35,963 bases of DNA from Desulfobacteraceae bacterium. Its GTDB lineage: Bacteria > Desulfobacterota > Desulfobacteria > Desulfobacterales > Desulfosalsimonadaceae. The notes under the pieces are model-generated. The model was not told the DNA's origin, did not search any database, and saw only the letters and a program-made list of their open reading frames with translations. Below are positions 1-35,963 of this stretch, one piece after another. Positions within the stretch are counted from its first letter, which is position 1, and every line of letters begins with the position of its first letter. Made by a program: the position numbers and the translations under genes. The stretch is from contig JAABSH010000038.1 of the NCBI GenBank assembly GCA_011390465.1, forward strand, positions 1 to 35,963, read 5' to 3'.

Positions 1-118
1 CTGGATAACCCGGTTGAAAAAATCCGCAGGCATGGGATTGCCTTTTTTATCGATGACTTTTTTGGGGGAGGCAACCCCGGCGCAATTCACGGCAAAATGA
101 ATGGCCCCAAAGGCTTCC
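1..118 (-). pseudogene. 5'-truncated copy of the SDR (3-hydroxyacyl-CoA dehydrogenase) gene, running off the left edge
   Basis: These 118 bases match positions 5725-5842 of the intact SDR gene with no difference that I can see. Read on the minus strand they begin at about SDR codon 75, so the Rossmann nucleotide-binding start of the protein is missing. The copy starts three bases past the stop codon of the acyl-CoA dehydrogenase and continues out of the window, so its far end is unknown. The near-perfect identity implies a recent duplication or gene conversion. Without the N-terminal cofactor-binding part it should be non-functional. Confidence 0.85.
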
Positions 119-120
119 TT

Positions 121-1275
121 TTATTTTTGCCTTTTGGGGTTGCCCATAAGTTCATTGGCGATCACAATCCGCTGAATCTGGTTGGTGCCTTCATAAATGG
201 TGGTGATCCGGGCGTCCCGGTAAAACCGTTCCACCGGATATTCTTTGATATACCCGTATCCCCCGTGGATCTGGATGGCCTGGCCCGTGACCCGCTGGGC
301 CATTTCCGAGGCATAGCACTTGGCCATGGAGGCCGCAGCCGTGCAGTTTTCTCCCCGTTCCTTGATGGCGGCGGCATTCACCACCAGGAGCCGGGCCGCC
401 GCCACCTCCATGGCCATGTCCGCGATCATCCAGCGGAGACCCTGGAAATCGGATATTTTTTGGTGAAACTGCGTTCTTTGCTTGCTGTATTTAATAGATT
501 CGGCGAGAGCCGCCTGGGCAATGCCCAGAGAAAGCGACGCAATCCCGATTCGGCCGGCGTCCAGGCCGGACATGGCAATGACAAACCCTTCGCCTTCCCG
601 GCCCAGCATGCGCGAGGCCGGCACCCGGCAGTTGGTAAACAGCAGGTCCGTGGTGTCTGAAGCGCACTGGCCCATTTTTTCCTCGATTCTTCCCACGGCA
701 AAACCGGGCAGGTCATGGGTGATGAGAAACGCGCTGATGCCGTGGCTGCCTTTTTCCGCGGTCCGGGCCAGCAGAATGATCACTCCGGAATTTTTTCCCG
801 TGGTGATGAACCGTTTGGTGCCGTTGATAATATAATGGTCCCCGTCCCGCACCGCAGAACATGTCATGGACTGGGGATCAGACCCGGCTTCCGGTTCGGT
901 GAGGGCAAATGCGCCGATGAATTCACCGCCGGCCATGGGCCGCAAAAATTCTTCTTTTTGGGCTTCCGTGCCGTATTTTTCAATGCTGCCGCAGCAGATG
1001 GAATTGTGCACGGACATGATGACCGCGGTGGACGCGCAGGCATAGGCAACTTCCGTAAGCGCCAGGGAATAGGCCACCGTGCCCATGTCTTCCCCCCCGT
1101 ATTTTTCCGAAACCAGCATGCCCAGAAACCCCAGTTCCCCCATTTTTTTGAGGCTGTCCCCGGGATAGGTGTGGTTCTGGTCCCGTTCCGCAGCCACCGG
1201 CGCCAGTTCTTTCCGGGCAAACTCCCGGGCCATTTTCTGAATCATCTGCTGTTCTTTGGTAAGCTGAAATGGCAT
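121..1275 (-). CDS. Acyl-CoA dehydrogenase (short/medium-chain type)
   Basis: FAD flavoenzyme of 384 aa, the full family length, catalysing alpha,beta-dehydrogenation of an acyl-CoA and passing electrons to ETF in the cytoplasm. Seen: N-terminal helical domain (about 1-115), middle beta domain with FALTEPEAGSD (about 122-132), C-terminal helical domain with QIHGGYGY and the signature IYEGTNQIQ, whose Glu (residue 362) sits at the usual catalytic-base position of short-chain members. The ATG is preceded by CAGGAG. Directly downstream lies a truncated SDR copy. Upstream is the hybrid kinase on the same strand, with a short gap containing an inverted repeat. A second, internally deleted copy lies at 6078-6370. 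Family call is firm; chain-length specificity (butyryl-, isovaleryl- or other) is not decidable here. Confidence 0.93.
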   Translation of the reverse strand: MPFQLTKEQQMIQKMAREFARKELAPVAAERDQNHTYPGDSLKKMGELGFLGMLVSEKYGGEDMGTVAYSLALTEVAYACASTAVIMSVHNSICCGSIEKYGTEAQKEEFLRPMAGGEFIGAFALTEPEAGSDPQSMTCSAVRDGDHYIINGTKRFITTGKNSGVIILLARTAEKGSHGISAFLITHDLPGFAVGRIEEKMGQCASDTTDLLFTNCRVPASRMLGREGEGFVIAMSGLDAGRIGIASLSLGIAQAALAESIKYSKQRTQFHQKISDFQGLRWMIADMAMEVAAARLLVVNAAAIKERGENCTAAASMAKCYASEMAQRVTGQAIQIHGGYGYIKEYPVERFYRDARITTIYEGTNQIQRIVIANELMGNPKRQK

Positions 1276-1298
1276 ATAAACTCCTGTTATTTATTTTT

Positions 1299-1321
1299 TG
1301 ACAATTTAATTGGTTTTGTCA
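1299..1321. promoter_or_regulatory. Inverted repeat TGACAA-N11-TTGTCA in the kinase/acyl-CoA dehydrogenase gap
   Basis: Perfect 6-bp arms separated by 11 bases, lying 24 bp upstream of the acyl-CoA dehydrogenase start and overlapping the kinase stop codon. The size and symmetry fit a dimeric repressor operator (TetR-type regulators commonly control such genes). No regulator gene is adjacent and no T-tract follows, so a terminator is unlikely. Function is inference. Confidence 0.3.
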
Positions 1322-4300
1322 GTGGGTTTTTTTATCAAGTGCTTTTCTTAATTTTACCGCCAGCTCCCTGGCAGTGAAGGGTTTGTGGATGAAATGCACG
1401 TCTGCTTCAAGCACACCATGATGAGCAATGATATCAGCAGTGTAACCGGACATAAAAAAGCAGGAAATATCCGGATAAACAGATAAAATATGTCTGGCCA
1501 GATCCCGGCCGTTCATTTCCGGCATGATGACATCGGTCATCAGCAAATGGATTTCATCATGATAATTTTTTGCCAGATGGATGGCCTCGCCGGGTGTGTT
1601 TGCCACCAGCACCGCATAACCCAGTTTTTCAAGAATTCTTTTTGTCATTTTCAGAATGGCGGCTTCGTCTTCCACCAGAAGTATGGTTTCTTTTCCTGGC
1701 GGAATTTTTTGAACCGGGGTTTTTTCTGGCAATTTTTTTGAGGGTTTTTCATGCCGGGGCAGGTAGATAAAAAATGTCGTGCCTTTTCCCGGTTTGCTGT
1801 CAAATCTGATGAATCCTTTGTTTTGTTTAACAATGCCGTATACGGTGGACAAGCCAAGTCCAGTGCCTTTACCGGTTTCTTTGGTGGTGAAAAAGGGTTC
1901 AAAGATGTTTTTACGCGTTGCTTTGTCCATTCCGCAACCCGTGTCGCTTACAGTTGTCAGGACATATTCTCCCGGCGAAAAATATGTGTATTCTGAGCAG
2001 AAATCCGTATCAATCGTGATATTTTCGGTTTTAATGGCAATGGTGCCGATGTCAGATATGGCATCTCTGGCATTGACGCAAAGATTGGCAAGGATTTGAT
2101 CGATCTGTGAAGGATCCATCATCACCGGCCATAAATTTTTTCCGGGCCGCCAGACAAATTCAATATGTTCTCCGATGAGTCGTCTCAGCATTTTAAGGAT
2201 ACCGCTCACAGTGGCGTTCAGGTCCAGAAGAATCGGACAAATGATTTGTTTTCGGGCGAACGCGAGCAGTTGCTGGACAATGCCGGTGGAGCGCCTGGCC
2301 GCATTGAAAATTTCAGAAAGATCGTCGTGCAGCTCGCCATGCGGTTCCGTTTTTTCCATTGCCATTTCGGTAAAGCCGAGGATGACGCCCAGCAAATTAT
2401 TGAAATCATGGGCAACCCCACCGGCAAGCCGGCCGATGGATTCCATTTTCTGGGCCTGTTGAAGCTGTTTGCTGATCTGCAAGTGCTCGGTGATGTCTCT
2501 TTTTGCGGCCACGTAATTCACAATATGGCCCTCTGAATCATAAACGGCTGAGATGGTGGCATCTTCTGTAAATAAAGAACCGTCTTTTTTTTTGTTAACC
2601 ATGCGACCGGTCCAGATTTTACCGGAAGCGATGGTATCCCATAACTCCCGGTAAAACAATTCGTCCTGATGGCCGCTGTTTAATAGGCGGGGGGTCTGAC
2701 CGATTGCTTCCGCCCGGGAGTACCCCGTGATTTTTTCAAAGGCCGGATTGACATACTGGATTTTGCCCTCAGGGTCTGTTATCATAATAACTTCGCCGCT
2801 GTGCGCGATAGCGGCGATCAGGCGTTCCCGTTCAATCTCCCTGCGCTTACGCTCCGAAATATCTGAAACCAGGCTTAATGAAGCAGGCTCGCCGTTCCAT
2901 TCTATGATGCTGGAATGAATTTGAACCCATTTTGCCTTACCATTGCCGGCAATAATCCGGAAAGGGTAATTTGTCTCCACAGGTTCACCGGAGAGCCGTT
3001 TGAGATGACGTTCAAGAACAGTTTCCCGGTCATCCGGATGAATAAATTCAATAAAGGGTTTTGTCGTAAAAATTTCCAGCGGATATTCCATAATTTTCAA
3101 CATTGCAGGATTGGCCAGATCAACTTTTTCCCCTTTGGCGATCAGAATGCCTTCGCTGACGTTTTGAAACAGCATCCGGTATTTTTTTTCACTTTCCTGA
3201 AGAGATCGCTCAATTTCTTTGCGGCCGGTGATATCCCGGCTGATGAGAAGGATCCCCGTGGGTTTATGTTCCGCATCCCGGATAAAAGAACAAGCCACTT
3301 CTACCCAGACAATGGAAATATCCTTTTTGCTTTGTTCGATTTCAATGATTCGGCTTCTGGAGGGATCAGCGGTGCCGGAAGCTTCCAGCGCCATTTCTTC
3401 TTCAAATACGGTTACTACCTTTTTAAGGGATTCCGGCGTCAGTATGTCTTCAATGGAATGCTGCAAGGCCTCTTCGACCGTATATCCGGTTAAACGTTTA
3501 ATAGATGGACTGACATAAGTAAACCCAAGGTCCATATCCAGAATGGAAATCACATCCGACATGTTTTCCGCAATTAACCGGTATTTTTTTTCACTTTCCC
3601 GCAGGGCTTTGTCTGCTTTTTTGCTTTCCGTTATATCCCGGAACTCCACAACTCTGACGTTTTTTCCTTTGTATGGAATGTTGCGGGCTTCCAGGCGAAG
3701 CGGATATTCTTCTCCATTTTTTCGAACGCCAATGGCCTCATAAGGCGTTTCATATCCGGAAAGAATATTGCGCAGCACCATGTCCCGGGTCTTTGCAGAT
3801 ATAAGAAGCAAACCGTCCATTCCCATCAACTCATCAATGGCGTAACCGGTTATTTCTGAAAGCCCCTGGTTGCATTCCAGTATTTTGCCTCTGTCATGAA
3901 TGGCAATGCCGCCGAAAGACGCATTGTGAAGCGCCTTGAACCGCGTTTGGCTTTCCCGTAAGGCGTTTTCCGTTTTACGGCGCTCAGTAACATCTCTTGA
4001 GTTGAAGATGATTTTTTTCGTCCCGTCGGGGGCATCGTTTAAAACTTTGCCCGCGGTCTCGAACCACAGGTAAGTTCCGTTTTTGCTTAAATACCGGTAT
4101 TCAGCCAGGCCCGATCCCTCTGATGCAATGAGATCATTGAGTTTTTCCCGCACCTGGGGGCGGTCATGGGGATGGACAAAATCCATTACATTTTTACCGA
4201 TAAGAAAATCCGGATCATATCCCAGTGTTTCATGGGCTTTGCCGACAAAAGTAAAGTTTCCCGCCATATCTGTCAGGGCAATCATATCCTGCATGTTATT

Positions 4301-4435
4301 GGTGAGGGCGGTAAAAAGAGCTGCCATATTTTTTTGAGATTCAATGGTTTGCCGAAATTGTTGATTCTCTGTTTCCAGAGCAGCGATTCTGGACTGCATT
4401 TCCGCAAGCTTCTGATGAAGGTCGTTTTGGGTCAT
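1319..4435 (-). CDS. Five-PAS hybrid sensor histidine kinase with C-terminal receiver domain
   Basis: Cytoplasmic signalling kinase of 1038 aa; no membrane segment is visible. Order: N-terminal coiled coil (about 5-35), five PAS/PAC domains (roughly 38-150, 165-275, 285-405, 415-535 and 545-665), HisKA with the H-box HDFNNLLG (phosphoacceptor His676), HATPase with N-box LCVNARDAI, G1 box DTGCGMD and FEPFFTTKETGKGTGLGLS, then a receiver with VEDE acidic pocket and MTDVIMPEMNG (phosphoacceptor Asp968). Start at 4435 was chosen because AAGGA lies at proper spacing; an open frame extends 69 codons further upstream without a ribosome site or domain. No partner regulator is adjacent, so the output must be elsewhere. 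The ligand is unknown; multi-PAS kinases often sense redox or small molecules. Confidence 0.92.
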   Translation of the reverse strand: MTQNDLHQKLAEMQSRIAALETENQQFRQTIESQKNMAALFTALTNNMQDMIALTDMAGNFTFVGKAHETLGYDPDFLIGKNVMDFVHPHDRPQVREKLNDLIASEGSGLAEYRYLSKNGTYLWFETAGKVLNDAPDGTKKIIFNSRDVTERRKTENALRESQTRFKALHNASFGGIAIHDRGKILECNQGLSEITGYAIDELMGMDGLLLISAKTRDMVLRNILSGYETPYEAIGVRKNGEEYPLRLEARNIPYKGKNVRVVEFRDITESKKADKALRESEKKYRLIAENMSDVISILDMDLGFTYVSPSIKRLTGYTVEEALQHSIEDILTPESLKKVVTVFEEEMALEASGTADPSRSRIIEIEQSKKDISIVWVEVACSFIRDAEHKPTGILLISRDITGRKEIERSLQESEKKYRMLFQNVSEGILIAKGEKVDLANPAMLKIMEYPLEIFTTKPFIEFIHPDDRETVLERHLKRLSGEPVETNYPFRIIAGNGKAKWVQIHSSIIEWNGEPASLSLVSDISERKRREIERERLIAAIAHSGEVIMITDPEGKIQYVNPAFEKITGYSRAEAIGQTPRLLNSGHQDELFYRELWDTIASGKIWTGRMVNKKKDGSLFTEDATISAVYDSEGHIVNYVAAKRDITEHLQISKQLQQAQKMESIGRLAGGVAHDFNNLLGVILGFTEMAMEKTEPHGELHDDLSEIFNAARRSTGIVQQLLAFARKQIICPILLDLNATVSGILKMLRRLIGEHIEFVWRPGKNLWPVMMDPSQIDQILANLCVNARDAISDIGTIAIKTENITIDTDFCSEYTYFSPGEYVLTTVSDTGCGMDKATRKNIFEPFFTTKETGKGTGLGLSTVYGIVKQNKGFIRFDSKPGKGTTFFIYLPRHEKPSKKLPEKTPVQKIPPGKETILLVEDEAAILKMTKRILEKLGYAVLVANTPGEAIHLAKNYHDEIHLLMTDVIMPEMNGRDLARHILSVYPDISCFFMSGYTADIIAHHGVLEADVHFIHKPFTARELAVKLRKALDKKTH

Positions 4436-4756
4436 ATGGGTGATCCTTTTTTTCTGAAACATTCGGCCGGGCGCTGCTCCATTTTTATCCTTCTGCTCGT
4501 TTTGATAATTTGGCACCAACCGGCAATGGGTAGGATTTCCCTCGATTTCCGATTTCCCCCCGATTTCCGAGATGGTGTTGATCAAAGAACGTTTTTCGTT
4601 CCGGAGACAAGTCTCCGGTAATAAATAAATACCGGCAGCCAATTATCGGATAGCGGTATTGAAAAATGGTGAAAGATAACAACCGGCAGCCCAGTTTTCA
4701 TGCAACCGCTGGATGCTTCATGGGATTGGATTGGGCAGTACATCCGCCTGAATTTG

Positions 4757-5239
4757 TTATTTAATGACGTGCATTTCTTCAAGCTGCTTTCGCAATTTGT
4801 AAATCCGCCACCGGTTCACGTTCAGATCCCACAGGGCAATGGCAGAAGACGATCTCACGGAAATCCGGTTCAGATCCGGGTGCAGCAGCAGTTCCAGATG
4901 ATCCACAAACCGGAACGCGCGGCTTCTGCATTTGGCGTGGATATAGACGTTATTTTCTTCCACAATTTCTGTTCGCGGCATATCCCGGATCACCGCTTTT
5001 ATTGTCAGCCACGCCTCATCCACAGGCCCTGCCGGTTCAAACGGAGACGTCCGGTTATACAGAATCCAGGTGGTACTTGAAACGCAATTGGGCAACGGGT
5101 AACATCCGCACAGTGTCATGGTGTTATCGTCGTTTACTCGCAGGTGCTTTCCGGAACAGCCAAAAAGCATCGCAGCCAGTATTGTCGACATAAGAATGCA
5201 TTTACCGAGTCTTTCCAGATAAAATCGATGGGCTTTCAC
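4757..5239 (-). CDS. DUF1499 family lipoprotein
   Basis: 160-aa protein with an N-terminal hydrophobic segment ending in a lipobox (MLFGC, Cys28), so it is probably a membrane-anchored lipoprotein facing the periplasm. The mature part matches the DUF1499 pattern: LPNCVSST near the start, then RTEIVEENNVYIHAKCRSR, FRFVDHLELLL and IRSSSAIALWDLNVNR-like text (here VRSSSA, NVNRWRIYKLR). The start is GTG with AAAGGGAT upstream; ATG at codon 17 is a possible later start but would leave a short signal. The role of DUF1499 is not established. It sits between the SDR gene and the kinase, same strand. Confidence 0.8.
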   Translation of the reverse strand: MKAHRFYLERLGKCILMSTILAAMLFGCSGKHLRVNDDNTMTLCGCYPLPNCVSSTTWILYNRTSPFEPAGPVDEAWLTIKAVIRDMPRTEIVEENNVYIHAKCRSRAFRFVDHLELLLHPDLNRISVRSSSAIALWDLNVNRWRIYKLRKQLEEMHVIK

Positions 5240-5292
5240 TATTTATAATCCCTTTTTTCAACGGTGTTTATCGAACTTTCCGGAGTGCCGGG

Positions 5293-6063
5293 TTATTTTG
5301 CCGCCATGCGCAGGGCCGCGTCCAGGCGGATCACTTCCGCGTTGATCATGGGGTTTTCAATGAGGTGGCGCACCAGCATGGCGAATTCTTCGGGCTTTCC
5401 CAGGCGTTTGGGAAAAGGCATCATGGCTGCCAGGGACTGCTGGGCTTTTTCCGGAAGGCCGGCCATCATCGGGGTCATGAAAATGCCCGGGGCAATGGTG
5501 TTGACCCGGATGCCGTAGTCCGCAAATTCCCGGGCCACCGGAAGGGCCATGCCCACAATACCGGCTTTGGACGCGCTGTACGCGGCCTGTCCCACCTGGC
5601 CCTCGAACGCGGCAACGGAGGCCACATTGATGACCGCGCCTTTTTCACCGTCTTCCGTGGGTGTGTTTTTGCACATTTCCACCGCTGCCAGGCTCAGCAC
5701 ATTCATGGTGCCCACCAGATTGATCTGGATAACCCGGTTGAAAAAATCCGCAGGCATGGGATTGCCTTTTTTATCGATGACTTTTTTGGGGGAGGCAACC
5801 CCGGCGCAATTCACGGCAAAATGAATGGCCCCAAAGGCTTCCATGGTCCGGTCAATGGCGGCTTTGACGCTGGCAGCATCGGTCACGTCGGTTTTGCAAA
5901 AAATCACCTTATCGCCCAATTCCGCGGCCAGTTTTTCCCCGTTTTCCGCGTCAAAATCCAGGATGGCGGCTTTTGCGCCGCTTTTCGTCATGTCTTTTAC
6001 CACAGCCGCGCCCAGACCGGATGCGCCGCCGGAAACCACTGCCACACAATTTTCAATTTTCAT
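5293..6063 (-). CDS. Type II 3-hydroxyacyl-CoA dehydrogenase (SDR, HSD17B10-like)
   Basis: NAD-dependent short-chain dehydrogenase of 256 aa that likely oxidises 3-hydroxyacyl-CoA. Seen: Rossmann motif GGASGLG (residues 12-18), NCAG (85-88), catalytic Ser149 in NVASVAAFEGQVGQAAY, Tyr162 and Lys166 in YSASK, and NTIAPGIF. The stretch around the catalytic residues is that of the HSD17B10/FadB2-like subgroup rather than of FabG. ATG is preceded by AAAGGAG, which lies just past the stop of the decayed acyl-CoA dehydrogenase copy upstream. The two were evidently an operon for consecutive beta-oxidation steps. A truncated second copy lies at 1-118. Confidence 0.92.
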   Translation of the reverse strand: MKIENCVAVVSGGASGLGAAVVKDMTKSGAKAAILDFDAENGEKLAAELGDKVIFCKTDVTDAASVKAAIDRTMEAFGAIHFAVNCAGVASPKKVIDKKGNPMPADFFNRVIQINLVGTMNVLSLAAVEMCKNTPTEDGEKGAVINVASVAAFEGQVGQAAYSASKAGIVGMALPVAREFADYGIRVNTIAPGIFMTPMMAGLPEKAQQSLAAMMPFPKRLGKPEEFAMLVRHLIENPMINAEVIRLDAALRMAAK

Positions 6064-6077
6064 GCGTTGTTCTCCTT

Positions 6078-6370
6078 TTAATTTTTCCGTTTATTTTTGC
6101 CCGTGAGTTCATTGGCAATCACAATCCGATGGATCTGGCTGGTGCCTTCATAAATAATGGAGATCCGGGCGTCCAGGCCGGACATGGCAATGACAAATTC
6201 TTCGCCTTCCGGGCCCAGCATGCGCGATGCCGGCACCCGACAGTTGGTGAACAGCAGGTCCGTGGTGTCTGAAGCGCACTGGCCCATTTTTTCCTCGATT
6301 CTTCCCACGGCAAAGCCGGGCAGGTCATGGGTGATGAGAAACGCGCTGATGCCGTGGCTGCCTTTTTCCG
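6078..6370 (-). pseudogene. Acyl-CoA dehydrogenase copy with 5' truncation and in-frame internal deletion
   Basis: This is a second copy of the gene at 121-1275. Homology starts at 6370 (the TAEKGSHGIS region), runs through GRIEEKMGQCASDTTDLLF and AMSGLDA, then jumps directly to RISIIYEGTSQIHR and the C-terminus. Codons equivalent to GRIGIAS...FYRDA are gone: 345 bp, an exact 115 codons, removed between two GGCGTCC repeats (211-217 and 556-562 in the intact copy). About the first 170 codons are absent and a stop lies just upstream of the homology, so no working enzyme is possible although the catalytic Glu segment remains. It lies 14 bases upstream of the intact SDR. Confidence 0.88.
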
Positions 6371-6414
6371 TTTATACAGGTTAACCGGGTTTGATCGGGC
6401 TTTGACCCACGGGT

Positions 6415-7392
6415 TTATTCGTCCAAAAAGCCAGTCAGGCGCTCTTCAATCAAAGATTTGGCCTCTGCCATGATTCGGCTGATAAGGTCTTTGCAGGTGG
6501 GGATGTCATGGATCAGCCCGGCCACCATACCGCAGGACCAGGCACCGGCATCCATGTCTCCCTGGGTCATGATTTTCGGGTAAACACCCGCCACTTCTTC
6601 TATGATATCCTCAAATTGAATATTGTTTCCAAGCAAGGCCTCTTTTTCCCGCAGACGCTCCACCGCGGGATTATTTAAAACTCGTTCAGTATTTTTCAGC
6701 GGCCGCATGATCAGGCGGGTATCCAGTTCAGTGGCATTTAGAATTGCTTGTTTGACATTTTCATGGACCGGGGCTTCTTGGGTTGCAATAAAACGGGTGC
6801 CCATGTTGATCCCGTCCGCGCCAAGGGCCAGGGCCGCGACAAGACTCCGGCCGTCTGCCATGCCGCCGGAAGCAACAAACGGAATGGTGAGTTCTTCAGC
6901 CGCCCGGGGAAGCAGAATCATATTCGGAATATCGTCTTCTCCGGGATGACCGCCGCATTCAAAACCATCTACGGACACGGCATCACACCCGATGGATTCG
7001 GCTTTCAAGGCATGACGCACGGACGTACATTTATGAATGACCTTAATCCCGGCATCTTTAAGTTTCGGCAAATATTGCTCGGGATTCCGGCCGGCGGTTT
7101 CAACGATTTTGACACCGCTGTCAATAATGGCGGAAACATAACCCGGATAATCCGGGGCCATGACAGTCGGCAAAAATGTCAGATTGACGCCAAACGGCTT
7201 ATCGGTCATTTTGTGGCAGCGCTCAATTTCTTTTGCCAGAAGCTCGGGGGTTTTCTGGGTCAGGCCCGTGATAATGCCCAAGCCGCCGGCATTGGAAACC
7301 GCTGCCGCCAGTTCGGCAAACCCCACATAATGCATCCCCCCCTGGATAATGGGGTGTTCAATATGAAAAAGGTCAGTGATTCGTGTTTTCAT
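6415..7392 (-). CDS. NAD(P)H-dependent flavin oxidoreductase, nitronate monooxygenase / FabK-like family
   Basis: FMN TIM-barrel protein of 325 aa. Seen: IEHPIIQGGMHYV at residues 11-23, SNAGGLGIITG, KFGVNLTFLP-like strand (KPFGVNLTF), the GFECGGHPGE loop with the His typical of 2-nitropropane dioxygenases, FVASGGMADG and ALGADGINMGTRF, which bind the FMN phosphate. In oxygen-free hosts these proteins may act on nitronates, as enoyl reductases or in fatty acid side reactions; the substrate cannot be read from sequence. The start at 7392 has AAAGGAGAT upstream. An open frame continues 35 codons further, but that stretch is an aminotransferase relic, so the short start is preferred. Precedes, on the same strand, the decayed dehydrogenase copy. 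Confidence 0.88.
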   Translation of the reverse strand: MKTRITDLFHIEHPIIQGGMHYVGFAELAAAVSNAGGLGIITGLTQKTPELLAKEIERCHKMTDKPFGVNLTFLPTVMAPDYPGYVSAIIDSGVKIVETAGRNPEQYLPKLKDAGIKVIHKCTSVRHALKAESIGCDAVSVDGFECGGHPGEDDIPNMILLPRAAEELTIPFVASGGMADGRSLVAALALGADGINMGTRFIATQEAPVHENVKQAILNATELDTRLIMRPLKNTERVLNNPAVERLREKEALLGNNIQFEDIIEEVAGVYPKIMTQGDMDAGAWSCGMVAGLIHDIPTCKDLISRIMAEAKSLIEERLTGFLDE

Positions 7393-7398
7393 CAGATC

Positions 7399-7501
7399 TC
7401 CTTTGCTGTTTTCGCCGAAATCCATGCCCGGCGTAGCACTCACATGGGCGTTCTCCCGGAATTCCGTTCTCAGCCGTCCGGAATTCCGGCAGGGCATGCA
7501 T
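7399..7501 (-). pseudogene. Relic of an aminotransferase C-terminus between ligase and flavin oxidoreductase
   Basis: The minus strand reads ENAHVSATPGMDFGENSKG, clearly related to ENAHVGVTPGIDFGQNGEG near the end of the intact aminotransferase at 13061-14200. A better-preserved sister is at 12449-12613. Compared with the sister, this copy carries a 22-bp insertion (a partial repeat around CCGGAATTCC) that shifts the frame, and it stops at the ribosome site of the next gene. It is a leftover of a rearrangement, not a gene. Confidence 0.75.
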
Positions 7502-7506
7502 TTGTT

Positions 7507-9207
7507 TTATCTAAGCGCTTTTTTGTCGACTTTTCCCACCGCGGTTAGCGGGATTTCGTCCACCACTTCCACGATTTTCGGCACTTTGTAGGGTGCTTTG
7601 TTTTCACGGCAATATGCGATAATATCTTTTATGAGCGTCTCTTTATCTTTTGATCTGGCTTCCGATGACGGCTGAATCACGGCTTTGACGATTTCACTGC
7701 CGGGTCTTTTTTCGTCGGGAACGCCGACAATGGCACAAAATTCAACATCCGGATGCTGGTACAGCGTTTCTTCCACTTCCCGTGAAAAAACTTTGTATCC
7801 CCCCACAATCAGCATATCCTTGGCCCGGTCCACGATGTAAAGATAACCGTCTTCGTCCATTTTGCCAATGTCGCCGGTGAAAAAATATTTTCTGCCATAA
7901 AAATCCCGAATGGCCTGTTCGGTCTCTTCAGGTTTATTGTGGTATCCTTTCATAATCTGGGGCCCGCTGGCGATGATTTCTCCTTCCTCATTGAATCCCA
8001 CCTCTGTTTCACGGGTTTCCAGATCCACCAGTTTAAGTACCGTATTCTGAATCGGAACTCCCACGGAACCGATTTTCTTTTTTCCGTAAAACGGATTCAT
8101 GGTCAACAGCGGGCTGGCTTCGGTCATGCCATAGACTTCCAGCACTTTACCCTTACCCACCACCGCTTCCATGGCGTTGATGGCATCCACTGAAAAAGGC
8201 GCTGCGCCGGAAAGGCAAATTTTTAATGGTGAAAAATCAATTTTGCCGAAAGCCGGATCATCCAGCAGCATTTGGTAAAGCGTCGGCACCATGGCAATCA
8301 CCGTAGACTTGTGGTTTGCGATTTCTTTACAGATATGCTTTGTGTTTCTGGGGTCGGGGATGAGGCACTGGGTGTTTGCCGTGGCCATTGCCATCATTCC
8401 AAAAGCCAGGCCCGCCAGGTGAAAATACGGAAATCCCGAACACAGGACATCTTCTCCCAGTTCAAACCGGACCCATTCCCGGGAGTGGGTGTGGTTTGCC
8501 ACGAGGTTGGCATGGGTCAGAATCGTACCTTTGGGCATACCGGTGGTGCCGCCGGTATACTGAATCAGGCAGGTGTCTTCATGTGTGATCCCGGCAGTCG
8601 GGGATACCGGGATTTGGCCCTCTATGGCCCGGGTAAAGGAAAGGACCTCTTTTCCGGTAATGGGTATGATTTTCCCTTTTGGAATTTTTTTCAGCAGGGT
8701 GCCCAGTATTTTTTTCAGCGCTGGAAGATAGGTGCCGACACTGGCAACGACAATATGCTTCAGCCCCGGAATTTTATCTTTTATTTTGCAGAGACGTTCT
8801 TCAAACAGGGTATCCATGATTACGACCGCGACTGCGTTGGAATCATTGATCTGGTATTCCATCTCTTTAGCGGTTAACAGCGGGGAAATTCCCGTGACCG
8901 AACACCCGGCGCGAAGGGCGCCAACCAGGGCGATGGGATACTCCGGGATGTTCGGCAGGTTGATGCCCACAACATCCCCGGGGCCCAGTCCTTTTCCCTT
9001 AAGATAGGCTGCAAATTTTAATGACAGGTTATCGAGTTCACGAAATGTGATCGTCGTTCCCATGTAATGAAGGGCCGCTCTTTCCGGTTTCATGGCAAAG
9101 GATTGGTTTAACAGGTCAACATAAGTGGCTTTGGAGATGGGTAGATGTTGGGCGACGCCCTCATCATAGGAGTTTGTCCAGGGGTATGTGTTGCGTCCAA
9201 CGGTCAT
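7507..9207 (-). CDS. Long-chain fatty acid / acyl-CoA ligase (AMP-forming)
   Basis: ANL-superfamily enzyme of 566 aa that activates a carboxylic acid with ATP and CoA through an acyl-adenylate. Seen: phosphate loop YTGGTTGMPKGT, A5 motif EVYGMTEASP, A7 TGDIGKMDEDGYLYIVDRAKD, hinge GYKVFSREVEE, and the A10 Lys (residue 559) in LTAVGKVDKKALR. Start at 9207 was chosen because AAAGGAGA lies upstream of that ATG; the longer frame has 20 non-homologous residues. It probably feeds the dehydrogenases of this region with acyl-CoA. Its 3' end is duplicated at 12619-12876. The exact substrate is open. Confidence 0.93.
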   Translation of the reverse strand: MTVGRNTYPWTNSYDEGVAQHLPISKATYVDLLNQSFAMKPERAALHYMGTTITFRELDNLSLKFAAYLKGKGLGPGDVVGINLPNIPEYPIALVGALRAGCSVTGISPLLTAKEMEYQINDSNAVAVVIMDTLFEERLCKIKDKIPGLKHIVVASVGTYLPALKKILGTLLKKIPKGKIIPITGKEVLSFTRAIEGQIPVSPTAGITHEDTCLIQYTGGTTGMPKGTILTHANLVANHTHSREWVRFELGEDVLCSGFPYFHLAGLAFGMMAMATANTQCLIPDPRNTKHICKEIANHKSTVIAMVPTLYQMLLDDPAFGKIDFSPLKICLSGAAPFSVDAINAMEAVVGKGKVLEVYGMTEASPLLTMNPFYGKKKIGSVGVPIQNTVLKLVDLETRETEVGFNEEGEIIASGPQIMKGYHNKPEETEQAIRDFYGRKYFFTGDIGKMDEDGYLYIVDRAKDMLIVGGYKVFSREVEETLYQHPDVEFCAIVGVPDEKRPGSEIVKAVIQPSSEARSKDKETLIKDIIAYCRENKAPYKVPKIVEVVDEIPLTAVGKVDKKALR

Positions 9208-9324
9208 CTGCTGTCTCCTTTTTGTAAAATTAAGGTAACAAGCGCTGTTCGGGACTTTATATGGCACTTTAAGGTGAGATCATAATGGCTTTATAGTAAT
9301 TATGGAGTGATTTCAAGAAGTTTT

Positions 9325-9510
9325 TCAGGACTCTGTCGTTGCTGAAGATTTTTTTGAATCGATGCATGCTTTTTTATCCCGCCGGTCATCCACCTTCAAA
9401 TCGCTAATAACGCGCTGGGCTCCCTCGGCGATATGCGCCGATTGCACCTTTTTTGCGAGATCAAACAGGGCATCTAAATCCGGCACTTCAACCGCCGTGC
9501 TTATCCGATT
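9325..9510 (-). pseudogene. Coding-like fragment of unknown family
   Basis: An open minus-strand frame of 61 codons reads like protein (STAVEVPDLDALFDLAKKVQ, then HIAEGAQRVISDLKVDDRR) and ends SSATTES. It has no plausible start: a TGA precedes it in frame and its upstream end overlaps, in another frame, the end of the transposase relic. I do not recognise the family. It is most likely the tail of a gene cut by the rearrangements here. Confidence 0.4.
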
Positions 9511-9729
9511 TCATATTTATAGACTGATTCTTTTATAGCGGCGACCCCTTTTCGGACAAAACGCCCCTGCCACAAGTGACCCCGCCAGCCTTCACGGAAA
9601 TTGATCATCCGCGTATAGCGCCGGTGCGCTTCACCAATGGCCCGGTTCAGGCTGTCTTTTTTTCTGGGCACGGCGATAAGGTGGTTATCATGATCAGGAT
9701 AAAAGTCAATAAATGGGTATCGTGTCCCT
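9501..9729 (-). pseudogene. 3' relic of a REP-associated tyrosine transposase (RAYT, Y1_Tnp)
   Basis: The minus strand encodes HLIAVPRKKDSLNRAIGEAH, then RRYTRMINFREGWRGHLWQG and RFVRKG, the recognisable second half of a RAYT transposase (in intact members preceded by YCLMPNHV). The first half is absent: instead, the 46-bp leader that normally precedes the RAYT start (9684-9729, also at 10385-10431) is joined directly to the HLIAVP part. It diverges after RKG and stops at 9501. Confidence 0.75.
9684..9729 (-). repeat. RAYT leader / REP-like repeat, copy 1
   Basis: About 46 bp nearly identical to 10385-10431. Read on the minus strand it begins AGGGACACGATACCC and runs to CATGATAAC. The GGGACAC(C)ATACC core also appears at 12281 and 12884, suggesting the REP sequence recognised by the local RAYT. 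Confidence 0.6.
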
Positions 9730-9762
9730 TTATTTTAGCGCGATTCAGAGGTGAAAAATTTG

Positions 9763-10041
9763 TTACGCAATAGCCAGTTTACAACCAAGGGCCTTGGTTA
9801 CTTTGCTGATGGTTGTAAATTGGGGGTTCCCGCCTTCGGCCAGAGATTTGTAAAGGCTTGCTCTTGTAACGCCGGCTTTTTTGGCCACCTCGGTCATACC
9901 CATTGCTCTGGCAGCGGTGTTCAAGGCGTGGATAAAGTCGGCTTCATCACCGGTACTTGCAACTTCCTGTAAAAAAGCGCGAATATCTTCCGGGGTGTTC
10001 AAATGTTCAGCAATGTCGAAGGGCTTCGTTTTTAGAGCCAT
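9763..10041 (-). CDS. Antitoxin of a RelE/HigB-type module (XRE-like addiction module antidote)
   Basis: 92-aa DNA-binding antidote protein. Seen: KPFDIAEHLNTPEDIRAFLQ, then a helix-turn-helix around MGMTEVAKKAGVTRASLYKS and the tail TTISKVTKALGCKLAIA, the pattern of the putative addiction module antidote family (TIGR02684). It is full length with AAGGA seven bases before the ATG. The toxin gene immediately upstream is cut down to 35 codons, while its promoter and an operator-like inverted repeat are intact. It is therefore an expressed-looking orphan antitoxin. It lies between two transposase relics. Confidence 0.85.
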   Translation of the reverse strand: MALKTKPFDIAEHLNTPEDIRAFLQEVASTGDEADFIHALNTAARAMGMTEVAKKAGVTRASLYKSLAEGGNPQFTTISKVTKALGCKLAIA

Positions 10042-10044
10042 GAT

Positions 10045-10152
10045 TTATTCCTTACGACTGAGACGTGCCAGAATTCTGACCTTGGTCAGGGCATCTTTCA
10101 GCCTGGCAAACCATTTATCGTATTCCGGGGTGCTTTCTAACGTGTATTTCAT
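10045..10152 (-). pseudogene. Truncated RelE/HigB-type toxin
   Basis: A 35-codon frame starts MKYTLESTPEYDKWFARLKD and ends ARLSRKE with a stop. The first 30 residues match the start of toxins paired with this antidote family (about 100 aa). The central catalytic part is missing and the last residues look like a family C-terminus, so an internal deletion is likely. Its stop is three bases before the antitoxin ATG, the normal toxin-first gene order. Confidence 0.75.
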
Positions 10153-10157
10153 GTTTT

Positions 10158-10186
10158 AATGTATCTCGTAGGACACAAGGTGTCAA
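10158..10186 (-). promoter_or_regulatory. Sigma-70 promoter with embedded operator for the toxin-antitoxin locus
   Basis: On the minus strand: TTGACA (10186-10181), exactly 17 bases, then TACATT (10163-10158), six bases before the toxin ATG. Within the spacer and overlapping the -35 box is a perfect inverted repeat GACAC-N3-GTGTC (10172-10184), a suitable site for antitoxin autoregulation. Confidence 0.65.
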
Positions 10187-10203
10187 GGCATGAAGTAAAG
10201 GAT

Positions 10204-10376
10204 GTGGTTGGGCATCAGGCAGTATGCCCAAATTTCAACACCATATTCAGCGCGCCAGATACCCATCAGGTCGATGTAAGCCTGGTAATCGTCATTTGAA
10301 AAAAGTTGTCTGACGCCGATTTCCGGGTAATGTGATGAGGATACCCCGGGGCTACGATTCTGGCAATTCTTGGCAT
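10204..10376 (-). pseudogene. 5' relic of a REP-associated tyrosine transposase (RAYT)
   Basis: The minus strand starts MPRIARIVAPGYPHHIT, then after frame changes reads GNRRQTTFF, NDDYQAYIDLMGIWRAEYGV and EIWAYCLMPNH, the classic first half of a RAYT up to the catalytic PNH motif. At least two frameshifts are visible and the homology breaks at PNH, just upstream of the toxin-antitoxin promoter. The rest of a related element is at 9501-9729. Confidence 0.8.
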
Positions 10377-10384
10377 GGATAGTT

Positions 10385-10431
10385 GTTTATCATGGTCAGG
10401 ATGAAAGTCAATAAATGGGTATGGTGTCCCT
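10385..10431 (-). repeat. RAYT leader / REP-like repeat, copy 2
   Basis: Sequence immediately upstream of the RAYT 5' relic, nearly identical to 9684-9729. On the minus strand it begins AGGGACACCATACCC. Its outer edge abuts the group II intron remnant. Confidence 0.6.
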
Positions 10432-10441
10432 CGATTCCAAT

Positions 10442-10836
10442 GAAGTCAACGCCACAGTGCGTGGCTGGGTTGGCTACTTTCATTATCGGAACTGCAGCCA
10501 GGTTCTGGGATTGGTAAGGAACCATATGGAGCAGCGGATGATAACGCATTTGCGGAAGCGGCACAAGGTCAGAGACCGGAAGACGGGATACATCAGGTTT
10601 CCCAATCGGTCGCTTTATAAGAAATACAATCTTTATAAGGTGCCCACGACAGCGGTCTGGACGAAGGCGCATGCCTTGCGGTGAAGAACATCGGAAAGCC
10701 GTGTGCGGGAAAACCGCACGCACGGTTTGATGAGGGAGGGCTGGCGATGATGGATATCCCTGATCTCAGAGTAGTCGCGCGCGACAAAACGTTATTGGGA
10801 TGAGATTATCGGCTGCTCTCTACTCTACCTCGATTC
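10442..10836 (+). mobile_element. 3' fragment of a group II intron (maturase tail plus domains V-VI)
   Basis: From 10442 to 10684 the plus strand encodes the C-terminal part of an intron-encoded reverse transcriptase/maturase: NATVRGWVGYFHYRNCSQV, EQRMITHLRKRHKV, RFPNRSLYKKYNLYKVPTTA and WTKAHALR, then stop. About nine bases later comes a domain-V hairpin (10693-10728): AAAGCCGTGTGCGG, a GAAA-type loop, CCGCACGCACGGTTT, with the AGC triad. A domain-VI-like stem and CTCTACTCTACC follow near 10815-10828. The reverse transcriptase and all 5' RNA domains are missing, so the element is dead. The 5' break meets the RAYT leader. Confidence 0.85.
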
Positions 10837-10980
10837 AAGGAAGCATTGATGAAAGTCTGGTCTCTGGAACATGTAGTAGCCGCGTTCGGCGAGGCGTTAA
10901 TAAAAGTTCCAAAGGGCAGGCTGATTCAGTGCTCTACTCTACCCCGATTCGCCCCGTTTCGATACCTTGGAATTAAAAAT
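10837..10980. other. Intergenic stretch with a repeated intron-end motif
   Basis: The sequence GCTCTACTCTACCCCGATT (10933-10951) repeats, with small changes, the intron end at 10812-10836 (CTGCTCTCTACTCTACCTCG). No convincing gene; the 68-codon plus frame here has no recognisable product. Confidence 0.4.
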
Positions 10981-11793
10981 TCAGAAGTGAATGGAATCTA
11001 TTTTTTCATACAAAAAGTATTTGAAATCAATTATTGTTCCATCCGAAATTGACTCATATTGAATATATTCATCACGATATCTTTTAACATCGTAATTTTC
11101 TATATTTGGTTTGGATACGTGACCATTCACTAAATATTCGTTGTTGGAACAAGAAATAACTCCATTCATATATATATTAAACTTTTCCTTTTTACCTAAT
11201 TTTATTCGTTTAAAAATATTCGTTTTTGTTTCTTCTTTGTCTTGTAACCCTAACTTTTTCCTCCTTTTTTTTATTGTTGTTAACAAATTATTTCTTTTGA
11301 TGAATTCTATATTTTTAAAATGTTTTATTTGAATTGGTTCTAATTTTTTTTTTAATTCATTTATAACCTTCTCCCATTCATAATATTTTTCTATTGCTTC
11401 AACTCTTAATTGTTCTTTCCAAAATTGTTCTTTCTGCAATTCCTTTTTGCGTTGTTCTTCTTTCCGAATTTGTTTTTCCCATAAGTCCTTTTCTTTTCTC
11501 CTTTTTTCTTTCCTTAAAAACGCCTCTTCCTGTCTTATTCTTTCTTCCCTCAACTCCTCTTCTTGTCTTATCCTTTTTTTCCGTGATTCTTCATTTTTTA
11601 ACTTAATTTGTTTTAATTTTGTTATTAAAAGGGATATCAAGAAAGCACTAACCAATAAAGTAGCTATCGTTTTAAAAAATTCGATGTTCTCCCTTATTAA
11701 AGAAGAAATTAGAGACAATCCAATAATAATAACAATAAAACCAAAAAGGTTTCCAATCAGATTACCAATTATATGTGCTAATAGGCTTCTCAT
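10981..11793 (-). CDS. Membrane-anchored coiled-coil protein, hypothetical
   Basis: 270-aa protein that I do not recognise. Two hydrophobic segments at the N-terminus (about 8-30 and 40-57) should anchor it in the inner membrane. They are followed by a long, highly charged Lys/Glu/Arg coiled coil (about 60-170, e.g. RIRQEEELREERIRQEE) and a C-terminal basic/polar domain ending with aromatic-rich text (YRDEYIQYESISDG). The gene and its surroundings are strikingly AT-rich compared with all metabolic genes here, which points to horizontal transfer. GAGAGGAT lies about 12 bases before the ATG. The neighbour downstream on the plus coordinates is a small AT-rich ORF; the other side is a dead intron. 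Phage-defence or surface role is possible but unsupported. Confidence 0.6.
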   Translation of the reverse strand: MRSLLAHIIGNLIGNLFGFIVIIIGLSLISSLIRENIEFFKTIATLLVSAFLISLLITKLKQIKLKNEESRKKRIRQEEELREERIRQEEAFLRKEKRRKEKDLWEKQIRKEEQRKKELQKEQFWKEQLRVEAIEKYYEWEKVINELKKKLEPIQIKHFKNIEFIKRNNLLTTIKKRRKKLGLQDKEETKTNIFKRIKLGKKEKFNIYMNGVISCSNNEYLVNGHVSKPNIENYDVKRYRDEYIQYESISDGTIIDFKYFLYEKIDSIHF

Positions 11794-11881
11794 AACAGTG
11801 ATATATCCTCTCTAATATCAAAATGTTAATTTAGCACAAAAGAAAAAATCAAGATATGCTGTAAACAGACAATCTATCTTC

Positions 11882-11996
11882 CTATTTTTTATAAATTAAT
11901 ATTATCAGCTTTTGACCATCCAAAGAAAATTCATCAATGAGTTTACAATATTTGGAAACATTCTTCTTCCCGAGGATTATTTCGGGTGTTTCACAT
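11882..11996 (-). pseudogene. Coding-like tail, possibly a frameshifted end of the neighbouring small gene
   Basis: Just after the stop of the 71-aa gene, another minus frame is open for 37 codons and reads ETPEIILGKKNVSKYCKLID, then EFSLDGQKLIILIYKK and stop. It has no start codon. It may be the original C-terminus of the gene at 11998-12213 lost through a frameshift, or a chance open frame in AT-rich DNA. Confidence 0.3.
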
Positions 11997-11997
11997 T

Positions 11998-12213
11998 TTA
12001 GTTATCGCAAAATTTTCTTATTGCTCCCTGTACCTCTTGCCAAGGGTCTTCACTTTTGAAATCCAAAAGATTACGATGCTCACTTAATGGCAGATAATCA
12101 TAATAAAATTTTGTTACGTTCTCATAATCAAATGGACACGGATTTATATTTTGTCGAAGAGCCCAATTCTCCCATTCTTTGACAATTCCGTTTAATTTTT
12201 GTTCTTTCGTCAT
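11998..12213 (-). CDS. Small hypothetical protein in AT-rich island
   Basis: 71-aa soluble acidic/aromatic protein (MTKEQKLNGIVKEWENWALR start; YYDYLPLSEHRNLLDF middle; WQEVQGAIRKFCDN end). No family recognised. AGGG lies about nine bases before the ATG. It shares the low GC of the membrane coiled-coil gene 200 bp away and the two may have arrived together. The end may be frameshifted (see 11882-11996). Confidence 0.45.
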   Translation of the reverse strand: MTKEQKLNGIVKEWENWALRQNINPCPFDYENVTKFYYDYLPLSEHRNLLDFKSEDPWQEVQGAIRKFCDN

Positions 12214-12275
12214 TATTTTTTCCCTGCTCCTTTTTCAGTAAAGCTATCGCTTCATCTGCTATATCCGCTCTCTTA

Positions 12276-12310
12276 AATCGGGGGACATCCCCATTAATTA
12301 TTTTCGGTCT
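12276..12310 (+). repeat. REP-like motif, diverged
   Basis: ATCGGGGGACATCCCCATTA followed by ATTATTTTCGG. It resembles the motif at 12880-12903 and is placed the same way relative to an aminotransferase 3' end (about 140-160 bp downstream of its stop). Confidence 0.45.
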
Positions 12311-12448
12311 TCGGTCTTCACTCTGACTTTTTGCTTAAAAGGCCGGTTCGCTCACACTTCAGCGTGCCATTGATTCCACTGCCATGTACAGGCATATGTA
12401 AAAATTCCGCCCAATCCTTTTCCTGGCATTCTGGCAGAAAATCTGAAC

Positions 12449-12613
12449 TCACCGGGCGGCTAAACAGGCCTCGATCCTCTGCAGGCCCTCTTTGATGTTT
12501 TCCATGGAATTGGCATAGGAAAATCGGATACAGCCTTTGCTGTTCTCGCCGAAATCACTGCCCGGCGCAGCACTCACATGGGCGTTCTCCCGGAATTTCG
12601 GCAGGGCATGCAT
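12449..12613 (-). pseudogene. Aminotransferase C-terminal relic
   Basis: The minus strand encodes about 50 residues: FRENAHVSAAPGSDFGENSK, then GCIRFSYANSMENIKEGLQR and IEACLAAR followed by TGA. This parallels the last residues of the intact aminotransferase (13061-14200) but is clearly a diverged paralogue. The downstream flank to 12276 also matches the flank of the intact gene. It is fused upstream to a ligase 3' end. Confidence 0.85.
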
Positions 12614-12618
12614 TTGTT

Positions 12619-12876
12619 TTATCTAAGCGCTTTTTTGTCGACTTTTCCCACCGCGGTGAGCGGGATTTCATTCACTAATTCCACGATTTTCGGCACTTTG
12701 TAGGGCGCCTTGTTTTCACGGCAATATGCGATAATATCTTTTTTGAGCGTTTCTTTATCTTTTGACCTGGCTGCCGATGACGGCTGAATCACGGCCTTGA
12801 CGATTTCACTGCCCGGTCGTTTTTTGTCGGGAACGCCGACAATGGCACAAAATTCAACATCCGGATGCTGGTACAG
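12619..12876 (-). pseudogene. Duplicated 3' end of the acyl-CoA ligase gene
   Basis: The 258 bp match 7507-7764 of the intact ligase at a constant offset of 5112, with scattered substitutions. They encode the last 85 residues including the A10 Lys motif LTAVGKVDKKALR and a stop. Homology ends abruptly at GGTACAG, where a REP-like motif begins. No start is present. Confidence 0.9.
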
Positions 12877-12879
12877 TTA

Positions 12880-12903
12880 ATCGGGGGACACCATACCTAT
12901 TAA
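12880..12903 (+). repeat. REP-like motif GGGGGACACCATACC at a duplication breakpoint
   Basis: ATCGGGGGACACCATACCTA then TTAATT. The core equals the leader of the RAYT relics. It sits exactly where the duplicated ligase end stops. The following stretch to 13060 is non-coding and resembles 12304-12448. Confidence 0.55.
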
Positions 12904-13060
12904 TTTTTTCTTATTTTTTCGGTTTTCGCCATAGTTTTTTGGGGTTCAAAGGCCGCTTCGCTCATGCTCTTGCATAACATTGATTTCATTGTCAGGCAAG
13001 CCGCGCTTAAAGATTCCGCCCAATCTTTTTCCTCCCCTTCCGCCCACAACATATCTGAAC

Positions 13061-14200
13061 TCACCGGGCCGTTAAATACGCCTCAATCCGCCGCAGTCCT
13101 TCCTCTATATGTTCCATGGAGTTGGCATAGGAAAACCGGATATAGCCTTCACCGTTTTGACCGAAATCAATGCCCGGGGTGACGCCCACATGGGCGTTTT
13201 CCAGAATATCAAAGGCGAGTTTGTAGGAATCGTGGCTGAGATGTTTGGCATTGGCAAACACGTAAAACGCGCCCGTGGGCTCCACGGTAATGCCGAACCC
13301 GAGTTCCCGGAGCCGTTGGATCATGTATTTCCTGCGCTGGTCATAGGTGGCTTTCATGGCATTGACATCTTTTTGGGCATATTTTAAGGCGGCAATGCCT
13401 GCCATCTGGACCATGGCATTGGCGGAAATAAAGAAATTCTGCTGGATTTTCTGCATGGGCCGGATGAATTCCTTTGGCGCGATCACATAGCCCAGGCGCA
13501 GGCCGGTCATGGCATAGAGCTTTGAAAATCCGTTGAACACAAAGGCATGGTCCGTGAATTCCAGGATGGAGTGTTCTTTTTCCCCGTAGACCAGGCCGTG
13601 GTAGATTTCATCGGAAATAATATAGGGCGATAAATCCGCGATTTTACGCATCCGTTCCGGGGACAAAAGGTTGCCGGTGGGGTTGGACGGAGAATTGATG
13701 AAAATGCCCCGGGTTTTGGGGGATATTTTTTCAGCAATGGCCGCGGTGCGGAACTGGAATCCGTCGTTTTCATAAACCGGCACGGTGACCGGGACGCCTT
13801 TTAGAAATTTGATGAAATTGGGATAGCAGGCATAGTGCGGATCTGAAATAATGACCTCGTCATTTTCCTCTAAGATGGCGGCAAACAGCATGAACATGGC
13901 CGGCGACGTGCCTGAGGTCACAATCACCTGGTCCGGGGAAAAGCGGACATTGTAGGTATCAAGATAATATTCGCAGATGGTCTCCCGCAGGGCGATCATG
14001 CCGAGGCTGTGGGTGTAGTGGGTATGGCCGTCGGTTAATGCTTTGGCCGCGGCTTGTTTGATGCATTCGGGGGTGTCGAAATCCGGCTCTCCCACTTCCA
14101 GATGGATGACGTTGATTCCGTTTCTTTCCATTTCATGGGCTTTTTCCAGCACATCCATCACGATAAAGGATGTCATTTCAGCGGCGCGGGCGGCAATCAT
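13061..14200 (-). CDS. PLP-dependent class I/II aminotransferase (aspartate/alanine aminotransferase family)
   Basis: Fold-type I aminotransferase of 379 aa, full length, cytoplasmic. Seen: substrate/N-terminal motif LEVGEPDFDTP (35-44), Y-T-H-S-LG near 62-67, SPSNPTGN (170-177), ISDEIYHG with the PLP-ring Asp197, GFSKLYAMTGLRLGY with the Schiff-base Lys227, and the carboxylate-binding Arg in IRFSYANS. The short GGAA before ATG is a modest ribosome site. Specificity within the Asp/Ala/kynurenine group is not decidable. A diverged C-terminal paralogue exists as relics at 7399 and 12449. Nothing upstream on this strand suggests an operon. Confidence 0.9.
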   Translation of the reverse strand: MIAARAAEMTSFIVMDVLEKAHEMERNGINVIHLEVGEPDFDTPECIKQAAAKALTDGHTHYTHSLGMIALRETICEYYLDTYNVRFSPDQVIVTSGTSPAMFMLFAAILEENDEVIISDPHYACYPNFIKFLKGVPVTVPVYENDGFQFRTAAIAEKISPKTRGIFINSPSNPTGNLLSPERMRKIADLSPYIISDEIYHGLVYGEKEHSILEFTDHAFVFNGFSKLYAMTGLRLGYVIAPKEFIRPMQKIQQNFFISANAMVQMAGIAALKYAQKDVNAMKATYDQRRKYMIQRLRELGFGITVEPTGAFYVFANAKHLSHDSYKLAFDILENAHVGVTPGIDFGQNGEGYIRFSYANSMEHIEEGLRRIEAYLTAR

Positions 14201-14371
14201 ATTTTTTCCATTTTTATTGGGGGTTTAGCGTTTGATCGATAATTTTTTGCTGTTTTTTTATCCTGCACAATCAGAATAAACGAAAAAATATCTTCAGTGA
14301 TTTGGATTTTTTTGTCAATGTTTTGGGATTGTTTTAAATTGGGCAGGAGGGGAAAGACCGCAAGCGGGCTG

Positions 14372-14410
14372 AAAAAAAACGGTCAGCCACAGGTTGCGGC
14401 TGACCGTTTT
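14372..14410 (-). terminator. Rho-independent terminator after the secreted Gly-rich gene
   Basis: Perfect 11-bp arms AACGGTCAGCC (14379-14389) and GGCTGACCGTT (14398-14408). On the minus strand the stem is followed by a run of eight T, so it ends transcripts of the gene at 14539-15183; the TTTT on the other side allows weak use in the plus direction. The rest of the 338-bp gap shows nothing else. Confidence 0.85.
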
Positions 14411-14538
14411 AGGGATGGTGTTGATTTTTAAACAGCAGATGAAAGCGTTATTTTTCGTTTTTAAATTTTAACCAAAAATTTGCCAGCAGGCTGAATTTGC
14501 GGATCTGCCGCTGGAAATCGGATTCATCTGCCGGAGCA

Positions 14539-15183
14539 TCAGGCATTCGGGCAGGTCCCGGATTTATTGCCATGGCCGGATCCGTCTTTGGGGCCATTGC
14601 CCCCGTTTCCCGTGCCATCACCCGGGCCGTGGCCGCCGTTGCCATGACCGCCTTTTGCCAGCAGCATGGAGGACTGATCAATGGCTGAAAGCCTGCAATC
14701 GCCGGTTCTATTGCCCTTGCCGTTGCCGCCGCCGTTGCCGTTGCCGTTTTTCTTCCCTTTTTGACCTCTCCACAATGGCGCGCTGGTTTCGGGATCGCGC
14801 AGAACAAGTTCTTCATCGCCGATCGTCACGCTTGCGGCAATAATTTTAAAGGTGCCGTCGGACAGGGCAATTTCGTACCCCTTGACAATAATTGCTTCTC
14901 CGACTTCCGGTCTGTCAACGCCCGCGGCTTCCCAGAAGGAAACCGGGCCAATGCCGTAAACAGTTACGATTTCAGTACCGTTGTCAATGCCGAGTCCACT
15001 GCCCGGGGTGCCGATGACCGTCACAATGCCGGAGACTTCCACCGCTACGCCATCAGAGATGGTGTAAAGGGGGCCGGTGCCGTCACCAGGACCATTTCCG
15101 TTGCCTGCAAAGGCGGCGGGGGTTGTAGCAAAAAGACACAATGCGGTTAATGCGGCGATTACCATGGGGATTGTTTTTTTCAT
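14539..15183 (-). CDS. Secreted Gly/Asn-rich protein with a small beta (OB-like) domain
   Basis: 214-aa exported protein of unknown function. Sec signal peptide MKKTIPMVIAALTALCLFAT..AFA (1-26). A mature start GNGNGPGDGTG is followed by a compact beta-rich domain (about 38-135) with VEVSGIVTVIG, VTVYGIGPVSFWEAAGVDRP and VGEAIIVKGYEI, then low-complexity GNGNGGGNGKGN and a C-terminal GHGPGDGTGNGG repeat of the N-terminal motif. One Cys pair (DCRLS, TCPNA). The start at 15183 has AGGAG and begins the signal peptide; the frame extends 25 codons upstream without homology. An ECF-type promoter motif identical to that of the sigma operon lies upstream. I recall similar proteins in Desulfobacterales but know no function. 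Confidence 0.8.
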   Translation of the reverse strand: MKKTIPMVIAALTALCLFATTPAAFAGNGNGPGDGTGPLYTISDGVAVEVSGIVTVIGTPGSGLGIDNGTEIVTVYGIGPVSFWEAAGVDRPEVGEAIIVKGYEIALSDGTFKIIAASVTIGDEELVLRDPETSAPLWRGQKGKKNGNGNGGGNGKGNRTGDCRLSAIDQSSMLLAKGGHGNGGHGPGDGTGNGGNGPKDGSGHGNKSGTCPNA

Positions 15184-15268
15184 TTTCTTTTTTCTCCTTT
15201 TTTTGTTCTGAGTTGAAATGGTTGGTTTTTTGAACATGATCAATGCATGTTTGTGCATGGTTGATAAG

Positions 15269-15297
15269 TTAAACCCGGGAAAGGGGAAAAAGTTTCA
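15269..15297 (-). promoter_or_regulatory. ECF-type promoter motif upstream of the secreted protein gene
   Basis: On the minus strand TGAAACTTTTT (15297-15287), ten bases, then GGGTTTAA (15276-15269). The same two blocks at the same spacing precede the ECF sigma gene (16856-16884). GAAAC with a GTTTA -10 about 17 bases later is ECF-like architecture. It lies about 86 bp before the ATG. Confidence 0.65.
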
Positions 15298-15306
15298 CAT
15301 TATTTT

Positions 15307-15452
15307 GACGGCTTCGTAAAAAGTTCAAATTCTTTGTTGCGCTGCATCCCCAGCTGCTTCAACGTACGCCCAGTGCGCCTCATTGCCGGGGATTTGCGCG
15401 CCGCGAATTTGAACCTTTTTCTTTGCCGTCTGAATTCGGCTTTTTACGAAAC
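15307..15452. repeat. Imperfect palindromic interspersed repeat, copy 1
   Basis: GACGGCTTCGTAAAAAGTTC ... TTTGAACCTTTTTCTTTGCC GTC forms long imperfect arms around TTGTTGCGCTGCATCCC and GGGGATTTGCGCGCC, with a central ACGTACGCCCAGTGCGC region. An outer ggctttttacgaa pairs with the left end as well. A diverged copy is at 24877-25001 and a broken one near 35460. Confidence 0.8.
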
Positions 15453-15479
15453 AATTATTCCTGGAAAAAAAAAGCCGGC

Positions 15480-15509
15480 TTGACCTGAATTCAGATGCTA
15501 AGGTAATAT
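15480..15509 (+). promoter_or_regulatory. Putative sigma-70 promoter of the outer-membrane protein gene
   Basis: TTGACC (15480-15485), 18 bases, TAATAT (15504-15509), about 49 bp before the GTG start. It lies just outside the palindromic repeat. Confidence 0.4.
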
Positions 15510-15557
15510 GAATTTAATTTACTGATTTTTTTATTAGATAAAGAAAAACGGATAATA

Positions 15558-16826
15558 GTGGTGACGCAAATAATCCGGCGATTTTTTTTAACAGCAGTTT
15601 TTTTTGCCGTGTGTTTTGCGGCAGATGACGGATACGCTGTTGAATACAGGTGGGGCGCTGAAATTTTTGAAGGGCTGTTCCGGGAGGATAATTTTACCGA
15701 TACCTCCACCGCAACGGTTGATTATGATGAAACCTATAATATTGTAGGGGTTTATCCGGATCTTTACCTGGGGTTCAGCGATCATTTCAAGGCATTTGCG
15801 CTGGCCGAGGTGGAATGGTTTTATTCATGGGATACTGACAATACGGCTGATGAAAGTGATGTGGATGCCACCCTGGCAGATATTTTCGTCAATTTCAGCG
15901 CTGCCGGTGCCTCCTTTGATGCCGGTCTTCAGCCTTTTGATATTGGCGGGGGCATGGTTTTTTACGGTGATGAACCGGGAATTTCGATTCAGTATGACGA
16001 AAGCCGGCGGTTTTATTTAAAAGGAAACGGGTTCCGGGTTTTTGATCATTCTTCCATGGCAACCTTTGTGATGGGATACCGGCCGGGTTTTCTGGAATCC
16101 GTTGAACTTATCGGCGCGTGGTATCGTGACGCAGATGACGCGATTGCGGAATTATATCAACCATTTTATGGGGATACGGTTGTGACCGGCAAAGGCCGGT
16201 TGTTTTATGGGGGATTGCAGGCGGCTTTTTTTATTGGCGATTTTTATGTTTCCGGGTTGGCGATGCAGCAGTTCGGCACTGTTGAATTGGATGACGGCGC
16301 AGAACGCCTGGATTTTTCTGTATCGGCCTATCTCATGGATCTGGAAGTAAGTTACAATATTTCCGGACAATTGACGATGAGCGGATTTTTTTTCGCTGCC
16401 AGCGGCGACAATCACCCCACATCGGGAAACCTGCATGGGTTTATGTCGCCCAAGCCGTTTAATCCAACAACATCGATTTTTTTCAATGGCGGTTTTGAAC
16501 GCTATGATGTTGAGGAGGCCGTGGTGTTGGGCGGCGTCACCTGGGACGGTGTGGCAGCGCCGGGGATCAGATTTGAATATCAGCCGAATAACAGGGTCTC
16601 AGCGGAACTGGTCACTGCCGCGCTGTTTCCCGAGGATGGGCTGTTTGATACAGGAGCGTGGTATGGGGGAGAGACGGATATCCGGGTGTCATATGAATTT
16701 TACCAGAACCGTCAATTGTTTTTTGAGGCCGGGTATCTGTACCAGGGCGATTATTTTGAAAAAACCTATGGATATCAACCGGATAATGCCACCCGGCTGG
16801 CCGGGGGCCTGAGTTTTGTGTTTTGA
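15558..16826 (+). CDS. Outer-membrane beta-barrel protein (porin-like)
   Basis: 422 aa with a signal peptide (about 1-27: RRFFLTAVFFAVCFA..GYA). The mature part is rich in alternating aromatic/polar strands with Asp-rich turns (e.g. FKAFALAEVEWFYSWDTD, SFDAGLQPFDIGGGMVFYGD, AEPGIRFEYQPNNRVSAEL-like strands) and ends in LAGGLSFVF, the terminal Phe typical of outer-membrane barrels. It loosely resembles alginate-export/porin-type barrels, but I cannot assign a substrate. GTG start; only GGA six bases upstream, so the start is moderately sure. It lies between two genes that carry the ECF motif, but has its own sigma-70-like promoter. ECF control would be through read-through only. Confidence 0.75.
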   Translation: MVTQIIRRFFLTAVFFAVCFAADDGYAVEYRWGAEIFEGLFREDNFTDTSTATVDYDETYNIVGVYPDLYLGFSDHFKAFALAEVEWFYSWDTDNTADESDVDATLADIFVNFSAAGASFDAGLQPFDIGGGMVFYGDEPGISIQYDESRRFYLKGNGFRVFDHSSMATFVMGYRPGFLESVELIGAWYRDADDAIAELYQPFYGDTVVTGKGRLFYGGLQAAFFIGDFYVSGLAMQQFGTVELDDGAERLDFSVSAYLMDLEVSYNISGQLTMSGFFFAASGDNHPTSGNLHGFMSPKPFNPTTSIFFNGGFERYDVEEAVVLGGVTWDGVAAPGIRFEYQPNNRVSAELVTAALFPEDGLFDTGAWYGGETDIRVSYEFYQNRQLFFEAGYLYQGDYFEKTYGYQPDNATRLAGGLSFVF

Positions 16827-16855
16827 TGCCAGGGGTGCTGTTTTACGGAAAAATT

Positions 16856-16884
16856 TGAAACTTTTTTTGTTTTGATGGGTTTAA
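16856..16884 (+). promoter_or_regulatory. ECF-type promoter motif upstream of the sigma operon
   Basis: TGAAACTTTTT (16856-16866), ten bases, GGGTTTAA (16877-16884). All 19 block positions equal those at 15297-15269, with identical spacing. It lies about 154 bp before the sigma start and suggests autoregulation. Confidence 0.65.
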
Positions 16885-17037
16885 TTGACATATCAGGGGA
16901 TTATTTTCCAGCTCAGCAAAACAACAGCGGATTTGTGAGGACGGAAGTTTTGAAATGGACGGGATACGGCGGACTGGTGATGGCGGGTATTGAGGCTGAC
17001 GGAATAGGGTTTGGCGGGCGCCAGGGGAAAGATTAAG

Positions 17038-17697
17038 ATGCCGCCGAAAACAGATACGCCGGAAACCGGTCCGTATGAAACAGACCCGTATCAAATAGAC
17101 CCGGATGTGCAGCTCATGCTGCGGTTTCAGCAAGGGGATGAAGACGGATTTCTGAAATTGTTTTCAAAATATCAGACCCGGATCATTTATTTCTGCTTTC
17201 TGTTCTGTGGCGACCAGACCCTGGCTGAAGATCTGGCCCAGGATGTTTTTTTGCGGGTGTATCAGGGGGCACGCGGGTATCGGCCGAAAGCAAAGTTTGT
17301 CACCTGGCTTTATCGAATTGCGGTGAATGTGTGCCTGAATGACGCCAGAAAGCAGAAAAAAGCCTGGCTGTTCCGGTCACTGGATCGAACGAATGGGGCG
17401 GATCGCATGGCCCGGCCCGGTGCGGCGGCCGACCCGGACGGCCGGGTGCCGGAATATGCGGATGAAAGTAATGTGTCCGCAGAAGATAGAATGGCCCTGC
17501 GCGAGCGGGATGAAAAAATAAAATCCGCATTGAAAAAATTGCCCGGCGAGCAGCGGGCCGCCGTGCTGCTGCGGATTTATGATGATTTTTCTTACAGGGA
17601 AATCGCCGATCAGATGGCAGTATCCGAAGGCAAGGTCAAAACACTGATTTTCCGGGGCCGGCAGCAGATGAAAGAAATGCTTAGGGATTGTCTGTAA
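17038..17697 (+). CDS. ECF sigma factor (RpoE-like, sigma-70 regions 2 and 4)
   Basis: 219 aa. Region 2 (about 24-95): DEDGFLKLFSKYQTRIIYF, AEDLAQDVFLRVYQGARGYR and FVTWLYRIAVNVCLNDARK. A longer than usual linker (about 96-150, rich in Gly/Pro/Asp) leads to region 4 (about 162-212): LPGEQRAAVLLRIYDDFSYR, EIADQMAVSEGKVKTLIFRG. Directs RNA polymerase to a specific promoter class. The ATG at 17038 has AGGGGAAAG upstream; a TTG nine codons earlier is less likely. The operon continues with a zinc anti-sigma 15 bp downstream. The motif at 16856 suggests it transcribes its own operon. Confidence 0.92.
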   Translation: MPPKTDTPETGPYETDPYQIDPDVQLMLRFQQGDEDGFLKLFSKYQTRIIYFCFLFCGDQTLAEDLAQDVFLRVYQGARGYRPKAKFVTWLYRIAVNVCLNDARKQKKAWLFRSLDRTNGADRMARPGAAADPDGRVPEYADESNVSAEDRMALRERDEKIKSALKKLPGEQRAAVLLRIYDDFSYREIADQMAVSEGKVKTLIFRGRQQMKEMLRDCL

Positions 17698-17712
17698 AAG
17701 GAGTGGGGGAAA

Positions 17713-18213
17713 ATGGCTGAAAAAGAGAAAAATTCCTGCATAGTGAAAGAGAAGATAGCCGGTTTTATCGACGGAGAACTCTCTTTTGAAGAAAGGGATT
17801 TTGTGGCCCGGCATCTGGAAACCTGTGACGGGTGCCGCAAAGAGCATGAGGCGCTGATATCTCTGGACAGTCTGCTCAAGGCGTCTTTGCCTGTGACGCC
17901 GTCAAAGGAGTTTAACCGGAATTTTTGGAAAAAAGTGGATGCTGCCGGAAAAACAAAGGCGCGCCGGGCGATTTTTCCGGATTTTTTTCGGAAAACGCGG
18001 CCTGCATGGGCCGCAGCGTTATCTCTTGCGGTGGTTGCTGCGGGGTCTTTGATTTTTTATCAGGCTGGTTTTAATTTTTCCATCCCCCAGGCTCCTATGC
18101 AAAATGAGATGCCGTTTGTGGAAAATATTCATTTATACCGGGATTTTGAGGTTATCGCCAATCTGGAGCTTCTGGAGCACTGGGAAGAAATCGTTCAATT
18201 GGAAGAAATATAG
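17713..18213 (+). CDS. Zinc-finger (ZAS/zf-HC2) anti-sigma factor, single TM
   Basis: 166-aa inner-membrane regulator. Seen: cytoplasmic zf-HC2 motif with His34, Cys38 and Cys41 in HLETCDGC, preceded by IDGELSFEERDF; one TM helix at about 98-117 (WAAALSLAVVAAGSLIFYQ); a short periplasmic tail rich in acidic/Leu residues (NLELLEHWEEIVQLEEI). It is expected to hold the upstream sigma factor inactive until a signal is received. AAGGAG lies before ATG. Its stop is two bases before the start of the next gene, implying translational coupling. Confidence 0.88.
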   Translation: MAEKEKNSCIVKEKIAGFIDGELSFEERDFVARHLETCDGCRKEHEALISLDSLLKASLPVTPSKEFNRNFWKKVDAAGKTKARRAIFPDFFRKTRPAWAAALSLAVVAAGSLIFYQAGFNFSIPQAPMQNEMPFVENIHLYRDFEVIANLELLEHWEEIVQLEEI

Positions 18214-18215
18214 CC

Positions 18216-18461
18216 TTGCGAAAATTTATTATCATAGGGATTTTTCTGGCGCTGTGCGCCGTGTCGCTGCCTGCTGCGGGAAGTGAAAAGAATCAGGAAA
18301 AGCCGGATAAAACTGAAGCCAATCCAGGGCCTGCGCCAACAGACAATGAAATTATCAAAATGTCAGAGATGTTGGAAATGATGGAAATATTAAGGGAAAT
18401 GGAGATGTTAAAGGATTATCATCTTATTTCCGGGGAAGATACCCATGAAAAAGAAAATTAG
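18216..18461 (+). CDS. Small exported Met-rich protein
   Basis: 81 aa, unrecognised family. TTG start at position 18216 with GGAAGAA upstream. Signal peptide RKFIIIGIFLALCAVSLPAAG (2-22). The mature chain has a Pro/Asp linker and then an amphipathic helix with six Met in 19 residues (KMSEMLEMMEILREMEMLK). Periplasmic location is expected. It overlaps the DUF3106 gene by 17 bp. Such Met-rich helices can bind soft metals, so a sensor or co-regulator of the anti-sigma factor is conceivable, but this is inference. Confidence 0.7.
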   Translation: MRKFIIIGIFLALCAVSLPAAGSEKNQEKPDKTEANPGPAPTDNEIIKMSEMLEMMEILREMEMLKDYHLISGEDTHEKEN

Positions 18462-18996
18462 TATTTTTACTTTAGTGATCTTGATACTTTTTACAGGGAC
18501 GGCTTTTTCAGCGGATTCAGACGATGCTGCTGCTTCAGCCCAATGGGATGGGCTTTCCGCGGATGAACAGGCCCGGATGCGGGAACGGTTTAAGACGTAT
18601 AACGCGCTATCAGGTGCTGAAAAAGAGCAGCTCCAAAAAAATTATCAATTATTTAAAAGTCTGACCAAAGACGAACAGCAACGGATAAAAGAAAATTTTG
18701 AGCGGTTCCGGCGGCTGCCCCAATCCGAGCAGCAGGCAGTCCGTCACCGGTTTGAGCGGTGGCAGAAACTGCCCTTGTCGGAAAAAAATCAAATGCGGCA
18801 GCGGTATCAGAGGTTTCAGGAAATGCCCGGACCCCAAAAACAGAAAATGATGCAGCAGTATCAGCGGTGGCAGGGTCTTTCCCCGGCGCAACGGGGCGCC
18901 ATCATGGAAAACCGGCGGGGAGCAGGCGCACCCGGGGGCAGTGGCGGCGGTGCCGGGGGCGTGAACGGTCCTGGCGGCGGCCGGGGCGGAAGATAA
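18445..18996 (+). CDS. DUF3106 protein with six 18-residue helical repeats
   Basis: 183-aa exported protein. Signal peptide MKKKISIFTLVILILFTGTA..FSA (1-23). Residues 37-144 consist of six consecutive repeats of exactly 18 residues, pattern L-S/P-x-x-E-x-x-x-M/I-x-x-R/N-F/Y-x-x-F/W-x-x (e.g. LTKDEQQRIKENFERFRR, LPQSEQQAVRHRFERWQK), matching DUF3106. The C-terminus is Gly-rich and disordered (GGSGGGAGGVNGPGGGRGGR). Last gene of the ECF operon; only four bases separate its stop from that of convergent speB. A periplasmic chaperone- or sensor-like role, similar to Spy/ZraP helices, is speculation. Confidence 0.85.
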   Translation: MKKKISIFTLVILILFTGTAFSADSDDAAASAQWDGLSADEQARMRERFKTYNALSGAEKEQLQKNYQLFKSLTKDEQQRIKENFERFRRLPQSEQQAVRHRFERWQKLPLSEKNQMRQRYQRFQEMPGPQKQKMMQQYQRWQGLSPAQRGAIMENRRGAGAPGGSGGGAGGVNGPGGGRGGR

Positions 18997-19000
18997 GGAT

Positions 19001-19879
19001 TCAAGTGTTTTCCAGTTTACGGGTGATAAGCCCCATAAGATTATAAATGAACCGGGCCATGGTGAAGTCCGGCGCGTGAAGCGCGGCAATGGGGGCCAGT
19101 TCCACCACATCAAATCCAATAATCTGCCGGGTTTCAATAATTGATTCAAGGAGTTGAAAACTCTGGTACCAGGTGAGCCCACCGGGTTCCGGCGTACCCG
19201 TGGCTGGCATTATGGACGGGTCAAGGACGTCTACGTCAAAAGTGATGTAAACATTTTCCGGAAAATCCGCCGGGAGTATTTGCAGCGGGATTTCAGTCCC
19301 ATGAAGGGTTGCCGCATCCAGGTGCGGAATTTTTTTCTCCCCCCTGAGCTGGTACTCCTCGTAGGAAAGGCTGCGCACGCCGATCTGGAAAAAGGGAATT
19401 TTCAGATCCATGGCCCGGCGCATGACGCAGGCATGGCTGTCTGGCGTGCCCTCATAGGTGGCGCGCAAATCCGCGTGGGCGTCAAACTGGATGATGCCGA
19501 CATTTTTGATTTTTTCTTTTATTGCGCGAAACGCCCCCACGCTGACCGTGTGCTCCCCGCCCAGGAGCACGGGGATTTTTTCAAGGGTTAACGCTGAAGC
19601 TACGGCGGCTTTTATTCTTTCCAGCACCGCGTCCGGTTTTCCGTCGCAGTCAATGGCCGGGTGGGTATAAATGCCGTGTTCCGCCGGAATGCTTGCCCCG
19701 TCAAAGAGCTCCAGTTGCTGAGAGCTTTCCAGGATCGCCGCTGGTCCCCCGGCTGTGCCGGTGCCATAGGACACGCTTTTTTCATAGGGTGCCGGGATGA
19801 TGTGAAACAGGGCCTCCTGCGGGGTTGGCTGGGGAATTTCCGATGCCAGAAAATGGGGTGACACTTGTTTTTCGTTCAA
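19001..19879 (-). CDS. speB: Agmatinase (ureohydrolase)
   Basis: 292-aa Mn-dependent hydrolase that converts agmatine to putrescine and urea. Seen: GGEHT (107-111), FDAHADLR and FDVDVLDPS, which supply the binuclear Mn ligands, SYGTGTAGGP near the N-terminus and TGTPEPGGLT, the substrate loop. TTG start with GGAGG six bases upstream. It closes the polyamine cluster with nspC, carboxynorspermidine synthase and speA, all on this strand, so agmatine from SpeA is the clear substrate. N-carbamoylputrescine or arginase activity is less likely in this context. Confidence 0.9.
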   Translation of the reverse strand: MNEKQVSPHFLASEIPQPTPQEALFHIIPAPYEKSVSYGTGTAGGPAAILESSQQLELFDGASIPAEHGIYTHPAIDCDGKPDAVLERIKAAVASALTLEKIPVLLGGEHTVSVGAFRAIKEKIKNVGIIQFDAHADLRATYEGTPDSHACVMRRAMDLKIPFFQIGVRSLSYEEYQLRGEKKIPHLDAATLHGTEIPLQILPADFPENVYITFDVDVLDPSIMPATGTPEPGGLTWYQSFQLLESIIETRQIIGFDVVELAPIAALHAPDFTMARFIYNLMGLITRKLENT

Positions 19880-19953
19880 GTCTGCCTCCGTTTAATTTTG
19901 TCTGGAAAGTGCCGAATGCATAAACTCCAGGTGTCAGTGTTCGGGTCTCAGCA

Positions 19954-20098
19954 ACTTGCAACCCAATGTCATTAACTTAAGAGGTTTCAATGTAGGGGAG
20001 GGGTTTACCCCCTCCCGCGAAAAAGTCGACCCATGTCGGGAGGGGATAAACCCCTCCCCTACGCATATAGCCTAAGTTAATGACATTGACCTGCAACC
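19954..20098. mobile_element. 125-bp palindromic MITE, copy 1, with imperfect 10-bp target duplication
   Basis: The element spans 19964-20088: 16-bp perfect terminal inverted repeats (CAATGTCATTAACTTA / TAAGTTAATGACATTG), inner arms GTAGGGGAGGGGTTTACCCC and GGGGATAAACCCCTCCCCTA. It is flanked by ACTTGCAACC (19954-19963) and ACCTGCAACC (20089-20098), 9 of 10 identical. No ORF inside. A nearly identical copy is at 25099-25223. Confidence 0.85.
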
Positions 20099-20107
20099 TG
20101 AACCCCC

Positions 20108-21256
20108 CTACGACAGCCGGCCCTTAAAATCCGCGTAGCCAAATTCCCGGATAATGGAAAAGTTATCTGTTTCCGGTTTGTAAATGGCAATGGACGGGAG
20201 CTGGATGCCGTTGAATGTGTTGGTTTTGACCATGGAATAATGGGCCATATCACAGAATACCAGCTTGTCGCCGGGGGCAAGGGGCCGGTCAAAGGCATAA
20301 TCCCCGATAACATCCCCGGCCAGGCAGGACAGGCCGGCCAGGCGGTAGGTATGGGGTTTTTCGCCGGGTTGTCCCGCGCCGATAATTTCCGGCCGATAAG
20401 GCATTTCCAGGACATCCGGCATGTGGGTGGCCGCGGATGTGTCCAGAATCGCGATATCCATTTCATTGTGCACAATGTCCAGCACGGTCGCCACCAGATA
20501 TCCGGCGTTAAGTGCCACGGCCTCCCCGGGTTCCAGATAGACCTCTTTGTCGTATTTTGATTTAAAATCCGAAACCAGCCGGCACAAGCGGTCCACATCA
20601 TAATCCGGCCGGGTGATGTGGTGGCCCCCGCCGAAATTGATCCACTGCATTTGGGGGATCAATTCCTTAAACTGGTCTTCGAATGTTGCCAGGGTTCGTT
20701 CCAGGGCATCACTGTTTTTTTCGCACAGGGTATGAAAATGGAGCCCGGAAATCCCCGCAAGGGACCGGCCCGCGAATTGGTTTTTCAAAACCCCCAGCCG
20801 GGAGCACGGGGCGCAGGGGTCGTAAATGGGGATTTCGACTTCGGAATGGGCCGGATTCACCCGGATGCCGCAGGAAATCAGCCGGTTTGATTTCTGCACC
20901 ATGGGCCGGAAACGCTCCCACTGGGTGAAGGAATTAAACACAATATGATCGGATACGGCCAGAATCTGCCGCATGTCATTGTCGCTGTAGGCTGCGGCAA
21001 AGGTGTGCACTTCGCCCCCGAATTCTTCCCGGCCAAGGCGCGCCTCATGGGGAGAGCTGGCGCAGACCCCAAACAGGGTTTTGCGGATCAGGGGAAACAC
21101 CGAAAACATGGAAAATCCCTTGAGGGCCAGAAGGATCTTGCATCCGGTACGGTCCTGAACCGATGCCAAAATGGCTAAATTGCGTTTCAGCGCCGCCTCA
21201 TCCAGCACAAAACAGGGGGTGTCAAGATTCAGGTTTAAAAAATTAGTTGGTTTCAT
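20108..21256 (-). CDS. nspC: Carboxynorspermidine/carboxyspermidine decarboxylase
   Basis: 382-aa PLP enzyme of the alanine-racemase/ornithine-decarboxylase fold that decarboxylates carboxyspermidine (or carboxynorspermidine) to spermidine (norspermidine). Seen: PLP Lys46 in LLALKGFSMFSVFP, ISGLHFHTLCE, the Gly-rich phosphate loop WINFGGGHHITRPDYD, the ordered C-terminal active-site part GLSCLAGDVIGDY and YSMVKTNTFNG. No Shine-Dalgarno is visible before the ATG, and a CGCAGAG-type repeat begins 18 bp upstream. Next gene upstream is the matching synthase/dehydrogenase. Confidence 0.92.
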   Translation of the reverse strand: MKPTNFLNLNLDTPCFVLDEAALKRNLAILASVQDRTGCKILLALKGFSMFSVFPLIRKTLFGVCASSPHEARLGREEFGGEVHTFAAAYSDNDMRQILAVSDHIVFNSFTQWERFRPMVQKSNRLISCGIRVNPAHSEVEIPIYDPCAPCSRLGVLKNQFAGRSLAGISGLHFHTLCEKNSDALERTLATFEDQFKELIPQMQWINFGGGHHITRPDYDVDRLCRLVSDFKSKYDKEVYLEPGEAVALNAGYLVATVLDIVHNEMDIAILDTSAATHMPDVLEMPYRPEIIGAGQPGEKPHTYRLAGLSCLAGDVIGDYAFDRPLAPGDKLVFCDMAHYSMVKTNTFNGIQLPSIAIYKPETDNFSIIREFGYADFKGRLS

Positions 21257-21273
21257 TTATGATGCAACTAATC

Positions 21274-21332
21274 TCGCGCAGAGTCGCAGAGCTCGCAGAG
21301 AAAAAAATCTCAGCGCCTCAGCGCCTCCGCGG
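21274..21332. repeat. CGCAGAG-type inverted repeat
   Basis: CGCGCAGAGTCGCAGAGCTC GCAGAG, seven A, then TCTCAGCGCCTCAGCGCCTC CGCG. Tandem CGCAGAG units face their complements, making a hairpin. Similar repeats are widespread in Desulfobacterota genomes. It lies in the nspC/carboxynorspermidine synthase gap. Confidence 0.7.
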
Positions 21333-21416
21333 GATAAAAAATATTATGAACAGGAATTTCTTATTGGTTCATACAGCGACAAAAATGTCGTCAATCGCTT
21401 TTAGGGAAGTTATCTT

Positions 21417-22595
21417 TTACAGAAACACTTCTTTCCAGGGCAATCCGTGGATGTTGAGCTTTTCCATAAACGGTGCCGGGTCAAACTGTTCCATGTTAAA
21501 CACGCCTTTTCCCCGCCATTTGGCAGTCAGCATCATCATGGCGCCGATCATGGCCGGAACCCCGGTGGTGTAGGAAATGGCCTGGGACCGGACTTCCTCG
21601 TAGCATTTTTCATGGTCGCAGATATTGTAAATATAATACTGTCGGTCCTTGCCGTCTTTTTTGCCCTTAATTAGGCAGCCGATGCAGGTCCGGCCTTTGG
21701 TGAGCGGCCCCAGGGACGCCGGGTCAGGCAGCAGGGCTTTTAAGAATTTCAAAGGGATGATTTCTTTGCCCTCATACATCACCGGATCGATGCGTGTCAT
21801 GCCCACGTTTTCAAGCACTTCCAGGTGCTTGAGGTAATTGTCCGAAAAGGTCATCCAGAACCGGGCCTTTTTGACGCCGGGGATGTGCCGGACAATGGAT
21901 TCCAGTTCTTCATGGTACATGAGGTAGATTTTTTTTGGACCGATGCCTTCGGGAAAATCGAATTCCTTGGACACGGACAGGGGATCGGTTTCCTTCCATG
22001 CACCGCTGTCATAATATTTGCCTTTTGCCGTAACCTCCCGGATATTGATTTCCGGGTTGAAATTGGTGGCAAAAGGTTGGCCGTGGTCTCCGGCGTTGCA
22101 GTCAATGATGTCGATTTCTGAGATTTCGTCAAAGTGTTTTTTGCAGGCCCAGGCACAGAATACATTGGTGACCCCGGGATCGAACCCGCTGCCGAGAAGG
22201 GCCATGATGCCGCGGTCTTTAAACCGGTCGTGATAGTCCCACTGCCATTGGTAACAGAATTTCGCTTCGTCCGGGGGCTCGTAATTGGCAGTATCCAGAT
22301 AATCCACCCCGGTTTCCAGACAGGCGTCCATGATGTGCAGATCCTGATAGGGAAGGGCCACGTTGATGACGAGATCCGGCGTGAATTTTTGGATCAGGGC
22401 CACTAGCTCCGGCACGTTATCTGCGTCCACCCGGGCGGTTTGAATGGGCCGGTCGATCTGGGCCGCGATTTTTTCGCATTTTTCAACGGTCCGGCTGGCC
22501 AGGCAGATGTCCGTAAAAACCTCGGGCACCTGGGCGCATTTGTGGGTGACCACCTGACCCACGCCGCCGGCGCCGATGATGAGTACACGTGACAT
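21417..22595 (-). CDS. Carboxynorspermidine/carboxyspermidine synthase (saccharopine dehydrogenase-like)
   Basis: 392-aa NAD(P)H-dependent reductase that condenses putrescine or diaminopropane with aspartate semialdehyde to carboxy(nor)spermidine. Seen: Rossmann motif IIGAGGVGQVV (6-16), SRTVEKCEKIA, DLVINVALPYQDLHIMDACL, YLDTANYEPP, the saccharopine-dehydrogenase fold segment GSGFDPGVTNVFCAWA, and the C-terminal SYTTGVPAMIGAMMM. Pairing with nspC separates it from the lysine-pathway enzyme. AAAGGAGG precedes the ATG. Spermidine is the likely product because speA and speB supply putrescine. Confidence 0.92.
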   Translation of the reverse strand: MSRVLIIGAGGVGQVVTHKCAQVPEVFTDICLASRTVEKCEKIAAQIDRPIQTARVDADNVPELVALIQKFTPDLVINVALPYQDLHIMDACLETGVDYLDTANYEPPDEAKFCYQWQWDYHDRFKDRGIMALLGSGFDPGVTNVFCAWACKKHFDEISEIDIIDCNAGDHGQPFATNFNPEINIREVTAKGKYYDSGAWKETDPLSVSKEFDFPEGIGPKKIYLMYHEELESIVRHIPGVKKARFWMTFSDNYLKHLEVLENVGMTRIDPVMYEGKEIIPLKFLKALLPDPASLGPLTKGRTCIGCLIKGKKDGKDRQYYIYNICDHEKCYEEVRSQAISYTTGVPAMIGAMMMLTAKWRGKGVFNMEQFDPAPFMEKLNIHGLPWKEVFL

Positions 22596-22611
22596 TTATT
22601 TTCCTCCTTTG

Positions 22612-22718
22612 TAAGCGTTCACAGGGCACCGCATCTGCTTTGTTCCCGGGCACTTGAAGTACGACGAGTACGTCTTCGTGCCCGGCGCCTCGCATCTGCG
22701 GCACCCTGCAAACGCTTA
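22612..22718. repeat. 107-bp imperfect palindrome upstream of carboxynorspermidine synthase
   Basis: Nested arms: TAAGCGTT / AACGCTTA at the ends, CAGGGCACCGC / GCGGCACCCTG inside (imperfect), CCGGGCAC / GTGCCCGG, and a central GTACGACGAGTAC. It could fold as one long hairpin. No T-tract. Different sequence from the two other repeat families. Confidence 0.7.
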
Positions 22719-22811
22719 TAAATCAGTTATTTATGAAAAATTAAAAATTTTGACACCGTGAACGGTTACTCTCCTTTTACCTTAAACCTTCCACCTTCCA
22801 CCTTCAGCCTT

Positions 22812-24731
22812 TTATTCAAAATACGTATAACCGCGCAACCCGGACTGATAGGCCTTCATGATTTTCTGGCGTTCCTGGGGCGTGATCAGGCCACGGCGCA
22901 CGGCTTTTTCAGCGGTTTCCCGAAAATTCACCACAATGGCTTTGATGTCATACTCTACATAGGAGAGCACATCCGCCACGGAATCCCCTTCGATTTCCCG
23001 GACAAACTTGAAATCCCCGTCTTTTTTGATTTCAATGCTCACGATGTTGGTGTCTCCCAGCAGGTTGTGCAAATCCCCCAGGGTTTCCTGGTATGCCCCC
23101 ACCAGAAAGACACCGAGGTAATATTCTTCATCGTCTTTGAGCTCATGCAGGAGCAGGGAGTTTTTAACGTCATGGGTGTCGATGAATTTGTCGATTTTCC
23201 CGTCACAGTCACAGGTGATGTCCGCCAGAATGGCGTTCCGGGTGGGCGTTTCGTTTAGGCGGTGTACCGGCATGATGGGAAACAAATGATCAATGGCCCA
23301 GGCATCGGGCAGGGATTGGAATACACTGAAATTCCCGTAATAAATATCTGCCAGGGCATTTTCAATGCCATCCAGTTCCGGGGGAATTTTTTTCATTTTT
23401 TTCAGATCCGCACCGATGCGTTTTAAAATATGCCAGAAAATGTTTTCCCCCATGGCCCGTTCCCGCAGGGTAATGTTGCCGTGCTTGAACAGCTGGCGGA
23501 TTTCATCCCGGTAATACAGGGCATCGTTATAGCATTCCTGCATGTTCTTGAGGGTGAGTGTTTTCAAGACTTCCATGAGGTTGATGATCATTTCCGGGGT
23601 GTCTTCGGAAAACTGCTCCGGCAGGGGCAGGGTTTCAAAACTGCTCACATCAATGATATTGAAGAGCAGCACGGAATAATAGGCCACCATGGCCCGGCCG
23701 GATTCCGTGATGATGGTGGGGTGGGGGATGCCCCGGTCATCCAGGGTGCCCATGATCACTTCAATAATGTCCGCACAATACTCGTCCAGGGTATAGTTGC
23801 GGCTGGAGGTGAAATTGGTGTGGGACCCGTCATAATCCACGGCCAGGCCGCCGCCCAGATCCAGATATCCCATGGGCGCGCCCTCGTCTACCAGGCCCGC
23901 GTAAACCCGGCAGGCTTCCACCACCGCAAACCGGATGTCCCGGATATTGGGAATCTGGGAACCCAGGTGGTAATGCAAGAGCTGGAGGCAGTCGAGCATA
24001 TTGTTTTCTTTCAGAAAATCCACCGTTTCAATGACCTGGGTCATGTTGAGGCCGAAAATGCTGCGGTCGCCCCCGGATTCGGTCCAGTGGCCCCCGGCCC
24101 GGGAGGAAAGCTTGATCCGCAATCCGATCAGGGGATCTATCTCCAGCTTTTTGGCCCGTTTCAGGATCAGGGGCAGCTCGGATGGCATTTCAATGACAAA
24201 AAAACATTTAAAGCCCATTTTGCGGGCATAGAGGCCCAGGTCGATAAACTCCTCATCTTTATATCCATTGCAGATGAGGCAGGCTTCCGTGTCTTTGAGC
24301 AGGGAAATGGCGGCAATGAGTTCCGCTTTGCTTCCGGCTTCCAGCCCGTGATGGTAACGGGAGCCGAAATGGGTCACCTCTTCCACCACCTGGTGCTGCT
24401 GATTGACTTTGATGGGGTAGACCCCCCGGTAGTCGCCCTGATAGCCGAAGGTGCTGATGGCGCTTCTGAAGCTCTCATGCAGCAGGGAAATCTGGGACTG
24501 GAGAATGTCCCCCAGCCGCAGAAGGATGGGCATGCTGAAGCCCCTTTCCTTGATGCCGGAAATAATGTCCATCATGCTCACGGCATTGGCAGGGTCCCCG
24601 CCTTTGGGCCGGATCAGGATTTCGCCTTTTTCGGATATATCGAAATACCCGCCCCCCCAGTTGCGGATGGCGTATAAATCCACGGAATTTTCAATGGTCC
24701 ATCGTTCCAGGGAACTGACATTCTTTTTCAT
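22812..24731 (-). CDS. speA: Biosynthetic arginine decarboxylase
   Basis: PLP fold-type III decarboxylase, 639 aa from the ATG at 24731, producing agmatine from arginine. Seen: WTIENSVDLYAIRNWGGGYF at the N-terminus, the PLP Lys in YPIKVNQQ (residue 108 from this start), IGLRIKLSSRAGGHW, HYHLGSQIPN, YLDLGGGLAVDYDGS, ITESGRAMVAYYSVL and PVHRLNETP. The frame is open 25 codons further to a TTG (24806), but neither start has a clear ribosome site; the ATG directly precedes conserved sequence. It begins the polyamine cluster and the region upstream holds two repeat elements. Confidence 0.93.
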   Translation of the reverse strand: MKKNVSSLERWTIENSVDLYAIRNWGGGYFDISEKGEILIRPKGGDPANAVSMMDIISGIKERGFSMPILLRLGDILQSQISLLHESFRSAISTFGYQGDYRGVYPIKVNQQHQVVEEVTHFGSRYHHGLEAGSKAELIAAISLLKDTEACLICNGYKDEEFIDLGLYARKMGFKCFFVIEMPSELPLILKRAKKLEIDPLIGLRIKLSSRAGGHWTESGGDRSIFGLNMTQVIETVDFLKENNMLDCLQLLHYHLGSQIPNIRDIRFAVVEACRVYAGLVDEGAPMGYLDLGGGLAVDYDGSHTNFTSSRNYTLDEYCADIIEVIMGTLDDRGIPHPTIITESGRAMVAYYSVLLFNIIDVSSFETLPLPEQFSEDTPEMIINLMEVLKTLTLKNMQECYNDALYYRDEIRQLFKHGNITLRERAMGENIFWHILKRIGADLKKMKKIPPELDGIENALADIYYGNFSVFQSLPDAWAIDHLFPIMPVHRLNETPTRNAILADITCDCDGKIDKFIDTHDVKNSLLLHELKDDEEYYLGVFLVGAYQETLGDLHNLLGDTNIVSIEIKKDGDFKFVREIEGDSVADVLSYVEYDIKAIVVNFRETAEKAVRRGLITPQERQKIMKAYQSGLRGYTYFE

Positions 24732-24876
24732 GGGCAGAATCGCGTTTTTTAAGTTTTTTTGTAAATTCAAAAAAGCCGCCGCCAGCTGTTGCTGTTTTGT
24801 GTCCAACAGGTGCGGCAGACGGATAAAAAAATTTGTTCTTAGACGGATATATGAAAAATATCAACAGGTGAATGCC

Positions 24877-25001
24877 AACGGCTTCGCAAAAAGGCCAATT
24901 TCTTTGTTGCGCTGCATCCCTCGCTGCTTCAACGTACTTTCAGTACGAATCATTGCTCGGGATTTGCGCGCCTCGAACTTGTGCCTTTTTTCTTTGCCGT
25001 T
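24877..25001. repeat. Imperfect palindromic interspersed repeat, copy 2
   Basis: AACGGCTTCGCAAAAAGGCC to GTGCCTTTTTTCTTTGCCGT T, with inner TTGTTGCGCTGCATCCC / GGGATTTGCGCGCC and a central hairpin CGTACTTTCAGTACG. Clear relative of 15307-15430. It lies between speA and the MITE. The rest of the 584-bp gap (25002-25088, 25234-25390) shows no convincing gene; a 72-codon frame from 25282 has weak protein-like text only. Confidence 0.8.
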
Positions 25002-25088
25002 TAAGTTTTTTGGATTTAATAAATTACGAACAAATTTTTCATAACTCGTTATAGCTAAAATCCGGTGACATCAAAAGGAAAAATTAAA

Positions 25089-25233
25089 TCACCGCTATCA
25101 ATGTCGTTAACTTAAGAGGTTTCAATGTAGGGGAGGGGTTTACCCCCTCCCGCGAAAAAGGCGACCAATGCCGGGAGGGGATAAACCCCTCCCCTACGCA
25201 TATAGCCTAAGTTAATGACATTGTCACCGCTAT
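25089..25233. mobile_element. 125-bp palindromic MITE, copy 2, with perfect 10-bp target duplication
   Basis: Element 25099-25223, nearly identical to 19964-20088 (differences include ATGTCG at the left end and the central loop). It is flanked on both sides by TCACCGCTAT (25089-25098 and 25224-25233), a perfect 10-bp direct repeat. No internal gene; it must be moved in trans. Confidence 0.9.
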
Positions 25234-25390
25234 TGGAGTGAATCGGACCGCATCGCATTCCCGGCAGGATTCGCTTTAAACTTGAAGAAAACCCTTGTCG
25301 CTGATATTACGGCTGTGACTGGCAAATTCCTTGATGAAAGTGATGTTCCCGAGAATGTAAACCCATTTTTTAAGAAACCGGACCAGAAAA

Positions 25391-26722
25391 ATGATTTTTC
25401 AGAAATTATACGATCAACTGCCCCAGGCGGTTTTTTTCAGTGTCAAAGGGGCGAACCGCCTCCGCCAGACCGCCGTTGCCCTGGGCAGATCAGGAATTGA
25501 CTGGGTGATCGAAGGCCGTCCCGCGCCGCCGGTGCTCATGCGAAAGACGTTTGAGCGGCTGGGGGCCACCTATATCAAGATCGGCCAGCTGATTGCCAGC
25601 TCGCCGTCCCTGTTTCCCGAAGAATATGTCAAGGCGTTTCACCAGTGCCTGGACCAGACCGAGCCGGTGCCGTTTAATCAAATGCACAAAATTTTAAAGG
25701 CCGAACTGGGCCGGGATTATCTGGGCACGGTTTTTTCAGACATTGATCCCAATCCCATTGCGTCGGCCTCCATTGCCCAGGTATATGCCGCCACCCTTGG
25801 CACCGGCGAGAAAGTGGTGATTAAAATCCAGCGGCCCGGCGTTAAAACCATTCTGACCACGGATCTTAATTTTCTGTATTATTCTGCCGCTGTTCTGGAG
25901 CGGCTGGTGCCCCGGCTGCAGCATATTTCCCTTGCCGGCATTTTGTCTGAAATCCGGCGCACGGTGTTTGAAGAATGCGATTTTATTAAAGAGGCTGAAA
26001 ACATCGGTATTTTTGCTGAATTTTTGCAAAAATCCGGAAATACAAAGGTGGTGACCCCGAAAGTGTTTTCCCATGCGTCCACCCGCCGGGTGCTGACCAT
26101 GGAACGGCTCTATGGGATCCCGTTGACGGATCGGGAGCAGTTCCTGAAATCCACGGACCAGCCGCAGGTGGTATTGGGCGCGGCCTTTGAAACATGGCTG
26201 GCCAGCGTGGCCGGGTGCGAATTGTTTCACGCGGATCTGCACGCGGGCAATCTGATGATTCTGGGAGACGGGCGGGTGGGGTTCATTGATTTCGGCATTG
26301 TGGGCCGCATTTCTGAAAAAACCAAAAACGGGGTTATGGCCCTGATCCAGGCCATGATTGTAAAAGATTATATGACCATTGCCGAATCCATGCTGGTCAT
26401 CGGCATGACCCGGAAGAAAGTGGATACCGCCATGCTGGCAAAGGATCTGGAGGATTTTTACCATGCCAGTGAATCTTACGCCATTGAGGGATTGCAGGTC
26501 TATCCGCCAGCCCTGGAAGAACCCGAACAGATTCTTCTCGATATGGTCCGTATTGCCGAGGCCCACGGCATCCGGTTTCCCCGGGAGTTCACCCTGCTCT
26601 TAAAGCAGTTTCTCTATTTTGACAGTTACAGTGATATCCTGTTTGATATGGATATGATGCTGGATGACATGATGCTGGACGTGGATTTTTTTAACCGGCG
26701 GCTTCAATTTCCAGAGGAATAA
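25391..26722 (+). CDS. ABC1/UbiB-family atypical protein kinase
   Basis: 443 aa, related to UbiB/AarF/COQ8. Seen: the KxGQ motif in YIKIGQLIASSPSLFPEEY (about 57-75), the Ala-rich loop ASASIAQVYAA, VVIKIQRPGV, catalytic loop HADLHAGNLM and metal-binding DFGIVGR; a methionine/Asp-rich C-terminal helix (DMDMMLDDMMLDVDF). No strong TM helix at the C-terminus. Family members help quinone/isoprenoid lipid metabolism through ATPase activity. No ubi or men gene is adjacent. The start lacks a good ribosome site; an overlapping 72-codon frame from 25282 might act as a leader. The downstream gene follows after 30 bp. Confidence 0.88.
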   Translation: MIFQKLYDQLPQAVFFSVKGANRLRQTAVALGRSGIDWVIEGRPAPPVLMRKTFERLGATYIKIGQLIASSPSLFPEEYVKAFHQCLDQTEPVPFNQMHKILKAELGRDYLGTVFSDIDPNPIASASIAQVYAATLGTGEKVVIKIQRPGVKTILTTDLNFLYYSAAVLERLVPRLQHISLAGILSEIRRTVFEECDFIKEAENIGIFAEFLQKSGNTKVVTPKVFSHASTRRVLTMERLYGIPLTDREQFLKSTDQPQVVLGAAFETWLASVAGCELFHADLHAGNLMILGDGRVGFIDFGIVGRISEKTKNGVMALIQAMIVKDYMTIAESMLVIGMTRKKVDTAMLAKDLEDFYHASESYAIEGLQVYPPALEEPEQILLDMVRIAEAHGIRFPREFTLLLKQFLYFDSYSDILFDMDMMLDDMMLDVDFFNRRLQFPEE

Positions 26723-26752
26723 GCCGAAGGATTTTTAAGCGGAGACGGACCT

Positions 26753-27607
26753 GTGAATTTAAAAAAAGTATTTAGATTCAAGCGTTTAAAATCCAACAGA
26801 ACAACCAGAATCGCAGTGTTCGGCAATTGCCAGGCCAGTGCCATCGCCGGAATGCTGAGTACTGGCTTGCCTTCTTCTGATTACCAGGTTGAGGCGCTTT
26901 CCAACAATGCCAGAACCGGGGGGATGAAAAGTGCAGATGAAATTATATCCGTCATAGAAAAATGCGACATCCTTATTTTTCAGCCACTGGGGGAAAATCA
27001 CGGCCGCTTGAGCGAGCAAAATATCCGGCGCAGGGCTGCTAACGTTGACCTTTTAATATCATACCCATACATGTTCAACAGCGGCATGTATTCCTTGAGT
27101 CATGCGCCGAAGGCACCGGATCATGATTACGGTCTGATTTACGGTGAAGAAGTTATTTTTGATTTGTTAAGAGAACAGGATATAAAATCAATAATCAAGG
27201 ATTATGAAAAGGGAAAAATCGATTTTAACTTGGAAAATCGATTTCAGCACTGCATTAACGGATTGCGGGGTCGGGAATCTTTAACAGACATAAAGATATC
27301 CTATTTTATATTAGATAATTACAAATCTGAAAAACTTTTTTTAAGTCACAATCATCCGGCGACTCACTTATTGCAAGAGGTATGTCGGCAGATCAAGGAA
27401 ATTTCCGGTCTTCCATTATCGCTGGATTGGATTGATTTGAAAAAAGAAAATATTGGCAGATTACCTGAAACAAATACCCCGATCAGCCCCTATGATAAAA
27501 AAACTCACGGCTATGTGTTTGATGCCCATAAAGACTGGTTTGAAAAAGGAAGAAAATTGATTGAGATGATTGGTGCGAGTCATGCAAAAACAGTAAGCTC
27601 TTTGTAG
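26753..27607 (+). CDS. WcbI-like polysaccharide biosynthesis protein (putative acetyltransferase)
   Basis: 284-aa cytoplasmic protein. Seen: the N-terminal strand-loop RIAVFGNCQASAIAGML (19-35), typical of the WcbI/SGNH-like family with its N-C-Q active-site loop; ILIFQPLGENHGRLSE; LISYPYMFNSGMYSLSHAP; and SHNHPATHLLQEV near the C-terminus, which resembles the conserved histidines of these proteins. GTG start with GGAG eight bases upstream. More AT-rich than the neighbours, so it may be acquired. No capsule genes are nearby; assignment rests on the N-terminal motif. Confidence 0.65.
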   Translation: MNLKKVFRFKRLKSNRTTRIAVFGNCQASAIAGMLSTGLPSSDYQVEALSNNARTGGMKSADEIISVIEKCDILIFQPLGENHGRLSEQNIRRRAANVDLLISYPYMFNSGMYSLSHAPKAPDHDYGLIYGEEVIFDLLREQDIKSIIKDYEKGKIDFNLENRFQHCINGLRGRESLTDIKISYFILDNYKSEKLFLSHNHPATHLLQEVCRQIKEISGLPLSLDWIDLKKENIGRLPETNTPISPYDKKTHGYVFDAHKDWFEKGRKLIEMIGASHAKTVSSL

Positions 27608-27688
27608 GTATGCTTTTCTTGGTAGTGAGAGCGCCACATAAAAGGAAACCATTGATAAGTTAAAATTTTCAGGAGGAGCTACTATTCC

Positions 27689-29401
27689 ATGAAAACAATG
27701 GCCACCCAGCTTTCCCTGCTGCTCCGGATGGGGCAGCGCCGGAGCAATGTGCGGCTGCTGGTCAAGTTTATTTTGATCCTGACGTTTTTTTTCGTCCTGT
27801 TCAGTGTGCTGTTTCATATGATCATGCTCTATGAGGGCCGCCGCTACTCCTGGGTGACCGGGTTTTACTGGACACTTACCACCATGAGCACCCTGGGCTT
27901 CGGGGACATCACATTTACCAGTGATGCGGGTAAAATTTTTTCCGTGGTGGTGCTCTTGTCCGGCATTGTGTTTCTTTTGATCATGCTGCCTTTTACTTTT
28001 ATTCAGTTTTTTTACGCGCCCTGGCTGGAAGCGCAGAACAAAGCCAGAGCCCCCCGCAGTGTTCCCGAGGATATGACGGGCCATGTGATTTTCACGTTTT
28101 TTGATGATGTTACCGTGAATCTGATTGAAAAACTGGAACAATACGGCAGGGATTACGTGATTGTGACCGGAGAGCTCCAGAACGCGCTGGATCTTCATGA
28201 TCTGGGGTTTCACTCGGTTTTCGGGGATCTGGATGATCCGCGCACCTACCAGCGAATCCGGGTGGACGCGGCATCACTGGTGGTGGTGATGAATGACGAC
28301 ATGGTCAGCACCAATATCATTTACACCATCCGGGAAATCAGTCCAAACGTGCGGACAGTGACGAACGCGGATATGGATGAATCTTTAGATATTCTGCAAC
28401 TGGCCGGCAGCACCCATGTGTTTCAGTTTACCAAAATGCTGGGCCGGTCTCTGGCCCGCCGGATTTTAGGGGTGGGCATGAAAGCTAATATTGTGGGCCG
28501 GTTTGATGATCTGCGCATCGCGGAAGCCCCAGCCATGCGGACCTGGATGCAGGGAAAAACCCTGGCTGAAACCCGGCTGCGGGAAAAAGCCGGCGTCACG
28601 GTGGTGGGCGTATGGGATCAGGGAAAATTTGCGATTCCAACGGCAGAAACCAGAATGAATGATTCCACCGTGCTGCTGCTGGCCGGCACCGGGGACCACC
28701 TGGACCGGTTTGACGCGCTCATGGGGTTTTCTGAAGAAGACTCCCCGAAAATCGCACCGGTTCTGGTGCTGGGCGGCGGGCGGGTGGGGCAGGCCGTTGC
28801 CCTGTCTCTGGATGCCCGGGGCGTGGATTATCGGGTGGTGGAAAAAAATGCCGCCATTGCCGCCAAACACGATCGCTTTATAAAAGGCAGTGCCGGCGAT
28901 CTGGAGATCCTGACCCGGGCCGGTATTGAAGAGACCCCGGCCATCATTATCACCACCCACGATGACAATGTGAATATTTATCTGACCATTTACTGCCGGC
29001 GGCTGCGGCCGGATGCCCAGATTATCTGCCGGGCCAGCCTGGACCGGAACGTCAATACCCTGCACCGGGCCGGGGCCAACCTGGTGATGTCCTTCAGCGC
29101 CATGGTCAATTCAACGATTATGAATTTGCTGGAACCCCAGCAGATGCTCATGTTGTCCGAAGGGTTGAACGTGTTTCGCGTGGCCGTGCCCGGGCCCCTG
29201 GCCCATCGGCGGCTCAAGGCCGCGCAAATCCGGGAAGATACCGGATGCAGTGTGGTGGCGGTTAAACACAAAGAGGAGCTGACCATTAATCCGGATCCGG
29301 AAACCGTTCTGGCAAAAATCGATGAACTGCTGCTGATCGGAACGGCCCGGGCGGAAAAAGCGTTTGTGGAAAAATATCCTGTCGGCGAAGGCAAAACATA
29401 G
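27689..29401 (+). CDS. Two-TM potassium channel with tandem RCK (TrkA-N/TrkA-C) domains
   Basis: 570-aa inner-membrane channel. Seen: TM1 (about 22-47), pore helix WTLTTMS and selectivity filter TLGFGD (68-73; classic form TVGYGD), TM2 (about 83-107), then two cytoplasmic RCK halves. The first has degenerate nucleotide-binding text (VIFTFFDDVTVNLIEKL); the second has the full VLVLGGGRVGQAVALSL Rossmann loop and VKGSAGD-like FIKGSAGDLEILTRAG. Each is followed by a TrkA-C part (ETRLREKAGVTVVGVWDQG; AAQIREDTGCSVVAV). AGGAGGAGC precedes ATG. The Kef-type antiporter starts 12 bp downstream, so they are co-transcribed. Confidence 0.9.
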   Translation: MKTMATQLSLLLRMGQRRSNVRLLVKFILILTFFFVLFSVLFHMIMLYEGRRYSWVTGFYWTLTTMSTLGFGDITFTSDAGKIFSVVVLLSGIVFLLIMLPFTFIQFFYAPWLEAQNKARAPRSVPEDMTGHVIFTFFDDVTVNLIEKLEQYGRDYVIVTGELQNALDLHDLGFHSVFGDLDDPRTYQRIRVDAASLVVVMNDDMVSTNIIYTIREISPNVRTVTNADMDESLDILQLAGSTHVFQFTKMLGRSLARRILGVGMKANIVGRFDDLRIAEAPAMRTWMQGKTLAETRLREKAGVTVVGVWDQGKFAIPTAETRMNDSTVLLLAGTGDHLDRFDALMGFSEEDSPKIAPVLVLGGGRVGQAVALSLDARGVDYRVVEKNAAIAAKHDRFIKGSAGDLEILTRAGIEETPAIIITTHDDNVNIYLTIYCRRLRPDAQIICRASLDRNVNTLHRAGANLVMSFSAMVNSTIMNLLEPQQMLMLSEGLNVFRVAVPGPLAHRRLKAAQIREDTGCSVVAVKHKEELTINPDPETVLAKIDELLLIGTARAEKAFVEKYPVGEGKT

Positions 29402-29413
29402 GAAAGGAAATTA

Positions 29414-31378
29414 ATGGGAATTGCCGGAGATATTGTAATCGTTGTAACCGCGGCCCTGTTTGGCGGCCTGATCGCCCAGCGACTGAAACAGCCTTTGATT
29501 GTGGGCTATATTCTTGCCGGCGTGCTGATCGGGCCTTATACCGGCGGCATCACGGTATCTGATGCCCATGAGATCGAAAAGCTCGCGGAAATCGGGGTGG
29601 CGCTGCTGCTGTTTGCCCTGGGCCTTGAATTTTCCCTTAAAGAATTAAAGCCGGTACGCAATATCGCATTGTTCGGCACGCCTATCCAGATTCTGCTGAC
29701 CATTGCTTTTGGGTATGGCTTAGGCCAGTGGCTGGGGTGGAGCCGGCTGGAATCCATCTGGTTCGGGGGCCTGATTTCACTGTCCTCCACCATGGTGCTG
29801 CTCAAAACCCTGGAAAACCAGGGATGGCTCGGCACCCTGTCCAGCCGGGTCATGATCGGCATGCTCATTGTGCAGGATTTGGCCGTGGTGCCGCTGATGA
29901 TAATCCTTCCCCAGCTTCAGGACCCTGAGGCCGGGCTGCCCATTCTGGGGATTGCCGCGGTCAAGGCAGCGGTATTTCTGGCGGCCATGGTGATCATCGG
30001 CACCCGGGTGATTCCAAAAATCATGAAACATGTGGCGTCCTGGAACTCCCGGGAGCTGTTTCTGCTGACCACCACGGTGATGGGGTTGGGGATCGGTTAC
30101 GGCACCTATCTGTTCGGACTTTCCTTTGCGTTCGGCGCGTTTGTGGCGGGACTGCTCATCAGCGAATCAGATTACGGTTATCAGGCCTTGAGCGATATTC
30201 TGCCGCTCAGGGATATTTTCAGTCTGCTGTTTTTCACTTCCGTGGGCATGCTCATTGATCCCGGGTTTTTAATGGCAAATATCATGACCGTGCTTTTTCT
30301 CGTGGCGGTGGTGATGACGGCAAAAGGCCTGGTGTTTGGCGTGTTGAGCAAACTTTTCAAATACGGCAACATTGTGCCCCTGGCCGCTGGCCTGGGTCTG
30401 TGCCAGGTGGGGGAGTTTTCCTTTGTGCTGGGCCGCATCGGCATCAGCTCCGGCTCCATTTCCACGGAATTTTATTCCCTGGTGCTCACCGTTACCATTG
30501 TCACCATGCTGCTGACGCCCATGGTTTCCGGGCTGTCCGGGCCCCTTTATGCCCTCAGAAACCGATTTGTCAAACCCTATCAATTGCAGACCATCAATTT
30601 GCCGGAAACCGGGTTGTCAAACCATATTGTCATTGCCGGCGGCGGCCGCATTGGAAAATCCGTTGCAGATATTTTAAAAACCCTGGACATGAGTTTTGTG
30701 GTGCTGGAATCCAATTATCGGCGGATGGAGCAGCTCAAGCCTGCTGGATATCCCATTATTTACGGGGATGCCACCCAGTCGGTCATTCTGGAGGCCGCGG
30801 ATCTGGACAAGGCGAAACTGCTGCTCATCACCACTCCGGTTACCCTTATTTCCCAGGCCATTGTCATCCAGGTCAAAAAAAATCATCCGGATCTGCATAT
30901 TGTCACCCGGGCGGAAACCATTGAGCACCTGATAGAACTTCATAAACAGGGGGTCTATCATGTGGTGCAGCCGGAATTTGAGGCCAGTCTGGAGTTCACG
31001 CGGCTCGCCTTGCTGCATCTGAACATGAATACCGAGCGCATTCAGCAGTTAACCGATGAAATCCGGCGGGATCTTTATCAGCCTCTCTATGCGGCGGACA
31101 CCGGGTATGAGATGCTTGCCCAGCTCCAAAATGTGTCCCATCTTCTGGAATTGAATTATATTCCTTTGGAAACCAGGAGTTCACTGGTGGGACAAACCCT
31201 TGCGGAAAGCGCCATCCGTGCCCGGACCGGGGCCACGGTGGCCGGGGTTATCCGCAAAGGCATTCTTTATCCCAATCCCAGCCCGGAATTTTCCTTCCGG
31301 GCGAAGGATGTGGTGGCCGTGATCGGACAAAGCGAAGATTTCAAAGCGTTCCGCAAGATGGCCGGGGAGGTGGGGTGA
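29414..31378 (+). CDS. Kef-type (CPA2) cation/proton antiporter with TrkA-N and TrkA-C domains
   Basis: 654-aa membrane protein. About 12-13 TM helices over residues 1-385, starting [23 protein letters not shown]2 features [30 protein letters not shown] and [17 protein letters not shown] with the conserved Gln-Asp pair, and [18 protein letters not shown]. Then TrkA-N (about 398-515) with [18 protein letters not shown] and YGDATQS, and TrkA-C (about 570-650; [20 protein letters not shown]). AGGAAAGGAAA precedes ATG. Forms a K+ handling operon with the RCK channel upstream. Confidence 0.92.
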
Positions 31379-31491
31379 AGAAAGGAAGGATGCAAAATCT
31401 GTAAAAACTTAGGCGTTCCTGTGGTCAAATAATTTTGAGGAACTCTGGAGGGGTTACCCATCACAATCATCGATTTTCCCGGAAAAGGGGT

Positions 31492-31818
31492 TTATGCAGG
31501 AGCAGAGTTATGAATATTTGTGCCTGGAAATAGAACCTTTACTTCCTTGTCAATTTGTTTGCCGATTTTGTTTCGGGCCTCCTTCATATTGTATCGCATT
31601 TGCAGGTTAATCCAGAATTCAGGCTCTATGCCAAAATATTTGCCCAGTCGAAGCGCTGTGTCGGCGCTGATTTCCCTTTTCCCGTGAATTACCTGGCTGA
31701 TACGGTTTGCCGGCACATTAATATCTTTGGCCAACTGATTCTGGCTGATGTTCATGGGTTTGAGAAATTCTTCCAGAAGCACATCACCCGGTGTAATGGG
31801 GGATAATTTTTTTGCCAT
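31492..31818 (-). CDS. higA: HigA-family antitoxin (XRE)
   Basis: 108-aa DNA-binding antitoxin. Seen: ITPGDVLLEEFLKPMNISQN, QLAKDINVPANRISQVIHGK (helix-turn-helix) and LGKYFGIEPEFWINLQMRYN, the standard HigA text, with a slightly extended C-terminus. The HigB toxin that should precede it is reduced to its last codons (31825-31872), so no promoter of its own is obvious; transcription may come from the helicase/glycosyltransferase operon on the same strand. Confidence 0.9.
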   Translation of the reverse strand: MAKKLSPITPGDVLLEEFLKPMNISQNQLAKDINVPANRISQVIHGKREISADTALRLGKYFGIEPEFWINLQMRYNMKEARNKIGKQIDKEVKVLFPGTNIHNSAPA

Positions 31819-31824
31819 AATTTT

Positions 31825-31872
31825 CTATCCTTTGTGATAATCAACAATCTCTACATCAATGGCAGGCCAATA
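31825..31872 (-). pseudogene. Stub of HigB toxin C-terminus
   Basis: The minus strand reads YWPAIDVEIVDYHKG then TAG, six bases... before the HigA start; DVEIVDYHKG is the usual HigB ending. The frame directly follows the stop of the glycosyltransferase gene, which shows where the deletion joined. About 80 toxin codons are gone. Confidence 0.75.
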
Positions 31873-32973
31873 TTAATGTCCCTCCGTCAGCTGGGTCAGC
31901 ATCCGGTCATAGTCGGAAATCACATTTTCCCATAAAAATCTTTTCATTTCCGTGGCAAGCTGTTTTTGTGCTGTCTGATACCCTTCAATGTCTGTTATGA
32001 TCCGGGCCAGTTTTTCGATGAAATCGTGTTTATTTCTGTAAAGAAACAAATCGTGAAATGCATCCGGCAAAATCTCCGGATAAGATAACCGTTTGGGCAG
32101 CAGGGGAACGCATCCGGCCAGAACGGCTTCAACAACGGACATGCCGAAATTTTCCTGAATGGCCGTGCTGACCACAACGCTGCCCTGTTTTAAGAGATTG
32201 AAATAATCCGTGCGTGACGCCACATACCCGAACTGAACAATTTTATCCTTGAACCGTTTTTGCGCCTGGAAAAATTCTTCCTGAATTTTGCCGAAATTTT
32301 CTCCCATCAGGGCTATCCGGAAATCGATTTCCTGTTTTTCGATTGCCTTCAGGGCCTGCAAAAACGTTTTAAAATCTTTGTCAAATCCCCACCGATGGTT
32401 CCAGACGACCAGGGGCGGGCCTGTCTTTTTTTGGGCATCTGTCTCATCTTCCGGTGGAAATGAAATGCCAGGGTACAGCACCTGGGATTTTCTGCGGATT
32501 TTTTTGGCAATGCCTTTGGGAATGAAATCCCGGCCCCTTTTTAAAAATTCCGGTATGGCTTTTAAAAAAGCGGTTTTATGGGTGTTTGAGTTAAATAGCA
32601 CCCTGTCCGCGGCAAGGGCTGTGGTGATGTTGATCATGCCCAGCAGGAACACGCTTTTATCCCCTGCCGGCGCGGGATAGGTGAGCTGGTTTTCGTGGAA
32701 GTAGACGGCTATGGGCGGGCATTTTGCGCCGATCATGGCCTTAAAATCCGAGAGATTAAACAGATCCGTTACAATGACCCCGTCATAGGTCTCAATGGCA
32801 TAATCGGCCTCAATCTGGTCCGCAAGATAAAGGGCCGATCCCAGCATGCGCCACCGGAAATTTTCCCCGGGCAGTTCCACCAGATCAATGGTGTGGGATG
32901 AGTGTGCGGCAAGGCCTTGTGCAAAAAGCCTGTGAGAGCCGACGGAAAAGGGTTCAATCAAGAGGAATTTCAT
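31873..32973 (-). CDS. DUF3524 glycosyltransferase, predicted tRNA-queuosine mannosyltransferase
   Basis: 366-aa GT-B type glycosyltransferase. N-terminal DUF3524 part (about 1-165): LLIEPFSVGSHRLFAQGLA, ENFRWRMLGSALYLA, IVTDLFNLSDF and the signature YFHENQLTYP, FNSNTHK; C-terminal GT1/GT4 part with VVWNHRWGFDKDF and the donor-binding STAIQENFGMSVVEAVLAGC. This domain pair is that of GTDC1/QTMAN, which adds mannose to queuosine in tRNA-Asp. The start overlaps the helicase stop by four bases (ATGA), so the genes are translationally coupled. No que genes are in the window. Substrate is inferred from the family. Confidence 0.8.
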   Translation of the reverse strand: MKFLLIEPFSVGSHRLFAQGLAAHSSHTIDLVELPGENFRWRMLGSALYLADQIEADYAIETYDGVIVTDLFNLSDFKAMIGAKCPPIAVYFHENQLTYPAPAGDKSVFLLGMINITTALAADRVLFNSNTHKTAFLKAIPEFLKRGRDFIPKGIAKKIRRKSQVLYPGISFPPEDETDAQKKTGPPLVVWNHRWGFDKDFKTFLQALKAIEKQEIDFRIALMGENFGKIQEEFFQAQKRFKDKIVQFGYVASRTDYFNLLKQGSVVVSTAIQENFGMSVVEAVLAGCVPLLPKRLSYPEILPDAFHDLFLYRNKHDFIEKLARIITDIEGYQTAQKQLATEMKRFLWENVISDYDRMLTQLTEGH

Positions 32974-34217
32974 TTTTTGGATTTTGATTTTTTCTTTTTT
33001 CTTCTGCGGGAGCTCTGGTTTTCATAATTTTCAATCAATGCCTGAAGATCATCTTCTTCGGCTGTCAAGAGCACGGTTTGGGCATAATCGGCTTTGCTGG
33101 TTTTAATGACTTCGATGTCTTTGTTCAAAAATGCCTGTATTTCCGCAAGCCGGTCTTTTTCTTCTGCACTGCAAAAGGAAACCGCAATGCCTTTTTTAAC
33201 GCCCCGGCCGGTGCGGCCCACCCGGTGCACATAATTTTCCGCCCGGTCCGGCAGATCATAGTTGACCACATAAGCGATATCCGCCACATCAATGCCCCGG
33301 GCGCTCACGTCTGTGGCAATCAGGAGCCGGCAGTCTCCGGTCTTAAAATTTTCCATCACATCGGATCGGAGCGCCTGATCCTTATCCCCGTGAATGGTCA
33401 TGGCGTCAATTTTAACCCGCCCCATGGCTTTTGCCACGCGCTCGGCCCTTACCTTTGTCCGCACAAAAACCAGAATTTTGGTATCCGGATGGTCTTTGAT
33501 GAATTTTTCCAGGAAAAAGCGTTTGTCATCTGCTTCCACAAACATCACAAAATGGGACACATTTCTGGATACCGGGTCTTCCGGAGACACCTGAATGCGG
33601 ATGGCGGAGCTTTTGACCTGGGAAAACGCCAGTTTTTTGATTTCTTTGTTAATGGTGGCGGAAAAAAACAGGGTCTGGTGCCTTCGGGTGAGCTTTTTTT
33701 TCACGGATTTAATGTCATCAATAAACCCCAGATCCAGCATGTGATCCGCCTCATCCAGCACCAGGGTGTCCACGTTCTCCAGCCGGAGGTAACCCTGGCT
33801 GATGAGATCAAACATGCGTCCGGGTGTGGCCACCAGAATATCAATGCCGTCCTGGAGTTTTTTGATCTGGGCGTCCTGTTCCACACCGCCGTAAAGCGCA
33901 AATGCCTTTGTTTTGGTATGGCGGGCAAGGGTTGTAAAAACCTCCCCGATCTGCTGTGCCAGTTCCCGGGTGGGCACCATGACAATGCATTTGATGCCAT
34001 AGGAGCGCCGGCTGGTTTTGGCGGCATGGATTTTATTGATCAGCGGGATGGCAAACGCCGCGGTTTTGCCGGTGCCGGTCTGGGCAATGGCCAGAACGTC
34101 CTCGCCTTTCATGATGGACGGGATGGATTTGTACTGAATATCCGTGGGCCGTCTGAATCCGAGCTGGGATAAATTCTTTTTAATTTCTTCGCTGATGGGG
34201 TATTGTTCAAATTTCAT
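32970..34217 (-). CDS. DEAD-box RNA helicase (RhlE-like)
   Basis: 415-aa ATP-dependent RNA helicase. Seen: Q-motif (LGFRRPTDIQYKSIP, 19-33), Walker A AQTGTGKT (45-52), PTRELAQQIG, GG in YGGVEQDAQ, TPGRMFDL, DEADHMLDLGF, FFSAT, then in domain 2 ILVFVRTK, IHGDKDQALR, LIATDVSARGID and HRVGRTGRG. A short Lys/Arg-rich tail (RRRKKKKSKSKK) is typical of RhlE-type RNA binding. Role in RNA remodelling, ribosome assembly or cold adaptation. First gene of a two-gene operon with the tRNA glycosyltransferase. Confidence 0.93.
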   Translation of the reverse strand: MKFEQYPISEEIKKNLSQLGFRRPTDIQYKSIPSIMKGEDVLAIAQTGTGKTAAFAIPLINKIHAAKTSRRSYGIKCIVMVPTRELAQQIGEVFTTLARHTKTKAFALYGGVEQDAQIKKLQDGIDILVATPGRMFDLISQGYLRLENVDTLVLDEADHMLDLGFIDDIKSVKKKLTRRHQTLFFSATINKEIKKLAFSQVKSSAIRIQVSPEDPVSRNVSHFVMFVEADDKRFFLEKFIKDHPDTKILVFVRTKVRAERVAKAMGRVKIDAMTIHGDKDQALRSDVMENFKTGDCRLLIATDVSARGIDVADIAYVVNYDLPDRAENYVHRVGRTGRGVKKGIAVSFCSAEEKDRLAEIQAFLNKDIEVIKTSKADYAQTVLLTAEEDDLQALIENYENQSSRRRKKKKSKSKK

Positions 34218-34339
34218 GGGGCCTCTTGCGTAACGCCTTAGATGTAAGTTATAAAAAAAATATTACCGTTGAACCCTGAAGAACACAACCTTGAAATTCG
34301 GGGTTGTTCATGGCCGGCGATGGTGTTACAAGTATATGC

Positions 34340-34366
34340 TTAAAAAACAGCTGAGCTGTTTTTTAA
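34340..34366. terminator. Hairpin with A/T flanks between helicase and metF
   Basis: TTAAAAAACAGC TGA GCTGTTTTTTAA: perfect arms with a three-base loop and a T6 run on the plus strand. It precedes metF by about 47 bp and could end transcription arriving on the plus strand, or act in the metF leader. The remaining gap shows nothing else. Confidence 0.6.
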
Positions 34367-34412
34367 TATTTATAAATTATCAATTATATCAAATTATTAA
34401 TGGAGGAAGTCA

Positions 34413-35297
34413 ATGAACGTTGCAAAAGTATTAAAAGCATCCGGCGACCGGCCGGTGATTTCGTTTGAATTTTTTCGGGCCAAAAATGAAAAAGGGGCAC
34501 AGAGCCTTGAAAAGGTGCTGGATCTGTTGTGCGCTACCCGTCACGATTACATGTCTGTAACCTTTGGTGCGGGCGGCTCCAGCCGGGAAGGCTCCTATGG
34601 GTTGATTGAAAAGTTGAAAAATGAGCGCAAGGAAAATGTGGTGGCCTATATTGCCGGGGTGGGCCTGGGCCCGGATCAGCTTACGGAAGTACTGGATAAA
34701 TTTAAAAATTTTGGCATTGAAACGGTTTTTGTGATTCAGGGGGATGAACCCCAGGACGATGCCGGGTTTACCGCCCATCCGGATGCATTTTCCCATGCAT
34801 CGGATCTGCTGAAGTTTATCAAAGAACGCTATGACTTCTGCCTGGGCGCGGCCGGATACCCGGAAGGCCATATCAAGGCGGAAAGTCTTGAAAAAGATAT
34901 TGAATTTGCAAAACTGAAACAGGACAACGGGGCCGAGTATCTGGTGGCCCAGTATTTTTATGACAACCAGTTTTTTTATGATTATGTGGATAAATGCCGT
35001 GCCGCCGGGATCACCATTCCCATTATCCCGGGCATTATGCCCATCTATACGCTCAAACTGACAGAAATCCTCTCCAGCGTCTGCGGTTCAGCTATCCCGG
35101 CGGATGTCCGGAAACGCCTGGACAGCATTCCCGCGGATGACAAAGACGGGGTGGTTCAATACGGGATTGAACTGGCAACGGCCCAGTGCCGGGATCTGTT
35201 GAAGCACGGGGTGGCGGGACTGCATTTTTATACCATGAACCGCGGAAAATCCGTAAACGCCATTGTGACAGCTCTTGAAAAGGACGGGCTTGTTTAA
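34413..35297 (+). CDS. metF: Methylenetetrahydrofolate reductase
   Basis: 294-aa FAD TIM-barrel enzyme that reduces 5,10-methylene-THF to 5-methyl-THF for methionine synthesis, and in Desulfobacterota also for the Wood-Ljungdahl route. Seen: VISFEFFRAKNEKG (10-23; usual FFPPR changed to FFRAK), YMSVTFGAGGSSREGS (46-61), the flavin-binding IQGDEP, GAAGYPEGH, LVAQYFYDNQFFYDYVDKCR and PIIPGIMPI, GVAGLHFYTMNRGKS. GGAGG precedes ATG. No metV or hdr partner gene is next to it, so the electron donor is not evident. Followed by a TPP riboswitch for another operon. Confidence 0.93.
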   Translation: MNVAKVLKASGDRPVISFEFFRAKNEKGAQSLEKVLDLLCATRHDYMSVTFGAGGSSREGSYGLIEKLKNERKENVVAYIAGVGLGPDQLTEVLDKFKNFGIETVFVIQGDEPQDDAGFTAHPDAFSHASDLLKFIKERYDFCLGAAGYPEGHIKAESLEKDIEFAKLKQDNGAEYLVAQYFYDNQFFYDYVDKCRAAGITIPIIPGIMPIYTLKLTEILSSVCGSAIPADVRKRLDSIPADDKDGVVQYGIELATAQCRDLLKHGVAGLHFYTMNRGKSVNAIVTALEKDGLV

Positions 35298-35459
35298 GGA
35301 GCCGGTTTTTATGCGGATGGAACCGGGCAGACGGTCACCCGGCTTCGCCTGATCGTTACGGTTTTGAACGCTGAGGCCGGGGATAGCGCCGTTGCCGCGT
35401 TTCAGGCCGCCGCCGGCATCCTGATAGAGAAAGTTACCCGCGATATACGGCCGGTGTTT

Positions 35460-35500
35460 GACGGCTTTGTAAAAAGTGCCAAATTTTTTCAGCGCTGCCG
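35460..35500 (+). repeat. Degenerate end of the palindromic repeat family
   Basis: GACGGCTTTGTAAAAAGTGC followed by CAAATTTTTTCAGCGCTGCC resembles the left arm of the repeat at 15307. The right arm is not recognisable. The rest of the 35298-35583 gap shows no gene. Confidence 0.45.
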
Positions 35501-35583
35501 CAAGACAAGACCAAATCCGGCGAGATTGTTTGCGCGGCCGGATTTTGCTTGACATTCGAACCGTATTTAACCAGAACTGAAGC

Positions 35584-35671
35584 GAGTTAGGGGTGTTGCA
35601 GAGCAACTGAGAATCCGTGGACGGATAACCCTTGGAACCTGATCAGGATAATACCTGCGAAGGGAAACGAT
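35584..35671 (+). promoter_or_regulatory. TPP riboswitch (THI element)
   Basis: Canonical aptamer: TAGGGGTG, the pyrimidine-sensing CTGAGA (35607-35612), ACCCTT, GAACCTGATC, GGATAATACCTGCG and the closing AGGGAAACG. It binds thiamin pyrophosphate and controls the thi4 gene 125 bp downstream. A terminator follows at 35699. Confidence 0.96.
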
Positions 35672-35698
35672 GGCTTTTCTGACAGTTTGTTTTTTTGA

Positions 35699-35730
35699 CC
35701 GTTTCTCTTTGCCGGGAAACGGTTTTTTTG
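35699..35730 (+). terminator. Intrinsic terminator of the TPP riboswitch expression platform
   Basis: CCGTTTC (35699-35705) pairs with GAAACGG (35716-35722), followed by seven T. The 5' arm can alternatively pair with GGGAAACG at the end of the aptamer (35662-35669), so ligand binding would free the arm and let the terminator form. The pairing switch is inference from sequence. Confidence 0.75.
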
Positions 35731-35796
35731 TTTTGCCGTTTCCGAAAAAACCTGATCCGGACAGCGCTGATATCTTAAAATTAAAGGAGACGTTGC

Positions 35797-35963
35797 ATGG
35801 CTTTGGATGAAATTATCATTACACGGGCGATTATCGAGCGGTATTACGAGAAACTTACGGCAAACCTGGAAACGGACGCGGCGATTGTGGGCGGCGGGCC
35901 GTCCGGACTGGTGGCAGGTTACTTTCTTGCCAAGGCCGGTAAAAAGGTGGTAATGTATGAACG
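35797..35963 (+). CDS. thi4: Thiazole synthase Thi4 (partial, runs off the window)
   Basis: First 55 codons of a Thi4/ribose-1,5-bisphosphate isomerase-type protein. [20 protein letters not shown] is the Thi4 start, followed by the dinucleotide-binding [20 protein letters not shown] and VVMYER. Thi4 makes the thiamin thiazole precursor from NAD and glycine; in anaerobes the enzyme commonly uses free sulfide catalytically. The deciding Cys/His residue is outside the window. AAAGGAG precedes the ATG. The TPP riboswitch and its terminator upstream confirm the thiamin role. Confidence 0.9.

Follow-up and report, generated by a model that had tools for sequence, protein, structure and literature searches.

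Two copies of a 125-bp element in the window

The window (the whole stretch of DNA analysed, a 35,963-nucleotide contig of a Desulfobacteraceae bacterium, referred to below as the host) contains two copies of a 125-bp element, at 19964-20088 and 25099-25223. Copy 1 sits between an agmatinase gene (19001-19879, minus strand) and nspC (20108-21256, minus strand), and copy 2 lies upstream of speA (22812-24806, minus strand), in the divergent gap before an ABC1/UbiB-like gene (25391-26722, plus strand). The preliminary description had both copies flanking the polyamine cluster, which is not correct for copy 1 given its place between the agmatinase gene and nspC. Neither insertion position is special, and because the element occupies at least 41 places genome-wide, we give no weight to its association with polyamine genes. 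The features of the two copies are as follows (genomes, contigs, and loci carry handles beginning with G, C, and L).

19954-19963, no strand: copy 1 left target duplication ACTTGCAACC, matching 20089-20098 at 9/10
19964-19979, plus: copy 1 left terminal inverted repeat, IS4-type end; the element's first 18 bases equal the IS ends of G265
19992-20017, plus: copy 1 REP hairpin 1, GTAG tag outermost (copy alignment, arm search, REP test)
20037-20062, minus: copy 1 REP hairpin 2, inverted, letter-identical to the RAYT-locus REPs
20073-20088, minus: copy 1 right terminal inverted repeat (end-motif search)
20089-20098, no strand: copy 1 right target duplication ACCTGCAACC (flank comparison)
25089-25098, no strand: copy 2 left target duplication TCACCGCTAT, 10/10
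25099-25114, plus: copy 2 left terminal inverted repeat, one base different (end-motif search)
25127-25152, plus: copy 2 REP hairpin 1 (copy alignment, REP test)
25172-25197, minus: copy 2 REP hairpin 2, inverted (copy alignment, REP test)
25208-25223, minus: copy 2 right terminal inverted repeat (end-motif search)
25224-25233, no strand: copy 2 right target duplication TCACCGCTAT (flank comparison, 10/10)

The copies are identical at 121 of 125 positions (97%), differing at element positions 8, 63, 69, and 73. The 16-bp terminal inverted repeat CAATGTCATTAACTTA is exact at three of the four window ends, with the left end of copy 2 (CAATGTCGTTAACTTA) one base off. When CAATGTCRTTAACTTA was sought with up to three mismatches, four sites were found in the window against 0.42 expected, and none of 100 shuffles reached four. 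Copy 1 is bounded by ACTTGCAACC on the left and ACCTGCAACC on the right (9/10), and copy 2 by TCACCGCTAT on both sides (10/10). Our data thus bear out the preliminary description on the near identity of the copies, on the 16-bp ends with their single deviating base, and on both duplications. Copy 2, which alone was folded, forms a single long hairpin (z = -9.9). With its 125-bp length, lack of coding sequence, and 16-bp inverted ends, the element lies within the size range of MITEs (70 to 300 bp).

Other repeats are present in the window. One interspersed repeat, seemingly unrelated to the MITE, occurs at 15308-15420 and 24878-24990 (84% identical, with CGTACTTTCAGTACG in the second copy). The window, which is the whole contig, opens with 118 bases (1-118) that are repeated exactly 5.7 kb on, at 5725-5842, and further repeats (84 to 97%) lie near this 118-base repeat.

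Copies and target duplications in the host genome

In the 3.93-Mb host genome (119 contigs), the MITE is present in about 40 copies, with 41 full or partial places in a forward-sense count, which sets a minimum; some copies are truncated, leaving partial pieces. Forty of 66 first-look candidates were scored. Flanking duplications were scored for 28 elements, one of them split across two places, and the 12 unscored places were cut by a contig end, truncated, or members of compound arrays. Element ends were fixed from the alignment or the end motif and not by maximizing the duplication. Fourteen of the 28 elements had 10/10 duplications, 20 had at least 9/10, and 24 had at least 8/10; these counts are kept as computed, including L024, whose start was out of register (9/10 by eye), and L020, a compound array with 8/10 at its outer edges. 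At 18 of the 28 insertion sites, the flanks correspond, with one mismatch tolerated, to short motifs that are common in intergenic DNA, such as CCTGCAAC, and because of this bias we permuted flanks among copies as a control. The mean flank match was 8.68/10, compared with a mean of 4.30 and a maximum of 6.04 for 10,000 right-flank permutations. Only length 10 gave perfect duplications, with zero perfect cases at lengths 6 to 9 and 11 to 13 among the 28 elements. Copies without duplications, or lying within a larger conserved repeat, were not seen as a rule.

Some host loci have more complicated structures. Two compound arrays, at C119:31512-31692 and C119:32881-33035 (L032), have one additional end-plus-REP unit arranged in tandem with the MITE copy, and the first still has an 8/10 duplication at its outer edges. 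In C36:1-452 (L072), at the end of a contig, an IS110-like reading frame that matches NF033542 only weakly (21.7 bits; cut-off, 140) is followed after 69 bases by a MITE-like end, CAATGTCATTAACTTAAG. Insertion of IS1111 into the REP-bearing QMITE2 has been described (PMC5896051).

Among 60 genomes searched as relatives, host included, 13 had some match at E <= 0.001. Matches of element length were found in the genus mates G002, G003, G005, and G010 and in G018, from another genus; others matched only the REP part. A plasmid search yielded no MITE copies, and a search of viral contigs gave two stretches with an exact MITE end. A small-RNA reading of the element was considered and rejected, as it produced only two microRNA matches, far under gathering scores.

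A full-length IS4-family partner in related genomes

A scan of 395 same-phylum genomes for the end CAATGNCRTTAACTTA found it in 27, host included, with places taken from among the matches listed per genome; 60 stretches were then fetched. G265 has four complete copies of a 1473-bp IS (99.86 to 100% identical), each with exact MITE ends and a 10/10 duplication, plus two more places with one IS end only, and G402 has a 1498-bp IS with the same ends and a 9/10 duplication. The transposases of G265 and G402 (477 and 467 amino acids, 53% identical to each other) match NF033592, the IS4 family, at 171.7 and 171.8 bits (cut-off, 115) and contain the Y-(2)-R-(3)-E-(6)-K (YREK) motif, as YHLRWPVEEDYKALK and YNHRWPVEENYKTIK.

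The subgroup study of the IS4 family is reportedly the work of De Palmenaer et al. (2008). Subgroup IS4 is described there as having ends of the form -AATR--------WTW, a length of 1400 to 1650 bp, YREK, and duplications of 10 to 13 bp (PMC2266710). The G265 partner fits in its CAATGTCATTAACTTA ends, length, YREK, and 10/10 duplications, and the G402 partner fits in ends, length, and YREK, with a duplication match of 9/10. The host MITE shares these ends and is likewise flanked by 10-bp duplications but, unlike these elements, contains no transposase gene. G265 and G402 supply the autonomous partner with the same ends that is expected for a MITE. The ends, the duplications, and the full-length partner therefore identify the element as an IS4-type MITE, and, together with the copy number, they support the earlier proposal that it moved by transposition. 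Only 16 to 18 terminal bases are common to the MITE and the full IS, so the MITE is not a simple internal-deletion copy of the G265 or G402 IS.

No full-length IS with MITE ends was found in the 119 contigs of the host genome, which is weak evidence of absence because several of these contigs end inside a MITE. The host has two DDE_Tnp_1 matches, a 549-amino-acid gene that is IS1634-like by its look and an IS4-family element with other ends inside one MITE copy. The latter lies on C24 and C85 (C24:81775-82277 and C85:14519-15043; L124, L125), with MITE positions 79-91 on both sides and the MITE duplication (9/10) joining the two contigs. Its transposase was rejected as that of the parent IS, since it sits within an existing MITE copy and has its own inverted end, ATAAGCGCTAAGTTATTATTA.

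MIC231 and the IS231 cassettes are non-autonomous elements with IS4-family ends, as is the MITE. The AACTTAAG part of the MITE end was suggestive of such an affiliation, but this was rejected because the MITE ends start with CAAT, fitting subgroup IS4, whereas those of the IS231 subgroup start with CAT (PMC2266710). Four IS relatives on plasmids were also examined, with duplication used as one criterion for pairing their ends. A Pseudomonas IS annotated as ISPa1635 (1635 bp) has related ends and a 10/10 duplication, a Sulfurospirillum relative has ends with an 11/11 duplication, and a Desulfosarcina element has a protein 58% identical, nearly the same ends, and a flank match of 5/10; no convincing ends were found for the Saccharobesus relative.

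The core of the element is a REP doublet

The inner arms noted in the preliminary description are present, but they comprise more than GGGGAGGGGTTTA: the core consists of two whole hairpins, GTAGGGGAGGGGTTTA(C/T)CCCCTCCCG, inverted and facing each other head to head with GTAG outermost. This is the same arrangement as in the head-to-head REP dimer of Di Nocera et al. (PMC3733652). The earlier reading is thus incomplete, having overlooked a REP doublet core with its own presumed transposase, the REP-associated tyrosine transposase (RAYT). The host RAYT matches NF047646 at 106.9 bits (cut-off, 80), and its gene lies among four exact copies of one 26-base REP, to which the right hairpin of copy 1 is identical. 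When REP arms were sought in the host with at most one mismatch, 96 matches were found, 70 inside MITE copies and 26 outside, 8 of the 26 being exact. Among the 26 host loci put through the REP test, 24 yielded an element, all 24 with at least one tagged hairpin, and 20 passed the strict dimer test. Per-site divergence among 19 ungapped copies was 0.023 to 0.037 in the ends, 0.016 to 0.024 in the REPs, and 0.073 to 0.090 in the arms and spacer, a pattern that is suggestive only, because the copies are not independent.

The features by which GTAG REPs, REPINs, and RAYTs are recognized (PMC3116915, PMC3733652), namely, a tag beside a hairpin, an inverted dimer, and a RAYT flanked by the same REP, are all found in the host. 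The host differs from the systems described in those sources in that its REP arms are mostly (70 of 96) enclosed in a shell of IS4 type bordered by target duplications. The linkage of RAYT and core was seen only in the host; among 30 RAYT loci taken from other genomes, only 2 had core motifs. Inverted repeats that contain another GTAG hairpin, GTAGGGCAGGCCACC, surround a second host RAYT gene at C27:25071-25391 (L117).

Since the host has a RAYT and REPs identical to those of the element, the whole unit might be read as a RAYT-moved REPIN, its outer inverted repeats being extended REP flanks without a role. Two observations contradict this: the 10-bp duplications begin directly outside CAATGTC, and the same ends enclose a transposase gene in G265 and G402. 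RAYT/IS200-type insertion is not known to produce a target duplication, whereas the duplications here abut the shell ends, and we therefore regard this reading as highly improbable.

The element could also be an ordinary MITE that arose from an IS4 element by internal deletion, its central palindrome being accidental and the REPs elsewhere being broken MITE pieces, which is how Wachter et al. interpret small copies of QMITE2. Truncated copies do leave partial pieces, the REP of G448 was not found outside its two MITEs at up to two mismatches, and the Coxiella REPs have been read as truncated MITEs (PMC5896051). However, so short a terminal match to the full IS is not what a deletion derivative would show, and the host REPs also stand alone, in tandem around the RAYT gene, and with variants of their own. 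The exchange of cores described below, with different cores in the same shell and CGTC-type cores in another shell, largely contradicts this explanation, which we consider unlikely.

We conclude, with a probability of roughly 0.87, that the element is a non-autonomous, IS4-type MITE with a REPIN-like REP doublet as its body, likely moved in trans by an IS4 transposase. An IS4-family transposase acting in trans would most likely recognize the CAATGTCATTAACTTA(AG) ends, excise the 125-bp unit, and insert it through a 10-bp staggered cut, in a cut-and-paste manner. The cargo is a head-to-head pair of GTAG REP hairpins, which occur also singly in the genome and around the RAYT gene. Because these hairpins are found both in the shell and around the RAYT gene, the pair may be able to spread in two ways, through its own RAYT or through the DDE transposase that serves the shell. 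These roles of the IS4 enzyme and the RAYT, like the origin of the chimera, are inferred.

Different cores in the same shell and a second shell

The REP test was applied to loci at which elements of the same shell had been observed or could be expected. Elements were recovered for 17 groups representing 16 genomes, the host entering twice because of its second type; no element came from G327, and loci L014, L024, L139, L140, L197, and L233 were without an element in this test. The body contained one or more strictly tagged hairpins (GTAG or YGTC) in 12 of the 17 groups. By comparison, among 901 control segments of equal length taken from these loci, 5 had such a hairpin and 2 had an inverted hairpin pair. 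The 12 groups are not all independent, because G010, G005, G003, and G018 share the host core. A different core of a second GTAG type, GTAGGTTGGGTT, occurs in the second host type (C36:18296) and in G448, and CGTC-type cores occur in G286 (4/5 elements), G421, G199, G151, and G062 (1/3 elements).

Five of the 17 same-shell groups (G136, G190, G106, G064, and G101) had no strictly tagged REP. The 11 elements of G136 carry an imperfect palindrome resembling a REP, for which this genome gives 102 matches, and G190 has 38 CGTC-type hairpins elsewhere in its genome. In three G190 loci (L189, L192, and L195), the IS4-type shell encloses an AT-rich core without a tagged REP (e.g., CGAACAAGGAAT in L189 and L192). 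By eye, GTCATTTCGAGC REP pairs in G136 also lie between other inverted sequences of the CCCTTTTCGAGAAGG type (L275, L284, and L293); an automated search of L275 and L284 found no shell with a duplication, and a second shell for these REPs was not taken as proven.

When duplication lengths were compared among relatives, ends were chosen by end match alone. All five G286 elements had duplication matches of 8 to 10 of 10. Duplications of 9 bp were seen in G106 (two elements, 9/9 each), G151 (8/9), G199 (7/9), and G421 (9/9), and the shells with 9-bp duplications in these four genomes carry CAATGCC-type ends. Those in G106 (L236, L237), G151 (L238), and G199 (L232) lie at a palindrome-like site, GGTC[C/G]GACC. 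A 10-bp duplication was absent (0 to 4 of 10) at G010 L126, G005 L138, G003 L128, and G062 L212.

In G286, G421, and G327, CGTC-type REPs are also found in a second, unrelated shell whose ends are GTAACATCTCAATAA/GTATCTTCTCAATAA and whose duplications are 8 bp long; one G421 copy of this shell (L322) has a GTAG pair as its core. Loci were made for 30 of the shell's 44 places, and the 36 loci examined comprised 23 distinct elements, 4 repeats of the same place, and 9 without a pair. Flanks matched at 7/8 or better in 15 of the 23 elements and at 8/8 in 10, counts that are somewhat favorable because the pairing step used the duplication as a criterion. A strictly tagged hairpin was present in 11 of the 23, and another 10 had one palindrome with the same stem but no tag, looking like two fused REPs. 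Both shells are present with CGTC-type cores in G286 and G421. Because one shell holds varied cores and a single kind of core turns up in two shells, core and shell look modular, and this chimeric, apparently exchangeable architecture sets the element above an ordinary MITE.

The REP pair is nearly central in scored dimers, its distances to the two ends differing by 2 to 7 bases (28/26 in G000, 34/36 in G448, 38/45 in G286, and 46/39 in G421). This position, together with the occurrence of the same shell with other cores, favors secondary insertion of the REP pair into existing MITEs, where the single-stranded loop of an extruded hairpin would be the RAYT target. Against it, no empty MITE (same arms, without a REP) was seen among the host copies inspected, and CGTC REPs are described as having no known RAYT partner (PMC3733652). 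Secondary insertion, which we hold to be a possible but less probable course of events, is one of two sub-mechanisms of the explanation that we prefer, an IS4-type MITE with a REP doublet as its body, and not its opposite. Under that explanation, a REP pair may have been inserted in the middle of a MITE, its near-central position being in keeping with a hairpin loop exposed there, or it may have become enclosed by two IS ends; neither course is strongly favored.

Precedents and implications for REP spread

Palindromes that enclose REP dimers have been listed for A. variabilis and H. neapolitanus and, for GTAG-23, T. roseum (PMC3733652). As in the MITE, these REPs are regularly bounded by inverted repeats of other sequence, but the section that lists them describes palindromes and targets and does not mention transposon ends, duplications, or a partner IS. 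QMITE2 of Coxiella burnetii resembles the host element in being a MITE with 7- to 11-bp direct repeats that holds a GTAG REP, and it differs in that the account given of it has one REP family, names no partner IS, and reads the REPs as truncated MITEs (PMC5896051). In our search of the open-access literature, with subscription papers mostly outside it, no paper was found in which REP dimers are connected with IS ends, target duplications, and the transposase of a partner.

No transposase appears to be dedicated to CGTC REPs, for which use of a broad spectrum of transposases has been named as one possibility (Di Nocera et al. 2013, PMC3733652). The IS4 ends around REP hairpins suggest a means by which an unrelated enzyme could spread REPs, and pairs of CGTC and GTAG REPs in IS-type shells with exact duplications provide a concrete, testable vehicle for CGTC REP movement. 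They also offer a possible reading of the REP dimers inside the unexplained palindromes listed in that source. Caution is advisable where REPIN counts are taken as a sign of RAYT activity, since some of the copies counted may owe their spread to an unrelated IS. We tentatively suggest, at slightly less than even odds, that REP doublets are a general, exchangeable cargo of unrelated DDE MITE shells, which would spread both GTAG and CGTC REPs, with cores being swapped. If this is true, MITE shells would be the missing vehicle of CGTC REPs and a second route for GTAG REPs beside the RAYT.
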